Origin: Ruminococcus sp.
GTDB taxonomy: Bacteria > Bacillota > Clostridia > Oscillospirales > Ruminococcaceae
NCBI GenBank assembly: GCA_015066805.1
Contig: SVNP01000001.1
Span: 62,001-126,000 of the forward strand
Direction of reading: 5' to 3'
DNA: 64,000 nucleotides
Shown here: piece by piece, positions 1-64,000 of the stretch
How the letters are laid out: the number at the start of each line of letters is the position of its first letter
Numbering within the stretch: the first letter of the stretch is position 1
Notes under the pieces: generated by a model
Databases searched by the model: none
What the model was told of the DNA's origin: nothing
The model's input: the letters and a program-made list of their open reading frames with translations, nothing else
Made by a program: the position numbers and the translations under genes

Positions 1-1147
1 AGCCTGCCATAACGACCTCGCCGACAATATCCAGCAGGGCATTGTTCAGGTCGGAATCATACATCACGCACTTCTCTCTGTCATAGAAGTTGCCGGTGGT
101 AGACCACAGCACAGGACACATATCACGGGTATAGGCAGCCTCACAGACAGCAGTCACAAAGCGGTTGATGTTCTCACGGGTCTTGTTTTCCACACCAACG
201 CCGTACTCACCGATGATCACGGGAATGCCTTGATCCACAAACTCGGTTTTCAGCATATCCATGTACTTGTTCAGCTCTGCCACATCCTGATCGCTGCCCC
301 ATTCGGTTTTGGCTTTGCCCCAATCTGCATCCTCGGTCAGAATACAGAAGGTAGCAGGCGTATAATAATGCACCGATACCGCACAACGCTTGGCAGGATC
401 CTTGGGCATCTTGAAGAGATCGTCACAGGTCAGCACCACATCGGTATTGTAGCCGGCAATGAGCAGATGCCGCTGTGCATTGTTGCCGCCGGATTTCCGC
501 ACAACATCCACAAACTTCTGGTTGATCTCGTTCAGCAGACCAAAGGACTCCGCCTTTCCGTCGGAGCTGCCGCTGTAACGGTTCCACAGGCTGTCCCAAC
601 CGCCTTCCTCATTCAGCGATTCAAACATCAGGTACTCATCATATTCCTCAAAGGCTTCACAGAGCTGCTCCCACACACGGGTGTATTTCTTCATACACTC
701 GTCCTTTTCCTTGGGGAAATCTGTCCACCAGCCGCTGTCGTAGTGAATATTCAGGATCACATACAGCTCGGCATCCAGTGCCCATCCCACGATTTCCTCC
801 ACACGAGCAAGGTAATCGGGGTGGATGGTGTAATCGGCCTGCATCATATTAGACCATGCCACAGGCACACGCAGCACGCCAAAGCCCGCTGCACGGTAGC
901 CCTTGATCATATCCTCGGTGATCACAGGGCTGCCCCAAGCAGTTTCGTAATTGGTTACGCTGCTGCTGTTGATCCATGTGCCGCAGGATTCCATGGTATT
1001 GCCCAGATTGATGCCCATGCCCATATCCTTTACCACTTCCATGGTGGACATCTCACCCATATCCTCGCTACCGCTGTTGCAGGCAGTCATGCCGGAAGCA
1101 CACATAGCTGCGCCCAGCATCATTGCAATGATTTTCTTTGTTTTCAT
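1..1147 (-). CDS. GH5 family glycoside hydrolase, lipoprotein (3' end outside window)
   Basis: Likely extracellular endo-beta-glucanase-type enzyme; 382 codons are visible and the gene runs off the window edge. The first 23 residues form a lipoprotein-like signal peptide (basic start, hydrophobic core, Cys23 after MTA), followed by a Ser/Glu-rich spacer. The GH5 barrel shows the INLGNT motif (~46-51), the acid/base Glu in SLNE (~E180), HYYTP (~H260) and the nucleophile in IIGEYG (~E314). The residue after NE is Glu, where most GH5 enzymes have Pro. The ATG is preceded by AAAGGATGGGG. A C-terminal dockerin, as in the two other GH5 genes here, could lie beyond the edge. Family assignment is firm; substrate is inferred. 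Confidence 0.88.
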   Translation of the reverse strand, partial: MKTKKIIAMMLGAAMCASGMTACNSGSEDMGEMSTMEVVKDMGMGINLGNTMESCGTWINSSSVTNYETAWGSPVITEDMIKGYRAAGFGVLRVPVAWSNMMQADYTIHPDYLARVEEIVGWALDAELYVILNIHYDSGWWTDFPKEKDECMKKYTRVWEQLCEAFEEYDEYLMFESLNEEGGWDSLWNRYSGSSDGKAESFGLLNEINQKFVDVVRKSGGNNAQRHLLIAGYNTDVVLTCDDLFKMPKDPAKRCAVSVHYYTPATFCILTEDADWGKAKTEWGSDQDVAELNKYMDMLKTEFVDQGIPVIIGEYGVGVENKTRENINRFVTAVCEAAYTRDMCPVLWSTTGNFYDREKCVMYDSDLNNALLDIVGEVVMAG

Positions 1148-1184
1148 TGGAAACCCCATCCTTTCGGTATTCAAAATCATCTTC

Positions 1185-1213
1185 AGTATAGCACAACCTA
1201 TGACAAATTGCAA
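1185..1213 (-). promoter_or_regulatory. Promoter of the GH5 lipoprotein gene
   Basis: On the minus strand, TTGCAA (1208-1213) and TATACT (1185-1190) are separated by exactly 17 bases. This lies 38 bases upstream of the GH5 start and downstream of the engB terminator, so the GH5 gene is its own transcription unit. Confidence 0.75.
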
Positions 1214-1264
1214 GTGGATTTCCCCATTCTATGAGGATCTGCAAAAAATAGAACAGGATTTGTC

Positions 1265-1307
1265 ATAAAAAAGCACTGTGTCCGGCAAAGCCGCAAACAC
1301 AGTGCTT
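1265..1307 (-). terminator. Rho-independent terminator after engB
   Basis: A perfect 11-bp stem (1271-1281 with 1297-1307) is followed on the minus strand by a T run. It sits 12 bases past the engB stop and ends the lon-engB transcript. Confidence 0.85.
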
Positions 1308-1318
1308 GATCTTTGACG

Positions 1319-1918
1319 TTACTCCTCGTCGGGCATCTCCACAGTGATCTCTTCAATGAGCTTACGCAGCTCGGGCACGCCTTCTCCGGTCATGGAGGAA
1401 AAAACCGTAACATTCATCTCCTCAAACTGGGGGATCTCATTGGGCAGAGCCGCCAGCCGCTGATTGCGCTGGGTACGGTTCAGCTTATCTGCCTTGGTCA
1501 GCACAATGGCAAAGGGCATTTCCGTATCCATGAGAAAATCCACCATTTGCAGGTCATCCTTGGTGGGCGGATGCCGCATATCAATGAGCAGCAAAACCGC
1601 ACGCAGATCCCGCTGTGCCTGCAAATAACCGTTAATAAGATCGCGCCAGCGGTGCAGCTCGGTTTTGGCAGTTTTGGCATAGCCATAACCGGGCAGGTCC
1701 ACAAAGGTGACTGTATCGCACCGGTAAAAATTGATGGTTGCGGTTTTACCCGGCACTGCACTGACTCTTGCCAGATTTTTGCGGTTGAACAGCTTGTTGA
1801 TCAATGTGGATTTTCCCACATTGGAACGTCCTGCAAAGGCGATCTCAGGGCATTTGCCCTCCGGCAGCTGAGATGCAAGACCATAGGCTGCCGAAAATTC
1901 AGCAATATTCCAGTTCAC
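1319..1918 (-). CDS. engB: Ribosome biogenesis GTPase EngB (YsxC/YihA)
   Basis: GTPase needed for 50S ribosomal subunit assembly; 199 aa, normal for the family. The G1 loop GRSNVGKS is at residues 30-37, followed by G3 (DLPG, in VDLPGYGYAK) and G4 (TKAD). I chose the GTG at 1918 because it overlaps the lon stop as GTGA and has GGAG at a good distance. An upstream in-frame start would extend the protein into lon. lon-engB is a conserved Firmicutes pair; translation is probably coupled to lon. Confidence 0.96.
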   Translation of the reverse strand: MNWNIAEFSAAYGLASQLPEGKCPEIAFAGRSNVGKSTLINKLFNRKNLARVSAVPGKTATINFYRCDTVTFVDLPGYGYAKTAKTELHRWRDLINGYLQAQRDLRAVLLLIDMRHPPTKDDLQMVDFLMDTEMPFAIVLTKADKLNRTQRNQRLAALPNEIPQFEEMNVTVFSSMTGEGVPELRKLIEEITVEMPDEE

Positions 1919-4410
1919 TGTGTTTTCTCCGTTGTCGATTTGATTTTTGACTTTCTCTGCTTCTGGGGCACATCCCACACAGGCACAGCGGAAATTCCAA
2001 GCTGCTGCAGCTCTGCGGTATGCAGCGGCTCCAGCTTGGTATCATACTGCTGCTGTATCAGAGCGATCTCCAACACCTGAGAGATGTTCTCCACAGGAAT
2101 AAACTCCATGCTTTCACGGATCACGGCATCCAGCTCCTGCAGATCGGGCTCATTTGCCTTGGGGATGATCACCGTACGCATACCTGCCTTATAAGCCGCC
2201 ATGGATTTTTCCACCAGACCACCAATGGGCAGCACCTTGCCATGCAGCGTGATCTCACCGGTCATAGCAACATCATGGCGCACAGGCAGCCCGGAAAGTG
2301 CAGATACCAGCGCAGTGATCATGGTCACACCTGCACTGGGGCCATCCTTGGGCACTGCGCCCTCGGGGGCATGGATATGCAGGTCACGGGTTTTGAACAG
2401 CTCGGGGCGGATGTCATACTCCTTGGCAATAAACCGTGCGTAGGAAACCGCCAGCTTTGCGCTCTCCTTCATCACATCACCCAAGGAGCCTGTCAGTTGG
2501 ATCTCGCCCTTACCCTCCAGCACCAGAACCTCCATAGGCATCAGTACGCCGCCTGCGGAAGTCCATGCCAGACCGTTGACCAGACCTACCGTATCCTCGT
2601 TTTCACGGTAATCCGGCAGATATTTATGGGGACCAAGAGCCGCTTCCAGGGTTTCGGGGGTAAACTGCACCCGCTTTGCTCCATCGGTGACAATGGTTTT
2701 GGCACATTTTCTGCACAGAGATGCCAGCAAACGCTCCAGGGAACGCACACCGGCCTCCTTGGTGTAGTAGTCAATGAGATCAAAGATGGCACCGTCGGTC
2801 ACACGCATCTGTGCAGCCTTCAGACCATGCTTCTGCATCTGTTTTTTCAGCAGATGCTCCTTGGCAATGTGGAATTTCTCCATGCGGGTATAGGAATTCA
2901 GCTCGATGATCTCCATACGGTCACGCAAGGGTGCGGGAATCGTATCCAGCGTATTGGCGGTCGTCACAAACATGACCTGGGAAAGATCAAAGGGCAGCTC
3001 AATAAAATGGTCACGGAAGGCGTGATTCTGTTCGCTGTCCAGCACCTCCAGCATAGCAGAGGCGGGATCACCCTTGTAATCATTGCCCATTTTGTCGATC
3101 TCATCCAGCAAAATCAAGGGATTTGCACTTTTTGCCTGCCGCATGGCATCCATAATACGGCCGGGCATGGCACCCACATAGGTTTTGCGGTGGCCGCGGA
3201 TATCGGATTCATCCCGCACACCGCCCAGAGAAACGCGCACATAATTTCTGCCCAAAGCCTTGGCAATGGAACGCCCGATCGAGGTTTTACCCACACCGGG
3301 GGGACCCACCAGACAGAGGATCTGTCCCTTGACCTCAGGCATCAGCGCATGGATGCTCAGGCTTTCCAGCACACGTTCCTTCACACGCTTTAAGCCGTAG
3401 TGCTCCTTATCCAGAAGCGCAGCCGCCTTTTTAATATCCAGCTTTTCCTTGGTTTTGGTCTTCCAGGGCAGATCCAGCACCGTATCCAGATAGTTACGGA
3501 TCACATAGGCCTCCTGAGAAGATGGCGGCATCTTAGTCAGGCGATCGGCCTCCCGCAGCAGCTTTGCAGCGGAGTCCTCATCCAATCCCAGCTCCATGAT
3601 CTTCTGTGCATAACGGTCGGCCTCCTCCTGGGCGGACTCCTCCTCACCCAGCTCTGCGGAGATCACACGCATCTGCTCCCGCAGATAATACTCCCGCTGG
3701 CCCCGATCCATATTCTCCTGCACCTGTGCCTGGATCTCTCTTTCGATCTCCAGCACCTCGATCTCACGGATGAGCATGGCATACAGCATGGTCATCCGCA
3801 AGAACAGATTGTTCTGCTCCAGCAATTGCTGACGGTCGGTATAATCCAGTTGAACATTGAACAGCACGCTTTCAAACAATTCTGCGGGGGTTTCCTTGGT
3901 GCAGACTGTTTCCAGCAGTTCTCTGGGCATTTTGGGGAAGAACCCTGCATAGCGGATAAACACGTCCCGCAGGGAGCGCATAATAGCATCCACTTCCACC
4001 TCATCGGCAGTACACCGCTGCACAGCGGTCAGCTTTTTGCACTGCACCTGCAGGAAGTTGTTTTCATTCATCTCCAGATTCAGGATACGGGCACGATAGC
4101 AGCCTTCCACCAGCACACGCATCACGTCGCCGTTACGCAGCACCTGACGGATCTCTGCCACCACGCCAACGCGGTACAGCTCCTTCCGCTTGGGCTTTTC
4201 GGTGCCTAAGAACTTCTGTGCCACCAGAAAGATCTTGCGGTCACCGGACAACGCCGCATCAATGGCCTTCATGGATATTTCACGGGCTACATCAAAATGC
4301 AGCACCATATTGGGGAATCCAACTACACCACGCAATGCGATGGTGGGAAACATTCTCTCCTCGGAATGCTCCATATCCTCGAAATTCTTTCTCTTCTCAT
4401 CGTCTCTCAT
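1915..4410 (-). CDS. lon: ATP-dependent Lon protease
   Basis: Cytosolic AAA+ serine protease that degrades misfolded and regulatory proteins; 831 aa, full length. The N-terminal substrate-binding domain (~20-220) is followed by a coiled region, the AAA+ module (Walker A GPPGVGKT 369-376, Walker B LILLDEID ~432-439) and the proteolytic domain with the Ser-Lys dyad (Ser692 in KDGPSAG, Lys735 in GGLVEKS). It has its own promoter, lies downstream of clpX, and its stop overlaps the engB start. Confidence 0.98.
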
Positions 4411-4491
4411 GGAATCATCCTAACTGCCCTGCGCGGCTTTTCCTGAGGCTTTTTGTGCGCAGCCAAAAAGTCTTTCTGTCTCTGTCGTTCT

Positions 4492-4520
4492 ATTATACAA
4501 GATATCTGTGAAAATTGCAA
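4492..4520 (-). promoter_or_regulatory. Promoter of lon-engB
   Basis: On the minus strand, TTGCAA (4515-4520), a 17-base spacer, then TATAAT (4492-4497). It lies between the clpX terminator and lon, so lon-engB is transcribed separately from tig-clpP-clpX. No CIRCE or CtsR-like operator was recognised next to it. Confidence 0.82.
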
Positions 4521-4570
4521 GTGTAAAATGTGGGGATTCTGCCACACAATGGGGCAAAAACAGCCCATAA

Positions 4571-4610
4571 CAAAAAGCAAAACAATCCCCTGCCCGCAGG
4601 CAGGAGATTG
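4571..4610 (-). terminator. Rho-independent terminator after clpX
   Basis: A 12-bp stem with one wobble (4583-4594 with 4599-4610, loop CGCA) is followed on the minus strand by a T-rich tract. It starts 15 bases past the clpX stop. Confidence 0.85.
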
Positions 4611-4625
4611 CTGTATCCCATAGGG

Positions 4626-5900
4626 TTAGGAAACTTCCTCGGCAGGGGCAGGCTCTGCCTCAATGAGCAGGGGTGCGGTACGGTTTCTGACGCAATCGGC
4701 AGTTACCACAACCTTAGCCACCGTTCCTGCAGAGGGTGCATCGAACATCGTCTGCATAAGGATGCCCTCCAGAATGGCACGCAGGCCACGGGCACCTGTT
4801 TTCTGTTCAATGGCACGCTTTGCGATCTCTGCCAATGCCTCCTGCTCAATTTCCAGCTCGATGTTATCGTAGCGGAAGAGCTTGCTGTACTGCTTCAGCA
4901 GGGCGTTTTTCGGCTCGGTAAGGATCCGCACCAGAGATTCCTCGTCCATTTCATCCAGTGCGGTAATAATGGGCAAACGGCCTACCAGCTCGGGCACAAT
5001 GCCGAACTTCACCAGATCCTGGGGGATCACCTTACGGAAGATATTGGCAGTTTTTTCCTTTTTGGATACAATAGGAGCACCAAAGCCCAGCGCAGAGGAC
5101 TGGGTACGGTTAAGAATATGCCGCTCCAGGCCATCAAAGGCACCGCCGCAGATGAACAGAATATTCTTTGTGTTAATGTGAATGAACTCCTGATTGGGGT
5201 GCTTTCTGCCGCCCTGAGGAGGCACATTGGAAACAGTACCCTCAATGATCTTCAGCAGAGACTGCTGTACGCCCTCACCGCTGACATCTCTGGTAAGAGA
5301 GGTGTTTTCGGATTTTCTGGCGATCTTGTCGATCTCATCAATGTAAATGATGCCGCGCTCTGCGGCGGCCACATCAAAGTTTGCGGCCTGGATCAGACGC
5401 AGCAGCACGTTTTCCACATCATCGCCCACATAGCCGGCCTCGGTGATGGTGGTTGCATCGGCAATGGCAAAGGGCACATCCAAAATCTTAGCCAAGGTCT
5501 GTGCCAGATAGGTTTTGCCCACACCGGTGGGGCCCAGCAGCAGAACGTTGCTCTTCTGCAGCTCCACATCGTCGCCGTCATCGTGGCTCATAATACGCTT
5601 ATAGTGGTTGTACACGGACACAGACAGGGCGATCTTCGCCTGCTCCTGTCCGATGACATATTCATCCAGCACCTTTTTGATCTCGGCGGGCTTCAGCAGC
5701 TTGATCTCCCGCTCCTTTTTCTTGGCGCGGCCGCTGCCGCTTTTGCGGTTTTCCGGCCGTCCGTTTGCGCCGTAGATCAGCTCATAGCAATAGCAGACGC
5801 ACTCGTCGCAGATGTTGGAATCTCCGGCAGAAAACAGGCTTTGCACCTGATTTTCGCCCTTGCCGCAAAAATTACATTTCCGGAATGTCTGATTAGACAT
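4626..5900 (-). CDS. clpX: ATP-dependent Clp protease ATP-binding subunit ClpX
   Basis: AAA+ unfoldase that feeds substrates to ClpP; 424 aa, full length. The N-terminal zinc-binding domain has four cysteines (C9, C12, C31, C34). The AAA+ domain has Walker A GPTGVGKT (123-130) and a Walker B/DEIDKIA segment, with [10 protein letters not shown] and the sensor regions downstream. It lies 31 bases after clpP in the same direction, and a terminator follows. The short tail is Glu/Ala/Pro-rich. A charged linker rich in Lys/Arg separates the zinc domain from the ATPase, as in other Firmicutes. Confidence 0.98.
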
Positions 5901-5931
5901 GGGTTGTCATCCTTTCATGGGGGGAGATTGC

Positions 5932-6522
5932 TTACCGCTTGGTCACGACCTTATCGATGAGACCGTAGGCCTGCGCCTCGGCAGCAGTCATGAAGTAGTC
6001 ACGCTCCACATCCCGCTGGATCTCCTCCAGGGGCTTGCCGGTGTTCTCTGCCAGCATACGGTTCAGCTTATCCTTGGTACGCAGCAGATTATCGGTACGG
6101 ATCTTGATATCTGTTGCCTGACCGGAAAGACCACCGCCCATAATGAGGGGCTGGTGGATCATGATCTCGCTGTTGGGCAGAGCCATACGCTTGCCCTTGG
6201 CACCTGCTGCCAGCAAAAAGGCACCCATAGAGGCCGCCAGTCCGATGCAGATGGTAGAAACATCGCATTTGATATACTGCATGGTATCGTAGATGGCCAT
6301 ACCTGCGGTCACGGAGCCGCCGGGGCTGTTGATATAGAGACAGATATCTTTTTCAGAATCCTGACTTTCAAGAAACAGCAGCTGCGCCACAACAAGGCTG
6401 GCTGTGGTATCGTTCACGTCCTCGGACAGCATAATAATGCGGTCGTTCAGCAAGCGGGAGAAAATATCGTAGGCACGCTCTCCACGGTTGGTTTGCTCAA
6501 TAACGGTTGGGACAAGACTCAT
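5932..6522 (-). CDS. clpP: ATP-dependent Clp protease proteolytic subunit ClpP
   Basis: Self-compartmentalised serine protease, partner of ClpX; 196 aa, normal length. The catalytic triad is visible as Ser98 (GLAASMGAF), His123 (MIHQP) and Asp171 (IQRDVERD). The start has GAAAGGATGACAGA upstream. It is the middle gene of tig-clpP-clpX, the conserved arrangement, and is separated from tig by an 81-base gap containing a hairpin. Confidence 0.98.
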
Positions 6523-6547
6523 TTCTCTGTCATCCTTTCATTCAAGT

Positions 6548-6575
6548 TGAGCGACGCCGTAAAAGACGTCGCTCA
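6548..6575 (-). other. Intercistronic hairpin between tig and clpP
   Basis: A 9-bp inverted repeat (6548-6556 with 6567-6575) without a following T run on the minus strand. It is unlikely to be a strong terminator and more likely an RNA-processing or mRNA-stability element separating tig from clpP-clpX. Confidence 0.5.
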
Positions 6576-6603
6576 TGGTAGTTCATGTTACTTGTGGGGC
6601 AGA

Positions 6604-7953
6604 TCACTCTGCGTCGGCAGCCTCAGCAGTCTCCTCAGCGGGAGCCTCCTCGGTCTGAGCCATATCATTGTCAACCACAGCGTTGGACTTCACCAGCTCA
6701 ACAGCCTTGGTCACGCGCAGATCCAGCTTGAACTCGGACATAGGAACCTGTGCCTTAACGACTTCCACGGGCACGCCAACACGGGCAGCAAAATCCTGCA
6801 GGTGATCGGCCAGCTCCTCATCGGTGACCTCAATGTTCTCCAGATCAGCGATCTTCTCCAGAGCCAGACGCAGGAGAACCTCCTTGCGAGCCTGCTCCTC
6901 GTAGGTATCACGCATCTGCTGCTCGGTCATGCCGGTGAACTCCAGGTAATCGGAGAGCTTCATATCGGCATACTGTCTGCGCAGGTTCTGCTCAAACTCG
7001 TTCACCATCTGGCTGATGCGGCGCTCGTACATCACAGAGGGAACCACAGCATCGGTCGCTGCGATCAGGGTATCGAACACAGAGTTCTCGAACTGGTTCT
7101 CGGCTTGCTTCTGTGCAGTCTCGGTGAGTTTCTCGCGGATATCAGCACGGAGAGCCTCCATGGTGTCGAACTCGGAAACATCCTTTGCCAGCTCGTCGTC
7201 GGCCTCAGGCAGCTCCTGCATGGAAATACCCAGCAGCTCGATCTTGAACACGGCCTCCTTGCCTGCAAAGCGGTCATCGCCGTAGTTCTCGGGGAAGGTT
7301 ACGGTGATGTCGAACTGCTCGCCGATGCTGTGGCCAACGATCTGATCCTCAAAGCCGGGGATGAACTGACCGCTGCCCAGACGGAGAGGATACTCCTCAC
7401 CCTTGCCGCCTTCAAAAGCAACGTCGTCGATAAAGCCTTCAAAGTTAATCTTGACCTCATCACCCATAGCGGCTGCACGGTCGGTAACCTCCACGATACG
7501 AGCCTGACGCTGACGGAAGATCTCGATCTGCTGATCAATATCGGCATCGGTGACCTCGCGGACGGTCATGGGTGCGTGAATGCCCTTGTATGCGCCCAGG
7601 GTAACCTCGGGCTTAGTGATGCAGGTAGCCTTGCAGACTGCGCCCTCTGCCTTGGTGCAGGAAACCAGCTCGATGGCGGGACGGTCTACCAGAGTGAGCT
7701 GCAGCTCGGTCATCATCTGATCCAGCTCTGCGGGCAGCAGGCTGTTTACGGCATCCTCAAAGAAAACTTCCTCGCCGTAGATCTTCTCTACCATCTTGCG
7801 GGGGGCCTTACCCTTACGGAAGCCCTTGATCATGATGTCCTTCTTCTGTCTCTGATACACGCGCTCGCAAGCGGCCTCCAGAGCCTCAGCAGAGATCTCG
7901 AAGGTGACTTCTCTCATATTGACATCGGTTTTTACATCGGAAATGATACGCAT
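6604..7953 (-). CDS. tig: Trigger factor
   Basis: Ribosome-bound chaperone and peptidyl-prolyl isomerase; 449 aa, typical length. The N-terminal ribosome-binding domain carries GFRKGKAPR, the FKBP-type PPIase domain lies in the middle (NFEGFIDDVAFEGG), and the C-terminal arms end in an acidic Glu/Ala-rich tail. I chose the ATG at 7953 because GGAGG lies 7 bases upstream; an upstream start would add 16 residues without similarity to the family. First gene of tig-clpP-clpX. Confidence 0.97.
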   Translation of the reverse strand: MRIISDVKTDVNMREVTFEISAEALEAACERVYQRQKKDIMIKGFRKGKAPRKMVEKIYGEEVFFEDAVNSLLPAELDQMMTELQLTLVDRPAIELVSCTKAEGAVCKATCITKPEVTLGAYKGIHAPMTVREVTDADIDQQIEIFRQRQARIVEVTDRAAAMGDEVKINFEGFIDDVAFEGGKGEEYPLRLGSGQFIPGFEDQIVGHSIGEQFDITVTFPENYGDDRFAGKEAVFKIELLGISMQELPEADDELAKDVSEFDTMEALRADIREKLTETAQKQAENQFENSVFDTLIAATDAVVPSVMYERRISQMVNEFEQNLRRQYADMKLSDYLEFTGMTEQQMRDTYEEQARKEVLLRLALEKIADLENIEVTDEELADHLQDFAARVGVPVEVVKAQVPMSEFKLDLRVTKAVELVKSNAVVDNDMAQTEEAPAEETAEAADAE

Positions 7954-8030
7954 GACAATTCCTCCAAATTTAATTTCAACAAACGCACAACAAGGGCACA
8001 CCCAGTGTGCCTTCTTTGCGCAGACACTTT

Positions 8031-8059
8031 ATTATAGCACAATTTCCGTGATTTTTCCA
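8031..8059 (-). promoter_or_regulatory. Promoter of the tig-clpP-clpX operon
   Basis: TATAAT on the minus strand (8031-8036), 17 bases downstream of a weak -35 (TGGAAA, 8054-8059). The leader contains a 7-bp hairpin (7995-8011). It lies in the gap after the phosphoesterase gene. Confidence 0.6.
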
Positions 8060-8091
8060 GCATTTTTCAATACTTCTTTGTTTCTTACAAA

Positions 8092-8781
8092 TCAAAGAAC
8101 AATTTCGGGTTGAAATTGTAAAAAATCACCAGAAATCAAGTGGTACTGCACATCATCCCGCACACCGTTAATGGCATGACGATGGCTGCTGCCATGCACA
8201 TGGCCGTAATAGCAATGAGGGATATGGTGCTTCCAAAGGACATCTAGCATCTCAAAATTGCAATTGGAAGCGTAAATGGGCGGGTAGTGCAGAAAGACAA
8301 TGGGCTGCAGCCCTTGTGCCTCTGCGGCCTGCAAAGAGGTTTCCAGCCGCTGTGCTTCACGGGCATTGACCTTGGCATTTGCCGGCTCGTTATAGTCCAT
8401 ATTTACCCAGCCTCTGGTACCGCAGATGCCGTACTCACCGCAGGCATAGCAATTATTGTGGAGAATATGCAGGCTATCCAGCCCGTTTTCCTCAAAAAAG
8501 CGGGTCATTTTGGACATGGTCGTCCACCAGTAGTCATGGTTGCCCTTCAGCATGATCTTTCTGCCGGGCAGCGCATGGATCCAGCGGAAATCAGGCAGGG
8601 CTTCCTCCATGGTCATTCCCCAGGAAGTATCTCCCGCCAGCACCACGGTATCTTCGGAGCGGATGCTTCTGAGCCACGCATCCTTCAGCAGAACATGGTG
8701 GTTTTCCCATCCGCCAAAGATATCCATAGGTTTATTCACACCAAAGGAAAGGTGCAGGTCACCGATCACAAACAGGCTCAC
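8092..8781 (-). CDS. Calcineurin-like metallophosphoesterase
   Basis: Predicted cytosolic metal-dependent phosphatase or phosphodiesterase; 229 aa, no signal peptide. The family metal ligands are in order: GDLHL (~D8, H10), GDTSW (~50-54), GNHDYWW (~80-86) and the C-terminal GHVHG. The GTG start overlaps the thrC stop (GTGA), so it is the last gene of that operon. Its substrate cannot be told from the sequence. No terminator is evident before the tig promoter. Confidence 0.88.
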   Translation of the reverse strand: MSLFVIGDLHLSFGVNKPMDIFGGWENHHVLLKDAWLRSIRSEDTVVLAGDTSWGMTMEEALPDFRWIHALPGRKIMLKGNHDYWWTTMSKMTRFFEENGLDSLHILHNNCYACGEYGICGTRGWVNMDYNEPANAKVNAREAQRLETSLQAAEAQGLQPIVFLHYPPIYASNCNFEMLDVLWKHHIPHCYYGHVHGSSHRHAINGVRDDVQYHLISGDFLQFQPEIVL

Positions 8782-10274
8782 ACGATCCCCAGCTTTGCCT
8801 TGACGTAAGCGGGCATTTCATCCTGTGCCACGGAATCGGTAAAGCGCACGGGCTTGGTTTTCAGCTCTGCCAGAGCCTTGGGGATGCACATACCGGACTT
8901 TGCCTGCAGCAGATCCAGCACAGCGTACTCATCTGCATCGGCAGGAACGGTGTCAACAGCCTCCAGCACAGCATTGCCGAACTTGTAGGGGTTTGCGGTA
9001 GATGCCACCAGCATGGGCAGCTTTTCGACGGCAGATGCCTGATACTCTCTTGCGGCGCAGATGCCTACGGCGGTATGGGTATCGCTGAGATAACCGTTCT
9101 CGCCGAACACCTTGCCGATCATCTCCTTGGTCTGTGCGTCATCCCAGAAGCTGCCGGAGAACTCTGCCTGAATGCGTTCGCAAAGCTCTCTGGGGATGGT
9201 GTAGCTGCCTTCGTTCTTCAGGGCACCGAACCATTCTCTGATCTGTGCATCGTCCTCGTGGGTCATGTGGTACAGCAAACGCTCCAGATTGCTGGAAATG
9301 AGGATATCCATGGAAGGAGAAACGGTAGCGTGGAACTCACGGTTTCTGTTATAGGTACCGGTGCGGATGAAATCGGTCAGCACACGGTTGATGTTGGAGG
9401 CACACACCAGATGCTGCATGGGAACGCCCATCTGCTTGGCATACCATGCCGCCAGAATATTACCGAAGTTGCCGGTGGGCACGGTCAGAGAGAAACGCTC
9501 ACCGGGCTTGAGGATGCCTTTTTCCAGCATCGTAACATAGGCAGAAACATAGTACACGATCTGGGGAGCCAATCTGCCCCAGTTGATGCTGTTTGCACTG
9601 GAGAACTGCATACCGTTTGCAGCCAGAGCAGCCTGCATTTCAGGATCGGTAAAGATGGCCTTAACACCGTTCTGGCAATCATCAAAGTTGCCCTTTACGG
9701 CGCAGACACGGACATTCTCGCCCTCCTGGGTCTGCATCTGACGCTTCTGCATGGAGCTGACACCGTCTTCGGGGTAGAACACCATGATGCGGGTGCCGGG
9801 TACATCCTTAAAGCCTGCCAGTGCAGCCTTGCCCGTATCACCGGAGGTTGCGGTCAGAATCACGATCTCACGGTCCACACCGCTTTTCTTTGCGGAACGG
9901 GTCAGGAAATGGGGCAGGATCTGCAATGCCATATCCTTAAAGGCACAGGTAGGGCCATGCCACAGCTCCAGCAGCATGGTGCCGTCTGCCAGCGTAGCGA
10001 TCTCCTGAACATTTTCGGTCTCAAAGCTGCCGCTTGCGTAGGCGGCATTGGTGCATTCCCGCAGCTCATCCAACGTAAAATCGGTGAGATACAGATGGAA
10101 CAGTCTTGCGGCACGCTCTGCGTAGGAAAGACCCTTCAGTGCATCGAAATCCGCCGCAGAAAGCTCGGGGATGGATTCCGGTACAAACAGTCCGCCGTCA
10201 GCGGCAATGCCCTGTGCAATGGCCTCTGCGGCAGTTACGGAGAGCTGCCGGTTTCTTGTGCTATGGTACAACAT
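8778..10274 (-). CDS. thrC: Threonine synthase
   Basis: PLP enzyme converting O-phosphohomoserine to threonine; 498 aa, the long form of the family. The PLP lysine is K113 in CAFKDMALQ, the phosphate loop is SGDTGKAAL, and TGNFGN follows. I chose the ATG at 10274 because GGAGG lies 8 bases upstream. It follows yraN by 47 bases, and its stop overlaps the phosphoesterase gene. No threonine leader or T-box was seen in the short gap, so expression probably depends on the upstream operon. Confidence 0.96.
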   Translation of the reverse strand: MLYHSTRNRQLSVTAAEAIAQGIAADGGLFVPESIPELSAADFDALKGLSYAERAARLFHLYLTDFTLDELRECTNAAYASGSFETENVQEIATLADGTMLLELWHGPTCAFKDMALQILPHFLTRSAKKSGVDREIVILTATSGDTGKAALAGFKDVPGTRIMVFYPEDGVSSMQKRQMQTQEGENVRVCAVKGNFDDCQNGVKAIFTDPEMQAALAANGMQFSSANSINWGRLAPQIVYYVSAYVTMLEKGILKPGERFSLTVPTGNFGNILAAWYAKQMGVPMQHLVCASNINRVLTDFIRTGTYNRNREFHATVSPSMDILISSNLERLLYHMTHEDDAQIREWFGALKNEGSYTIPRELCERIQAEFSGSFWDDAQTKEMIGKVFGENGYLSDTHTAVGICAAREYQASAVEKLPMLVASTANPYKFGNAVLEAVDTVPADADEYAVLDLLQAKSGMCIPKALAELKTKPVRFTDSVAQDEMPAYVKAKLGIV

Positions 10275-10321
10275 GATGTAAACCTCCAAACCGAAGCGAT
10301 GACCGCTTCGTAATAATCAAA

Positions 10322-10714
10322 CTACAATGTGCCGCCGTTTCCGCTGCTGGCATCAAAAGCACCTGCCAGATAGCGGATCCGCCGCACCAGACCGCCCGCA
10401 TATTCCACCTCTGCCACATCAAAGCGTGTCTGTAAGGGGGTATCCGCATGGGAAAGCAGATAATGCTCTGCGGTACGGATCATCCGCTGCTGTTTTTTGC
10501 GGTCCACCGCAGCCGCGCCCGATTGCAGAGCATCCGGCTGCCGTGTTTTGACCTCCACAAACAGCAGAATGTCATCATATCGGGCGATGATATCCATTTC
10601 GCCGCCCCGAATGGTATAGTTGCGGCACAGGATCTCCGCACCTCTGCGTTCCAGAAAGCCGCAGACAGCATCCTCTCCCAGCCGCCCGATGGCACGTTTG
10701 TTACTCTGTGCCAT
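10322..10714 (-). CDS. UPF0102 (YraN) family nuclease-like protein
   Basis: Small protein of the YraN family, a predicted endonuclease-like fold; 130 aa. The conserved start (GRLGEDAVCGFLERRG) is followed by the PD-(D/E)XK-like core GEMDIIARYDDILLFVEVKTR, giving the Asp...Glu-x-Lys set. It overlaps the 3' end of rnhB by 14 bases; rbgA-rnhB-yraN is a common Firmicutes order. Its cellular role is poorly defined; a role in DNA repair or RNase H-related processing is only inferred from context. Confidence 0.93.
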   Translation of the reverse strand: MAQSNKRAIGRLGEDAVCGFLERRGAEILCRNYTIRGGEMDIIARYDDILLFVEVKTRQPDALQSGAAAVDRKKQQRMIRTAEHYLLSHADTPLQTRFDVAEVEYAGGLVRRIRYLAGAFDASSGNGGTL

Positions 10715-11330
10715 AGAATTTCTTCAAAAACGACGGCCGATGCGCGGGACACAAGCCGTACTGCCGTATCGCCTCGTAATGCGCCTTGGTGCCGTAGCCC
10801 TTATGTTTGGCAAAGCCGTACATAGGGTACTGCTCATCCAGCTCCCGCAGGGATGCATCTCTGGCAGTTTTTGCCAGAACAGAAGCTGCCGCAATGCTGG
10901 CGGATTTGGCATCACCGCCGATGAGCGTCTGTACGGGAATCTGCAAAACAGGCGCGCGGTTGCCGTCGATCAGCGCAAGGGCAGGAGCAACGGAAAGCTG
11001 CTCCACCGCACGCTGCATGGCAAGCATAGCCGCCTGCAAAATATTCATCCGCTCGATCTCCTCCACCGTAGCGGATGCGATGGCCCAAGCCAAGGCCTTT
11101 TCCTTGATCTCGGGCACCATATCCTCTCTGCGGGCTTCGGTGATTTTTTTGCTGTCGTTCAGCCCTGCAATCAGCGCATCGGGCCGCAGAATGACCGCAG
11201 CGGCATACACATCTCCCGCCAAAGGTCCTCTGCCTGCTTCGTCCACACCGCAGAACAAAGCAGCGTGTGTACGCACCTGTGCGTCAAACTCAAACAGTGC
11301 CGTCTGAAGGATCGGTTGTTTTTTCGCCAT
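10701..11330 (-). CDS. rnhB: Ribonuclease HII
   Basis: Removes RNA from RNA-DNA hybrids and single ribonucleotides from DNA; 209 aa. The catalytic motif CGVDEAGRGPLAG gives Asp30 and Glu31, with later conserved acidic residues (ALIDGNR and DAKSASIAAASVLAK). I chose the ATG at 11330 because GGAG lies 6 bases upstream; an ATG four codons earlier is possible. The start overlaps the end of rbgA by 41 bases. Confidence 0.96.
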   Translation of the reverse strand: MAKKQPILQTALFEFDAQVRTHAALFCGVDEAGRGPLAGDVYAAAVILRPDALIAGLNDSKKITEARREDMVPEIKEKALAWAIASATVEEIERMNILQAAMLAMQRAVEQLSVAPALALIDGNRAPVLQIPVQTLIGGDAKSASIAAASVLAKTARDASLRELDEQYPMYGFAKHKGYGTKAHYEAIRQYGLCPAHRPSFLKKFYGTE

Positions 11331-12216
11331 GGTCAGCTCCATTCTGCGATTGCTCGCCGGGTCGTTCCAGAGTAATGCGTCCCAGCTTCACGGCACGGAA
11401 TTCATCTATCAGGGCAATGGCGGCACGCTCCGTATTGGGAACACCGCCTGCCAGCAGCATGCCTCGATTTTTGGCCAGCAGCTCCAGCAGATCAAAGCCT
11501 GTGGTATACGCTGCATCCGGTGCGATCCGATAGCGTTCTTCCAACGCCTTTGGGTACTGCCGATGCAAAAACACCAGCAAACGGGAAGCCAGCGCCTCCG
11601 TATCCAGGATCTCATCTCTTACGGCACCTGTAAATGCCAGACGGCAGGCAACCTCCTGATCCTCCAGCTTAGGCCAGAGAACACCGGGGGTATCCAGCAG
11701 CTCCACGCCGCCTTCCACCTTGATCCATTGCTGGGTACGGGTCACACCTGCACGGTCTTCCGCCTTGGCACGCTTGCCGCCTGCCAGCCGGTTGATCAGC
11801 GAAGATTTGCCCACATTGGGAATACCCAGAATCATCACACGGATGGGACGGCCCTTCATGCCCTTGGCGGCATATTGTGCCAATTGCGGTGCAAGCAATC
11901 TCCGCAGGGCAGGGGCAAAGCTCTTTACGCCCTTACCCGATTTGGAATCTGCGGTAATGACCGCTGCGCCACGCTTTTGATAGTATTCCACCCACTGCTG
12001 TGTCAGAGCGGGGTCTGCCATATCGGCTTTATTCAAGATCACAAGTCTGGGTTTGCGCCGTGTCAGGCGGTCAAACTCAGGGTTGCGGCTGCTCAGGGGC
12101 AGCCTGGCATCCAGCAGCTCGGCAACGGCATCCACCAGGGGCAGGCTTTTCTGAATCATGCGCCTGGTTTTCGCCATATGTCCCGGAAACCACTGGATAT
12201 CCTTCATATCCTCCAT
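11290..12216 (-). CDS. rbgA: Ribosome biogenesis GTPase RbgA (YlqF)
   Basis: Circularly permuted GTPase for late 50S subunit assembly; 308 aa. The start WFPGHMAKTRR is typical. The G motifs are in permuted order: G4 (LNKAD), then G1 (GIPNVGKSS), then G3 (DTPG). GGAG lies 6 bases before the ATG. The C-terminal tail runs 41 bases into rnhB. It sits in an operon with the signal peptidases and rplS upstream, as in Bacillus (rplS-rbgA-rnhB), with the two lepB genes inserted between. Confidence 0.96.
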   Translation of the reverse strand: MEDMKDIQWFPGHMAKTRRMIQKSLPLVDAVAELLDARLPLSSRNPEFDRLTRRKPRLVILNKADMADPALTQQWVEYYQKRGAAVITADSKSGKGVKSFAPALRRLLAPQLAQYAAKGMKGRPIRVMILGIPNVGKSSLINRLAGGKRAKAEDRAGVTRTQQWIKVEGGVELLDTPGVLWPKLEDQEVACRLAFTGAVRDEILDTEALASRLLVFLHRQYPKALEERYRIAPDAAYTTGFDLLELLAKNRGMLLAGGVPNTERAAIALIDEFRAVKLGRITLERPGEQSQNGADHGEKTTDPSDGTV

Positions 12217-12249
12217 AAAATGCTCCGTTTCTTTGCGGAAAAGGGCGGA

Positions 12250-13140
12250 TCATTCCACCTTTGTAAAGTCATCCAACGGATAAACACGCAGCCACACCTT
12301 ACCCACAATATCCTCCTCGGGGATCAGACCCACATCGGGGTGGCGGCTGTCCTTGGAAACGCTGCGGTTATCGCCCAGCACGAACACATAGCCTTCCGGC
12401 ACGGTAATGGGATAGGTAAAGGCACCCTCATCACGGGTCGTCAGCGTAGAGGTATAAGGCTCCGCCAGCGGTTTGCCGTCCACATACACAATACCTGCGG
12501 CAAAGTCGATATCCACAGTCTGGTTGGCCTCGGCGATCAGCCGCTTTACGATTTTTTTGCCCAGACCCCCATCCTCCCTGAGCTGTCCCGCAGCATCAAA
12601 GGTATAGGCAGAGTCGCTGTTGAGCACCACCACATCGCCCGGTTCGGGGTCTGCGAAGTTGATCAGCAGCAGACGGTCGGCATCCTGCAGGGTAGGCAGC
12701 ATGGAATCGCCCTCCACCACTGCCACACTGAACAGGTAGGTGAAGATCAGCAGCACGACGAACATTGCCACCACCACCGATTCACAGGTATCCATCACAT
12801 CGCCCACCGCCTCACGCACATTGGCGGGTATCCATTCCTTGGAAGACCTTTCGGGCTGCTCCGCGGCAGCAGCGTTCTCATCCTCGGCAGCATTCTCCTC
12901 TGCGGCTTTCTCCTCATCGTCGGCCGCATCGCCTGCTTCTGTCACGGTTTCGTCATCGGAGTCATCAGAGCCGTCAGGGTCGTCAGCATCCTCCGGCGTA
13001 GCGGCGTGGGTTTCCTCTGCCGCTGTTGTCTCCATACACATTTCGTCGGAGTCTGTTTCCGTTTCCGCAGACATAACAGGCTCCCCATCCTTCACGGATC
13101 CCTCAGGCACGGTATTCCGCATCTGTTTGTCATCTGCCAT
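12250..13140 (-). CDS. lepB: Signal peptidase I with long acidic N-terminal extension
   Basis: Membrane-bound serine/lysine peptidase that removes signal peptides; 296 aa, about 100 longer than its neighbour. Residues 1-100 are a low-complexity Glu/Asp/Ala/Thr-rich cytosolic segment. One membrane helix follows (~121-141), then the Ser box EGDSMLPT (Ser146), the Lys box GKKIVKR (Lys199) and VLGDNRSVSKDSR. I chose the ATG at 13140 (AAAGGAGG, 7-base spacing). It starts 18 bases after a second lepB, a tandem paralogue pair. Confidence 0.94.
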   Translation of the reverse strand: MADDKQMRNTVPEGSVKDGEPVMSAETETDSDEMCMETTAAEETHAATPEDADDPDGSDDSDDETVTEAGDAADDEEKAAEENAAEDENAAAAEQPERSSKEWIPANVREAVGDVMDTCESVVVAMFVVLLIFTYLFSVAVVEGDSMLPTLQDADRLLLINFADPEPGDVVVLNSDSAYTFDAAGQLREDGGLGKKIVKRLIAEANQTVDIDFAAGIVYVDGKPLAEPYTSTLTTRDEGAFTYPITVPEGYVFVLGDNRSVSKDSRHPDVGLIPEEDIVGKVWLRVYPLDDFTKVE

Positions 13141-13157
13141 GGGGCATCCTCCTTTGT

Positions 13158-13817
13158 TCAATTCAGAATCGCAAAACGGTCAAGCCATTGTGTGCAAAGC
13201 TCATCTTCCCGATCGTAGCGCACCACGGCACGGCCCATCACCTGCTCCTCGGAGATCAGACCCACAGAGGGATTGCGGCTGTCCATGCTGCCGTTGCGGT
13301 TATCGCCCATTACAAAGCAATACCCCTCGGGCACGGTCATGGGATAAGTAAATGCGCCGTCATTGCGTGTGGTTTTTGCGGCAATATAGGGTTCATCCAG
13401 AGCAACGCCATCCACTGTGACCTGCCCTGTGGTAAAGTTGATATCCAAGGTCTGCCCTTCGGTGGCGATCACACGCTTGATGAGCAGCATATCGGAGCCT
13501 GCCGTTTCCTTCACCGCAGTCTGGGTGTTGTCGGCAAACAGGGTGGCATAATCGCCGTCAATGATAACGATATCCCCCTGCTCCGGTTCATAAAAGAGAC
13601 TGACCATCAACAAATTATCCAGATCACACAATGTAGGCAACATGGAAGTGCCATCCACCGTAACAGGACGGAACACAAAGCCGAACAGCAGCATCACGAT
13701 AAAAACGGAGATGAAAACCGACTCCACAATATCCAGCAGATCCTTCAGCAGGGAAAGGGGCGAATGCTTTTTCTGCTCCTGCACCTGTTCCTGATCCTTC
13801 TGCACTGCCTCTGCCAT
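13158..13817 (-). CDS. lepB: Signal peptidase I
   Basis: Membrane signal peptidase; 219 aa, the usual Gram-positive size. A charged Gln/Lys-rich start is followed by a membrane helix (~31-49), the Ser box DGTSMLPT (Ser58), the Lys box LLIKRV (Lys114) and MGDNRNGSMDSR. GAGGAG lies 10 bases before the ATG. It is the first of two adjacent paralogues; the catalytic domains are alike and the N-terminal regions differ completely. Confidence 0.95.
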   Translation of the reverse strand: MAEAVQKDQEQVQEQKKHSPLSLLKDLLDIVESVFISVFIVMLLFGFVFRPVTVDGTSMLPTLCDLDNLLMVSLFYEPEQGDIVIIDGDYATLFADNTQTAVKETAGSDMLLIKRVIATEGQTLDINFTTGQVTVDGVALDEPYIAAKTTRNDGAFTYPMTVPEGYCFVMGDNRNGSMDSRNPSVGLISEEQVMGRAVVRYDREDELCTQWLDRFAILN

Positions 13818-13894
13818 AGAAAATCACTCCTCTCACGGTATGCAGATACATACCGTTTTTTGCCGCCGCAGCAATGTTTGGGCGGCAAAAAAGC

Positions 13895-13917
13895 AAAAAA
13901 GGGACATAGCTGTCCCC
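13895..13917 (-). terminator. Terminator after rplS
   Basis: A 6-bp GC-containing stem (13901-13906 with 13911-13916) is followed on the minus strand by six T. It lies 17 bases past the rplS stop. rplS is probably partly uncoupled from the lepB genes, which may be read through or have a promoter I could not identify in 13818-13894. Confidence 0.75.
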
Positions 13918-13933
13918 TTTCGCCTGTTTGCAA

Positions 13934-14278
13934 TCAGTGTACCTGCGCCTTAACCTTGGCAGCCTTACCGACTCTGCCGCGCAGATAGTAGAGCTTTGCT
14001 CTGCGAACAACACCCTTACGGACGATCTCTACCTTGTCAACGGAGGGAGAGTGAACGGGGAACACACGCTCAATGCCGCAGCCGTGTGCTACACGACGAA
14101 CGGTGAAGGTCTCGTTGATGCCGCCGTGCTTCTTGGCAATGATGGTGCCCTCGAAGACCTGGATACGGCTCTTATCGCCTTCCTTGATGCGAACGTGAAC
14201 CTTTACGGTGTCACCGATGTTCAGTTCCGGTACGTTCTCCTTCATGCTGGACTTGCTGATCTGCTCCAAAGCGTTCAT
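13934..14278 (-). CDS. rplS: 50S ribosomal protein L19
   Basis: Large-subunit ribosomal protein at the 30S-50S interface; 114 aa, normal length. Conserved segments are [23 protein letters not shown] and the C-terminal [10 protein letters not shown]-like stretch (here [18 protein letters not shown]). The ATG at 14278 has AAAGGAGG 7 bases upstream. The frame stays open for 57 codons into the leader, but that part shows no L19 similarity. Confidence 0.97.
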
Positions 14279-14457
14279 GGGAAAATCCTCCTTTATTTGT
14301 TTACGGATGTTCATTCGTGCGGAAATGCTTCCCACAAGAGCAGAGGGGAAACGCACCAGCGGACCATCCATGTCGATATTGTTGCGTAAGCTGCCAAAAG
14401 CATCCTTACGCTGCATAATGACCCTCGCCGGCAAGGAACCGGCGGACACTCAAATGC
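14279..14457 (-). promoter_or_regulatory. Structured rplS 5' leader
   Basis: About 180 bases lie between the promoter and the rplS start. They hold two clear hairpins, GCCGG...CCGGC near the 5' end and GCGTAAG...CTTACGC about 40 bases later. L19 autoregulatory leaders are known in Firmicutes. Assignment to that RNA family is an inference from position and structure only. Confidence 0.45.
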
Positions 14458-14463
14458 TGTATC

Positions 14464-14492
14464 ATTATATCACAACCCGTTGGAAATTGCAA
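14464..14492 (-). promoter_or_regulatory. Promoter of rplS
   Basis: Minus-strand TTGCAA (14487-14492), a 17-base spacer, then TATAAT (14464-14469). Confidence 0.82.
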
Positions 14493-14603
14493 GGGTTTTT
14501 TTCATTTTTTCGCAATTGATGCAAAAAAAGGGTATGCTTTCACCGGTTCTCTGTCAACCTGCCGATAGTTTTCAGGCACGGCAGGAGGGCATGCGGGGTG
14601 TTT

Positions 14604-15281
14604 TTACACAAAATTGCTGCCATCTGCACAGAGAATTGCCAGTCTTGCAGCACGCATCATACCGCACTGCACTTCGGGGGCATTCTGCTCCAGATAGCTG
14701 CGAAAGGCATCCACCAGCAGGCCGGGGTTTACATTCACCGAGGTACCTGCGGGCATTCTCAGCTTCAGCCACAAGCCGTCCTCCAGTGTCTGGGTCATCA
14801 TGATCTGCGCCTGCTGCTTGAGATCCACGGTAGCGGTACCGCGCTTGGTTCGTTTCTCCATAAGGATCTCCTTCTGCTCCATGAAGCTGTCCCAGGCCGC
14901 CCGCAGCGCATCGGGGGAAGTACCCTCGGCACAATCCAGACAAATGCTGTAATCCGCAAAGGCGATATCCGTGTGCTTCCTCACAGGCTCCGCTACTTTT
15001 ACGATCTGCAGATCGGGCGGCAGCACGGCATTCAGGCGTTCCATGGCGGTCTGCATGGACATCGGCCCATCCAGGCGGAAATCCATGCACTCACAGTCGC
15101 TTTCATAGCCCAGAGACAAGGCCAGCGGGAACATCAGGTAAGCGTGGGGATTAAAGCCCTCGGTAAACCAGATGGGCACCTCCGCACGGCGGAAGGCTCT
15201 CTGCATACAGCGCATCAGATCAAGGTGAGAGATGTATTTGGCTCTGCGCCGTTTGGCAAAGGTTGCACGCACAGGGATCAT
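14604..15281 (-). CDS. TIGR03936 family radical-SAM-linked protein (DUF2344)
   Basis: Conserved protein of unknown reaction, usually encoded beside or fused to the TIGR03960 radical SAM protein; 225 aa. The N-terminal signature is visible (KYISHLDLMRCMQRAFRRAEVP and FTEGFNPH). The ATG at 15281 overlaps the stop of the upstream radical SAM gene as ATGA, and the GGAGG lies inside that gene. It is the last gene of the operon starting at tmk. A role in RNA modification or ribosome-linked processes is only inferred. Confidence 0.9.
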   Translation of the reverse strand: MIPVRATFAKRRRAKYISHLDLMRCMQRAFRRAEVPIWFTEGFNPHAYLMFPLALSLGYESDCECMDFRLDGPMSMQTAMERLNAVLPPDLQIVKVAEPVRKHTDIAFADYSICLDCAEGTSPDALRAAWDSFMEQKEILMEKRTKRGTATVDLKQQAQIMMTQTLEDGLWLKLRMPAGTSVNVNPGLLVDAFRSYLEQNAPEVQCGMMRAARLAILCADGSNFV

Positions 15282-17149
15282 GCTTTTTCCTCCTTCTGCA
15301 CAGGGAAGCAGGGCTTGCCCGTTACTTTCGTGACACCGCAGGCAGTACACTGCATACGGCAATGAGGGGTGGTCTGTGCGGCAATGGCCTTTTCGTTCTC
15401 CTTGATGAAGAACGCCTTGTCCACATAATAATCCAGATGATCCCAAGGCAGGACCTCATCATAGCTGCGGGCACGGTTGGCGTAAAACTCCATGGTCAGA
15501 CCGTTATCTGCCATTGCCTGCTGCCACAAATCAAAACGGAAATGCTCCGACCATGCATCAAACAGACAGCCCTTTTTCCACGCATCCAGAATCACCTTGC
15601 ACAGACGGCGGTCACCTCTTGCCAGCACCGCCTCCAGAATACTGGTTTCGGGGCTGTGCCAGCTCACACGGATGCGCTTGTGACCCTTGACGGTTTCCTC
15701 CAGCAGCTTCTGCTTATGGGCGATCATTTCCACCGTATCCTGCGGGTGAAACTGGAAAGGCGTAAAGGGCTTGGGCACAAAGGTTGCCACACTTGCGGAG
15801 ATCTGCACGGATTTCCCCTTGGGACGATCCTCCATTTGGAACCACATATCCACCACACGCTGCGCCAGATCAATGATCGCAACGATGTCCTCGTCGGTTT
15901 CCGTTGGCAGGCCCATCATAAAGTAGAGCTTGACGGTAGTCTGTCCTGCTGCAAATGCGATCTTACAGGTACGCATCAGTTCTTCTTCGGTCACATTTTT
16001 GTTGATAACATCCCGCAGACGCTGGGAGCCGGCCTCGGGAGCAAAGGTAAGACCGCTGCTTCTCACCCGGCGGATACGGTTCATCAGCGCAGTGCTGAAA
16101 TTATCCACACGGAGAGAGGGCAAGCTCAGGTTGATGTGATCCTGCTCGGTAAAGGTAAGCAGCCCGTCCATCATCTCCTCGATCTGCGAGTGATCCGAAG
16201 TAGAAAGAGAGCAAAGCGAAAGCTCCTCATAACCGGTGCGGTCACAAAGCGTTTTTGCCTGCTTGCAGATGATCTCGGGGGATTTTTCACGGAAGGGACG
16301 GTATAGAAAACCTGCCTGACAGAAACGGCAGCCACGGATACAGCCGCGCAGCACCTCAGTCACGGCACGGTCATGCACGATCTCCGCAAAGGGAACCACA
16401 AATTCTTCGGGCACATCCACCTTATCAAAATCGGAAATGATCCGCTTACGCACTGTCTTGGGGGCATCCCCCTTGGGTGTAATTGCGGCAATGGTACCAT
16501 CCTCGTTGTAGGTCACATCGTACAGGGAGGGCACATATACACCCTCGATTTTGGCTGCCTCCCGAAGGAATTCGCTTCTGGTGGCACCGGCGGCCTTCAT
16601 CTTGTCATAGAGATCCATGACCTCAAGATCGACTTCTTCGCCCTCACCCAAAAAGAACAGATCAAAGAAATCCGCAATGGGCTCGGGGTTGCAGGCACAG
16701 GAGCCGCCTGCACACACAATGGGAGCAATGGCTTCGCCGCGGTCCTTCTGCAGCAGCGGCACACCTGCCAGATCCAGCATATTGAGGATATTGGTGTAGC
16801 AAAGCTCGTATTGCAGGGTAAAGCCTATGAAGTCAAAATCCTTGATGGGCTCTAAGCTTTCCAGCGCATACAAAGGAATATTATGGGCACGCATGGCGGC
16901 TTCAAAATCCACATCGGGAGCAAACACACGCTCACACCAATATTCTGGGCGGTGGTTGATCACCGAGTACAGAATCTTCATGCCCAGATGGCTCATACCC
17001 ACATCGTAGCGGTCGGGGAAGCAGAATGCAAAGCGGACAGTCACATCCTTTTTGTCTTTCATAATACTGCCCGGTTCACCGCCGATATATCTGGCCGGTT
17101 TCTGCACATTCAGCAGCAGCGGCTCTATTTTTTCAAACAGCATTGTCAT
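15278..17149 (-). CDS. TIGR03960 family B12-binding radical SAM protein
   Basis: Predicted radical SAM enzyme of unknown substrate; 623 aa. An N-terminal cobalamin-binding-like domain (~30-190) is followed by a radical SAM core with the cluster cysteines C270, C274 and C277 (CIRGCRFCQAG), then a C-terminal region. A last Cys pair (MQCTACGVTK) near the end may hold another metal site. It overlaps the TIGR03936 gene by 4 bases, the typical pairing. GAAAGGTGAT precedes the ATG at 17149; an ATG two codons later is possible. Confidence 0.92.
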   Translation of the reverse strand: MTMLFEKIEPLLLNVQKPARYIGGEPGSIMKDKKDVTVRFAFCFPDRYDVGMSHLGMKILYSVINHRPEYWCERVFAPDVDFEAAMRAHNIPLYALESLEPIKDFDFIGFTLQYELCYTNILNMLDLAGVPLLQKDRGEAIAPIVCAGGSCACNPEPIADFFDLFFLGEGEEVDLEVMDLYDKMKAAGATRSEFLREAAKIEGVYVPSLYDVTYNEDGTIAAITPKGDAPKTVRKRIISDFDKVDVPEEFVVPFAEIVHDRAVTEVLRGCIRGCRFCQAGFLYRPFREKSPEIICKQAKTLCDRTGYEELSLCSLSTSDHSQIEEMMDGLLTFTEQDHINLSLPSLRVDNFSTALMNRIRRVRSSGLTFAPEAGSQRLRDVINKNVTEEELMRTCKIAFAAGQTTVKLYFMMGLPTETDEDIVAIIDLAQRVVDMWFQMEDRPKGKSVQISASVATFVPKPFTPFQFHPQDTVEMIAHKQKLLEETVKGHKRIRVSWHSPETSILEAVLARGDRRLCKVILDAWKKGCLFDAWSEHFRFDLWQQAMADNGLTMEFYANRARSYDEVLPWDHLDYYVDKAFFIKENEKAIAAQTTPHCRMQCTACGVTKVTGKPCFPVQKEEKA

Positions 17150-17221
17150 ATCACCTTTCCGGTTTTTTGGAAGAAACGTTTGCAGGCGGGATCCGATTCT
17201 CTGCCGCTATGGCAGAAGCGT

Positions 17222-18442
17222 TCAATCCTCTGCGGCCTTACGCAGAATGGCCCCCTTCGGCACAGGGGTATCCAATGCCAGAGAGCAGTCCATCATAGCG
17301 TGATTGGCGGCTTCAATGGGTTCCCCCTCACCATTTTGCAGATCGGTCACCGTAAAATAGCGGGGCGGCTCCGCGGGGCAGAGCAGAGAAACCGCATCCC
17401 CTGCAAAAAAGCGGTTGCGCTGAGAAACAAACAATCTGCCATCTGCCCAGTGCTGCACAATACCGATGACCTCGGTGGTGCGAACATAGCTTGCAGTGGC
17501 ATTGTGAATGCTGTCATCGGGTCTGCCGAAGTAAAAGCCCGTGGTGTAGGGTCTGTGGCTGACTGCTTCCAGCTCATCCATGGCCCATTGGGGAATGGGC
17601 GCAGGATTCTCCCCGAACATAGCATCCATAGCAGCACGGTAAGCATTGGTAATGCCTGCCACATAATAAAAGGATTTCGCTCTGCCTTCGATTTTGAAAG
17701 ATGTAACGCCAGCCTCATACAGCTTTTGCAGATGGGGCATCATGCAAAGATCTTTTGCATTAAGGATATAGCTGCCGTTTTCATCCTCTCCGATGGGAAA
17801 ATACTGCCCGGGGCGTTTTTCTTCCACCAGATGATACCGCCAGCGACAGGATTGGGCGCAGGCACCGCGGTTGGCATCTCTGCCTGTAAAATACTCGGAA
17901 AGCAGGCAGCGACCCGAAACGCTCATGCACATGGCACCATGCACAAAGGTCTCCAGCTCCAGCTTGGGGTTTGTTTTTGCACGGATCTCCGCAATATCCT
18001 CCAGAGGCAGCTCACGGGCAAGCACCACACGCTCGGCACCCATATCATAAAGAGCCTGCGCCGTGGCATAGTTCACCACACCTGTTTGTGTGGATGCGTG
18101 CAGCGGCACATGGGGCAGCAGCTTACGCAGAGTGGTCATCACGCCCAGATCGGCTGCAATGACCGCATCAATGCCGCCGGCAGCAGCCTCTGTAAGAAAC
18201 TCCGGCATCACATCCATTTCATAGCAACGGGGCAGCACATTTACGGTCAGATATACCTTTACGCCCTTTGCATGGGCCTGCGCCACTGCCTGCTGCAGCG
18301 TTGCAAAATCAAAATTTTTGGCAGCGGCACGCATTCCGAAGGTTTTTGCGCCCACATACACGGCATCGGCACCGTATTGCAGTGCCATGGAAAAGCATTC
18401 CATATCGCCTGCAGGGGCAAGCAGTTCGGGTTTTCGGATCAT
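17222..18442 (-). CDS. Peptidase U32 family protein (TrhP-like)
   Basis: Member of the U32 'collagenase-like' family; several are now known to act in 5-hydroxyuridine formation on tRNA (TrhP) rather than as proteases. 406 aa. The family start ELLAPAGDMECFSMAL and the U32 signature region FVHGAMCMSVSGRCLLSEY are present, followed by cysteines in RGACAQSCRWRY. It begins 4 bases after mltG ends; in Bacillus the mltG (yrrL) and U32 (yrrN/yrrO) genes are also neighbours. A tRNA-modification role is inference from family and context. Confidence 0.9.
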   Translation of the reverse strand: MIRKPELLAPAGDMECFSMALQYGADAVYVGAKTFGMRAAAKNFDFATLQQAVAQAHAKGVKVYLTVNVLPRCYEMDVMPEFLTEAAAGGIDAVIAADLGVMTTLRKLLPHVPLHASTQTGVVNYATAQALYDMGAERVVLARELPLEDIAEIRAKTNPKLELETFVHGAMCMSVSGRCLLSEYFTGRDANRGACAQSCRWRYHLVEEKRPGQYFPIGEDENGSYILNAKDLCMMPHLQKLYEAGVTSFKIEGRAKSFYYVAGITNAYRAAMDAMFGENPAPIPQWAMDELEAVSHRPYTTGFYFGRPDDSIHNATASYVRTTEVIGIVQHWADGRLFVSQRNRFFAGDAVSLLCPAEPPRYFTVTDLQNGEGEPIEAANHAMMDCSLALDTPVPKGAILRKAAED

Positions 18443-18445
18443 ATT

Positions 18446-19879
18446 TTACTCCTCGGTATTGTTGCCGTCGCCAGCCAGTGCGCCCTCTTCCTGCTGCCGT
18501 TTGATCTCCGCCAGATTTTCCTCATGCTCGGCATTGGTTTTGGCGTAGAAGATCTCACCGGTCTGCACATTGGCACAGAAGAAGTAGTAATCGCTTTCTG
18601 CGGGATAAAGCACGGCATCAATAGCATCTCTGCCGGGATTGTTAATGGCACCGGGCGGCAGACCGGCTCCCACATAGGTGTTATAGGCATCGCACATCAG
18701 GTGGTTGGCAATATCCAGATTAGGCTCAATGACATCCTCGGCATACACTCTGGTGGGATCAGACTGCAGCAGCGGGAAAATGCTGCTGTTGTTCAGACGG
18801 TTATGGAACACGGAGGAAACCATCTGCATGGAGGAAGCCACGGGAGCCTCCGCCTGCACAATAGATGCCAGTGTGATCATTTCGTCCAGTGTCAGGCCCA
18901 GCTCATCCATACGCTCCAGATCATCCTGTGTCAGCTTGCGCTCAAAATTCTCGTAGATCTTCTGCACCACGATCTCAGGGTCTTCACCTACATAGAAATC
19001 ATAGGTATCGGGGAAGAGGTAGCCCTCCATACGATAGAATTTCAGTTCACTGGTCTGGGGCACAAGGGCTTCAAACTCAAAGCCATAGCCGCCTGCGTTG
19101 AAGTAGAAGATGAAATCCTTGGCATTGCAGACCTCATTTTCCTCCAGAAGCTGTGCAGCATCCAGGAGGTTGATGCCCTCACGGAAGGTGACGGTAACGG
19201 TTTCGCGCTTGTTGACGGCATCATCGCACAGTTCCTCAATAATAGCCTCATAGCCCATAGCAGGGGAAACAACGTGCTCGCCTGCAATATACAGTGCATC
19301 CGCATTGTTCAGGCGGGACATCACCAGAAACAGCTTGGGCAGGCGAATGATCCCCTCCTCCTCCAGCAGCTCTGCGATATCGGCAGTGGTGGCACCCTTG
19401 GGAATGGTCACAGGCTTTTCCACCATACTCTTGTTGATGCCGAACAGCTCCATGGCAACAGCCAGAATGGCAGCGGAAAGCAAAATGGAAACCGAGAAAA
19501 TAATGGTCAGTGCCAACAGCGAGCAGGAAATACCACGGCTCTTTTTCCGCCGATTTTTTCTTCTGCGGGCGGCAGCGGCACGTTTTTTGGCACGGCGGCG
19601 ACGTTCTTCCTCGTAATCATCGTACTCGTCATCGTACTCATCATCGTAGTCGTCATCATCGTACTCGTCGTCGTAGCTGTCGGCGGCTTCGCTGTGATCC
19701 TCATGGGCGGCAGCCGCCTTGGAAACAGGCGCTTCCTCTGCGGCCTCCTCATAAGGCTCTGCCTCCGGTTCTGTTTCTTCAGAAAGCATAGGAGCAGGAT
19801 CTTCGGTTTCCGTTTCCCGCAGGATCTCATCCAGCAGATCGTCTACGGCATCTCTGTTTTTTTCTCTGTTTTCAGCCAT
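18446..19879 (-). CDS. mltG: Endolytic murein transglycosylase MltG
   Basis: Membrane-anchored lytic transglycosylase that cuts nascent peptidoglycan strands; 477 aa. Residues 1-90 are cytosolic and strongly acidic, with an Asp/Tyr/Glu run (~69-92), then a Lys/Arg block (~93-115), one membrane helix (~119-143), a LysM-like region, and the YceG catalytic domain with ASIVQAEA (~338-345, the conserved Glu at ~344) and LLQSDPTRVY. The ATG at 19879 overlaps the preceding stop (TAATG) and has GGAGG upstream. The extended charged cytosolic region is longer than in E. coli MltG. Confidence 0.94.
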   Translation of the reverse strand: MAENREKNRDAVDDLLDEILRETETEDPAPMLSEETEPEAEPYEEAAEEAPVSKAAAAHEDHSEAADSYDDEYDDDDYDDEYDDEYDDYEEERRRRAKKRAAAARRRKNRRKKSRGISCSLLALTIIFSVSILLSAAILAVAMELFGINKSMVEKPVTIPKGATTADIAELLEEEGIIRLPKLFLVMSRLNNADALYIAGEHVVSPAMGYEAIIEELCDDAVNKRETVTVTFREGINLLDAAQLLEENEVCNAKDFIFYFNAGGYGFEFEALVPQTSELKFYRMEGYLFPDTYDFYVGEDPEIVVQKIYENFERKLTQDDLERMDELGLTLDEMITLASIVQAEAPVASSMQMVSSVFHNRLNNSSIFPLLQSDPTRVYAEDVIEPNLDIANHLMCDAYNTYVGAGLPPGAINNPGRDAIDAVLYPAESDYYFFCANVQTGEIFYAKTNAEHEENLAEIKRQQEEGALAGDGNNTEE

Positions 19880-20454
19880 TAAAAGACCTCCATTCTTTGT
19901 TCGGTCACACAACACTGCATTTTGCAGTCATAGATATCTCTGGGCAAAGACGGCACAAAGCAATCGGCATAGCAAAGGCCCATAGTCACAGGCGAATAGA
20001 TCGCCAGATAACGGTCATAGTAGCCGCCTCCTGCCCCCAGCCGGTATCCCTGTGCATCAAAAGCCAGCATCGGCAGCAGCATCAGAGCAGCAGCGTCGGG
20101 CTGCACGCAGCGTTCTGCGGAGACAGGCGGCACGGGGATGCGGTATGCGCCTGTTTTCAGTTCATCCATAGAGCGCAGCGTGTAAAACTGCATGGTATGC
20201 GTGAATGTATCGCACACAGGCAGTGCAAGCTGCTTGCCCCTTGCCAGACACTCGCCCAGTAAAAAGCGGGTATGCACCTCATGGGGCATGGAGACATAGG
20301 CAAAGATCCGGTTGGCTTCTTCAAAAGCACGGCTTTCCAGCACCTGCCGTACAATGGCTTCATCTGCCGCCGCACGGATATCAAAAGGCATGGCTCTGCG
20401 TCGCCGCATCATCTCTTCCCGCAGGGCAGCCTTGTTCATGGTCACGGTATTCAT
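19879..20454 (-). CDS. 5-formyltetrahydrofolate cyclo-ligase
   Basis: Converts 5-formyl-THF to 5,10-methenyl-THF using ATP, returning stored folate to one-carbon metabolism; 191 aa. The signature GAGGGYYDR lies near residue 145, and a basic N-terminal region (REEMMRRRRAM) is typical. It overlaps the DJ-1 gene by 4 bases (ATGA) and mltG by one. It belongs to the tmk-to-TIGR03936 operon. Confidence 0.95.
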   Translation of the reverse strand: MNTVTMNKAALREEMMRRRRAMPFDIRAAADEAIVRQVLESRAFEEANRIFAYVSMPHEVHTRFLLGECLARGKQLALPVCDTFTHTMQFYTLRSMDELKTGAYRIPVPPVSAERCVQPDAAALMLLPMLAFDAQGYRLGAGGGYYDRYLAIYSPVTMGLCYADCFVPSLPRDIYDCKMQCCVTEQRMEVF

Positions 20455-20996
20455 TTCTTACAGATCATTTTCTCGGCAAGGCTCTTGCGGACCTCCTTGC
20501 CCAGCAGGCATTCCACCAGCTTCAGGCCGAACTCCACAGCCACGCCTGCACCCTTGGCGGTAATGATCTTACCGTCCACGCAAAGGGTATCATGGCTGAT
20601 CTTCGCACCACCCATTTCCCGTTCAAAGCCGGGATAAACCACAGCCTTTTTGCCCTTCAGCAGACCGGCTCTGCCCAGCACGGAGGGGGCCGCACAAATG
20701 GCTGCGATCCACTTGCCCTGCTCATCGGCAAATTGCAGCGCCTTCTGCACCGTTTCATTTTGTCCCAGATTCAGGGTGCCGGGCATACCGCCGGGCAGCA
20801 CCACCATCTCCAGTGTCTTATCAAACACGACTTCTTCTTCGGTAATATCCGCAGTTACGGGGATACCGTGGGCACCTTCCACAACCTTGCCGCCAATGCC
20901 TACGGTAATGACCTGCTTGCCTGCCCTGCGCAGACAATCCACGGGAGCCAGTGCTTCGATCTCTTCAAAGCCCTTTGCCAGAAAAACATAGATCAT
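20451..20996 (-). CDS. DJ-1/PfpI family protein
   Basis: Member of the DJ-1 superfamily (YajL/ThiJ type); 181 aa. The conserved Glu in KGFEEIEA (~E11/12) and the reactive Cys in AAICAAPSVLG (~C100) are visible. Family members act as chaperones or in protein and nucleotide deglycation/redox defence; which applies here is unknown. It lies 29 bases after the dTMP-kinase-like gene and overlaps the cyclo-ligase. Confidence 0.93.
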   Translation of the reverse strand: MIYVFLAKGFEEIEALAPVDCLRRAGKQVITVGIGGKVVEGAHGIPVTADITEEEVVFDKTLEMVVLPGGMPGTLNLGQNETVQKALQFADEQGKWIAAICAAPSVLGRAGLLKGKKAVVYPGFEREMGGAKISHDTLCVDGKIITAKGAGVAVEFGLKLVECLLGKEVRKSLAEKMICKK

Positions 20997-21025
20997 ATGA
21001 TTTCATCCTCCTTGATCGTTTGGTG

Positions 21026-21706
21026 TTAGCGGTGATCCCAAAGGGAATGCAGCAATTCGGTAATGCGCCAGGTCATGACTTCCTTGGGCAGCAGGCCGTT
21101 TTCATCGGCGCAGGGCAAAATATGCCAGCCCTCCCGCTGTGCGGCATACAAAGCCGCCTCACGGCATTTTGCGAGAAAGTCCAGATCCCGTTCGTGGATA
21201 TCCTTACGGTCATCATGGCCCTCATACCGCTGCAGCAGCAGCTTCTGAGAAAGGGCAAGGGGCATATCCAGAAACACCACGGCATCGGGACGCGGCAGAC
21301 CCAGCTTATTGTATTCATGATCTGCCAGCCATGTAAGGAAAGCATCCCACTCCTCACGGGGGAGCTTTGTCATCTGATAAATGGCGTTGGAGCTGACATA
21401 CCGCCCCGCAAGGATCGAAACACCGTTTTCAAAATCATGCTGCCAGAATTGTTTATAGGATGCGTAGCGATCCACAGCATAAAAGCCGGATGCCGCATAA
21501 GGGTTTACATCTGTGGCGGCATCGCCGAATGCACCCGAAAGATACAATCTGACCAGCGCAGAGGATTCGCTTTCATAATCGGGGTAGCTGATGGCACGGT
21601 TTTGCAGCCCCCTTGCTTTCAGTGCATCGGAAACCAGAGGGAGCTGTGTGGATTTTCCACAGCCGTCCAGTCCTTCGATCACAAACAACAAGCCTTGCTC
21701 TGCCAT
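21026..21706 (-). CDS. Thymidylate kinase-like nucleoside monophosphate kinase
   Basis: P-loop kinase of the dTMP kinase family; 226 aa. The P-loop is EGLDGCGKST at the N-terminus, followed by the YPDYESES segment and the Arg-containing DRYAS. A DR-like (AGRYVSSN) motif and a lid region (LLQRYEGHDDRKDIHE) follow. It resembles clostridial dTMP kinases but differs from classical Tmk in spacing, so it could be a second deoxynucleotide kinase. First gene of the operon, with a strong promoter. Confidence 0.85.
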   Translation of the reverse strand: MAEQGLLFVIEGLDGCGKSTQLPLVSDALKARGLQNRAISYPDYESESSALVRLYLSGAFGDAATDVNPYAASGFYAVDRYASYKQFWQHDFENGVSILAGRYVSSNAIYQMTKLPREEWDAFLTWLADHEYNKLGLPRPDAVVFLDMPLALSQKLLLQRYEGHDDRKDIHERDLDFLAKCREAALYAAQREGWHILPCADENGLLPKEVMTWRITELLHSLWDHR

Positions 21707-21741
21707 GGCGCAGCCTCCTTTTTCGCATAATATATCACATT

Positions 21742-21770
21742 ATTATACCACGCTCTCGCCGAAAAGTCAA
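21742..21770 (-). promoter_or_regulatory. Promoter of the tmk-like operon
   Basis: Minus-strand TTGACT (21765-21770), a 17-base spacer, then TATAAT (21742-21747); about 35 bases upstream of the start. Divergent to the DUF1846 promoter. Confidence 0.85.
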
Positions 21771-21822
21771 CCGTGGGATTTCTTCGGGCGAACACAAAAC
21801 CGGGGCTGCCGGGTTTTCCGCC

Positions 21823-21851
21823 TTGACTTATTGCACAGACTATGTTATAAT
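21823..21851 (+). promoter_or_regulatory. Promoter of the DUF1846 gene
   Basis: TTGACT (21823-21828), 17 bases, TATAAT (21846-21851); near-consensus. The gene starts 41 bases downstream. Confidence 0.87.
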
Positions 21852-21892
21852 AATCACTGTATTGAATTTTGATGACAGGAGGTCGCTGTGTC

Positions 21893-23380
21893 ATGGCAAC
21901 CAAAAAAGGCTTCGATAACGCTAAGTATCTGAAGACCCAATCGGAACACATCCGTGAACGCATTGCACAATTCGGCGGCAGATTGTACCTGGAATTCGGC
22001 GGCAAGCTGTATGATGACTTCCACGCATCCCGTGTCCTGCCCGGCTTTCAGCCGGACAGCAAGCTGCGGATGCTGCTGCAAATGAAAAAAGATGTGGAAA
22101 TCGTCATCGCCATTAACGCCTCCGATATTGAAAAGAACCGTATGCGCGGCGATCTGGGCATCACCTATGATATCGACGTGCTGCGTCTCATCGGGCTGTT
22201 CCGCCAAAAAGGACTGTATGTAGGCAGCGTGGTTATGACTCAATACTGCGATGAGCCTGCGGCAGAAAAATTCCAGCGCAGACTGGAAAGCCTGGGCATT
22301 CGTGTCTACCGCCACTACCATATCGAAGGCTACCCCTCCAACCTGCCCCTGATCCTTTCGGAAAACGGCTTTGGCAGAAACGAATACATCGAAACCACCC
22401 GCCAACTGGTGGTAGTCACCGCCCCCGGACCCGGCAGCGGCAAAATGGCTGTGTGCCTTTCTCAGATCTACCAGGAGCACCTGCGGGGCAAGCAGGCAGG
22501 TTATGCCAAATTTGAAACCTTCCCTGTGTGGAACCTGCCCCTGAAGCACCCTGTCAACGTGGCATATGAGGCCGCTACCGCCGACCTTAACGATGTGAAT
22601 ATGATCGACCCCTTCCATCTGGAGGCTTACGGCCAGACGGCTGTCAATTATAACCGTGATGTGGAAGTATTCCCCGTGCTCAACGCCATGTTCCAGCAGA
22701 TTTTAGGGCAGTCTCCCTACCAATCCCCCACAGATATGGGCGTGAATATGGCAGGCTTCTGCATTGTGGATGATGAAGTGGTCTGCGATGCCGCAAGACA
22801 GGAGATCATCCGCAGATTCTTTGATACCCGCTGCCAGCTTCGGCAATCCGCTGCCGAGGCAGACACCCTCTATAAGCTGGAGCTGCTGATGCAGCAGGCC
22901 AATATTACCGAGGCCGACCGCCCTGTGGTGCAGTGCGCCAGAGAAATCGCTGAAGAAACGGGTGAACCGGGTGCTGCCATGCAGCTTCCCAACGGCAAAA
23001 TTGTTACGGGACGTACCACCGAGCTGATGGGTGCCGCCTCTGCGCTGCTGCTGAATGCCTTAAAATCTCTGGGGCGCATCAATGATGATATTCTGCTGCT
23101 GAGCCCTACAGTCATTGAACCCATCCAGCATCTTAAGGTAGATCATCTGGGCAACGAAAACCCCCGCCTGCACACCGATGAAACCTTGGTGGCACTGTCG
23201 ATCTCCGCAGCCACCAGCCCCACCGCCGAACGCGCCATGACACAGCTTGCCAAGCTGCGGGGCTGTGAAATGCACTCTACGGTGATCCTTTCTCAGGTGG
23301 ATGAACGCACGCTGCGCCGTCTGGGAGTGAACCTGACCTGCGACGCCCAATTCCAAAGCAACCGTCTATATCAGAAATAA
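21893..23380 (+). CDS. DUF1846 domain protein
   Basis: Conserved cytosolic protein of unknown function found in many anaerobes; 495 aa, full length. The typical start (KKGFDNAKYLKTQSEHIRERI) is followed by conserved INASDIEKNRMRGD and a Walker-A-like loop, APGPGSGK (~179-186), suggesting nucleotide binding. I chose the ATG at 21893; AGGAGG lies 10 bases upstream and an ATG eight codons earlier is possible. Transcribed alone, with its own promoter and terminator. Confidence 0.9.
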   Translation: MATKKGFDNAKYLKTQSEHIRERIAQFGGRLYLEFGGKLYDDFHASRVLPGFQPDSKLRMLLQMKKDVEIVIAINASDIEKNRMRGDLGITYDIDVLRLIGLFRQKGLYVGSVVMTQYCDEPAAEKFQRRLESLGIRVYRHYHIEGYPSNLPLILSENGFGRNEYIETTRQLVVVTAPGPGSGKMAVCLSQIYQEHLRGKQAGYAKFETFPVWNLPLKHPVNVAYEAATADLNDVNMIDPFHLEAYGQTAVNYNRDVEVFPVLNAMFQQILGQSPYQSPTDMGVNMAGFCIVDDEVVCDAARQEIIRRFFDTRCQLRQSAAEADTLYKLELLMQQANITEADRPVVQCAREIAEETGEPGAAMQLPNGKIVTGRTTELMGAASALLLNALKSLGRINDDILLLSPTVIEPIQHLKVDHLGNENPRLHTDETLVALSISAATSPTAERAMTQLAKLRGCEMHSTVILSQVDERTLRRLGVNLTCDAQFQSNRLYQK

Positions 23381-23386
23381 TACCGC

Positions 23387-23423
23387 AAAGGCATCTGCAA
23401 AATGATTTGCAGATGCCTTTTTT
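23387..23423 (+). terminator. Terminator after the DUF1846 gene
   Basis: A perfect 15-bp stem (23387-23401 with 23406-23420, loop ATGA) ends in six T. It starts 7 bases past the stop. Confidence 0.92.
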
Positions 23424-23433
23424 GCATAATCAA

Positions 23434-23468
23434 GCAAAAAAGGACGAGTCAGAATGACCCGTCCTTTT
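23434..23468 (-). terminator. Terminator after the GH5_8 gene
   Basis: A 14-bp stem with one mismatch (23438-23451 with 23455-23468) is followed on the minus strand by T-rich sequence. It lies 16 bases past the stop and is convergent with the preceding terminator. Confidence 0.88.
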
Positions 23469-23483
23469 GTATGGGAACTGTAA

Positions 23484-25343
23484 TTATGCCAGACCTGCCA
23501 GACCCTTCAGAATTGCAGTAGCATCGTTGCCGGTAATATCCGCAACGCCGTCAACCTCTGCATTTGCCATACCCTGATCGGTAATGTTGACTGTCCGGTC
23601 CTCAGCCAGGAAGCGGTTCAGCAGAATCACATCGGCGATCTTCACATAGCCGTCGCAATTCACGTCACCCTTGACCGTTGCCTGTACAGGCGGTACGGTG
23701 GTGTCACTGGTGGTGGTTGTGGTAGTTGTGGTTGTGGTAGTGGTAGTAGTAGTGGTTGTGGTAGTGGTAGTGGTAGTGGTAGTGGTAGTAGTTGTTGTTG
23801 TGGTAGTGGTAGTAGTAGTTGTTGTGGTCGTGGTAGTGGGGGTTGTCGTCACACCACTGTATACGGTGCAGATCTCTGCGGTATTCTGCCAGCCGTTGGT
23901 GCCGTAGATGACATCCTTGCCCCAATCGGAGAGGGTACCGCCCACGTTTGCAGAGCTCATATCCAGATACTCCACGGGACTGCCGTTGCCGTACCAGCTC
24001 CAGGAGAGCCAGCCCACGCCCTTTTCCTCGCAGTATTCCATGATGTAGCCTTCCTGCACATCACCATCAGAGTGAGTATAGCCGAACTCGCCCACGCACA
24101 GGCAAAGCTGCCGTGCCAGCATGCTGTCGATGATGCTCTTGATGGTGCTTTCGGAACCGCCTGCGCCGCCGTACATATGCACAGAGAACATACAGTTCTT
24201 CTCGGGGTCTGCTGCCAGCACTGCGGCACCGCCGTTGATAATGGTGCTGTATCCCTGGCCCCAGCCGCCGGCATCGCACATAATGCAGTGGGTCAGCCCT
24301 GCGTTGCGGATGATCTTCACAGCCTCAATATAAGCAGACTGCCATGCGCTGTCATTGGTGCTGCCCTGCCACTCATTGGCAATGTTGATGATAACGGTAT
24401 CCTCGTGGCCTGTCAGTGCGTTTGCAATGCCTGCAAAATATCTTGCAGCGGTGTACAAAGAATCCGTATCATCCTTGCCGGTGGGATCGTGTACTTCCAG
24501 CACGCAAACCAAGTTGTACTTTTCACAGATGGAGATCAGGTTTGCAACCTCGCCGGCGGTGTTGGCAGCACTGCCGTAAGCAATACCGTCTGTCAGCACG
24601 ATACGAACGGTATTGGCACCGTAGCCTGCGATCTCCTTCAGGGTAGCATCCTCGTTGCCCTCCCACTTATACCATGCGTAGGCATAGTTGGTGCCGCGCA
24701 TTTCAAACGCATTCTGATTGGCGTCCCGCAGCACAGAACCGTCCACATAAAAGCCATCCTTAGGCTCCACCACGGTGCTGCCGCTGCCGCCCAGCTCCAT
24801 ATCGGAGATGGTCACGCTGCCGCTGACGGAAGAAGTGCCCCAAGGTGCGGTCAGCATCATGTTAATGCGCTGTACAGCGTGCAGATTTGCCACTGCACAG
24901 GTTTCCTCGCCGAAGGTCCATTCCTCGGCGGTCAGGTAGTAAGTGATGTCAGCAGTCGCACCGGCATCAATGGTGGTGCCGCCACTCTGATGCCAATCCC
25001 ATGCACTGCCGGTGTTGATGGCAGTTGCAAGGGTCACGGCAGAAGAACCGTTATTCTTCAAGGTAAGGGAAAGGGTGGTGTAGCCCGACCAGTCCTCGCC
25101 CCCAAGGGTGGCACAGAAGCCGGCCGCATTGGTAGAACCGTCATCCGCATTGGAAAAAGTGATGGTGGTTGCATTGCCGTTGTCAGTAACGGAATCGGTG
25201 GCTTCCTGATACCCGCTGGTCGCCTCCCATGTGTAACCGCCTGCGCCGCTGCCTGCCTGAACGCTCAGACCCCCAAAGCAGCTGACGGCAGTCAGCATTG
25301 CCGCAAGAGCCGCTGCTCCTGCCTTCTTGTGGAAATTGAACAT
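23484..25343 (-). CDS. GH5_8-type endo-beta-1,4-mannanase with N-terminal beta-sandwich module and dockerin
   Basis: Secreted polysaccharide hydrolase, probably a cellulosome component; 619 aa. In order: signal peptide (1-30), a Thr/Ser/Gly-rich module resembling a carbohydrate-binding domain (~33-185), the GH5 barrel (~195-490), a Thr linker of about 50 residues (~499-553), and a two-repeat dockerin (~563-619: GDVNCDGYVKIADVILLNRF, then a second repeat around NAEVDGVADITG). Catalytic residues are E324 (IANEW) and E419 (CVGEFGYTHSDGD). VLEVHDPTG, SVHMYG and EYLDM match bacterial GH5_8 mannanases. The ATG at 25343 has GAGGAGGAG upstream. The usual NEP is NEW here. Confidence 0.92.
   Translation of the reverse strand: MFNFHKKAGAAALAAMLTAVSCFGGLSVQAGSGAGGYTWEATSGYQEATDSVTDNGNATTITFSNADDGSTNAAGFCATLGGEDWSGYTTLSLTLKNNGSSAVTLATAINTGSAWDWHQSGGTTIDAGATADITYYLTAEEWTFGEETCAVANLHAVQRINMMLTAPWGTSSVSGSVTISDMELGGSGSTVVEPKDGFYVDGSVLRDANQNAFEMRGTNYAYAWYKWEGNEDATLKEIAGYGANTVRIVLTDGIAYGSAANTAGEVANLISICEKYNLVCVLEVHDPTGKDDTDSLYTAARYFAGIANALTGHEDTVIINIANEWQGSTNDSAWQSAYIEAVKIIRNAGLTHCIMCDAGGWGQGYSTIINGGAAVLAADPEKNCMFSVHMYGGAGGSESTIKSIIDSMLARQLCLCVGEFGYTHSDGDVQEGYIMEYCEEKGVGWLSWSWYGNGSPVEYLDMSSANVGGTLSDWGKDVIYGTNGWQNTAEICTVYSGVTTTPTTTTTTTTTTTTTTTTTTTTTTTTTTTTTTTTTTTTTTTTTTTSDTTVPPVQATVKGDVNCDGYVKIADVILLNRFLAEDRTVNITDQGMANAEVDGVADITGNDATAILKGLAGLA
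23708..23850 (-). repeat. Poly-threonine codon tract in the GH5_8 linker
   Basis: Roughly 50 consecutive Thr codons with a single early Pro. ACC, ACT and ACA are mixed, giving GGT/AGT/TGT triplet repeats on the plus strand. Such tracts are slippage-prone; length may vary between strains. In the protein it is a flexible, probably O-glycosylated linker (inference). Confidence 0.9.
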
Positions 25344-25416
25344 AAAACTCCTCCTCTTCATGTTGCCAAACCGTCTGCGGGACATTGAACGCCCAACGCC
25401 CCTTCGATACGCCTAT

Positions 25417-25445
25417 ATTATACGAAATCCTTCTGTAAAAGTCAA
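25417..25445 (-). promoter_or_regulatory. Promoter of the GH5_8 gene
   Basis: Minus-strand TTGACT (25440-25445), 17 bases, TATAAT (25417-25422), about 70 bases upstream of the start. The rest of the 290-base gap to the next gene holds only the terminator at 25561-25598. Confidence 0.85.
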
Positions 25446-25560
25446 TACCTTTTTCGCTTATTTGCCTAAAAAACCGATATCACAAGGAATCATTTAAGTT
25501 AATATCGTCAATTCAAACAAGAGAAGATTGCACCGATGCAATTTCCGACCAAAGCCCGGG

Positions 25561-25598
25561 AAAAAGAAAAGCCGCTTCCCACAAGAGAAGCGGCTTTT
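25561..25598 (-). terminator. Terminator after the GH5_4 gene
   Basis: A perfect 12-bp stem (25567-25578 with 25587-25598, loop CCACAAGA) with T runs on both strands, so it may work both ways. It lies about 35 bases past the minus-strand stop. Confidence 0.87.
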
Positions 25599-25633
25599 TT
25601 GTTGTACAGTATGGGATACCGGTTATTTCCGGC

Positions 25634-27361
25634 TTAGCCTCTGTCTGCGGTTGCACGCAGCATGGCTTCCATGATCTCGGGATACTCTACACGGCAGCTA
25701 CTGCGGTTTACCAGGCCGAAGTTCTCACCGTTGCCGTTAAAGAGGTTGTTATCCCACCACACGCAGGGGATGCCGTAGGAAGCGGCGGTCTTTACATAAT
25801 ATTCTACCCACTCCACACGCTCGGAGAGGTTGTTCTTGTTCACTGCACCGAACTCGCCCACGATAACAGGGATGCCCTTGCTGATGAACTTGGACTTCAC
25901 ACGCTCAAAATTCTGCACGATCTCATAGGAACCGCTGCCCTGATCCCAGTTGGAGGTACCGTTGGCGTTCAGTGCAAAATCATAGGGGGTATAGGCGTGA
26001 ATGGAAACGATCAGGTGGTCATCATCGGGCAGTACGATATCATTGACCACGCTGGCAATGGGAGATGCACAGTAACCGGGCATCATGACAAAACGCTTGT
26101 CGTTGTTGCCGCCGCTGGCACGGATGGCAGACAGTGCAGCCGCATTCATCTCGTTGACTACGGCACGGGCTTCGGCAGTACCGCCGTTCCACTCATCCTG
26201 ATGTCCCACCAGTCTGGGCTCGTTCATGGTTTCAAAAATCAGGTGCTCGTCAAAGTGGCCGAACTTCTGACCGATCTGTGTCCACAGTGCGGAAAGCTGT
26301 GCCTTCTGGGCATCCAGATTGCTGTAAGAGGGCACCTGCCAGTCGGTGTCGTGGTGGCTGTTCAGGATGCAGTACATATCGTTATCCAGCACATAGCCAA
26401 CAACCTCGTACACACGGTTCATCCACTCTTCATTCACCTTGTAATCGGGGCCGCTGCCCATCTTCTGACCCCAGCTCACGGGCACACGCACGGTATTGAA
26501 GCCCGCAGCCTTTACTGCATCAATCATGGCCTTGGTAGTGTAAGGGTTGCCCCATGCGGTTTCAAAGCCATAGGCACTGTTGGCATAGTTACTGGTAGAA
26601 TCCAGTGTATTGCCAAGGTTCCAGCCCAGCTTGATGTTTGCCACAAATTCCATGGCAGACTGCTCAAAGCCCTCGCCCCCTTGGATGGGAATGTCCTCAG
26701 GCTGATTGAGAGAGCCATCCAGAATGCCGCGCTTCAGCAGGGTGAGATCCACTGCGTCAATGTCGCCGTCGTCATCCAGATCGGCATTCTGCGGTGCAGT
26801 CATAATCAGGTTCTCGGTAAGATACCGTGCCATGGCAACGGCATCGGCAACGGTCACAGCATCATCGGCATTCAGGTCGCCAAGCTTGTCGGCATCGCTG
26901 CCCGCAACCTTTACACCTACGCTTTCAATGGTGATAGCATCAATATCGCCCCACCAATATTGGATCATGAACTCATTGGGAATGGGGTATTCCTCGGGGA
27001 TATCATACACCACGGTGCCGTTTGCTTCAGTGATGATAATAGAATCGGAATACCAGTTTTCTTCGTTGTAGCCATTGGCGGTGTAACCAATGGCAGGCAT
27101 GATGTTCTTGCCTGCCTCACCGCTGACATTGACCCAGATCTGCTCCACGGTGGCAGTGGCAGGCACGCCCAAAGCCTCGCAGGAGGTAACAAAATTGGTT
27201 TCGGTGTCAATGACATCGCCAAACTCCACGACATAATCGCAGTCGGTAATGGGGCTGCCGGTAAAGCTTGCCGCCTGTGACGGCATTGCGGCAAGCTGTC
27301 CCACCAGCAGACAAGCTGCGGAAACAAGGCTGATGCCGCGGATTCTTCTGAACTTACGCAT
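25634..27361 (-). CDS. GH5_4-type endoglucanase with an internal dockerin
   Basis: Secreted beta-glucanase, probably bound to a cellulosome scaffold; 575 aa. In order: signal peptide (1-30), an N-terminal beta-rich module resembling a carbohydrate-binding domain (~32-152), a dockerin placed in the middle (~158-218: GDLNADDAVTVADAVAMARY and NADLDDDGDIDAVDLTLLKR), a short linker, and the GH5 domain (~235-570). Catalytic residues are E381 (TMNEPRLVG) and E503 (VGEFGAV). KLGWNLGNTLD and HAYTPYDF fit subfamily 4. Start supported by AAGGAAGGGAG. Dockerins are usually terminal, so the central position is notable. Confidence 0.93.
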   Translation of the reverse strand: MRKFRRIRGISLVSAACLLVGQLAAMPSQAASFTGSPITDCDYVVEFGDVIDTETNFVTSCEALGVPATATVEQIWVNVSGEAGKNIMPAIGYTANGYNEENWYSDSIIITEANGTVVYDIPEEYPIPNEFMIQYWWGDIDAITIESVGVKVAGSDADKLGDLNADDAVTVADAVAMARYLTENLIMTAPQNADLDDDGDIDAVDLTLLKRGILDGSLNQPEDIPIQGGEGFEQSAMEFVANIKLGWNLGNTLDSTSNYANSAYGFETAWGNPYTTKAMIDAVKAAGFNTVRVPVSWGQKMGSGPDYKVNEEWMNRVYEVVGYVLDNDMYCILNSHHDTDWQVPSYSNLDAQKAQLSALWTQIGQKFGHFDEHLIFETMNEPRLVGHQDEWNGGTAEARAVVNEMNAAALSAIRASGGNNDKRFVMMPGYCASPIASVVNDIVLPDDDHLIVSIHAYTPYDFALNANGTSNWDQGSGSYEIVQNFERVKSKFISKGIPVIVGEFGAVNKNNLSERVEWVEYYVKTAASYGIPCVWWDNNLFNGNGENFGLVNRSSCRVEYPEIMEAMLRATADRG

Positions 27362-27435
27362 GATAAAACTCCCTTCCTTTTCAGCAGCGGAACAGCCTGT
27401 TCCCCCTTTTGGACAGACTGACCATCGTACCTTTT

Positions 27436-27464
27436 ATTATACCAGTCCGCAGCATTGGTTGGAA
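27436..27464 (-). promoter_or_regulatory. Possible promoter of the GH5_4 gene
   Basis: Perfect minus-strand TATAAT (27436-27441) with only a weak -35 (TTCCAA, 27459-27464). A weak -35 would suit a regulated gene, but no operator was recognised in the 306-base gap (27362-27667). Confidence 0.5.
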
Positions 27465-27561
27465 GACCGTATGTTGCGTATTTTTATAATTATATTGCCC
27501 TCGTTTTTTGAAAGACATCCTGCTGAAAAAATGAATTTTTTATGGGATTTTTTCCGAATGC

Positions 27562-27591
27562 TTGACGATGCCCTTCTGTTTATGCTATAAT
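27562..27591 (+). promoter_or_regulatory. Promoter of the pyr operon
   Basis: TTGACG (27562-27567), 18 bases, TATAAT (27586-27591). The leader to pyrF has a small hairpin (TGTGCG...CGCACA) but no anti-terminator/terminator pair or PyrR-box was recognised. Confidence 0.8.
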
Positions 27592-27667
27592 AGTAGTGTA
27601 GAATGTGCGTTTTGCGGGCACTCGCACAGCGCATGGATCCAAATTTATCAAAACGGAGGAAACCACT

Positions 27668-28591
27668 ATGTCTTTTGATCGTCTGATCTCCAAAATCATC
27701 AGCATGAAAAACCCCACCGTGGCCGGTCTTGACCCCAAGCTGGAATATGTTCCCGATTACCTGAAAAAGAGCTTTCTCGATGAAGACGGCGAAACGCTGA
27801 AGGCGGCCGCCAAGGCCATCTTCAAATATAACCAGCAGATCATTGATGCCATCTGCGATATTGTACCTGCCGTGAAGCTGCAGGCTGCTTACTATGAAAT
27901 GTACGGTCACCACGGTGTCAAGACCATGGAGCGCACCATCCGCTATGCAAGACTGCGCGGTATGTATGTCATCACCGACGGTAAGCGCAACGATATCGGC
28001 GCAACCATGGAAGCCTATACCGCAGCGCACCTCGGCTCCTGCACCATTGGCGAGAGCGAGTGCGAGCCCTTCGGTGCCGATGCCCTGACTGTCAACGGTT
28101 ATCTGGGCACCGATGGTATTGCTCCCCTGCTGCCTGTCTGCAAGCAGCGTGACAGAGGTATTTTCGTACTGTGCAAAACCTCTAACCCCTCCTCCGGTGA
28201 GTTTCAGGATCTGCTCATCGACGGTGTGCCCCTGTACGCCAGAATGGGTGACAAGTGCGAAGAATGGGGCGCGGATACCATCGGTGCATACGGCTATAGT
28301 GCCGTAGGTGCCGTTGTGGGTGCAACCTACCCCGAACAGCTTGTTTCTCTCCGCGAGAGAATGCCCCATACCATGTTCCTGGTGCCCGGCTACGGCGCAC
28401 AGGGCGGCGGTGCCGCAGGCATTGCAGGCGGCTTTGACAAGAACGGTCTGGGTGCCATTGTCAACAGCTCCCGTGCCATCCTCTGTGCATACAAGAAGGA
28501 GCAGTGCGATGAGCGTGACTTTGCAGGTGCTGCCCGCCGTGAGGCCATCCGCATGAGAGAAGATCTCATGACCTATATTAAAATCGGCTGA
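27668..28591 (+). CDS. pyrF: Orotidine 5'-phosphate decarboxylase
   Basis: Last step of de novo UMP synthesis; 307 aa, the longer type (TIGR02127-like) common in clostridia and actinobacteria. The substrate motif GLDPKLEYVP is near the N-terminus, and the catalytic Asp-Lys-Asp motif is DGKRNDIG (~101-108). The ATG at 27668 follows GGAGG. First gene of pyrF-pyrK-pyrD. Confidence 0.96.
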   Translation: MSFDRLISKIISMKNPTVAGLDPKLEYVPDYLKKSFLDEDGETLKAAAKAIFKYNQQIIDAICDIVPAVKLQAAYYEMYGHHGVKTMERTIRYARLRGMYVITDGKRNDIGATMEAYTAAHLGSCTIGESECEPFGADALTVNGYLGTDGIAPLLPVCKQRDRGIFVLCKTSNPSSGEFQDLLIDGVPLYARMGDKCEEWGADTIGAYGYSAVGAVVGATYPEQLVSLRERMPHTMFLVPGYGAQGGGAAGIAGGFDKNGLGAIVNSSRAILCAYKKEQCDERDFAGAARREAIRMREDLMTYIKIG

Positions 28592-28608
28592 AAACGGAGC
28601 GTAACAAT

Positions 28609-29412
28609 ATGTGTATGAACGGAACTATCAACCCGTTGCCCAATCTGCGTTACCCTGTCCGCAGTATGACGCAACTGAATATGACCATGTGGAGCATGGT
28701 TGTGGATTGTCCCGCTGTTGCCGCAAAGGCACAGGAGGGTCAGTTTGTCCACCTGCTGCCCGATGGCAGCTATACGCTGCGCAGACCCATTTCCATCTGC
28801 GAGATCGACAAGGAAGCCGGCACCCTGCGCCTTGTATTTGAGGTCAGAGGAGACGGCACCAAGACCCTTTCTCAGCTCAAAGCAGGTGATACAGTCGATC
28901 TGCTGGGGCCTTTGGGCCATGGCTTTACCACACTCCCCGAAAATGCTTCCGCCGTGATGATCGGCGGCGGTATCGGTACACCACCCATGCTGCCTCTGGC
29001 ACAGCATTACGGTAAAAACGGTACTGTCATCTGCGGCTTCCGCAACAAGGATGCCGCCATTCTGCAATCGGATTTTGCAAAAACGGGCGCAGATACCATT
29101 CTCTGCACCGATGACGGCTCCGCAGGCCACCACGGTCTGGTCACAGAGCCGCTGAAGGCTCTGCTGGAGCAGAAGAAAACAGATATCATTTATGCCTGCG
29201 GTCCCATGCCCATGCTGAAGGCCGTTGCGGCTCTGGCAAAGGAAAAAGGCATTCGCTGCGAGGTTTCTCTGGAAGAACGCATGGGCTGCGGCGTAGGTGC
29301 CTGTCTGGTCTGCGCCTGCAATATCTATCTGGAGGATGGCAGCGTCCATGCGGGCCATGTCTGCAAGGACGGCCCCGTATTCGATGCGGAAAGGGTGGTT
29401 TGGAATGGCTGA
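28609..29412 (+). CDS. pyrK: Dihydroorotate dehydrogenase electron transfer subunit
   Basis: FAD and [2Fe-2S] subunit that passes electrons from PyrD to NAD+; 267 aa. RRPISICEI (~58-66) is the FAD-binding motif, GGGIGTPPM the nucleotide loop, and the C-terminal cluster ligands are C227, C232, C235 and C252. It starts 17 bases after pyrF and overlaps pyrD by 8 bases. Confidence 0.96.
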   Translation: MCMNGTINPLPNLRYPVRSMTQLNMTMWSMVVDCPAVAAKAQEGQFVHLLPDGSYTLRRPISICEIDKEAGTLRLVFEVRGDGTKTLSQLKAGDTVDLLGPLGHGFTTLPENASAVMIGGGIGTPPMLPLAQHYGKNGTVICGFRNKDAAILQSDFAKTGADTILCTDDGSAGHHGLVTEPLKALLEQKKTDIIYACGPMPMLKAVAALAKEKGIRCEVSLEERMGCGVGACLVCACNIYLEDGSVHAGHVCKDGPVFDAERVVWNG

Positions 29413-30316
29413 TCTCTCTGTAAAAGTATGCGGTGTGGAATTCAAAAACCCCATTATCCCCGCATCCGGCGTGTTTGGCTACGGCAGAGAATACGCACAA
29501 TACTATCCCCTTTCGACACTGGGCGGCATTGCTGCAAAGGGTACTACGCCTCTGAAGCAGAACGGAAACCCCGCACCCCGTATTGCCGAAACCCCTGCGG
29601 GTATGCTGAACTCCGTAGGTTTGCAGAACCCCGGTATGGATGCTTTTCTGCAGGATGAGCTGCCTTGGCTCATGCAGCAGGATACGGTGATCCTTGCAAA
29701 CTTTGCGGGGCCTTCCCCCGAAGCCTGTGCGGAATCCGCCGCCAAGCTGGATGCCACCGATGTGCATATGCTGGAGCTGAACATCTCCTGCCCTAATGTG
29801 AAAAACGGCGGTCTGGCATTCGGTGCCCAGGCAGATACCGCAGCCGCTATGGTCAGAGCTGTCCGCAAGGCGACCAAAAAGCCCTTGGTGGTCAAGCTCT
29901 CCCCCAACGTAACCGATATCACCGAAATCGCAAAGGCCGTTGAAGCCGAAGGTGCCGATGCAGTCTCTCTCATCAACACCCTGCTGGGTATGCGGATTGA
30001 TCTGCGTACCCGTCGTCCCATTCTCAAAAACAATACCGGCGGACTTTCCGGCCCTGCGGTGTTCCCCGTAGCAGTTCGGATGGTCTGGCAGGTTTCCAAT
30101 GCCGTGAAGATCCCTGTCATCGGCATGGGCGGCGTGGCAAGCGGCAAGGATGCCGCCGAGCTCATGATGGCCGGTGCATCTGCCGTACAGGTAGGCACTG
30201 CCGTGCTGACTGACCCCTATGCACCCCTTCGCATTATCAACGAGCTGAATGCCTGGCTGGATGAAAACAACATCAAAACAGCCGCCGAGCTGACCGGTAC
30301 CATGCGTCCATGGTAA
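29405..30316 (+). CDS. pyrD: Dihydroorotate dehydrogenase, class 1B catalytic subunit
   Basis: Oxidises dihydroorotate to orotate with FMN; 303 aa. The start motif NPIIPASGVFGYG, NSVGLQNPG and the catalytic Cys129 in NISCPN are visible, as is the FMN-binding GMGGVASGKDA near the C-terminus. The Cys base and the pyrK partner define class 1B. The ATG at 29405 lies inside the end of pyrK. Confidence 0.96.
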   Translation: MADLSVKVCGVEFKNPIIPASGVFGYGREYAQYYPLSTLGGIAAKGTTPLKQNGNPAPRIAETPAGMLNSVGLQNPGMDAFLQDELPWLMQQDTVILANFAGPSPEACAESAAKLDATDVHMLELNISCPNVKNGGLAFGAQADTAAAMVRAVRKATKKPLVVKLSPNVTDITEIAKAVEAEGADAVSLINTLLGMRIDLRTRRPILKNNTGGLSGPAVFPVAVRMVWQVSNAVKIPVIGMGGVASGKDAAELMMAGASAVQVGTAVLTDPYAPLRIINELNAWLDENNIKTAAELTGTMRPW

Positions 30317-30990
30317 CACGATTTTATCTGGTGCGCCATGCCGAAGCCGAAGGCAACGCCAAGGAGTTTTTTCAGGGCAGCACCGAAACGCTGCTGACCG
30401 AAAAGGGAAAACAACAACTGCAATATCTGTCGGAACGCTTCCGCATCATTCCTTTGGATGCGGTGATCAGCAGCCCCTTCGGGCGGGCAAGGCAAACGGC
30501 AGAAGCCATCAATCTGCACCATAAGCTGCCGATCCTCACAGAGTACGACCTGCGGGAGATCAACGGCGGCGACTGGGAAGGCAGACCGTGGACAGAGCTG
30601 CCTGAGGCATTCCCGGAAGCATATGCGGACTGGACGGATGCCATGTGGCGTTTTCAGGCACCAAACGGCGAGCCAATGGGTCAGGTGTGGAATCGTATGA
30701 CCGCCGTTATGGAACGGCTGGCAAGAGATCACAAGGGGCAGACCGTTGCCGTGGCTTCTCACGGCTGCGCCCTGCGGAATTTTCTGTGTTTTGTGGAATT
30801 CTGCGACATGGAACGCCTTGCGGATGTAGGCTGGGCCGATAACACCGCTGTTTCTCTGGTAGAATACGATGACGAAAGCGGCTGGCGGCTGATCTTCAAA
30901 AATGATGCTTCCCATCTGCCCAAGGAATGCTCCACATTGCGGCGTTCCCACTGGTGCAGATACGAAACCGCAAAGGAGGAAAACACATGA
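30310..30990 (+). CDS. Histidine phosphatase family protein
   Basis: Phosphoglycerate-mutase-like phosphatase; 226 aa. The phosphohistidine motif LVRHAEAEGN is at the start (His10), with the later SHGCALRNFL His and Arg residues in SSPFGRARQTAEAI. It overlaps the pyrD stop by 7 bases and the ruvX start by 4, so it is co-transcribed with the pyr genes. Substrate unknown. Confidence 0.92.
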   Translation: MVTRFYLVRHAEAEGNAKEFFQGSTETLLTEKGKQQLQYLSERFRIIPLDAVISSPFGRARQTAEAINLHHKLPILTEYDLREINGGDWEGRPWTELPEAFPEAYADWTDAMWRFQAPNGEPMGQVWNRMTAVMERLARDHKGQTVAVASHGCALRNFLCFVEFCDMERLADVGWADNTAVSLVEYDDESGWRLIFKNDASHLPKECSTLRRSHWCRYETAKEENT

Positions 30991-31412
30991 TTTTATTTGC
31001 GGTGGATTTCGGCGATGTACGCACCGGCTGGGCTGTTTGCGATAAAACCGAGCTGCTGGCATCTCCCCACGGGGTGCTGACCGAGCCGGATTTTCAGCTT
31101 TGTGCCGAAAAAACCGCACAGGCTGCCATGGCCGCCCGTGCGGAAGAGATCGTTGTGGGATACCCCAAAAATATGGACGGAAGCTGCGGCGAACGCGCAC
31201 AGAAATGCGAAAGCTTTGCTGCAATGCTCCGTGAGCTGACCCAGCTTCCCGTAACCTTATGGGATGAACGCTGTACCACTGTTTCCGCACACCGTATCCT
31301 AAACGAAACCAATACCAGAGGCAAAAAGCGCAAGGCTGTGGTAGATGCCGTTGCCGCCGTGCTGATTCTGGAAAGCTATATGGGATACCGGAAATCCAAC
31401 GGGCTGCGGTAA
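30987..31412 (+). CDS. ruvX: RuvX/YqgF family putative Holliday junction resolvase
   Basis: RNase H-fold nuclease implicated in pre-16S rRNA processing and possibly junction resolution; 141 aa. The start FAVDFGDVRTGWAVCD holds the first Asp; VGYPKNMDGSCG and DERCTT (the second and third acidic residues) follow. The ATG overlaps the phosphatase stop (ATGA) with GGAGG upstream. Last gene of this operon. Confidence 0.93.
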   Translation: MILFAVDFGDVRTGWAVCDKTELLASPHGVLTEPDFQLCAEKTAQAAMAARAEEIVVGYPKNMDGSCGERAQKCESFAAMLRELTQLPVTLWDERCTTVSAHRILNETNTRGKKRKAVVDAVAAVLILESYMGYRKSNGLR

Positions 31413-31430
31413 CAGCGGCACTGCCGCCGC

Positions 31431-31610
31431 TTACATATGCAGCAGCTCCGAAACACTGTCCCAGACAGCACCCACGGCCTGCACTGCCTTCACGGTTCTC
31501 CGCTTCAGGCGGTTCTTTTCCCCTGTGGTTGCCCGTGAGAGAAAATATCCGACGGTGCCGGCAGTCACACCAAGGGCCACGCCCTTTGCCAATGCCTTGT
31601 ATTGCATCAT
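31431..31610 (-). CDS. Small single-pass membrane protein
   Basis: 59-aa protein of unknown function. A short Gly/Ala-rich hydrophobic segment (~7-24, GVALGVTAGTVGYFL) is followed by a basic block (KNRLKRRTVK) and an amphipathic tail. It resembles small YtxH-like proteins only in layout. AGGAG lies 7 bases before the ATG at 31610. It is convergent with ruvX, and its upstream region is antisense to the leader of the TrmL-like gene. Confidence 0.65.
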   Translation of the reverse strand: MMQYKALAKGVALGVTAGTVGYFLSRATTGEKNRLKRRTVKAVQAVGAVWDSVSELLHM

Positions 31611-31727
31611 ACACATACTCCTTCCTTGCTCATGCTGATTGGTGTAAGAGGAGATGCTTTCAGCATTCCCCTGCCTGCCCCCGTTATGCAAGGAAGCTTT
31701 TACCGAACAGAAAGGAGCGCACCTCTC

Positions 31728-32273
31728 TTGCCAAAATTGAATCTGGTGCTGGTAGAACCCAGAATCCCCCAGAATACAGGCAGCATTGCCCGTACCTGTG
31801 CCGTGACCGGCGCAAGGCTCCATCTCATTCATCCGCTGGGCTTTGCTCTTGATGCAGCCAAGCTCAAGCGCGCGGGATTGGATTACTGGGATAAGCTGGA
31901 AATCTTTCATTACCCGAATGTAGAGGCTTTTTTTGCACAAAATCAAGTAAACGGGCCTAACCCATATTTCTATTTTACCGCCAAAACAGGGCAGCTTTAC
32001 ACCGATGTAGCTTACCCCGAGGAAACTTATCTGTTTTTTGGCAGAGAAGACAGAGGCCTGGATGAGGATTTTCTCATGGCTCACCCCGAACGCTGCGTGC
32101 GGATTCCCATGCGGGAGACCTTGCGCTGCCTGAACATCTCCAATGCGGTCACCGTTGCCGCCTATGAGGTTCTGCGGCAGCACAACTTTGCGGGTCTTTG
32201 CATGGACGGTCGGCTGGCACAGTCTGCATGGGAGCCGGAAACGCCCCGTGCCTTCGACATCAGCCAGACCTGA
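31728..32273 (+). CDS. TrmL-like tRNA (cytidine/uridine-2'-O)-methyltransferase
   Basis: SPOUT methylase expected to modify the wobble base of tRNA-Leu; 181 aa. The family motifs LVEPRIPQNTGSIARTC, LFFGREDRGL and CLNISNAVTVAAYEVLRQ are visible. No ATG fits: I chose the TTG at 31728, preceded by GAAAGGAG, because the conserved sequence begins there. An ATG at 31686 would add residues without a ribosome-binding site. Confidence 0.88.
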   Translation: MPKLNLVLVEPRIPQNTGSIARTCAVTGARLHLIHPLGFALDAAKLKRAGLDYWDKLEIFHYPNVEAFFAQNQVNGPNPYFYFTAKTGQLYTDVAYPEETYLFFGREDRGLDEDFLMAHPERCVRIPMRETLRCLNISNAVTVAAYEVLRQHNFAGLCMDGRLAQSAWEPETPRAFDISQT

Positions 32274-32339
32274 AGCCACAACAGCCTTTGACAGAAATGC
32301 AGCGTCAGATCAATCACCCGACGCAGAAAGGATCACCCT

Positions 32340-33236
32340 ATGATGAAAGAAAAAATCATGCTGATGACCGATTCCTGCAGCGATATTCCCAAGGAGCTGG
32401 CAGATGAGCTGGGCATTCGTATGCTTTGCTTCCCTGTTACCGTGGATGGCGTTTGCTGCCGTGAGGTGCAGGACTTTACCAAAGAGGAATTCTACGAGAA
32501 AATTGCTGCAGCACGGGAATACCCCAGCACCGCACAGATCACCCCTTTTGAGCTTCACGAAACCTTTGTAAACCTCTATGAGGAGGGTTACAGCGATGTG
32601 ATCTATGTGAGCATCGGCAGCGGCGGCTCCGCAACCCACGGCAATGCCATTATCGCCCGTTCCCAGTTCTATAACGAGGATATGCAGGCTGACCGCCCTA
32701 TGCGGATCCATCTGGTAGATGGCAGAAACTACACCGCTACTTACGGATATGCTGTGGTGGAGGCAGCAAAAATGCTCCGCAGGGGCGCAGATGTGGCCGA
32801 GCTGCTGGATTATCTCAAGGACTGGATGGCCTCTGTTGCTGTGTATTTTGTACCCCTTACGCTGAAATATGTCAAACGCTCCGGAAGAGTCAGTGCAGCG
32901 GCCGCCTTTGCAGGTGAGCTGCTGGGTCTGCGGCCGGTGTGCCGCATTGTGGATTGCAAATCCGAAGTGCTGATGAAGGTGCGCGGCGAACAACATATTG
33001 TCCCCACTCTGCAAAAGATCGCCGGCGAGAATATGATCCCCCATACCCCCTATGTGATCATGCAGGGCAAGGATGGCACCCTTGCCAAGGAGCTGGCCGC
33101 CCAGATGACCAAGCAGCTTGGCTATGGGCCTGCCCACACATGGCACATCGGCGCAACGGTGACTTGCAATGCCGGCCCCGAGGTTGTCGGTATTGTTATC
33201 CGCCAGCAGCGGCGTGAGCTGCAGGAAGAGCTGTAA
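32340..33236 (+). CDS. DegV family fatty-acid-binding protein
   Basis: FakB/DegV-type protein that holds a fatty acid for phosphorylation by FakA; 298 aa. The motif MTDSCSDIPKELADELGI is at the N-terminus, with SIGSGGSATHGNA in the lipid-binding core and KRSGRVSAAAAFAGELLGLRPV. Start ATG-ATG follows AGAAAGG. It follows the TrmL-like gene by 66 bases. No fakA lies nearby. Confidence 0.92.
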   Translation: MMKEKIMLMTDSCSDIPKELADELGIRMLCFPVTVDGVCCREVQDFTKEEFYEKIAAAREYPSTAQITPFELHETFVNLYEEGYSDVIYVSIGSGGSATHGNAIIARSQFYNEDMQADRPMRIHLVDGRNYTATYGYAVVEAAKMLRRGADVAELLDYLKDWMASVAVYFVPLTLKYVKRSGRVSAAAAFAGELLGLRPVCRIVDCKSEVLMKVRGEQHIVPTLQKIAGENMIPHTPYVIMQGKDGTLAKELAAQMTKQLGYGPAHTWHIGATVTCNAGPEVVGIVIRQQRRELQEEL

Positions 33237-33297
33237 ACCCGTAAGTCTTCTCAAAAGTGACAGCCAAACGGGCTTTTGCCCGAACATCTCATATCAC

Positions 33298-33343
33298 AAC
33301 CAAAACGGCGGTGGATGTAAAATCCACCGCCGTTTTGGTTTTT
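33298..33343 (+). terminator. Very strong terminator after degV
   Basis: A perfect 19-bp stem (33298-33316 with 33322-33340, loop GTAAA) ends in five T on the plus strand. On the minus strand the T tract is poor, so it may only partly stop the convergent ROK transcript. Confidence 0.88.
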
Positions 33344-33377
33344 GAAGGCCGCCATAAAGGCGAAACACCATGAAAAA

Positions 33378-34592
33378 TCAGATCAAACCGCCCTGTGCGT
33401 AGAACATTTCCTCAGTTGCATACACACAACCTGCCAGGAAGCTGCGCTCAGCGTCAAGGGGGCTGTACACCACATGGTCTGCCATCTCCTCACCGGAGAT
33501 CTCTGCCATGTAATCGTGCAGCAGCTTCTTGGATTTGTCACAGAAATGATAGTTCTGCAGCACGGCATAATCAGCAAACTGAGTCAGCATCATGTTATGC
33601 AGCAGATGTGCCAGCAGATGCAGCTTCTGCTCCAGCCACTCACTGACAGCGGGATCGCCCTCGCTAAAGGCCATATTTGCCTTCTCAATGGTAATCTCAT
33701 CAATATTGCCGTTACAGAGCTGATAGAGGATGGGGGTGCTGTTCTCGCCAAAGCGGGCACGAATACCCTCCATAATAGCGGGCAGAGAAAGCTCTGCACG
33801 CACGGAACCATCGGGGAAGCCTTCCGCTTTTGCGCCGCCGGGATTGATCACAACACGCTCAACGTTATCGGTACGCACCACACAACGGCGAACCAATGCG
33901 TTATCGCTGATGACTGCCAGATTATACTGGCTGCCGCTGTACAGCAGCAACTGGTTCTGGTGACCGCCCTTGCGGTGATCCAGATTGGCCATGGCGTACA
34001 GCGCAATGGCATTGCCGCAATGTACGGGCACATTCACCTCAAGCTCCAGGATATACCGCAGCTTGGAGAAATCGGGGGTATCATCGTGGATATCCGCACG
34101 GAGCTGTTCCCAACGGCTGGGCACAATACCCACGCCAAGGCCCAACACCTGCTTCTCGGTCAGGCCGCTGTTTTTGAGCATTCTGGTGCAGGCTCTTGCA
34201 ATAAATGCAATGATATCCTGCTGGTCATGCTCATCGGTCAGCTCCATGAAGTCCTTATCCAGCACTTCACCCACCAGATTGGACAGACCCACACTGATGT
34301 TGTGCTCATTGATCATGGCACCCAGAACGAACTTGTAGTTGCTGTTCACCTCAATAAGGATCTTGCGGCGACCCTTTTTCAGGTTGTGCTCATCCACAGG
34401 GGCCTCGCCCAGCTCCATGAGAACGCCCTGCTCGATCATATCATTGGTGATGATAGTCACAGCGGCACGGGTTAACTGCAGCTCTGCTGCAATGTCCACA
34501 CGAGAGATGGGGCCGAACTCACGCATGACGTTCAGAATCTGCTTGCGATTCCGACGCTTCAGGTCCAGTTTGCTAATTCCTTTGCTTTCCAT
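33378..34592 (-). CDS. ROK family transcriptional regulator, atypical kinase-fold domain
   Basis: Sugar-responsive repressor type; 404 aa. The N-terminal winged helix-turn-helix (~14-75: RKQILNVMREFGPISRVDIAAELQLTRAAVT) is typical of NagC/XylR-like ROK proteins. The ROK domain (~85-400) lacks the usual GH-x(10)-CxCG zinc site and the ATP-phosphate motif; where the zinc site should be, the sequence reads VVINPGGAKAEGFPDGS. It is therefore probably a sensor without kinase activity. The ATG at 34592 follows AAGGAG. Transcribed alone; an inverted repeat overlaps its -10 box. Confidence 0.85.
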   Translation of the reverse strand: MESKGISKLDLKRRNRKQILNVMREFGPISRVDIAAELQLTRAAVTIITNDMIEQGVLMELGEAPVDEHNLKKGRRKILIEVNSNYKFVLGAMINEHNISVGLSNLVGEVLDKDFMELTDEHDQQDIIAFIARACTRMLKNSGLTEKQVLGLGVGIVPSRWEQLRADIHDDTPDFSKLRYILELEVNVPVHCGNAIALYAMANLDHRKGGHQNQLLLYSGSQYNLAVISDNALVRRCVVRTDNVERVVINPGGAKAEGFPDGSVRAELSLPAIMEGIRARFGENSTPILYQLCNGNIDEITIEKANMAFSEGDPAVSEWLEQKLHLLAHLLHNMMLTQFADYAVLQNYHFCDKSKKLLHDYMAEISGEEMADHVVYSPLDAERSFLAGCVYATEEMFYAQGGLI

Positions 34593-34672
34593 TTGATTAC
34601 ACTCCTTAAAATCTGCAACTTTTTGGTTCCGCCGACCATTTCGGCATCTTGTCATTCTACCGTTACAATTCA

Positions 34673-34706
34673 ATTCACAAAAACATTATAACAATTGATT
34701 GTGAAT
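34673..34706 (-). promoter_or_regulatory. Inverted repeat over the ROK gene -10 box (possible operator)
   Basis: ATTCACAA (34673-34680) and TTGTGAAT (34699-34706) form a perfect inverted repeat flanking a minus-strand TATAAT (34685-34690). No good -35 is present. The arrangement suggests autoregulation by the ROK protein, but that is inference. Confidence 0.6.
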
Positions 34707-34821
34707 GCCGTATGGATTGTTTATGAACAGATTGTAAATTAGAGAAAAATCCGTAACTTTGCTCTTGGATTTTGCACGATTTTTCCCAAACGACTGCAAA
34801 AACCGGATGTTCGCTGTACTG

Positions 34822-37518
34822 TTAAATAAAGATGTTTACCAGAAAAGCCACCACAGGCATCACATAAATCAGCAGAAAAACACCGGCCAAAGCCAGCAAC
34901 GATAATTTCTCGGAAGCAAAACACAAACAACAGTTTGCTTTTTGCGAAATCTTTTTTCGCAGCACCGCATACAACACAAACAGCACCAAACCGGCTCCCG
35001 AAAGCACCAAAGCTGCCTTTAATCCCGGTGGGAAGAACCGCAGCTCCACCACTGCTTCACCGGCCGGCACAAGCACGGCAGTTTCACAGGTATTCACACG
35101 AAAAACCTCTGCGGGCTTGCCATTTACCTCGGCGGTAAAACCCTCATCATAAGGAATGGCAAGAACCAACGTGGCAACGGATTCTCCCCTGGTGGTTACG
35201 GTGTAGCATCCCTGCTCATAGTGCAGATCATCGGCAGGCAAAGCAGCGGCGGCATCGGTCAGTACCTTTTCACGGATGCCGAACACGCCAAAGCTCTCAC
35301 AGGTAAAATCCTGATGGATCACAGCACGAACGGTAACGTACTCGTTTTCAAACTTGCCGAGGCTTACCAGCCCGTTATTGGAGCTTTGAGGGTAATCTGT
35401 TTCCAGAAAACGGCCGTTTACACTGAGATTCACGCTCTTGTTCCGAGGATTTCCGATCTCCGTACCCGTCAGCGTATACAAATCAAAGTACAAAAACTGT
35501 GCATCCTCCACAAAAAAGGAAAACCGCACATCGGTGGTAAACTCCTCGGGATCTATCACATGACACTGCACGCCGTGTTCGGTTTCCTCCAGTGTAACAT
35601 TTACCAGTTTGGTGTAGGGGTATTCCACCACGGCATTTTCCGCACCCAGCTTTTGCTTGGCCAGATATGCCTGCACCGCACTACGCTTGCCGTCGGGCAG
35701 AGAAAGCATATCCTGTGGCGTTTGCTGCACCCGAATGGCTTGAGGCAGGGTGTAGGAGGTTTCACCGATGGCAAGCACATTATTTGTCCAGACAGTCTGC
35801 ACCCAATCAGCAAAATCGCGCTGCTGCCCAAGCTGATACCGCACGCCCCACAGGGCATCGGTCAGCACGGTACCGCCTGTCGAGGGCACCTCCATCCAAT
35901 AGGAGCTGTAACCCATCTTCTTTACCCCCTCCAGATAATCCGCACGGGTCAGAGAGGTATAATGTGCCATGGTAGGATATCCCAGTGCACCCACCATATT
36001 GGCATGTGCATATTTTCGGGTCATTTTCAGGCGATAAAAGCGTTCATCGTTGAGATGCCCTGCCGCAGCATAAGTCTGAGTGTACAAAGTATCCTCCTGC
36101 GCGGCAGCACAAAGATTGCTGTATGTGTGCAGGGTCATTTCGCCGCTGAACATCACCACACAAACACACAGAACCAAACGCTGCGAGAGCTTACCCTTTT
36201 GCCGCAAGGTCAGTATCAACACATATGCCGCAATGGAAATCACTGTGGGGATCAGCAGCAGAGTGACGTTTTCCGCATCCAGCCAGAGCGTCTCAACATA
36301 GCTGGTAATGTAGGCATTGCCCAAGGTCATCAGCAGAATATCGGCAGTTACCGCAGCTATGGGAAGCAAAATCAGCCCCAGCTTGCTCCACAGGTTCAGC
36401 TTTTCATTTTCCGCCGCAGATGCAGGCGTGGCAATCAGCTTGGCAGCCAGAGTAAGACAGATCAGAACAGGCCAGAATGCCCACCGCAGCGGAAACGCCT
36501 GATAGCTGCCCGTATGCCACATGGCATTGATGGGATCCACCACAACAGCAACGGCAAACAACACACACAGGATCCGTGTGCGGCGCAGCTCCTGTGTAGA
36601 AAGGGGCAGGTTCTTCCGCCACAGCAGCGGCAGAACAGCCATTACCAATGTGGTGGCTGCCAGCACTGCGAATTTATCGCCCAAGGCATGCAGTACAGGC
36701 TGATTGGCAAGCCGCTGCAGCAGATTTCCGCTGCGGGCAGAACGTGCGATCTGTAAGAATGACGGCAGCCATACAAAGGCTGTCGCAAAAGCCGCAGTAC
36801 CGCTGGTCAGCCAGAATTCCGCAAAATGCAGCTCTTTGCGCTCCTCCGCCGAAGCGCAAAGCGCATACAAGCCCACATACAAAAGCAAAAACACCACGGT
36901 CATGTAACCGATATAATAGCAAAAAACGATCTGCAGGCAAATACAGCAGAAATAGGGCAGGATCTTTCCCTTGTGCAGCATTGCTTCCACCGAAAGCAGC
37001 AGCAACGGCGCCAAGGCTTGTACATCCAGCCACATCAGATTCTGATAGTACATCAGGCCATAGCCGCTGAAACCGTACATCAGACCCAGCAGCACCACAA
37101 TACCGCCTTGCAACCGAGGACAACGGCTTCGCAGCCAGATCACCATACTGCCTGCCGCCAATGCCAGCTTCACAGGCACCAGCAGATTCATCAGCGAGGA
37201 AACAGGCATATCTGTCAGCAGCACAGTAAAAGATAAAGGATTGCTGAGGAAAAAGAAAAACACGCCGTAAAAATTCATGCCGCCTGCATTCAACGGATGA
37301 TACAGTAACGATTCGCCCTGCTCGATGATCTGCTTGCATTGCAGCAGCAGCGGCACGGCCTGTTGTTCCATATCGCACCAGACAATAGAACGTTCTCCAA
37401 AGGGATAAATGTGAAACAGCTTATAGAACAAAGCAAACAACGCCAGCACAAGCAGGGTTCCGCTTGCAGCCAGCAAGCAAGTTTGCATCATGGTCTTGTT
37501 TCGGGATATCGGTTTCAA
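34822..37518 (-). CDS. YfhO family membrane protein
   Basis: Large polytopic membrane protein of the YfhO/GT-C-like family; 898 aa. About a dozen hydrophobic segments fill the first ~450 residues, a soluble region spans ~460-830, and the last helices lie near 835-897. Conserved features include the early DMEQQ motif (~49-53) and GGMNFYG. YfhO of Firmicutes is linked to glycosylation of lipoteichoic acid or surface polymers; here that is inference. I chose the TTG at 37518 because AAGGAGG lies 7 bases upstream; ATG at 37491 lacks such a site. Confidence 0.85.
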   Translation of the reverse strand: MKPISRNKTMMQTCLLAASGTLLVLALFALFYKLFHIYPFGERSIVWCDMEQQAVPLLLQCKQIIEQGESLLYHPLNAGGMNFYGVFFFFLSNPLSFTVLLTDMPVSSLMNLLVPVKLALAAGSMVIWLRSRCPRLQGGIVVLLGLMYGFSGYGLMYYQNLMWLDVQALAPLLLLSVEAMLHKGKILPYFCCICLQIVFCYYIGYMTVVFLLLYVGLYALCASAEERKELHFAEFWLTSGTAAFATAFVWLPSFLQIARSARSGNLLQRLANQPVLHALGDKFAVLAATTLVMAVLPLLWRKNLPLSTQELRRTRILCVLFAVAVVVDPINAMWHTGSYQAFPLRWAFWPVLICLTLAAKLIATPASAAENEKLNLWSKLGLILLPIAAVTADILLMTLGNAYITSYVETLWLDAENVTLLLIPTVISIAAYVLILTLRQKGKLSQRLVLCVCVVMFSGEMTLHTYSNLCAAAQEDTLYTQTYAAAGHLNDERFYRLKMTRKYAHANMVGALGYPTMAHYTSLTRADYLEGVKKMGYSSYWMEVPSTGGTVLTDALWGVRYQLGQQRDFADWVQTVWTNNVLAIGETSYTLPQAIRVQQTPQDMLSLPDGKRSAVQAYLAKQKLGAENAVVEYPYTKLVNVTLEETEHGVQCHVIDPEEFTTDVRFSFFVEDAQFLYFDLYTLTGTEIGNPRNKSVNLSVNGRFLETDYPQSSNNGLVSLGKFENEYVTVRAVIHQDFTCESFGVFGIREKVLTDAAAALPADDLHYEQGCYTVTTRGESVATLVLAIPYDEGFTAEVNGKPAEVFRVNTCETAVLVPAGEAVVELRFFPPGLKAALVLSGAGLVLFVLYAVLRKKISQKANCCLCFASEKLSLLALAGVFLLIYVMPVVAFLVNIFI

Positions 37519-37542
37519 CGGGAGGCCTCCTTATATCACAAC

Positions 37543-37577
37543 AAAAAAAGAGCAGCGTTCGATTGCGACGCCACTCT
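37543..37577 (-). terminator. Terminator after dpaB
   Basis: A 10-bp stem with two wobbles (37568-37577 with 37549-37558) is followed on the minus strand by seven T (37543-37549). It starts 28 bases past the dpaB stop and lies downstream of the possible yfhO promoter, so it could also attenuate yfhO. Confidence 0.75.
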
Positions 37578-37579
37578 AT

Positions 37580-37608
37580 ATGATAGCACATACAAGGGGA
37601 AAAATCAA
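37580..37608 (-). promoter_or_regulatory. Possible promoter of the YfhO gene
   Basis: Minus-strand TTGATT (37603-37608), 17 bases, TATCAT (37580-37585). It overlaps the last codons of dpaB and lies upstream of the terminator hairpin. Confidence 0.55.
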
Positions 37609-38207
37609 GATGTTTCCATGGCATATTTTACCAAAACAGGCTGTAACTGCCGATGCTCCAGGGCAGCGGCAACCGTCTGAGGGATCAGGGAAAAATCACC
37701 CACCAGTGAAGTAGGCTTCTGCAGAGGGGCATCCTGCCCGAAAGGCACGAAAAAGTAGTGCTTGCGGTTCAGCAGATCACCCAGATTCCGTGCCGAAGCT
37801 GAAAGCCCATCATTGGTGGAAATACAAAGGATTACGGGTTTTCCCCCACGCAAATGAGATTTTACCGCCATGGTCACGGTATTATCGGTAATGCCCGCCG
37901 CCAGCTTTGCCAGCAAATTACCCGTACAGGGAGCCACCACCAACGCATCTGTCAGATTTTTGGGACCAATGGGTTCCGCATCGACGATACTCTGCACGAT
38001 CCGACCGTTGCCAAGCAGTGCCAGCTCCTCCAAAAAGGCGGTAGGCGAACCAAACCGTGTAGTGATCTGAGCAAAATGCTCTGAAACCACAGGCACCAGC
38101 TCTGCACCTGCTTCGGCGCAAGCCTTTGCGGCGTTGAGTCCCTTACGGGCACAGCAAAAAGAGCCGCACATGGCAAATCCCAGTCTGCATCCGTTCAGAT
38201 CAGCCAT
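37605..38207 (-). CDS. dpaB: Dipicolinate synthase subunit B (SpoVFB)
   Basis: Flavoprotein subunit of dipicolinate synthase, which makes the spore-core metabolite DPA in the mother cell; 200 aa. The FMN-binding start CRLGFAMCGSFC, SIVDAEPIGPKNLTDALVVAPCTGN, CISTNDGLSASARN and FVPFGQDAPLQKP match the family closely. Its ATG and GGAGG lie within the last codons of the dpaA fragment, as in an intact dpaA-dpaB operon. Apparently intact, while dpaA is broken. Confidence 0.93.
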   Translation of the reverse strand: MADLNGCRLGFAMCGSFCCARKGLNAAKACAEAGAELVPVVSEHFAQITTRFGSPTAFLEELALLGNGRIVQSIVDAEPIGPKNLTDALVVAPCTGNLLAKLAAGITDNTVTMAVKSHLRGGKPVILCISTNDGLSASARNLGDLLNRKHYFFVPFGQDAPLQKPTSLVGDFSLIPQTVAAALEHRQLQPVLVKYAMETS

Positions 38208-38343
38208 TGTATTCGCCTCCTTCTTCGAGCATACCAAGCACAGTATCCGCAACGATCTGCCCCGCAGTAACCGGAGCCGTTTTTCCCGGCAGAGCCAACG
38301 CCCAGATCACCTTTACACCCAAAGCAGCAGCGGCTTCAACATC
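38200..38343 (-). pseudogene. dpaA: dpaA fragment: C-terminal 47 codons
   Basis: In the frame overlapping the dpaB start, codons for DVEAAAALGVKVIWALALPG, then KTAPVTAGQIVADTVLGMLE and a short tail reproduce the C-terminus of dipicolinate synthase subunit A. The overlap with dpaB is the normal operon joint. Upstream of 38343 a few more codons are open but do not match the family, and a TGA soon follows. No start codon or promoter serves this piece. The preceding family motif (LDLASKPGG) is found at 44306-44335 instead. Confidence 0.85.
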
Positions 38344-38344
38344 A
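38337..38344 (-). repeat. Breakpoint repeat TGATGTTG, dpaA C-terminal side
   Basis: Eight bases shared with 44296-44303 at the place where dpaA similarity begins. With flanks, 12 of 13 plus-strand positions agree (GGCTnCAACATCA). Joining the two copies restores the reading frame. An 8-base match could be chance or coding conservation. Confidence 0.5.
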
Positions 38345-39094
38345 ACGCCCCATGATGTCGCAGGCAGCAGAAGTCAACCGCCAGAGATTGCATTTCTGTC
38401 GTTTTCCGATCTTCTCGGTCATGCCCAAACGCTCCAGCAGATTCAGCAGCATACGGGCTTCCGTCTCTCCACAGGAGCAGCCCGCAGCCGCCTCTGCTGC
38501 TACAAAGGTATCCGGCAGGGTACAAGGCAGCAGTCCAAGATAGTCCACCGGTGTTTCCAGCATCTGAATGCCATGCAGAGCAATGGGCACACGATCAATA
38601 TGCTCTCCGCGGATCTTTTTTTGTTTGCCATAGCCATTCATACAGCGATATTGCTCCACCTCTACGCTGCAAAGAGCAAAGCGCAGCCCGGGATGTCCGA
38701 TCAGCTCCCGCAGGCTGTAAATCTCGGAAAGCACCGTGTACACCGATTCCTTTTTTGGCGAACGCCTTCTGGACTGCACCACACCGTTTTCATCCACCCA
38801 GACCACCCAACGCGGAGCAGCAATGGGATGCACGACTGTCACAGGGCAAACCTCCAGAAAAGCACGCAGTTTTTCCTTCAGTCGGATAAAGCTCCGTGTC
38901 TGCACCTCAATAACGCCGTCTTCCGTGACTGCATCTGCCACAAAACCACCCACAGATTGCTCATGGGTCAATGGGTCGGGGGCAAAATAATACTTCAGCG
39001 CCAGATGCAGGGTACGTTCACGCAGCGTACCGATGCCCTTACAGCCAAGATCTCCGGCTGCAGCATCAAGAGCTGCGGAAAAACGTTCTTCCAT
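38342..39094 (-). CDS. Conserved protein of unknown function, possible nuclease fold
   Basis: 250 aa, no signal peptide or membrane helix. The segment HEQSVGGFVADAVTEDGVIEVQTRSF (~54-79, split here for reference: Asp at ~66, Glu-Val-Gln at ~74-76) resembles a PD-(D/E)XK-type core, but this is weak. A helix-turn-helix-like C-terminus (LLNLLERLGMTEKIGKR) follows. AAAGGAGG precedes the ATG. The last codon touches the dpaA breakpoint: its TGA ends at 38342, next to the dpaA fragment. I do not recognise its function. Confidence 0.75.
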   Translation of the reverse strand: MEERFSAALDAAAGDLGCKGIGTLRERTLHLALKYYFAPDPLTHEQSVGGFVADAVTEDGVIEVQTRSFIRLKEKLRAFLEVCPVTVVHPIAAPRWVVWVDENGVVQSRRRSPKKESVYTVLSEIYSLRELIGHPGLRFALCSVEVEQYRCMNGYGKQKKIRGEHIDRVPIALHGIQMLETPVDYLGLLPCTLPDTFVAAEAAAGCSCGETEARMLLNLLERLGMTEKIGKRQKCNLWRLTSAACDIMGR

Positions 39095-39112
39095 GGGGTG
39101 CCTCCTTTCATG

Positions 39113-39143
39113 AAAAAAGCACAGTGCCCATTGGACACTGTGC
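39113..39143 (-). terminator. Terminator after the sugar ABC permease operon
   Basis: A GC-containing stem (39119-39126 with 39136-39143) followed on the minus strand by six T (39113-39118), 16 bases past the permease stop. Confidence 0.85.
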
Positions 39144-39159
39144 CTTTGCTTGTGGTAGA

Positions 39160-40056
39160 TTACTCCTTCACACCACCGGCAGCAACACCGGCAATGATGA
39201 ACTTGGAGAGGACCAGGTAGATGATCACCACAGGGATGATAGACAGGGTGATAGCCATATTGTTAGCACCCAGATCCACAACACGGTCCAGAGCAACGAC
39301 CTTCTGCACGATCATAGGCATGGTGAGCTGTTCGGTCTTGCCGGAAACCAGAACCAGAGCCTGAGTGTAGTAGTCGTTCCACTTGGAGATAAATGCAAAG
39401 ATTGCCTGAACAGCGAATGCCGGCTTCATCATGGGGATAGAAATGGTGAGGAAGGTACGGAATTCGTTGGAGCCGTCGATTCGGGCAGCCTCAATGATAT
39501 CCAGCGGGAAGGAGGACAACATATACTGGCGCATGAAGAATACGATGGCGGGCGCTGCGATGGAGGGAATGATCAGCGGGATGTAGCTGTCAACCAGACC
39601 CATCTTTACGATCATGTTCAGGAAACCTACGGAGGTAACCTGGGTGGGAACCATCATAACTGCCAGGATGAAGGTGAACATAGGGCCACTCATCTTGAAG
39701 TCATAAACCACCAGACCGTATGCAGTCAGACCGGAGAAGAAAACTGTCAGCGCACAGCAGCTACCGGCGATGATCAGAGAGTTCTTCAGACCGATCAGGG
39801 GGTGATAGAATGCAGAGTACAGACCATCATTCATCAAAGTCTTGAAGTTTTTGATAGCCATAGTGCCGGGCAGGAACGAAACACCGCTCTCAATGATCTG
39901 AGCATTGGAACGAGTAGCATTGATCACCAGAACGAGGATCGGGCCCAGGCAGATGATGGTCAGCAGGACAAGCACGATGAAAATGAGCACGGACTTGACC
40001 ATAATGGAAGTCTGATAGCTTCCGGAATCAGAAGCGTACTTTACCTTCTTGCTCAT
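39160..40056 (-). CDS. Carbohydrate ABC transporter permease, MalG type
   Basis: Inner-membrane permease of a CUT1-type sugar importer; 298 aa with six predicted helices. The cytoplasmic EAA loop is EAARIDGSNEFRTFLTISIPMMKP-like (~195-218; key residues EAA...G......P). It overlaps the partner permease by 4 bases (ATGA). The substrate is not evident; in a cellulolytic species a cello- or manno-oligosaccharide is plausible. Confidence 0.93.
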   Translation of the reverse strand: MSKKVKYASDSGSYQTSIMVKSVLIFIVLVLLTIICLGPILVLVINATRSNAQIIESGVSFLPGTMAIKNFKTLMNDGLYSAFYHPLIGLKNSLIIAGSCCALTVFFSGLTAYGLVVYDFKMSGPMFTFILAVMMVPTQVTSVGFLNMIVKMGLVDSYIPLIIPSIAAPAIVFFMRQYMLSSFPLDIIEAARIDGSNEFRTFLTISIPMMKPAFAVQAIFAFISKWNDYYTQALVLVSGKTEQLTMPMIVQKVVALDRVVDLGANNMAITLSIIPVVIIYLVLSKFIIAGVAAGGVKE

Positions 40057-41159
40057 AAACCAAGTCCACCTCCTTGTGCAGCCTTTTTCTTTGCTTCCTT
40101 CATGGCCTGCTTTCTCTTCTTCTTGATCTCGATGGCGTGCTTATCGCGCTGCACATAGAAGACCATAGCACCCAGAATACTGGTGATAACGAAGAGGATC
40201 ACAGAAGCCGAAGCGGAATAACCGTAGCTGGGGGAGGCAAAGTTTGCATGGAACATATCGTAGATAAATACTGCCGCTGTTTCGGTGTACTGGTTGAGGG
40301 TAGAACCGGTGCGATACATATAGGGAATATCGAACATCTGGAAACCACCGATCATAGAAGTCAGCAGGGTGTAAACCATGATGGACTTCAGCAGAGGCAG
40401 GGTAATGCGCCAGAAGGTCTGGCGGGAGTTTGCGCCGTCGATCTCGGCGGCCTCAAACAGGGAACCGTTGATGCTCATGATACCGGACATCAGCATGATC
40501 ATGGTATTACCAAACCACATCCACACCTGGATGAACATGATGATCACACGGGAAGCCCACTTATCGGAGGAGAAGAAGAAATCGCCGTCCTTCACCATGG
40601 CATCGGGGGTAATTCCTTCAATGAAGTTGTAGAATCCCGGAGCAGATACCTCAAGCTTATCCAGCAGGTTGTTGGCAACGCTGTAGGGAGAGTTACTGAT
40701 CAGGGACAAGAACAAACCGGCAACGGAAGCTGCGGTGATGATGTTGGGCATATACATAACGACTTTGAAGAAGCCTTTGCCGGGCATCTTAACACGCATA
40801 TCCGTAAACCAGACTGCAAGCAAAAGGGAGAGGGCGATCTGCGGGATAAAGTTGCCGCCCCAGATGATGACGGTGTTGCCCATGCAGCGTACAAAACGCT
40901 CATGGATACCCATGGACTTGAAGTCCGTACCGCCGAACAGAATTGTCTTGAAGTTATCAAGACCGACAAAGCAGTTAATTGATGTACCGGCCTCGTCAAG
41001 CTTAGGGGTATTACCGTTGCCGTGGAAGGCAAGCATAAACGTCTCGATGAGAGGCCAAAGCATAAAGATGAAGTACACGATAAAGAACGGCGCCACGAAA
41101 ATGTAGCCGTACTTCGCGTAGCTAACGGACTTGATCCGTCTTTGTGCAGCTGTAGCCAT
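40053..41159 (-). CDS. Carbohydrate ABC transporter permease, MalF type
   Basis: Second permease of the importer; 368 aa. It has about six helices, an extended periplasm-facing loop (~165-190) and the EAA loop EAAEIDGANSRQTFWRITLP. The C-terminus is Lys/Ala-rich (KKKRKQAMKEAKKK). It starts 161 bases after the binding-protein gene, with a stable hairpin in the gap that may lower permease expression. No ATPase gene is present; these systems often share an MsmK-type ATPase encoded elsewhere. Confidence 0.93.
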   Translation of the reverse strand: MATAAQRRIKSVSYAKYGYIFVAPFFIVYFIFMLWPLIETFMLAFHGNGNTPKLDEAGTSINCFVGLDNFKTILFGGTDFKSMGIHERFVRCMGNTVIIWGGNFIPQIALSLLLAVWFTDMRVKMPGKGFFKVVMYMPNIITAASVAGLFLSLISNSPYSVANNLLDKLEVSAPGFYNFIEGITPDAMVKDGDFFFSSDKWASRVIIMFIQVWMWFGNTMIMLMSGIMSINGSLFEAAEIDGANSRQTFWRITLPLLKSIMVYTLLTSMIGGFQMFDIPYMYRTGSTLNQYTETAAVFIYDMFHANFASPSYGYSASASVILFVITSILGAMVFYVQRDKHAIEIKKKRKQAMKEAKKKAAQGGGLGL

Positions 41160-41216
41160 TCAGCACACCCTTTCAAAACAAAAATTAACAAGCGCAGGGG
41201 TCAATATAAAATATAC

Positions 41217-41242
41217 GCCTATAGGGCTTTCGCCCTATAGGC
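41217..41242 (-). other. Intercistronic hairpin between binding-protein and permease genes
   Basis: A perfect 11-bp stem (41217-41227 with 41232-41242, loop GAAA on the minus strand) without a strong T run. Such elements stabilise the upstream message and reduce downstream expression, as in mal operons; the role here is inferred. Confidence 0.7.
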
Positions 41243-41320
41243 ACATATTCGGTTATGCTTTTCAGGCATTATTCAGTTGTTCTGTCTATATCGTCAGAAC
41301 CTCCGTTTGAAAAACGGAAA

Positions 41321-42769
41321 TTACTGAACGTTCAGGCCCTCGATCTGAGCAGCTGCCTTCTTGAACTCGTTGATCATGTTATCGTAGGAAGTGTAGCCCT
41401 CAACACCCTTCAGGTAGTTGGTAACGGAATCGTTGAAAGCCTTCTTGATCTGGGAGTCAAATGCAGTGATCTTACCGGTCATGTCGATGTTGCCGGCTGC
41501 CTCGAACAGGATGCTCCAGGGGTTGGTTCTCAGCATGGGGTTGTTAGACTTCTCGTTCTTGCCAACCTTCTCCATAACGGTGGGGTTGTTCACGAACTCG
41601 CCCTTGAACAGAGCGTAGGACTCCATGGTCTCCTCGTTGATGGTGAAGTGCTCGACGAATGCCTTTGCCAGAGTGCCGTTGTCGCACTTGGGAGACAGAG
41701 CCAGCCAAGAACCGCCCCATGCATAGCCGGAAGGACCAGCGATGATGTCGAACTTGTTGTAGAGGTCAGGATTGTTGATCACATCATCCTTACCCTCCTC
41801 ACGGGTAACGCCGCCGGCAGCGGACTCCAACTGACCGCCGGCACCCAGGCACCAAGTGCAGAAGGTGTAGCCCAGAACGGACTCGTCAGCAGCCTGGTTC
41901 AGCCAGCCATCGCCCCACTGATCAACAGTAGAAACGTAGCCCTCATCCCACATGGTCTTAGCGATGTCAGCGTAGGTCTTGCAGTAATCATCGATTACCA
42001 GGTTGTCGTCCTTGTCTGCCCATGCAGAAGAACGGTTGTAGGAATATACCTGCCAGATACCGCCCAGAGAATCGTACAGAGCAGTCTTGCCTTCGGAAGC
42101 ATCCTTCAGCTCCTTAGCGGTAGCCAGAACGGTGTCCCAATCCTTCATCTTTGCCTGCATCTCAGCGTTGGTCTTAACGCCCAGCAGCTTCTCAGCCAGG
42201 TCATAGCGGTAAACGTAGCCGCCGGGAGTGGACTGCCAGGAAGCACCCTTCAGAACGCCGTTGTCGTTGGTAGCAACTGCAACAGTGTACTCATAGCAGC
42301 CATCGAAATCGGAAGCCTCGAAACCGAGGTCGCTCATAGGAGCGGTGTAATCATCATTGTTGATGTAGTCCAGGATCCAGTCTGCCTCGAGAACGAACAG
42401 GTCTGCATCCTGATCGCCCTGGAAGTAAGTTGCATACTTCTCACGAGCCTCTGCGCCCTCAGAACCAACGTTCACGTACTCGACCTTGCCCTTGTACTCG
42501 GAGTTGGTCTCCTCGAAGTGCTGAATCATGAACTTAACGTCATTGTCGGTCCAGCAGAGAACGGACAGCTTCTCACCGTCATCGGTGAACTTGGTGCCGT
42601 TGCCTTCCTCGCCCTTGCTGTCAGCGGTGCTGTCAGCCTTGGAATCGGAAGTAGAGTTGGTGGTGGAGTTGCCGGTGCTGGTATCCTTGTCGTCATCACA
42701 TGCCACGAAAGCAGTGGAAGCGATTGCCAGAGTAGCAACCAGAGCCAGGGTCTTCTTGAGCTTGTTCAT
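41321..42769 (-). CDS. Carbohydrate ABC transporter substrate-binding lipoprotein
   Basis: Extracellular solute-binding protein; 482 aa. The lipoprotein signal ends at Cys24 (STAFVAC), followed by an Asp/Ser/Thr/Lys-rich spacer (~25-60) and the type I solute-binding fold (LSVLCWTDNDVKFMIQHFEE onward). Many Trp residues (GASWQSTPGG, WGDGWLN, YAWGGSWLAL) suit sugar stacking. The ATG at 42769 has AAGGAGG upstream. The frame is open for 70 further codons upstream, but that stretch is promoter leader, not protein. First gene of the transporter operon. Confidence 0.94.
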   Translation of the reverse strand: MNKLKKTLALVATLAIASTAFVACDDDKDTSTGNSTTNSTSDSKADSTADSKGEEGNGTKFTDDGEKLSVLCWTDNDVKFMIQHFEETNSEYKGKVEYVNVGSEGAEAREKYATYFQGDQDADLFVLEADWILDYINNDDYTAPMSDLGFEASDFDGCYEYTVAVATNDNGVLKGASWQSTPGGYVYRYDLAEKLLGVKTNAEMQAKMKDWDTVLATAKELKDASEGKTALYDSLGGIWQVYSYNRSSAWADKDDNLVIDDYCKTYADIAKTMWDEGYVSTVDQWGDGWLNQAADESVLGYTFCTWCLGAGGQLESAAGGVTREEGKDDVINNPDLYNKFDIIAGPSGYAWGGSWLALSPKCDNGTLAKAFVEHFTINEETMESYALFKGEFVNNPTVMEKVGKNEKSNNPMLRTNPWSILFEAAGNIDMTGKITAFDSQIKKAFNDSVTNYLKGVEGYTSYDNMINEFKKAAAQIEGLNVQ

Positions 42770-42993
42770 AGTAGTTTCCTCCTTAATTTTGCTGCGAGCA
42801 TATTGCTGCGTGTCGCAGCTTTGAAAATTGTGCCGCTTCTTATGAATACGGCAGTGCATTTCGCTGCGGGTTACGCAGCACCGGTCGGCTCGTTTCTTTC
42901 GTGTCGATCGGTTATCAAAACAGGCAGCTTCCGCAGGCCGGTGGGTGTCAGGCTCCCGCAGGCGCACAGCTTCCGCCATGTTTTCATACTACA

Positions 42994-43022
42994 AATATAC
43001 ACGAATTACCGTGAAAAGTCAA
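42994..43022 (-). promoter_or_regulatory. Promoter of the sugar transporter operon, with a long leader
   Basis: Minus-strand TTGACT (43017-43022), 17 bases, TATATT (42994-42999). The leader to the binding-protein start is about 220 bases (42770-42988), GC-rich at the 5' end. I recognised no known riboswitch in it. The whole gene-free stretch 42770-43263 holds this, the leader, and the opposite promoter at 43202-43230. Confidence 0.8.
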
Positions 43023-43201
43023 TCTGTAAAACCGAATTGTCACCATATTTGTGATATATTCACAATGAATTTCCACATTCCTAAGAATTATTTTGTCGAA
43101 ATACACATTGCGAAAGTGGTTTTTATTGCATTTTCTCCTATAAAGGTTACAAATCGGTAACAAACTTGTCGGTTTGAAGCAAACGGGATCAAGGCTTTTT
43201 C

Positions 43202-43230
43202 TTGCATTTTATGCGGTTTTGCTGTATGAT
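43202..43230 (+). promoter_or_regulatory. Promoter of the 107-aa protein gene
   Basis: TTGCAT (43202-43207), 17 bases, TATGAT (43225-43230); AAGGAG and the start follow within 35 bases. Confidence 0.7.
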
Positions 43231-43263
43231 ATAGGGGAACCCCACAAGAAAGGAGCCTGAACA

Positions 43264-43587
43264 ATGGCACATTATCCCTTCAGCGAGCGTCCTGATCTGC
43301 TGGTCTTCACCTGCATCCATGTTCTGGAGGAGGGCAAGCCTGTCACCATGGTATGCCATCATTTTGATGATAACGCATGGGAATTCCTCTGCGACGGCCA
43401 CCACACCGACGAGGATGCACTGGTCATCAGCATCGGGGAGCTTTGCGAGCAGGACCCCACCCTTGCACTGCTGTGCGATCTGCCCGTAGGCGGTTGTGCC
43501 GTGCGGGAAAGTCGGCAGCACGCATGGCGGTTTGGCCGCATTGAGGATGAGCAGTTCTACCCTGCCGCCGAATCACGGATGAACTGA
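43264..43587 (+). CDS. Conserved hypothetical protein, 107 aa
   Basis: Small cytosolic protein with the pattern of a widespread bacterial family of unknown function: FTCIHVLEEGKPVTMVCHHF, then WEFLCDGHHTDEDALVISIGE and EQDPTLALLCDLPVG. Cysteines and histidines (CHHF, CDGHH) are prominent but no proven metal motif is seen. AAGGAG precedes the ATG. It is the only plus-strand gene between the dpaA fragments, and its end overlaps the convergent ComEA-like gene by 15 bases. Confidence 0.75.
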   Translation: MAHYPFSERPDLLVFTCIHVLEEGKPVTMVCHHFDDNAWEFLCDGHHTDEDALVISIGELCEQDPTLALLCDLPVGGCAVRESRQHAWRFGRIEDEQFYPAAESRMN

Positions 43588-44304
43588 GGTCTGCTCACGG
43601 GGCGTTACATACAAATGCTCCGCCAGCACATCATCCACATAGGAGCCGTTCATGCCATCCACATACAGCACCTCATAGAGATGTGTATAATATTGTATGG
43701 CAGTCCGCAGCTCCAGAATGCCTTCTGCCAGTTGTTTTGTCATGCCGGGGATCAGCAGCAGCTCCTCCTCGGTCACAAGATTCAGGTCGTATCTGCCTGC
43801 CGTCACCGTGAGCGTTGTCTCCGTGGCGGCAGGTCTTTTTGTTGTAGTTTGTGTGATCTCCGTTTCGGGCGGCAGCTCATCCGGAATAAAAAACTCTTCC
43901 ATAATGCGCTGCATCAGGCTTTCGCCCACACCGTCGATGTCTGTCAGCTCGGCTCTGCGGCAAAAGCCTCCTTTGCGTGTACGATCTGTAATGATCCGCT
44001 GCGCCAACACCTGCCCGATGCCCTCCACCCTCATAAGATCTTCCTGTGTTGCGGCATTGAGATCACGGCACAGAGGCTTGGCAGTCGTGGTATCAGCAAC
44101 AGAATCCGCCCCATTTTGTAGCGTGACCAACGTAACCTGTGAAGAAAGGGTCACCTCTGTTTCCGCGGGAGGTTCCCGTGTTGCAGCGGCATAAATCAAG
44201 GCGGCCACTGCCAGCAGGCAGCAGGCCGCCGGCAGCAGACGCTCCGCAGAAAGCCATTTGAATCGTTTCACATCCACACGCCCTTTCGGTGGCTGCAACA
44301 TCAT
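43573..44304 (-). CDS. ComEA-like helix-hairpin-helix protein, membrane-anchored
   Basis: DNA-binding-type HhH protein; about 243 aa. A basic start and one membrane helix (~24-41) are followed by a Thr-rich spacer and two HhH modules: NAATQEDLMRVEGIGQVLAQRI (~84-105) with a second hairpin (DIDGVGESLMQRI), then after a Thr-rich linker NLVTEEELLLIPGMTKQLAEGI (~174-195). ComEA binds DNA during uptake, but no comEC or other competence gene is near. The start is uncertain: ATG at 44304 or 44301 lies inside the dpaA breakpoint with a poor ribosome site; GTG at 44277 has AAAGGG. Confidence 0.78.
   Translation of the reverse strand: MMLQPPKGRVDVKRFKWLSAERLLPAACCLLAVAALIYAAATREPPAETEVTLSSQVTLVTLQNGADSVADTTTAKPLCRDLNAATQEDLMRVEGIGQVLAQRIITDRTRKGGFCRRAELTDIDGVGESLMQRIMEEFFIPDELPPETEITQTTTKRPAATETTLTVTAGRYDLNLVTEEELLLIPGMTKQLAEGILELRTAIQYYTHLYEVLYVDGMNGSYVDDVLAEHLYVTPREQTSVHP
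44296..44303 (-). repeat. Breakpoint repeat TGATGTTG, dpaA middle side
   Basis: Second copy of the 8 bases found at 38337-38344, at the point where dpaA similarity stops. The copies are 5,959 bp apart in direct orientation. Confidence 0.5.
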
Positions 44305-44467
44305 CCCCGCCCGGTTTTGAAGCCAGATCCAGCACGGGTGTATCCTTCGGCAGCAGCCGCAGCCGATCTTCCTTCAGCACAATTTGCGGCACCGTATTGA
44401 TGACCAGCTCCGCAGCCGGCAGGACATCCTCTAGCTGAGAGAAATCCACACCGCGGCAGCCGTTCAC
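44303..44467 (-). pseudogene. dpaA: dpaA fragment: middle part
   Basis: 55 codons in the minus frame match dipicolinate synthase subunit A just before its C-terminal part: GVDFSQLEDVLPAAELVINT, then VPQIVLKEDRLRLLPKDTPV and LDLASKPGGD. LASKPGG is the conserved loop of the family. The match ends at 44303 where the ComEA-like gene begins. Upstream, the frame stays open for a few non-matching codons up to the AraC stop at 44516, and the N-terminal two thirds of dpaA are absent. A GTG at 44467 exists but no ribosome site supports it. Confidence 0.85.
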
Positions 44468-44515
44468 TTCGCTCCGCCAAAGCAGACGAGGAGAAACCGC
44501 CGTGTCCGCCGGAGG

Positions 44516-45379
44516 TTAATCCCGCCAGCGGCGACGGAACGCCAGACAGGTGACGCTTTCCGCCTTTTTGAACTGCTTGGAAAAGTAGCTCTGATCATTA
44601 AAGCCGCACAGGGAGGAGATTTCCTCCACAGACTTGTCCGTAAAGCGCAGCAAACGCTTTGCATAGTTGATCCGCAGACCGATAATATGCTGGAAGATGG
44701 TTTCGCCGTAAGCACGCTTGAACTCTCTGGTCAGGTAATATTTGCTGATGTAGAAGCGGTGGGAAAGGTCATCCAGCGTAATATCGGAGGTAAAGTTTGC
44801 ATCCACATAGGCAAGAATGGTCTTCAGCTTTGCCTGCAATGCGGTGTCATCCTCCTCGCTGATGCTGTTGACGGTCAGCAGCATGGTCAGCAGGTTGGCC
44901 AGAAGGCCGGAGGTAAGGATCTCCGTATCCGCATAGGTTTCGGCATTCAGGCGCAGCAGCTCCTGTACGACCGAAATAAACTTTGCCTGACTGACGGGAT
45001 GGAACACAGGCGGCATCTGTGCAATGAACAGCTTGTAGTATTCCTCGGTGGTGCAGCCGTTAAAGTGTACCCACATCAGCTCCCAAGGCTCCTCGGGGTT
45101 GGATTGGTACACATGGGGCGCACGGCAATCAATGAAGAAGCAGTCGCCTGCCTGAAGCTGGGTGGTCTGTCCGTTGTACATCAGCGAGCCCTTGCCATCC
45201 ATTACAATAGCAAGCAAAAACGATTGCAGATTCTGGCGGCTGGTGTGGTGATCACTGCTTGCCCGCAGATGTCCGCACTCCTGCAGGTAGAAAAAGGTGC
45301 GGCGAGCCACGGCGCTGGGGGTTTTCATCACACGGTTGTCCAGAAGATTATTATGTGTTTCCGTTGTTGTTTGGGACAT
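44516..45379 (-). CDS. AraC family transcriptional regulator
   Basis: Regulator with an N-terminal cupin-like sensor (~15-150: LQAGDCFFIDCRAPHVYQSN) and a C-terminal pair of helix-turn-helix motifs (~190-285: DITLDDLSHRFYISKYYLTREFKRAYG and VEEISSLCGFNDQSYFSKQFKK); 287 aa. AAGGAGGGCAAT precedes the ATG. Sugar-type AraC proteins often control nearby transporters; the ABC operon about 2 kb downstream is a candidate target (inference). Its stop directly abuts the dpaA middle fragment. Confidence 0.93.
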   Translation of the reverse strand: MSQTTTETHNNLLDNRVMKTPSAVARRTFFYLQECGHLRASSDHHTSRQNLQSFLLAIVMDGKGSLMYNGQTTQLQAGDCFFIDCRAPHVYQSNPEEPWELMWVHFNGCTTEEYYKLFIAQMPPVFHPVSQAKFISVVQELLRLNAETYADTEILTSGLLANLLTMLLTVNSISEEDDTALQAKLKTILAYVDANFTSDITLDDLSHRFYISKYYLTREFKRAYGETIFQHIIGLRINYAKRLLRFTDKSVEEISSLCGFNDQSYFSKQFKKAESVTCLAFRRRWRD

Positions 45380-45455
45380 ATTGCCCTCCTTGCATCATAA
45401 AGGTATCGTCAAAATCACGAACCCCATATAAGTGCGTATAAATTGTCGTGGTTTT

Positions 45456-45484
45456 ATTATACATGATTTTTTCTGAAGTTTCAA
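45456..45484 (-). promoter_or_regulatory. Promoter of the AraC-type regulator
   Basis: Minus-strand TTGAAA (45479-45484), 17 bases, TATAAT (45456-45461). Confidence 0.82.
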
Positions 45485-45540
45485 GTGCCTTTTGGTAGAA
45501 TATTGCTGCAAATTTTTGTGCAAATTCACAATAAAGCACG

Positions 45541-45580
45541 AAAAAAGAAGTGGCTTTCATGATGGAAGCCACTTCTTTTT
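45541..45580 (-). terminator. Terminator after the pyrophosphorylase gene
   Basis: A 17-bp stem with one wobble (45542-45558 with 45564-45580) with A/T tracts on both sides, so active on the minus strand and possibly both. It lies 6 bases past the stop. Confidence 0.9.
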
Positions 45581-45585
45581 CTCAT

Positions 45586-46809
45586 TTACAGAACAAATCC
45601 TGCACCCTCCAGCAATGCACGGGCCGTTACAGGAGAATCCGCACCCTCTTTATTCTTAATGGGAGCAAATTCCTTTTCCCGCAGCACCTCATAGGGCAGG
45701 CAGTTGCTTTGCAGACGCACCATATCCAGTGCCAGCGTCTCATATTTGTAGCCATTGGGCTCTGTGGGTGTTACGATCTCGCCGTTTGCGTCCATGTACG
45801 GGATCTTTTTTGCCGCCCGATGTACAGGCAATCGGACATCCCGCACTGCCGGCAGCCGCTCCATGGAAAACAGATAGTTCAATATGACACCGTAGCGGTA
45901 TTGCAGCGAACCGTTTGCATCCCGCAGCGTCCGCATTTCCTCGGTGGCCTCGTAATACTCCACAATGGAGGGTCTGCCGTCTTCCAGGCACAAGATGCCC
46001 ACGCGCTCATCGGGATCCGCCTTTGCCACTACCTTTGCGCCGCTTTCACAGCCCTTGGCCAGCACCGCCCCGATGAATCCGGGATCAGCGATCTGCTGCA
46101 GGGCATTATCCACGCTGAAAACATTGAGCCATTTTACACCCCGCCGCTGCAGCTCGGGCAGCAGACCCGCCTTCTCAATGGAGCCGAACCAGCCGCCGTT
46201 GCCGTTGGGAGATTCCGCAATCACGCCCCGTCGGGCCAGCAGGATCTTCCCCTCAAAATCGGTACAGACTGCCATCTCCTGCGGAAACAGGATCACATCC
46301 TCCGCAGGGTAGCCGAAATATTCATGCTGCCGCAGAAAATCCGCAGTCTGTTCATGATTGAACTTGCTGGTCATGATCAGAAAAGGAATGCTTCTGCCGG
46401 CTGCCGCCGCATGGCGTGCAATGTTGGCAAAATGCAGAGAAAACAGTGACATCTCACGGGTAATGCCGACATTAAAGAAGCCCTTGGGCGCATCATAGCC
46501 CAATCTGGTGCCCTGACCGCCTGCCAGCAGCACCGCCGCCACTTCACCTCTGCGGATGGCAGCCAGACCCAAGGCTTCGTGAAATGCCCTATCCTCCCGT
46601 GCTTCTTCGGCTGTAACTGCCTGCAAGGGCGAAAACGTTCCCCTTGTGTTGTTATTCTCTCCCACTGCATATGCGGGCAATGTCAGATCCAGGGATGCAA
46701 GCTGCCGCAGAAAAGTCTCCTGCTCCGCAGCACTCAGTGTATCATAGTGGGCAGCCAGATGCTCCTGCCCTGCTGTGATCAGCCGCTGTATCATATCATT
46801 TTGATTCAA
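45586..46809 (-). CDS. UDPGP-family nucleotide-sugar pyrophosphorylase (UAP1-like)
   Basis: Makes a UDP-sugar from UTP and a sugar 1-phosphate; 407 aa. The eukaryotic-type motif LLAGGQGTRLGYDAPKG is present, with FNVGITREMSLFSLH, FLIMTSKFNHEQT, FSVDNALQQIADPGF and IVEYYEATEEM, as in UDP-GlcNAc/GalNAc pyrophosphorylases. It differs from bacterial GlmU. I prefer the TTG at 46809 (AAGGAG 9 bases upstream); ATG at 46833 overlapping htrA is an alternative. Last gene of the response-regulator operon, which suggests a tie to cell-envelope sugar supply. Confidence 0.87.
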   Translation of the reverse strand: MNQNDMIQRLITAGQEHLAAHYDTLSAAEQETFLRQLASLDLTLPAYAVGENNNTRGTFSPLQAVTAEEAREDRAFHEALGLAAIRRGEVAAVLLAGGQGTRLGYDAPKGFFNVGITREMSLFSLHFANIARHAAAAGRSIPFLIMTSKFNHEQTADFLRQHEYFGYPAEDVILFPQEMAVCTDFEGKILLARRGVIAESPNGNGGWFGSIEKAGLLPELQRRGVKWLNVFSVDNALQQIADPGFIGAVLAKGCESGAKVVAKADPDERVGILCLEDGRPSIVEYYEATEEMRTLRDANGSLQYRYGVILNYLFSMERLPAVRDVRLPVHRAAKKIPYMDANGEIVTPTEPNGYKYETLALDMVRLQSNCLPYEVLREKEFAPIKNKEGADSPVTARALLEGAGFVL

Positions 46810-46832
46810 AGCGCAGGTCTCCTTATTGCACA

Positions 46833-48221
46833 TCAATAATCGCCGGAAGTATCCGCCAGCAGCAGGATCTCGATCTCAAAATAGTAGATATCGCCGTCTT
46901 CCTCCAGACGAGCACAGCGAGCGGTTACGGTATCGCCGCCCTTTTTGCCGTCCAGAGCTTCGTTGAGAGAGTCGTAGTCCGTAACCTCCACGCCGTTCAT
47001 CTCAACGATAAAGTCACCGACCTCCAGCTCTGTCTGTGCAATGGGGGCATCCTCATCCATAGCGGTGATATACACGCCAACGCCGTCCAGCTCACGGGGC
47101 AGCTCCAAGCCGGTGGCCTCTGCCACATCAGCGGCCTCGTAGAACTGAATTCCCACACGCACTCTGCCACTGACATAGCCGTTTTTGATCAGCTCCTCGA
47201 TAATGGGCAGAGCCTCGTTGGTGGTAATGGCAAAGCCCAGTCCCTCGTAGCTGCCGGAATCGAAAATACTGCCGGAAACATACTTGGAGGAGGTAATGCC
47301 GATGACCTGACCGTACAAATTCACCAGCGCACCGCCGGAGTTTCCGGGGCTGATGGCGGCATCGGTCTGGATGCAATCCATTTCAAAGGTGTCCGATTCC
47401 GAACGGACCTTGCGGTGCAGACCCGATACGATACCGGTGGAAATGGAACCGGAAAATCCTGCGGGACAACCCAGCGCACAGACCTCCTCGCCCAGCACGG
47501 CCTCATCGGAATTACCCATGACCGCAGGGGGAAGATTCACTGCCTCCACCTTCAGCACAGCGATATCGGTTTTGTTGTCATATCCCACACGCACCGCATC
47601 GTAAACCGTTTCGTCGGTCAGCGTAACGGAGAAGGAATCGCCGTTATTGACCACATGGGCATTGGTGGCAATATAGCCATCGGCGGAAAGAATAATACCC
47701 GAGCCGGTACCGATGACCATACCGCCCCGATAGGTGTGGATCTGCACGATACTGGGCATAACCGTTGCGGCAATGCCTTCATAGGTGTACCGGCCGTCCT
47801 CACGCAGATATTTTGGATCTGTATCGGGCTTGTTCTGCTGTCCGATATGCACATTGATCACATCACCGGCAAGATATCCTCCGGATTGAGAGCCTTTCTG
47901 CAAATCCCACACAATGCAGAATACGCAGAAGCCCACAATGGCAAGAAACATCAGCACCAACAGGATCTTTGCCCCCAGCGATACGCCGCCGGCAGGTACC
48001 GCTGCCGCCGGGGCAGCTCCGCCCTGTGACAAAGCATCATCACAGGAGAACAAAGGCTGCTCCGCGGGAGCCACAGTTTGTTCCGCAGGCAATGCGGTAA
48101 ACGCAGGGGCAGGCTGTTCCTCTGTGAGAGCAGCGGCTTCCTGCACAGACTCCTCGTTCACGGGCAGCGTCACTTCATCGGGCTGCTCCTGCGGAATGGG
48201 AGAATTGGGAAATTCATTCAT
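46833..48221 (-). CDS. HtrA-like S1C serine protease
   Basis: Membrane-anchored protease of the DegP/HtrA family; 462 aa. A Pro/Glu/Ala-rich cytosolic region (~1-80), one membrane helix (~83-105), then the trypsin-like domain with His189 (TNAHVV), Asp219 (KTDIAVLKV) and Ser295 (GNSGGAL), and a PDZ domain (~365-455). The ATG overlaps the sensor-kinase stop (ATGA). Acts outside the cell on damaged or signalling proteins; an envelope-stress role fits its place after a two-component system. Confidence 0.94.
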   Translation of the reverse strand: MNEFPNSPIPQEQPDEVTLPVNEESVQEAAALTEEQPAPAFTALPAEQTVAPAEQPLFSCDDALSQGGAAPAAAVPAGGVSLGAKILLVLMFLAIVGFCVFCIVWDLQKGSQSGGYLAGDVINVHIGQQNKPDTDPKYLREDGRYTYEGIAATVMPSIVQIHTYRGGMVIGTGSGIILSADGYIATNAHVVNNGDSFSVTLTDETVYDAVRVGYDNKTDIAVLKVEAVNLPPAVMGNSDEAVLGEEVCALGCPAGFSGSISTGIVSGLHRKVRSESDTFEMDCIQTDAAISPGNSGGALVNLYGQVIGITSSKYVSGSIFDSGSYEGLGFAITTNEALPIIEELIKNGYVSGRVRVGIQFYEAADVAEATGLELPRELDGVGVYITAMDEDAPIAQTELEVGDFIVEMNGVEVTDYDSLNEALDGKKGGDTVTARCARLEEDGDIYYFEIEILLLADTSGDY

Positions 48222-49696
48222 GAGTATTCGCCTTTCTTGGTTTCGGTCGGATTTTCACCCGCAGCGTGTTCGGCGGGCTTTTCGGTTTTGGCAATCTGCC
48301 GCAGGGGCAGAGAAAGCACAAACTCGGTATATTCATCGGGAACGCTTTTTACCGTAACCGTACCGTTATGCAGTGCCACAATACGGCTGACAATAGAAAG
48401 CCCCAGCCCCACGCCTGTAATATCCTTCCCACGGGAGGCATCGGTTTTGTAAAAGCGTTCAAAAACGTGCGACATTTCTTCTTCTGTCAGACCCTCGCCC
48501 GTATTCCGCAGATGGATCTCTGCATGGGTATCGCTGCTGTGGATCTCCAGCAAAAGGGTACCGCCCTCATTCACAAACTTAATGGCGTTTTCCGTCAGGT
48601 TATAGAATACCTGCTGCAGCAGATCACGGTCTGCCTCAATATAAGTGGGGGCAGCAGTTTCCAGCCCCTCCACCGAAAGATGCTTGGCTTCCGCCTTCTG
48701 TTCAAACAGCAGCAAGGTCTGGATGATGAGATCCGTTACCTCCAGCCGTTTGAACGCAGGTGTCAGTGTACCCTCCTCAAACTTGGAGATATTCAGCATA
48801 GAGTGGATCAGGCGGGTCATGCGCTGTACCTCGGAAGAAACCACCTGCAAATATTCTGTGGAACGCTCCTGGGGAATGGCACCATCCAGAATACCATCCA
48901 CAAAGCCGCCGATGGTGGTCATGGGGGTTTTCAGTTCATGAGAAACATTGGAGATAAAGTTTTTGCGGCTGCGCTCGTTGCGGTCGATAAAATCCGCCAT
49001 ACGGTTCATGGTAGCAGCCAGATAATCCAGCTCACTGTCGCCCTGGGGCTGCAGCCGAACGGAAAAATCGCCCTTGGCATAGGCCTCTGCCGCATAGGTA
49101 ATGCGGCTTACAGGTTTCAGCAGTTGAGAGGTATTCAGGTAAAACAGGGGCGCACCCACCAGCCCCAGCACCAGCACGGTCAGAACCAGCACCATAATCA
49201 GATTCTGGGAAAAATCCTCCAGCTTGGCAATGGGATACATCAGCATGAGATAATAGCGTTCACCATCAATATCCAGATATTCCACATATCTCGCCACAGA
49301 TTCCGTTGCACCTTCGGCATCGGCACCAAACTGACAGTAAGGCTCCTCATCTGCCTGCAAGCGCAGCGGTTCGTTGAGATGCACCTCCATCACGCCGATA
49401 TCGGAGCGCACCAAGCAACTGCCATCGTGTGCAAACAGGTAGCAGTCGATGTTGTAGGTCATGGTATAGCTTTGCAGGTCTTCGCGGATCTGTTCCACGG
49501 GCAGGGTATTGATCTCGGTACAGCGGTTGCGGATGGTGGAAAGGATCACCTGTGCCGAATCCTCGATCTCATCCCGCACCTCCTGTTCATAGCGGCGGTT
49601 TGCACTGACCATCACAGCAATGCCCGTAATGGCGGAAGCAAACAGCATTATAATGGTGCAAAAGTAAAAGATGCGGCTGTAAACACTTTTCAGCAT
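48218..49696 (-). CDS. Two-component sensor histidine kinase
   Basis: Membrane sensor kinase; 492 aa. Two membrane helices (~8-31 and ~166-186) flank an extracellular sensor (~32-165), followed by a HAMP linker, HisKA with the phospho-accepting His253 (NVSHELKTPM), and the ATPase domain with N box (FYNLTENAIKF), and GVGLGLSIV. It follows the response regulator by 27 bases and precedes htrA. The signal is unknown. Confidence 0.95.
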   Translation of the reverse strand: MLKSVYSRIFYFCTIIMLFASAITGIAVMVSANRRYEQEVRDEIEDSAQVILSTIRNRCTEINTLPVEQIREDLQSYTMTYNIDCYLFAHDGSCLVRSDIGVMEVHLNEPLRLQADEEPYCQFGADAEGATESVARYVEYLDIDGERYYLMLMYPIAKLEDFSQNLIMVLVLTVLVLGLVGAPLFYLNTSQLLKPVSRITYAAEAYAKGDFSVRLQPQGDSELDYLAATMNRMADFIDRNERSRKNFISNVSHELKTPMTTIGGFVDGILDGAIPQERSTEYLQVVSSEVQRMTRLIHSMLNISKFEEGTLTPAFKRLEVTDLIIQTLLLFEQKAEAKHLSVEGLETAAPTYIEADRDLLQQVFYNLTENAIKFVNEGGTLLLEIHSSDTHAEIHLRNTGEGLTEEEMSHVFERFYKTDASRGKDITGVGLGLSIVSRIVALHNGTVTVKSVPDEYTEFVLSLPLRQIAKTEKPAEHAAGENPTETKKGEYS

Positions 49697-49723
49697 GGCA
49701 CGAACCTCCGTGCGGGGGGCAGC

Positions 49724-50425
49724 TTATTCGTCACCGTCCGCCACCTGAAATTTATAGCCTACGCTCCAGATGGTACGCAGTTCCCAGCGGTCGGAAACAC
49801 CCTCCAGCTTTTCCCGCAGACGCTTGATATGCACGTCGATGGTACGGGAATCGCCGTAGTATTCAAAGCCCCAGACCTCATCCAACAGTTGGTCACGGGT
49901 ATATACACGGTTGGGGTGGGAGGCCAGACAGAACAGCAGCTCCAGCTCCTTGGGAGGCGTGTTAATGACCTTGCCGTCCACCTTCAGCTCATAGCGGGTC
50001 ATGTTGACGGAGAGCTTGTCGTAGTGTACCTCACGGACCTCGCTTTCCATGGGGGTTTGTCCCACACGGCGGAACACCGCACTGATGCGTGCCACCACTT
50101 CCTTGGTATCAAAGGGCTTCACGATGTAGTCATCTGCACCCAGACCCAGACCCAGTACCTTATCAAAGGTCTCGGATTTGGCGGTGATCATGATGATGGG
50201 TGTATTGGATTTTTTCCGGATCTCACGGCAGACCTGCCAGCCATCCATACCGGGCAGCATCACATCCAGCAGAACGATATCCGGGTGAAGCATATTGAAC
50301 TTTGCCACCGCTTCTTCACCATCATATGCAAGAATGGTGGAGTAGCCTTCTTTTTCCAGGTAGACACGCAGCAATTCGCAGATATTGCGGTCGTCATCCA
50401 CAATGAGAACTTTATTCATAGCCAT
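49724..50425 (-). CDS. OmpR/PhoB family response regulator
   Basis: DNA-binding response regulator; 233 aa. The receiver domain has acidic residues near 10-12 and the phospho-acceptor Asp54 (VLLDVMLPG), with Lys in IVKPFD (~K103). The C-terminal winged helix (~132-230) ends in the typical WSVGYKF. I chose the ATG at 50425 (GGGGG upstream). It heads the operon with the kinase, htrA and the pyrophosphorylase. Confidence 0.95.
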   Translation of the reverse strand: MAMNKVLIVDDDRNICELLRVYLEKEGYSTILAYDGEEAVAKFNMLHPDIVLLDVMLPGMDGWQVCREIRKKSNTPIIMITAKSETFDKVLGLGLGADDYIVKPFDTKEVVARISAVFRRVGQTPMESEVREVHYDKLSVNMTRYELKVDGKVINTPPKELELLFCLASHPNRVYTRDQLLDEVWGFEYYGDSRTIDVHIKRLREKLEGVSDRWELRTIWSVGYKFQVADGDE

Positions 50426-50532
50426 AGAAATTACCCCCATAAGCAGTGATTTTTGTAAAGGCGATCCTTACCCGCCCTGCCTGTTTTCCGGATTTTCAAG
50501 GCAGACAGGCAAGTTTGAACGCATTTATACAT

Positions 50533-50562
50533 AGTATAGTATACTATACTTTACTCCGTTAA
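50533..50562 (-). promoter_or_regulatory. 18-bp palindrome over the response-regulator promoter
   Basis: AGTATAGTATACTATACT (50533-50550) is a perfect palindrome. Its half serves as a minus-strand -10 (TATACT, 50533-50538), with a possible -35 TTAACG (50557-50562) 18 bases away. Placement suggests an operator, perhaps for the regulator itself. The rest of the gene-free stretch 50426-50850 holds a leader hairpin (TGCCTGT...ACAGGCA, ~50475-50515) and the groES promoter/CIRCE. Confidence 0.65.
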
Positions 50563-50722
50563 ATATGAATGGTTTGTGAACGCATGATGAAAAAATGATG
50601 AATTTAGAATTTTCTGCCTTTCTGCATCTTTAAATATGCTTCAAAAACTGCACAAAGGGGCGCTGGAAATTGCTTTGAATTTGTGCAGGCATACAAAAAG
50701 CGGGAAAAGATGGAAAAAGCCC

Positions 50723-50750
50723 TTGATTTTTTCTGAAATGATGGTAAAAT
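50723..50750 (+). promoter_or_regulatory. Promoter of groES-groEL
   Basis: TTGATT (50723-50728), 16 bases, TAAAAT (50745-50750), directly before the CIRCE element. Confidence 0.75.
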
Positions 50751-50755
50751 AAGTG

Positions 50756-51135
<380 letters not shown>

Positions 51136-51172
51136 GACACGCTTTTTTCGCAACCATTACATTAGTATATAA

Positions 51173-52813
<1,641 letters not shown>

Positions 52814-52833
52814 TCCGCTAAACGGAATATCAC

Positions 52834-52868
52834 AAAAAAGGGAGCTCTCGTGTGAGAGTTCCCTTTTT
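52834..52868 (+). terminator. Bidirectional terminator between groEL and the AI-2E-family gene
   Basis: A 15-bp stem with one wobble (52835-52849 with 52854-52868) is flanked by A and T runs. It ends groESL on the plus strand and the convergent minus-strand gene, which stops at 52870. Confidence 0.9.
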
Positions 52869-52869
52869 G

Positions 52870-54198
52870 TTATGTTTGGGTTTCTTCCTCCGTTACCGGG
52901 GGTGCAATGTCTTCCAGCAGAATCATCCGCTGGGAGTAGGGACTGCACTGATCATCATCGTCATCAAACAAACCGGAATCCTTGGACTTTGGCTCAATAC
53001 CGAGCTGGTTCCGTAAAAAGTCTTCCGGCAGATCTCGTCGCTGCAGACGCTCTGCCACCAGTTCTTTCACCAGATGATACACCACGGCAAAGGCCGGCAC
53101 ACCAATAGCCATGCCGATGATGCCGAACAATCCGCCGCCCAGCAAACAGGCAAACAGCTCCCAGAAGGCAGGCAGCCCAATGGAGCCGCCCACAATGCGG
53201 GGATCAAGGAAGTTGCAATCAAACTGCTGCAAGCAAAGAATGAAGATGGAAAAATACAATGCCTTCAGCGGATCCTCCATCAGCATCAGCAGAATACAGG
53301 GTATGGCACCGAAAATGGGGCCGAAAAAGGGGATCATGTTGGTAACGCCCACGATCACAGTGATCAGCACCGCATAGGGCATATCCATGACCATTACGCC
53401 AATGAAGCACAAAATACCGATGATAAAGGAATCCAGCATTTTGCCCAGTACCGCCGTACTGAAAGTCTTGTTGGCGATCCGCATACGGTTATCCAGCCAG
53501 AAAGCGGTTTTGGGCTTGACAAATGCAAACAATATCCGCTTGAACTGCCGCCAGAAGCGTTCCTTGCTGACCAGCAGATACACTGCAATGATAAATCCCA
53601 CCAGCACATCATACAAAAATCCCAGTGTGCTGCTGGCACCGGTGGCAATGGCCGCAAGGATCTTCGCACTCATCTCAGAGGTATCGGCATTGTTCATATC
53701 CTGCCGCAGCTTTTCCACCAGCTCCTGCAAAGAGCCGGTAACATCACTGTCCAGTGAAAGCAGCTTGTCTGCCCACAGCGTAATGGTTTCCAGATATTGC
53801 GGAATATGCTCCAATAATGTGGAAATACCCTCAAGCACCTCGGAAAAGGTGGCAACGATCAGCGTCACAATGGCCGCCAGAAAAGCCAGCACTGCCACAA
53901 AGGAGCTGATGACACGAGCGGTCAGTGCAGCGGCTTTTTCTTTTTTGATGATGCGGGAAAAGAATTTCCGCATCCGTCTGTCCAGCCAGGTGGCAGGAGC
54001 GTTCAGCAGATAGGCAAACACACAGCCCGCAAACACAGGCCCCAGTGCCGATGCCACTCTGCCGAAAAAGGCGGCAAAGGCACGATAATGGATCAGGCAA
54101 AAGGCAAACAAAATACATCCGCACAGCACCAGCAGCAGATTCCACGGGCGCATCTGCGAAAGGATCACCGGCTCACGGCGCGGTTTCTTTTCGTTCAT
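52870..54198 (-). CDS. AI-2E family (UPF0118) membrane transporter
   Basis: Polytopic membrane protein of the PerM/TqsA family; 442 aa with about seven or eight helices. The conserved GVTNMIPFFGPIFGAIPCIL and the later LDPRIVGGSIGLPAFWEL are clear signatures. An acidic tail (FDDDDDQ) follows. Some relatives export autoinducer-2, others are Na+/H+ antiporters; which applies is unknown. I chose the ATG at 54198 (GGGG 6 bases upstream). It is the last of five same-direction genes after glmS. Confidence 0.9.
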   Translation of the reverse strand: MNEKKPRREPVILSQMRPWNLLLVLCGCILFAFCLIHYRAFAAFFGRVASALGPVFAGCVFAYLLNAPATWLDRRMRKFFSRIIKKEKAAALTARVISSFVAVLAFLAAIVTLIVATFSEVLEGISTLLEHIPQYLETITLWADKLLSLDSDVTGSLQELVEKLRQDMNNADTSEMSAKILAAIATGASSTLGFLYDVLVGFIIAVYLLVSKERFWRQFKRILFAFVKPKTAFWLDNRMRIANKTFSTAVLGKMLDSFIIGILCFIGVMVMDMPYAVLITVIVGVTNMIPFFGPIFGAIPCILLMLMEDPLKALYFSIFILCLQQFDCNFLDPRIVGGSIGLPAFWELFACLLGGGLFGIIGMAIGVPAFAVVYHLVKELVAERLQRRDLPEDFLRNQLGIEPKSKDSGLFDDDDDQCSPYSQRMILLEDIAPPVTEEETQT

Positions 54199-54225
54199 AC
54201 CCATCCCCTTCTTTCATGAAAGGTG

Positions 54226-55827
54226 TTATTCCGTCTCCTCGGTTTTGTTTTCGGTTTCCTCTGCTTCGGCATCCACAGGATCGTCAATGCGGAAGCCGTA
54301 GCTGCGCTCAAAGGGATCGCCCTCTTCTTCCTCTGCCAGAATGCTGGAGTAGCCTGCATCCTGCAATGCCTCGGGATCGGTAATGGCGGATTCATCTACA
54401 GCAACGGGCTTCAGGGCACGGCGTTTGCGGTGATCCACGACAAACACTACGGCGACCGCAGCCACCAGCAATGCACTGATCACCACCATCACTGCCAGTA
54501 CAGGGAAATTGGTCTGCTTGAAACGCACATTAAACTTGGAGGCATAGGTCTTTGCCGCAGAGGAGGAATGTCCCCGCAGGGTAAAGTCCTTCCAGAGCAC
54601 AGGAACTGCCTCTCCGGTTTCCTTGTCCTCCTCGGTTAGGTAACCAAAAGCGTAATCACCAATGGCAGTAACCGTTTCGGGCACAGTAATATCAGCGGTA
54701 CCGCTGCAGCCGGTAAAGGCATAATCGCCAATGGTTTTTACCCCGGAAGGAATGGTAATATCCGTCAGGGAAGAACAGCAGAAGAACGCATACTCACCAA
54801 TGGAGGTGATCTGCTGCGGTATGGTGAAATCAACCAGTGCAGCACAATCGGCAAAGGCACTGTTTTCAATGGAAGTTACCTTGTCGGGAATATTCACTTT
54901 GGTCAGTGCAAGGCAATCTGAGAAAGCACCCTCACGGATCTCCGTAACCGAATCGGGCAGGATCACTTCCTTCAACTGCACCGAACCGGAAAAAGCATAG
55001 TAGCTGATAGCGGTTACGGTATCCGGCACGGTATAAGTGGCACCTTCCTTGCCGGCAGGATACAGCAGCAGCTCTTTTCCGGCCGCATCCATCAGTATGC
55101 CGTCCTCACCTGCCTGATAGGCAGCATTATCTGCATCCACGACCACCTTCTGCAAGCCGGCGCAGGCCAGCAAAGCCAGCGGCGCGATCTCCTTTACCTT
55201 GGCAGGGATCCGAATCTCCTTCATGACATAGCAGCCCACAAAGGCAAGGGTATCAATGGCCTCCAGATTGGCATTGAGATTGACGTTTTCCAGAGAAAAA
55301 TCATAGTAGAAGCAATAACCGGGCACCTTGGTCAGAGATGCAGGCAAGGTCACTTCCTTTAAGCCGAAGCAATAGGCAAAGCAGTACAAGCCCATTTCCG
55401 TAATGCTGTCGGGCAAGCCGATATTCTCCAGCGCATTGCAGTTGTAGAACGCTGCATCACCCAGCTTGGTAACGGTTTCGGGCAGCTCCAGAGATTTCAG
55501 AGCGATGCAGTTGGTAAAGGCATTGGCACCGATGCTGGTAATAGGTGCTTCAATTTCCAAAGATTGCAGCTTGGAGCAGTTGGCAAAGGCTTCATCTCCG
55601 ATAGACACAATGGGATAACCCATGAAATCCTTGGGAATATACAGCTTTACCGTGCTTTCGGCGCAATCCACGATGCTGACACCGCCATCCACCCGCTGAT
55701 AGGTTATCACCTCATCGGTCATCAGCTCGTCGTCATCATCGGCATAAACGGGAATACAGGGCAGCACAGCCGTGCTCAGCAGCAATGCTGCGGCCGTAAC
55801 GACTGCAGAAAGCTTTTTCGGTTTCAT
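54226..55827 (-). CDS. BspA-like leucine-rich-repeat surface protein (first of three in coordinate order)
   Basis: Cell-surface protein; 533 aa. Signal peptide (1-29), an acidic start, then about twelve LRR_5-type repeats of ~23 residues (pattern SIGxxAFxxCxxLxxVxxPxxV), one membrane helix (~447-470) and a charged cytosolic tail (HRKRRALKPVA, then Glu-rich). BspA-like repeats mediate adhesion in gut bacteria; the role is inferred. GGAGG lies 11 bases before the ATG. It starts 4 bases after the neighbouring LRR gene. Confidence 0.88.
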   Translation of the reverse strand: MKPKKLSAVVTAAALLLSTAVLPCIPVYADDDDELMTDEVITYQRVDGGVSIVDCAESTVKLYIPKDFMGYPIVSIGDEAFANCSKLQSLEIEAPITSIGANAFTNCIALKSLELPETVTKLGDAAFYNCNALENIGLPDSITEMGLYCFAYCFGLKEVTLPASLTKVPGYCFYYDFSLENVNLNANLEAIDTLAFVGCYVMKEIRIPAKVKEIAPLALLACAGLQKVVVDADNAAYQAGEDGILMDAAGKELLLYPAGKEGATYTVPDTVTAISYYAFSGSVQLKEVILPDSVTEIREGAFSDCLALTKVNIPDKVTSIENSAFADCAALVDFTIPQQITSIGEYAFFCCSSLTDITIPSGVKTIGDYAFTGCSGTADITVPETVTAIGDYAFGYLTEEDKETGEAVPVLWKDFTLRGHSSSAAKTYASKFNVRFKQTNFPVLAVMVVISALLVAAVAVVFVVDHRKRRALKPVAVDESAITDPEALQDAGYSSILAEEEEGDPFERSYGFRIDDPVDAEAEETENKTEETE

Positions 55828-55831
55828 AGAA

Positions 55832-57253
55832 TCATTTGCCTCCGTTCTTGGTGTTGGTACGGGATTGCTTTGCCACAGGCTTGCCCTTATTCGGGCCGTC
55901 TGCGATGCGTACTGTATTGCGTCTGTGCAGAAGCACACCTGCTGTAATACCGGCAACGACCAGCACAGCGGCAGTAATGCCCAGAATCAGACCCAGCTTG
56001 GAATTGCTGCGGTAGGGGACATCGAATTCTTTGGCATATTCCATGCCAACAGTGCCTACCAGCACCCGCAGGCGGAAATCCTCCAGCTTGGAAAGGGTCT
56101 GGGTTTCGATGTCATAATCATAGCCAAAAGCATAATCACCGATCTCGGTCACGCCTGCCGGCACAGCAACCTCTCGCAGAGAGGTGCAGCCTGCAAAGCA
56201 GTAAGTGCCTATGGCGGTGCAGCTTTCGGGAATCACGATCTCACGGAGAGAGGAACAATAGGTAAAGGCGGCATCGGGAAGCTTTTCCAGATTGGCAGGC
56301 AGCGTAATGGCCTCCAACGAGGTGCAGTTGTAAAAGGCTTCATTGCCAAAGGTTTCCACATCATTCAGTTCAATGGATCTCAGCTTGGAAGCACCCACAA
56401 AGGCCCAGCCATCCAGTTCGGTAACGCCATCCGGCACAGAAAAGCTTTCTCCGTTTTTGGCAGAAGGGTACTTAATGAGCCGTTTCATTTCCGCATCATA
56501 CAGAACACCGTCCACATCACAATAGGCAGGGTTTCCATCCTCTACCACGATCTCGGTCAGCGCGTCGCAGCCATCAAACACATAATCGCCCATATTCCGC
56601 ACAGATTTTGGTATGGTCACCGTAGTGATACGGTTCCAGTAGTAAAATGCCAGCTCGCCGATATCCGTTACCGTATCGGGGATGACTAGCTCGTCCATTT
56701 GTCCCGTTCCGTAAAAGGCCTGTGCTTCAATGACCTCCAGATTTTTGGGGAAGGTAAGCTCAGTCAGAGAGTAGCACAGAGAAAAACAGGAATCGGTAAT
56801 AGTGGTGATCCCATCGGGGATCTGCACCGATTGCAGGGAAGCACACTGATAAAACGCACTTTCACCGATAGAGGTGAGCCCCTTGGGGAGATTCACCGAT
56901 CGCAGTGCCTCGCAGCAGTAAAACGCACCCGGACCGATCTCCGTGACAGTTTCCGGCATGGTAACGGAGGTAAGCCCTGTCACCTGATAGAACGCACCCT
57001 CGCCAATGGCGATGACGGGTTTTCCGTCCAGTTCGTCGGGGATCACCAGATCACCCTTCATTTCCTTCCGGCATTCGGTGATCACGATACCGTCATCCCG
57101 GTAACCAAAGGTAATATAGGAATCATTGACGGTATACATGCCCATGTCGTCGTAATCCGTCACCTCTCCGGCTCCGCTGCAGGGCATGGCAGGGAGCATG
57201 GCCAGTGCCGCACCCATCAGGGCAGCACCCACACGCATATGTTTCAAACGCAT
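55832..57253 (-). CDS. BspA-like leucine-rich-repeat surface protein (second)
   Basis: 473 aa. Signal peptide (1-28), about ten LRR_5 repeats (for example AIGEGAFYQVTGLTSVTMPE), one membrane helix (~426-447) and a short basic tail (KPVAKQSRTNTKNGGK). AAAGGTG precedes the ATG. Part of a three-gene tandem set with clearly related but diverged repeats, probably made by duplication. Confidence 0.88.
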   Translation of the reverse strand: MRLKHMRVGAALMGAALAMLPAMPCSGAGEVTDYDDMGMYTVNDSYITFGYRDDGIVITECRKEMKGDLVIPDELDGKPVIAIGEGAFYQVTGLTSVTMPETVTEIGPGAFYCCEALRSVNLPKGLTSIGESAFYQCASLQSVQIPDGITTITDSCFSLCYSLTELTFPKNLEVIEAQAFYGTGQMDELVIPDTVTDIGELAFYYWNRITTVTIPKSVRNMGDYVFDGCDALTEIVVEDGNPAYCDVDGVLYDAEMKRLIKYPSAKNGESFSVPDGVTELDGWAFVGASKLRSIELNDVETFGNEAFYNCTSLEAITLPANLEKLPDAAFTYCSSLREIVIPESCTAIGTYCFAGCTSLREVAVPAGVTEIGDYAFGYDYDIETQTLSKLEDFRLRVLVGTVGMEYAKEFDVPYRSNSKLGLILGITAAVLVVAGITAGVLLHRRNTVRIADGPNKGKPVAKQSRTNTKNGGK

Positions 57254-57265
57254 GACAGCACACCT

Positions 57266-58432
57266 TTACTTTTTCTTTGCCCACAAAACGCCGCCGATGA
57301 CCACGCCGATCAGCAGCACAACACAGACAATGACACCGATCAGCCGTCCGGTACTCATACCGGAGCTGCCCTGAGAGCCTGTTGCGGCAGTGGTAATGCT
57401 GGCGGGATTCTTCTGAGTGGTAGTGGTAGTGGTGTTTTCGATCTCCACAAAGGTAAACAGATTGCCGTTTTCCTTATCTTTTGCATACTGCTCCGCCACA
57501 GTACCTCTTACGCCATGAATGATAAAATCAGTATTGGCGTAAAGCTGCCCCTGCTGATCCATCAGCCAGCCAAAGGCAGAAAAATCAATAGAAGTCACAG
57601 TAGCGGGAATGGTGACCTCATCCATGGGTGTGCCCGCAAAGGTAGCCTGTCCAATGGCAACGCATTTTTCGGGAATGGTGAATTCCTTCAGCGCAGTACC
57701 GGCAAAAGCGGCATCGCCAATTGCCTTGATCCCCTTGGGCAGCGTTACATCATCCAGAGATTTGCAGCGGTAGAACACAAAATCCTCGATCTCCTCTACC
57801 TTTTTGGGGATCTCCACATGGTTCAGATTTTTACACTCCGCAAAGGCCCATGCACCGATATAGCAAAGGGAATCCGGCAGATGAATGGTTTCCAGAGTAT
57901 TGCTGTATCCAAAGGCCACATAGCCGATATCATACACACCGTCGGGCACCGTGATCTCCGTTTCATTTCTGCCAATGGGGTACCGCACCAGATAAGTACC
58001 GTCTTCGGCGTACAAAACGCCGTCAATGCTTTCAAAATAATCATTGCCCTCGGCAACATAGTAATTTTCCAGACGGGTGCAGCCTGCAAAGGTGGCATTA
58101 CCCACACCCACCATGGAAGCAGGCAAAGTCACATCCACCAGCCAGGGGCACTGCGTCAGGGCGGTATCGCCCAGAGCCACCACAGGGTAGCCGTCCAGCG
58201 TATCCGGCAGCACCAAATAAGGCTCGATCTCGCCCTTGTAGGATTCGATACAGGCAGCTTTTTCGGTTTTATTGGCAGCTCCGACCATCAGACTGTATGT
58301 ATAATCGCCGCTGGTAAAGATCTCAACCTCCTGCTCTTCATCGGTATCTGCAAATACAGGTGCAGCGCATACCGTCAGCAGCATTGCGGCGCCCAGCATA
58401 CCGGCGGCAGATTTGATCCATTGCAGTTTCAT
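57266..58432 (-). CDS. BspA-like leucine-rich-repeat surface protein (third)
   Basis: 388 aa. Signal peptide (1-28), a run of LRR_5 repeats (~70-310), a Thr/Ser spacer (~333-357), one membrane helix (~364-385) ending in AKKK. AAGGAGG precedes the ATG at 58432. It is the first of the three LRR genes in transcription order and lies directly downstream of the glmS terminator. Confidence 0.88.
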   Translation of the reverse strand: MKLQWIKSAAGMLGAAMLLTVCAAPVFADTDEEQEVEIFTSGDYTYSLMVGAANKTEKAACIESYKGEIEPYLVLPDTLDGYPVVALGDTALTQCPWLVDVTLPASMVGVGNATFAGCTRLENYYVAEGNDYFESIDGVLYAEDGTYLVRYPIGRNETEITVPDGVYDIGYVAFGYSNTLETIHLPDSLCYIGAWAFAECKNLNHVEIPKKVEEIEDFVFYRCKSLDDVTLPKGIKAIGDAAFAGTALKEFTIPEKCVAIGQATFAGTPMDEVTIPATVTSIDFSAFGWLMDQQGQLYANTDFIIHGVRGTVAEQYAKDKENGNLFTFVEIENTTTTTTQKNPASITTAATGSQGSSGMSTGRLIGVIVCVVLLIGVVIGGVLWAKKK

Positions 58433-58456
58433 AAGAATTCCTCCTTGCACAAATTG

Positions 58457-58503
58457 GAAAAAAGGGGTGAAAACAGGGTACAGTCTCCCCATGTTTCCAC
58501 CCC
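58457..58503 (-). terminator. Terminator or attenuator between glmS and the LRR genes
   Basis: A long imperfect stem (58464-58478 with 58488-58503) is followed on the minus strand by six T. It ends only about 26 bases before the first LRR start, so readthrough would express the LRR genes. I found no convincing promoter downstream of it. Confidence 0.75.
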
Positions 58504-58547
58504 GAATGGCAGCAGCATCCCCAATACTGCGGCCACATATTCATATC

Positions 58548-60371
58548 TTATTCTACGGTTACGGATTTTGCCAGATTTCTGGGTTTATCCACATCATTGC
58601 CGCGCTGCACGGATGCATGATAAGCGATAAGCTGCAGCGGCACAACAGCCAGCATAGGCATCAGCAGATCATCGATCTCGGGCACACGGAAGCAGTAATC
58701 GGCAATATCGGCATCCGGCTGATAGGATTCTCCGCAAACAAGGAAAGTCACGGCACCTCTTGCCTTTACCTCCTTGATATTGGACACGGTCTTTTCATGC
58801 AGAGCCTTCTGGGTATCCACAGCAATAACGGGCATGCCCTTGTAGATCAGCGAAATAGTGCCGTGCTTCAGCTCGCCGGCGGCGTAGGCCTCGCTGTGAA
58901 TATAGCTGATCTCCTTCAGCTTCAGGGAGCCTTCCATGGAAAGGGCATAGTCCAGACCTCTGCCGATATACAGCAGGCTCTGGGCATCCAGCAGATGCTT
59001 TGCCATTGCTTCGATCTCATCCTTGCGCTCCAGGATCTGTGCGATGTAATCGGGAGTCTCCAGCAGCAAGGCGGTCAGTCTGCGGCATTCTGCCTCGTCG
59101 ATCTTACCCTTGGCCAGAGCCAGCTCAAAGCCCAGCAGATACATCACGCTGATCTGCACCATATATGCCTTGGTAGATGCCACAGCGATCTCGGGGCCGG
59201 CGTGGGTATAAATGAGCATATCGGCCTCTCTTGCAATGGAAGAACCCTTTGCATTGACAACAGCGAGTGTGGTTGCGCCCAGCTTCTTGGCAAGACGCAT
59301 AGCAGCAAGGCTGTCAGCAGTCTCACCGGACTGGGAGATAATGATAATAAGGTCGCCCTCGCCGATGAGGGGCTCACGGTAACGGAACTCGGAAGCGATA
59401 TCTACAATTACGGGTACTCTTGCAATCTTTTCGATGACATACTTACCCACCATACCTGCGTGCATAGCGGTACCGCAGGCCACAATGTAGATGCTGCGGA
59501 AATTCCGCAGGCTTTCGGGGGTAATACCGCACTCATGCAGATCGGGCAGGCCGTTCTCGATGCGGGGCATTACGGTACGCTTAATGGATTCGGGCTGCTC
59601 GTGGATCTCCTTCAGCATAAAGTGCTCATAGCCCTGCTTTTCGGCAGCATCCATATCCCAGTCAGCGGTCAGCAGCTCCTTGGTAATGGTATTGCCCTGC
59701 ATATCGCAGAAGGAAACACCGTTTTCATCCAGCAGAGCGATCTCCTCATGCTCCAGCAGATAATATTTTGCGGTATATTTCAAAATAGCAGGCACATCGG
59801 AAGCGATAAAGCGCTCATCCTCGCCCACACCCACGATCAGGGGGCTTTCCCGACGGACTGCGTAGATCTTGCCGGGGTGATCCGCAAAGAGGATGCCCAG
59901 AGCAAAGCTGCCTGTCACATCCTGCATGGCACGGGCAATCGCAGCAACAGGATCCCCTTCGTAGTACAGATCCAGCAGTTGTGCCACCACCTCGGTGTCG
60001 GTCTCGGAAACAAATACTCTGCCCTTGGCAATGAGCATTTCCTTCAGCTTTTTGTAGTTTTCAATGATGCCGTTATGTACAATAGTGACCTTCTCGCCGC
60101 CGCGGTGGGGGTGAGAGTTTACATCGGAAGGCTCACCGTGGGTTGCCCATCTGGTGTGACCGATGCCCACGTTGCCGTCAGGCTTGCCTTCGTTCTTCAT
60201 TTTCTCGGAGAGATCTGCCAGACGGCCCTTGGATTTTGCAATTTCAATCCCATTTTCGGTAAATACCGCAATGCCGGCCGAATCATAACCACGATATTCC
60301 AGCTTGGAAAGTGCATCCACCAAAACATCGGCGCAGCACTTTTTGCCTACATATCCAACGATTCCACACAT
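58548..60371 (-). CDS. glmS: Glutamine-fructose-6-phosphate aminotransferase (isomerizing)
   Basis: Makes glucosamine-6-phosphate for peptidoglycan and surface sugars; 607 aa. The glutaminase domain begins with the catalytic Cys2 (MCGIVGYVG); GIGHTRWATHG follows. Two SIS sugar-isomerase domains follow (SQSGETADS, and a C-terminal LAKSVTVE end). The AAGGA site is far (12 bases) but Cys2 fixes the start. Own promoter; no ribozyme-like leader. Confidence 0.97.
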   Translation of the reverse strand: MCGIVGYVGKKCCADVLVDALSKLEYRGYDSAGIAVFTENGIEIAKSKGRLADLSEKMKNEGKPDGNVGIGHTRWATHGEPSDVNSHPHRGGEKVTIVHNGIIENYKKLKEMLIAKGRVFVSETDTEVVAQLLDLYYEGDPVAAIARAMQDVTGSFALGILFADHPGKIYAVRRESPLIVGVGEDERFIASDVPAILKYTAKYYLLEHEEIALLDENGVSFCDMQGNTITKELLTADWDMDAAEKQGYEHFMLKEIHEQPESIKRTVMPRIENGLPDLHECGITPESLRNFRSIYIVACGTAMHAGMVGKYVIEKIARVPVIVDIASEFRYREPLIGEGDLIIIISQSGETADSLAAMRLAKKLGATTLAVVNAKGSSIAREADMLIYTHAGPEIAVASTKAYMVQISVMYLLGFELALAKGKIDEAECRRLTALLLETPDYIAQILERKDEIEAMAKHLLDAQSLLYIGRGLDYALSMEGSLKLKEISYIHSEAYAAGELKHGTISLIYKGMPVIAVDTQKALHEKTVSNIKEVKARGAVTFLVCGESYQPDADIADYCFRVPEIDDLLMPMLAVVPLQLIAYHASVQRGNDVDKPRNLAKSVTVE

Positions 60372-60470
60372 AATTCAATGCTTTCCTTCCCAATAATATA
60401 GTTGTCTACATATCGCATTGCGGGCAAGAAGCCCTTCCTGCCCAGCATATATTCATAGCAATACTCAAGT

Positions 60471-60499
60471 ATTATATCATATGTCAGGGAAAAATGCAA
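60471..60499 (-). promoter_or_regulatory. Promoter of glmS
   Basis: Minus-strand TTGCAT (60494-60499), 17 bases, TATAAT (60471-60476). The ~95-base leader has one hairpin (GGGCAGGAAG...CTTCTTGCCC). Confidence 0.83.
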
Positions 60500-60506
60500 G
60501 GGCTTT

Positions 60507-61145
60507 TCACAAATTTTCACGGATCTGCTCCGCACGCTGTACAATTTGCGGATCGTCATATTCAAATTCAAAGATACGGTAGCCGTTGATGACCACGGTG
60601 TCGCCCAGCATACTGAGCCTTGGGGTCTTCAGCCCATAATTCATATGCACATGGCCATGGATAAAATACTTGGGAGCATATTTTTCCAACAAAGTGCGGA
60701 ACACACCGAACCCACGGTGGCAGAGATCGTCACCTGCATGAAATTCCGCAGCGGGGGCATGGGTCAGCAGGATATCAAACCCCTTATGCCGCTTCAGCTT
60801 CCACCAAAGGCGGCGCACCCGACGTGCCATTTCCCGCTCGGAATACTGATGAGCACCGGGACGGTAACGCATACTGCCGCCCAAGCCCAGAATCCGTACG
60901 CCGTTATGCACATAAATATCATCTTCAATGCAGAAGCAGCCCTCAGGGGGGTATTCTGCATATTTTTCATCATGATTGCCATGCACATACAGCACGGGCA
61001 CATTGGCAAATGTCTCAATGAAGGATAAGTAATGGGGAGAGAGATCACCACAGGAAAGGATCAGATCATAGCCTGCCAGCTTTCCCGGCTGATAGTAATC
61101 CCACAGCCCTTTGGATTCCACATCGGACAAAACCAGAATTTTCAT
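60507..61145 (-). CDS. Metallophosphoesterase (YfcE/calcineurin-like)
   Basis: Cytosolic metal-dependent phosphodiesterase; 212 aa. Motifs: LVLSDVES (~5-12), SCGDLSPHYL (~36-45), HGNHDEKY (~60-67), LTHAPAAEF, and IHGHVHMNYG. The first motif is SDVES rather than the usual SDxH, so one metal ligand may differ. The ATG at 61145 lacks a strong ribosome site (AAAGAAG). It follows the ParB/BMP fusion gene by 22 bases. Substrate unknown. Confidence 0.88.
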   Translation of the reverse strand: MKILVLSDVESKGLWDYYQPGKLAGYDLILSCGDLSPHYLSFIETFANVPVLYVHGNHDEKYAEYPPEGCFCIEDDIYVHNGVRILGLGGSMRYRPGAHQYSEREMARRVRRLWWKLKRHKGFDILLTHAPAAEFHAGDDLCHRGFGVFRTLLEKYAPKYFIHGHVHMNYGLKTPRLSMLGDTVVINGYRIFEFEYDDPQIVQRAEQIRENL

Positions 61146-61167
61146 CTTCTTTGCCGTTTCCTTTCCG

Positions 61168-63087
61168 TTAGTTGGTATGCAGTCCGTGCTGACGAACAAA
61201 GTCGCGGTATTCCGCTTTCATGTCATCCGGCTCGGGCAATGTGCCGATTACATTATCCAGCAGCCAGTCTGCACCGATGATCTCATGGGGCATCAGCTGG
61301 CGGTTTTCTTCGGCGATACATACTCCCTGCTGAGAATACAGCACACCGGTAAAGGGGTGGAACCGATTCTTGGCAATATCCTCACGCATCTGGCCGATGA
61401 GCCTACGGGTACCTGCGGGTAATCTGCTGGAGCAGGCGATATCAATGGCGCCGGCAGACATACCCCAGTAATACATCAGCGCATGGGCACCCAGATCATT
61501 GGCATCATTTTTCCAGGCACCGATGAGAATGGAGCGCACCAGTTCTTCGTACAATCTGCCCCAGTTCCACACAGGTGCAGCCAAACGGAAAGAAATATCT
61601 CCGTACATACCGTACAGACCAAAATCCGTATCGGCAGCCAGCGGTGCATTGATATCACGATTGGAGATGAGATCAATGCCCTTTTCACGGAAATACTTGT
61701 ATGGATCATGATTTTCCAGCGTAGACCAATCCAGATACACTCTGGCGCGAGGATTGACCATCTGCACACCCAATGCAAAGGCATTGACAGAGGCAGGCGT
61801 GCCCAGCACGGGGTAATCGGCAATATAGCCCACCCGTTCGCTTTCGGTCAGGGCACCTGCAATAATGCCCGTAAGAAATTTGGCCTCATAGATCCGCAGA
61901 TAGTAGGTACGGAGCTGCCGATACGATGTGTTCATGGAGCAATTGATGAAGATCACATCCGGATAAGCAAGGGTCATACGCATACTGATTGCGTGGTATT
62001 CCGGAGAGGTGGTAAAGATCACACGGCAGCCGTCGGCAACGGCATTGCGGATGACAGCTTCCGCCTCTTCCACGCCGGTGACCAGCGGGATCGTTTCAAT
62101 GCGGTCACCGAACACATCCTGAATATAGCGTCTGCCGATCTCATGGTTATAAGTCCAACTGGAGATCTGAGGATCCTTGGGATACAAAAAGGCAATGCGT
62201 ACCGCTGCCGTACTCAAAGGCAGGATCTTGGTCAGTGCCACCTTGCGGGAGCCTTCAGTGGGGGAAAGGATATGGGAGGTATGATAATCCTCCTTAAACA
62301 CCTGAAATTCCGACCAGATGCGGTCAATGCGGCGTTTCAGCTCTGCGGAAGAAAGCTGTCGCAGTGCATCGAAGCCGTAGATTTCCAGAAAGACCAAAAA
62401 GGCATCTCCGATGCAGGCCGAAAGCCGCTGACCGTTGCGAGCGCAGTAATACTCTGCAAATACCGCATACAAAAAACGGATATCCTTCCGCAGCTCCTCA
62501 TCCCACACCGCAAAGGGAGCCTCAGGGTCCTCACGGGGGATCACTGCATCGCAAAGGCGGGGGAACGCACCGGGCTGGGACATCTGGATCTCATAAATAC
62601 CCGATGCCCGATGGAACTCTATAAATTCGTAGTATACAATATTTTCTGTGGTTTCGGTGCGCTTGGGCAGGATCCGTGTGACCTTTGCTTCAATGCTGAC
62701 CGCACCGAAATACGCCGACACACTGACCCGCTTGTTGCCTTCAATGACATAAAACCGCTGCATATATTCCATTACGGTGATAGGCTCCTGCACACCGTTT
62801 TCCCGCACATCGGCACACAAAGCGATCCATTTTGCGGCAAACTCGGTATCACTATCCAGCAGGGGCATAAAGTTGGAGGCAAAGGCATTGGTGCGCTCTG
62901 CGGTAACTGTGCCTGCGATCATGGCAATGGGGATCTCCATTTGTCCCAAAGGAATCCTGCCATCCTCTGCCTTTGGCGGAAGCAGCTCCTCCAGGGCGGG
63001 CAGGTAGGGGTATTCACCTCTGGAAAGGGACTGCCGATGATGTTTTTCTGCCAGCTTCTGCGCTTTCTGATAATCCTGATAGGGCAT
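61168..63087 (-). CDS. ParB-like/BMP-family fusion protein, cytosolic
   Basis: 639 aa without a signal peptide. The N-terminal part has a ParB/sulfiredoxin-like motif (FYVIEGNKRVSVSAYFG, ~112-128; EGNKR is the core). A central helical part follows, and the C-terminal ~350 residues (from RIAFLYPKDPQISSW, ~295) are a periplasmic-binding fold of the BMP/PnrA type, which binds purine nucleosides (VIFTTSPEYH, ADYPVLGTPASVNAFALGVQ). The combination suggests an intracellular nucleoside sensor; function is inferred. AAAGGAG precedes the ATG at 63087. Confidence 0.82.
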   Translation of the reverse strand: MPYQDYQKAQKLAEKHHRQSLSRGEYPYLPALEELLPPKAEDGRIPLGQMEIPIAMIAGTVTAERTNAFASNFMPLLDSDTEFAAKWIALCADVRENGVQEPITVMEYMQRFYVIEGNKRVSVSAYFGAVSIEAKVTRILPKRTETTENIVYYEFIEFHRASGIYEIQMSQPGAFPRLCDAVIPREDPEAPFAVWDEELRKDIRFLYAVFAEYYCARNGQRLSACIGDAFLVFLEIYGFDALRQLSSAELKRRIDRIWSEFQVFKEDYHTSHILSPTEGSRKVALTKILPLSTAAVRIAFLYPKDPQISSWTYNHEIGRRYIQDVFGDRIETIPLVTGVEEAEAVIRNAVADGCRVIFTTSPEYHAISMRMTLAYPDVIFINCSMNTSYRQLRTYYLRIYEAKFLTGIIAGALTESERVGYIADYPVLGTPASVNAFALGVQMVNPRARVYLDWSTLENHDPYKYFREKGIDLISNRDINAPLAADTDFGLYGMYGDISFRLAAPVWNWGRLYEELVRSILIGAWKNDANDLGAHALMYYWGMSAGAIDIACSSRLPAGTRRLIGQMREDIAKNRFHPFTGVLYSQQGVCIAEENRQLMPHEIIGADWLLDNVIGTLPEPDDMKAEYRDFVRQHGLHTN

Positions 63088-63125
63088 ATGCCACTGCTCC
63101 TTTCTCATCCTTGATATCTGCTATC

Positions 63126-63154
63126 ATTATAGCACAGCCGCCGTAAAAAGGCAA
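63126..63154 (-). promoter_or_regulatory. Promoter of the ParB/BMP fusion gene
   Basis: Minus-strand TTGCCT (63149-63154), 17 bases, TATAAT (63126-63131), 39 bases before the start. Confidence 0.78.
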
Positions 63155-63158
63155 GACA

Positions 63159-64000
63159 TCAGCAATTGCAGACCGATGCGGATTCCCGGATCACAAGCGT
63201 ACCATTTTCTGTACAAAGATACATTTCTCCCTTGCCTTGGCGCAGCAGCCGGTCTGCCAGCAGCGATTCCACATCATGCACGATCTGTGTGCGTAAGGCT
63301 CTGGCACCGCCGTGGGCGGTATCCGCATGGCGGCAAAGATATTCCACGCTTTCCTCGCTCCATGAAAACCCACAGCCAAGTGCCGCCATCCGTTTCCGAA
63401 GATCTTCCAGCAGCCCTGCGGCAATAGTGTGCAGGTCCTCCTCTGCCAAGGGATGAAACACGATCTGTTCATCCAACCGATGCAGCAGCTCCGGACGCAG
63501 CAGCTTTGCCGCACGGCTCCGCATCTGCATCTCCGCAGATCGCTCATCACCGCCAAAGCCCAAGGGCCGCCCCGCAGCGGATTCCGCCCCGATATTGGAG
63601 GTCAGCACGATCATGGTGTTGGAAAAATCCCCCCGATTGCCGTGGGTATCCTGCAAGGTACCGTCTTCTAAGATCTGCAGCAGCAGATTCCATACATCGG
63701 GGTGGGCTTTTTCCATTTCATCAAACAGTACCAGACTGTACGGCTTTTTCCGTACCTGTTCAATGAGCAGACCGCCCTCCTCATGTCCCACATATCCGGG
63801 AGGTGCGCCGATCAGACGGGAAACAGCGTGTTTTTCCATATACTCGCTCATATCCAATCGGATCAGATTGCCGTCAAACAGCAGCTCTGCAATGGTCTGC
63901 GCCAAAGCGGTTTTGCCTACACCCGTGGGGCCAAGGAGCAAAAAGCTGCCCCACGGACGATTCCCCTGCCGCAAACCGCTGCGGCTGCGCCGAATGGCAT
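63159..64000 (-). CDS. Clp ATPase (ClpC/ClpB-type), C-terminal part; 5' end outside window
   Basis: Only the second AAA+ module and C-terminus are visible; the frame is open to the window edge. AIRRSRSG, Walker [33 protein letters not shown], Walker B ([10 protein letters not shown]) and LTSNIG are typical of Clp/Hsp100 proteins. [27 protein letters not shown] and the C-terminal HGGARALR are the last conserved parts. Whether it carries ClpC or ClpB features cannot be told without the middle region. It acts with ClpP (ClpC) or as a disaggregase (ClpB). Confidence 0.88.

Follow-up and report, generated by a model that had tools for sequence, protein, structure and literature searches.

In the known sporulation cases, as described in the passages cited here, the interrupting DNA is an element that encodes the enzyme for its own excision. 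Skin, which splits sigK in Bacillus subtilis and in Clostridioides difficile, depends on a large serine recombinase and on att half-sites with inverted repeats (PMC4191935, PMC5025042), and vfbin, which interrupts spoVFB (dpaB) of Bacillus weihenstephanensis, is called phage-like (PMC4191935). The gin element in gerE of Bacillus cereus ATCC10987 is described as having no phage genes, a serine recombinase and an attP-like inverted repeat with a central dinucleotide (PMC5595907). The heterocyst elements of cyanobacteria (nifD, fdxN, hupL) reach nearly 1 Mb, and 10 of 87 interrupted genes are recorded with more than one of them (PMC4874684).

Here we analyzed a window of 64,000 nucleotides from Ruminococcus sp. 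(GenBank assembly GCA_015066805.1, contig SVNP01000001.1, positions 62,001 to 126,000 of the forward strand) and found that dpaA, the gene for dipicolinate synthase subunit A, is present in the source genome as three pieces, denoted N, M and C (Table 1). A sequence-only reading of the window had recognized C-terminal DpaA codons in front of an intact dpaB and, at 44303-44467, the preceding DpaA segment ending in LDLASKPGGD. Both assignments hold, but the count of two pieces does not: residues 1-190 of DpaA (piece N) are encoded on another contig (C21:54537-55106), where they match the DpaA_N domain (PF16924, 63.9 bits). The identity of the gene follows from this domain, from the position of dpaB, found as a single copy in the source genome, at the gene end, and from the collinearity of all pieces with intact DpaA. 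The genes following N on its contig are ordinary chromosomal genes. In 18 of 19 genomes the AraC-type regulator precedes M, and in G017 it precedes a joined N-M.

Table 1. Features of the dpaA region (positions within the window)
Feature	Position	Strand	Remarks
dpaB (dipicolinate synthase subunit B), intact	37605-38207	-	ORF; Pfam Flavoprotein; directly after piece C
dpaA piece C	38200-38346	-	last 48 codons and stop; matches outgroup intact dpaA directly before dpaB
Putative attR2	38324-38373	-	outer arm, core GG (38348-38349), dpaA arm
Gene U, 250 aa, predicted winged helix	38342-39094	-	end overlaps attR2; passenger
Gap between M and C (E2)	38350-44306		5,959 bp core to core; gene order same in 19 genomes
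Two sugar-type ABC transporter permeases	39160-40056, 40053-41159	-	PF00528
Probable solute-binding protein	41321-42979	-	name assigned from position and appearance; no Pfam match at 0.1
Small protein, 107 aa	43264-43587	+	no Pfam match; in 18 of 19 gaps
ComEA-like helix-hairpin-helix protein	43573-44304	-	HHH_3; start overlaps attL2
Putative attL2	44283-44332	-	dpaA arm, core GG (44307-44308), outer arm
dpaA piece M	44309-44473	-	about 55 codons
Putative attR1	44450-44499	-	outer arm, block CGGAGCGAA containing a presumed core GG (44474-44475), dpaA arm
AraC-type regulator	44516-45379	-	directly upstream of attR1

The dpaA gene, required for heat-resistant spores, acts in the mother cell, and the sigmaK-type promoter motif found in front of N in 21 of 25 genomes (versus 17 of 4,445 control windows) agrees with this role; a strict sigmaK motif precedes dpaA in 1 of 12 outgroup loci. 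As in skin, what is interrupted is a mother-cell sporulation gene, the pieces being collinear with the intact dpaA that lies beside dpaB in the outgroup.

The interruption is not private to the source genome. The genus is one of uncultured gut bacteria. Among its 30 genomes that were searched, at least one side of the M|C break lies at the same residue in all 27 that have a dpaA match, and in 19 of them M and C share a contig, 5.65-6.78 kb apart. The N|M break is also present in 23 genomes, N and M are joined in three (G014, G017 and G026), and the other three of the 30 have no dpaA match. Comparison with relatives at the locus, which the sequence-only reading had suggested, showed dpaA to be contiguous in 12 of 12 outgroup loci and broken across the genus.

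The same reading took the 6 kb between M and C for an inserted element that contains no recombinase. The latter point holds, as no serine recombinase was found in the gap, whether in 10 genomes, among the matches listed by a further search or in the gene order of 19 genomes; unlike skin, the gap does not encode its own recombinase. The former point fares worse. Instead of prophage or mobile-element genes, the gap carries, in conserved order, ComEA-like, transporter and U genes, all seemingly ordinary genes of the chromosome. Gene U matches 83 of 197 sampled genomes of the family and is solitary in other genera, where the 15 loci inspected, of 28 fetched, had no dpaA or transporter match within about 1.5 kb of flank. 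We also considered gene U as a new recombinase and set it aside; the winged-helix matches of its model are weak, none reaching an E-value of 0.001 or better.

Judging from the alignments, both breaks carry fixed sites of the serine-integrase type, the outer arms of which form dyads around GG. At junction 2 (M|C), the outer arms match at 75% of positions in register versus 19-39% when slid by 1-3 bases, the register having been chosen on the same sequences that were scored. These arms match better within genomes than when paired across the 19 genomes (75% versus 64%, p=5e-5), and so do the outer arms at junction 1 (N|M; 66% versus 58%, 22 genomes, p=5e-5); on this comparison, the outer arms covary within genomes at both junctions. 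The dpaA arms of junction 2 show a small within-genome excess (59% versus 56%), whereas a dyad is absent from those of junction 1 (30.0% versus 30.4%, p=0.84), which match better when slid by one base (37-40%). The likeness to serine-recombinase att sites extends over outer and dpaA arms at junction 2 and is confined to the outer arms at junction 1. The partner of attR1, attL1, lies behind N on contig C21 near 55106 and is degenerate in the source genome, G007 and G009.

As previously noted, TGATGTTG is present at both breakpoints, and joining there is in frame. It was taken as the place of joining, which we reject because the letters common to the 19 genomes at the equivalent place are GG alone, and because the resulting PGGDDV is unlike intact relatives (PGGVDF in L128, PGGIDF in L129 and L130). 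Joining at GG yields SKPGGVDF, as in intact L128. The repeat falls in the outer arm of attL2 and in the dpaA arm of attR2, and the M-to-C spacing is 5,959 bp whether measured at TGATGTTG or at GG.

Since the gene pieces are bounded by recombinase-type joining sites, use of the gene apparently requires the cell to cut its own chromosome and join it again. We consider it likely that dpaA is kept in three pieces, which serine recombination in the spore mother cell joins at the level of DNA. Comparison lends good support to the earlier suggestion that site-specific recombination rebuilds a sporulation gene, namely through the genus-wide break, serine-integrase-like sites, purifying selection, the sigmaK-type motif and the contiguous outgroup dpaA, although only one of the two breaks had been seen and the crossover was misplaced. 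What the computations establish is the three pieces and how conserved they are, the sites with their covariation, the selection on the pieces, the promoter motif and the distribution of the recombinases; that the DNA does recombine, that this happens in the mother cell alone and the assignment of enzymes to sites are inferred. At junction 2, attL2 and attR2 would recombine at their common dinucleotide GG, which would take out some 6 kb of ordinary genes and bring M together with C-dpaB. The other step, at junction 1, would pair attR1 before M with the attL1 that follows N, so that N, with its sigmaK-type promoter, becomes fused to M; as the two pieces lie on separate contigs, this step would either release a large chromosomal segment or invert it. 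The enzymes would be large serine recombinases of the C and D families, encoded at other loci.

In the source genome, recombinases C (C4:42187-43686) and D (C13:43071-44243) each contain Resolvase, Recombinase and zinc-ribbon domains in this order, above the Pfam cut-offs. Recombinase C is found in 24 of the 30 genomes and is missing exactly in the three with N and M joined and the three without dpaA, the three dpaA-bearing genomes that lack it being 58-81% complete and two of them sisters. The copy in G005 carries an internal TGA, and phage relatives of this recombinase are remote (30.7% over 69% at best). Of the dpaA-bearing genomes with a completeness of 90% or more, 12 of 12 have recombinase D, which was not found in six genomes with the M|C break (G011, G014, G017, G020, G025 and G026); G027 shows recombinases C and D only. 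Recombinase C is thus a candidate for junction 1, and D, the weaker candidate, for M|C, the latter assignment standing at about even odds. We recognized no clear sporulation promoter signal before either gene and found no directionality factor. These negatives count against the proposed assembly, as do the dpaA arms (no dyad at junction 1, a small excess at junction 2), the degenerate attL1, the incompleteness of the dpaA-bearing genomes that lack recombinase C, the six genomes in which D was not found, the internal TGA in G005 and the single outgroup locus with the strict sigmaK motif. Recombinase A was set aside because its source-genome copy forms an in-frame fusion with SpoVT residues 27-180, and recombinase B, present in 14 of 30 genomes, was not found in G008 and G024, which are 99% complete and have both breaks. 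The ORF caller used takes the longest frame, at times on the wrong strand, as for recombinase B. Separately, recombinase A is the sole large serine recombinase of G014, a genome with the M|C break, among the matches listed, and a family F occurs in the source genome (C28), G011, G012 and G020.

A more specific scenario, which we regard as equally likely to be right or wrong, is that dpaA is dispersed: at sporulation, a domesticated serine recombinase would bridge hundreds of kilobases, free of any intervening mobile element, to join a 5' promoter cassette, the neighbors of which vary by species, to a distant M, and a second recombinase would remove the conserved block of normal genes. If so, the making of one enzyme subunit would involve rebuilding the chromosome of the mother cell twice, and perhaps splitting or inverting it.

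The strongest competitor, although improbable, is a reversible switch, in which the sites recombine at some rate in growing cells, an intact gene is present in only a fraction of them and dipicolinic acid synthesis is phase-variable instead of being under a mother-cell programme. The sites and recombinases suit either timing, the lack of a recognized sporulation promoter before recombinases C and D fits this reading, and so do the three genomes with N and M joined. However, the split state was assembled in all 23 assignable genomes for N|M and all 27 for M|C, and N has its sigmaK-type motif. Considerably less probable is a split protein, in which each piece is expressed on its own and the fragments come together as DpaA: selection on the pieces and the promoter motif of N would fit, but a start codon with a ribosome-binding site was found for M in 1 of 23 genomes and for C in 4 of 19, and the breaks coincide with recombinase-like sites with covarying outer arms. 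Joining at the RNA or protein level (trans-splicing or inteins) would accommodate the separate contigs of N and M but is very improbable given the DNA-recombinase architecture of the sites and the matching recombinase profile. Decay of dpaA into a broken relic, in a genus that has given up dipicolinic acid synthesis, would suit the 3 of 30 genomes with no dpaA match; it is similarly improbable, as the break residues are constant across divergent species, internal stops are absent from the aligned stretches of N (22), M (23) and C (19), and median dN/dS is 0.27, 0.41 and 0.17, respectively, and below 1 in every compared pair, so that the pieces are, by this measure, under purifying selection. 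An assembly or binning artefact hardly deserves more credence: the named genomes of the genus are all MAGs and G009 has a 99.98% duplicate contig of the dpaA region (G009:C62), but the same break and gap content recur in pig, horse, sheep, goat, buffalo, roe deer and other assemblies.

If assembly of dpaA does take place, a dispersed gene would be put together solely in a cell destined to die, and gene finders would label such spore-formers dpaA-deficient. The covarying half-sites of the genus would form a natural series in which to study how serine recombinases read DNA, and the genus would also offer a direct test of why sporulation genes remain interrupted.

As far as the cited descriptions go, the locus resembles skin in that a mother-cell sporulation gene is in pieces, with inverted-repeat att half-sites and a large serine recombinase, here a candidate; however, skin is prophage-like with its own recombinase, whereas the dpaA gap has ordinary genes and no recombinase and junction 1 shows no bounded element. 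In vfbin the same dipicolinate synthase operon is interrupted, but in the gene for subunit B, by a phage-like element and not into three pieces, whereas here it is the subunit A gene that is in three pieces. The gin element shares with the dpaA break the absence of phage genes, a serine recombinase (here a candidate) and an inverted repeat around a dinucleotide, but gin, a mobile element present in few strains, carries three recombinase genes, whereas the dpaA break is genus-wide with candidate enzymes elsewhere. Heterocyst elements likewise interrupt genes of a terminal cell type, but were found via the recombinase gene inside, which the 6-kb gap does not contain. Thus, with genus-wide breaks, candidate enzymes at other loci and one break showing no bounded element, this bacterium would store a gene as dispersed segments.

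The sequence-only reading had dpaA split into two pieces. Its M and C pieces (the middle codons and the last ones) do lie apart in the window, but the gene has a third piece, N, which is located on another contig of the same draft genome (2.07 Mb, 39 contigs, 79.6% complete).

Features in the genome of the window (window positions are counted within C8:62001-126000)
Feature	Position	Strand
dpaA piece N, residues 1-190	C21:54537-55106	
dpaA piece M, ~55 codons	window 44309-44473	minus
dpaA piece C, 48 codons, by dpaB	window, ends at 38200	minus
gene U, 250 aa	window 38342-39094	
spoVT match / recombinase A	C24:114019-114480; L142:4014-6254	

The joined DpaA protein, used as a query, matched 27 of 30 genus genomes, the exceptions being G018, G022 and G028. 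M and C lie on one contig in the same orientation in 19 genomes, with core-to-core distances of 5,650-6,784 bp. In the remaining eight, M and C are on separate contigs (G012, G020, G023 and G026), or only C (G025) or only M (G007, G011 and G013) was found, and each of the eight has the M|C break at the same residue. At the N|M break (junction 1), the site attR1 stands before M instead of N in 23 genomes. All of these except G010 also yielded N with attL1 behind it (22 genomes), attL1 being degenerate in the genome of the window, G007 and G009. N and M are contiguous, with C apart, in G014, G017 and G026; the N|M state is assignable in 26 genomes (23 split, 3 joined; G025 left out). An AraC gene lies upstream of the joined N-M in G017 (L110) and none was found there in G014 (L116); the joined arrangement may have arisen differently in the two, as an ancestral state or by rejoining. 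Those genus records that carry names are MAGs labelled uncultured Oscillospiraceae, Ruminococcus or Clostridia; pig, horse, sheep, goat, buffalo and roe deer are among the sample sources. The whole dpaA that the sequence-only reading suggested looking for in relatives was found outside this split genus, in 12 more distant loci (L128-L139) with consecutive N, M, C and dpaB (in L134, N matched only from residue 54).

The pieces bear signs of kept function. None of the three has an internal stop where it could be aligned (N in 22 genomes, M in 23, C in 19), and the median dN/dS is 0.27, 0.41 and 0.17, respectively, compared with 0.135 for dpaB, with synonymous change nearly saturated in many of the pairs. 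A start codon with a ribosome-binding site precedes M in 1 of 23 genomes and C in 4 of 19. A sigmaK-type motif, scored against what we take to be the consensus, precedes N in 21 of 25 genomes versus 17 of 4,445 control windows of the same loci; the strict motif occurs in 1 of 12 outgroup loci. The motif stays with N despite differing neighbours. Genes before N are common to G001, G002, G005, G008 and G015; behind N, G002 agrees with G015, and for G001 and G005 the likeness begins only farther away. Both sides are alike in G016 and G027, whereas the genome of the window and G011 have dnaJ before N in common and no shared gene was found behind it. Behind attL1 lie GMP synthase in G001 (157 bp away), a class II tRNA synthetase in G016 (149 bp), a LytB-S1 protein in G008 (3.6 kb) and tRNA-His, -Arg and -Gly in the genome of the window (~1 kb). 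G008 has N 213 kb short of the contig end on the attL1 side and M 49 kb from the end of its own contig; with the sites in direct order, the N-M interval would thus exceed 260 kb.

At the M|C break (junction 2), the outer arms are near inverted repeats, with the composite of several genomes reading TGTCTCCGACATCATCC-GG-GGATGATGTCGGAGACA, and the dpaA arms, GGCTTCAAAG ... CTTTGAAGCC, show the same near symmetry. With registers picked on the same sequences as tested and a permutation that leaves shared ancestry in, arm matches within versus across genomes were 75% versus 64% for the junction 2 outer arms (19 genomes, p=5e-5, the lowest value that 20,000 permutations can give; 19-39% when slid out of register), 59% versus 56% for the junction 2 dpaA arms (p=0.0016) and 66% versus 58% for the junction 1 outer arms, GGTTTCC ... 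GGAAACC (22 genomes, p=5e-5), with no signal in the junction 1 dpaA arms (30.0% versus 30.4%, p=0.84, 22 genomes; 37-40% slid by one base). The junction 1 crossover is less certain because up to ~8 bp are shared there. One account of phage serine recombinases describes attP as symmetric around a central dinucleotide (PMC5595907). Joining at GG in junction 2 gives PGGVDF in most genomes and PGGVDV in the genome of the window; intact dpaA has PGGVDF (L128) or PGGIDF (L129 and L130) at the same place.

The 6-kb gap between M and C looks like ordinary chromosome. Its order in 19 genomes is ComEA-like gene, small protein (18/19), binding protein, two permeases and gene U. That it holds no recognisable recombinase was borne out: no serine recombinase was found there in ten genomes examined, among the matches listed or in the gene order of the 19. 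Among 197 family genomes sampled, 83 have a match to U, and in the 15 loci of other genera that were examined it is found by itself. It encodes a conserved protein without a clear Pfam family (L213-L227), whose confident model (pLDDT 90.9) has only weak, winged-helix PDB matches.

Large serine recombinases are encoded elsewhere. Of the 30 genomes, 24 carry family C (500 aa, E below 1e-150), in G005 with an internal TGA; the six without it are the joined G014, G017 and G026 and the dpaA-less G018, G022 and G028, the last with only a 34% match. Among the 26 assignable genomes, it is present in the 23 split and absent from the 3 joined (1 in 2,600 by counting), these three being only 58-81% complete and G014 and G026 being sisters. 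In the tree, the split G009 and G010 form the sister group of this pair (100% support), and G017 is weakly placed. Family D (E below 1e-85) was found in 21 of the 30 genomes searched, including 12 of 12 genomes that have dpaA and reach 90% completeness, and not in G018, G022 and G028 or in G011, G014, G017, G020, G025 and G026; three to four misses are expected from incompleteness (summed missing fractions of 27 MAGs). In G027, only C and D were found. From these profiles (absence of C with joined N-M, presence of D, and G027), family C is the likely enzyme for junction 1, and D has about an even chance of serving junction 2. In the genome of the window, SpoVT and recombinase A form a fusion; B is patchy across the genus. 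A fifth standalone family, F (411-423 aa), distant from C (32-34%), occurs in the genome of the window, G011, G012 and G020 (L182, L183, L184, L185).

spoVT, too, seems to be interrupted: its best match is confined to residues 26/27/28-180 in 13 of the 30 genus genomes. The truncated matches sit inside longer frames of 304-793 aa, that of the genome of the window being recombinase A. SpoVT is full or nearly full in 14 other genomes, a fragment in G028 and without a match in G018 and G022. In G014, what may be a relaxase, judging by its look, lies upstream. In numerous short frames (for example, at G016:C28:56494-84150, G028:C430 and G015:C23), the match to SpoVT stops after its first 31-40 residues; some genomes have several such frames per contig. 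They could be copied 5' ends of spoVT or common AbrB-type genes.

In the most likely course of events, the mother cell would join N to M by recombinase C, and M to C-dpaB, probably by recombinase D. The sigmaK-type promoter of N would then drive the joined dpaA-dpaB unit, and the forespore would retain the split genome. For skin, rearranged mother-cell DNA is described as not inherited (PMC4191935). Recombination of attL with attR is reported often to require a directionality factor (PMC5025042); none was identified for the dpaA sites in the genomes analysed. We recognised no report of a split dpaA in the open-access literature, subscription papers and preprints being largely outside this scope, which hints that it could be new. 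The 6-kb gap differs from skin, vfbin and gin in having neither its own recombinase nor mobile content, two features that were tested, and is therefore not classed with them; the split dpaA nevertheless would share their working principle.
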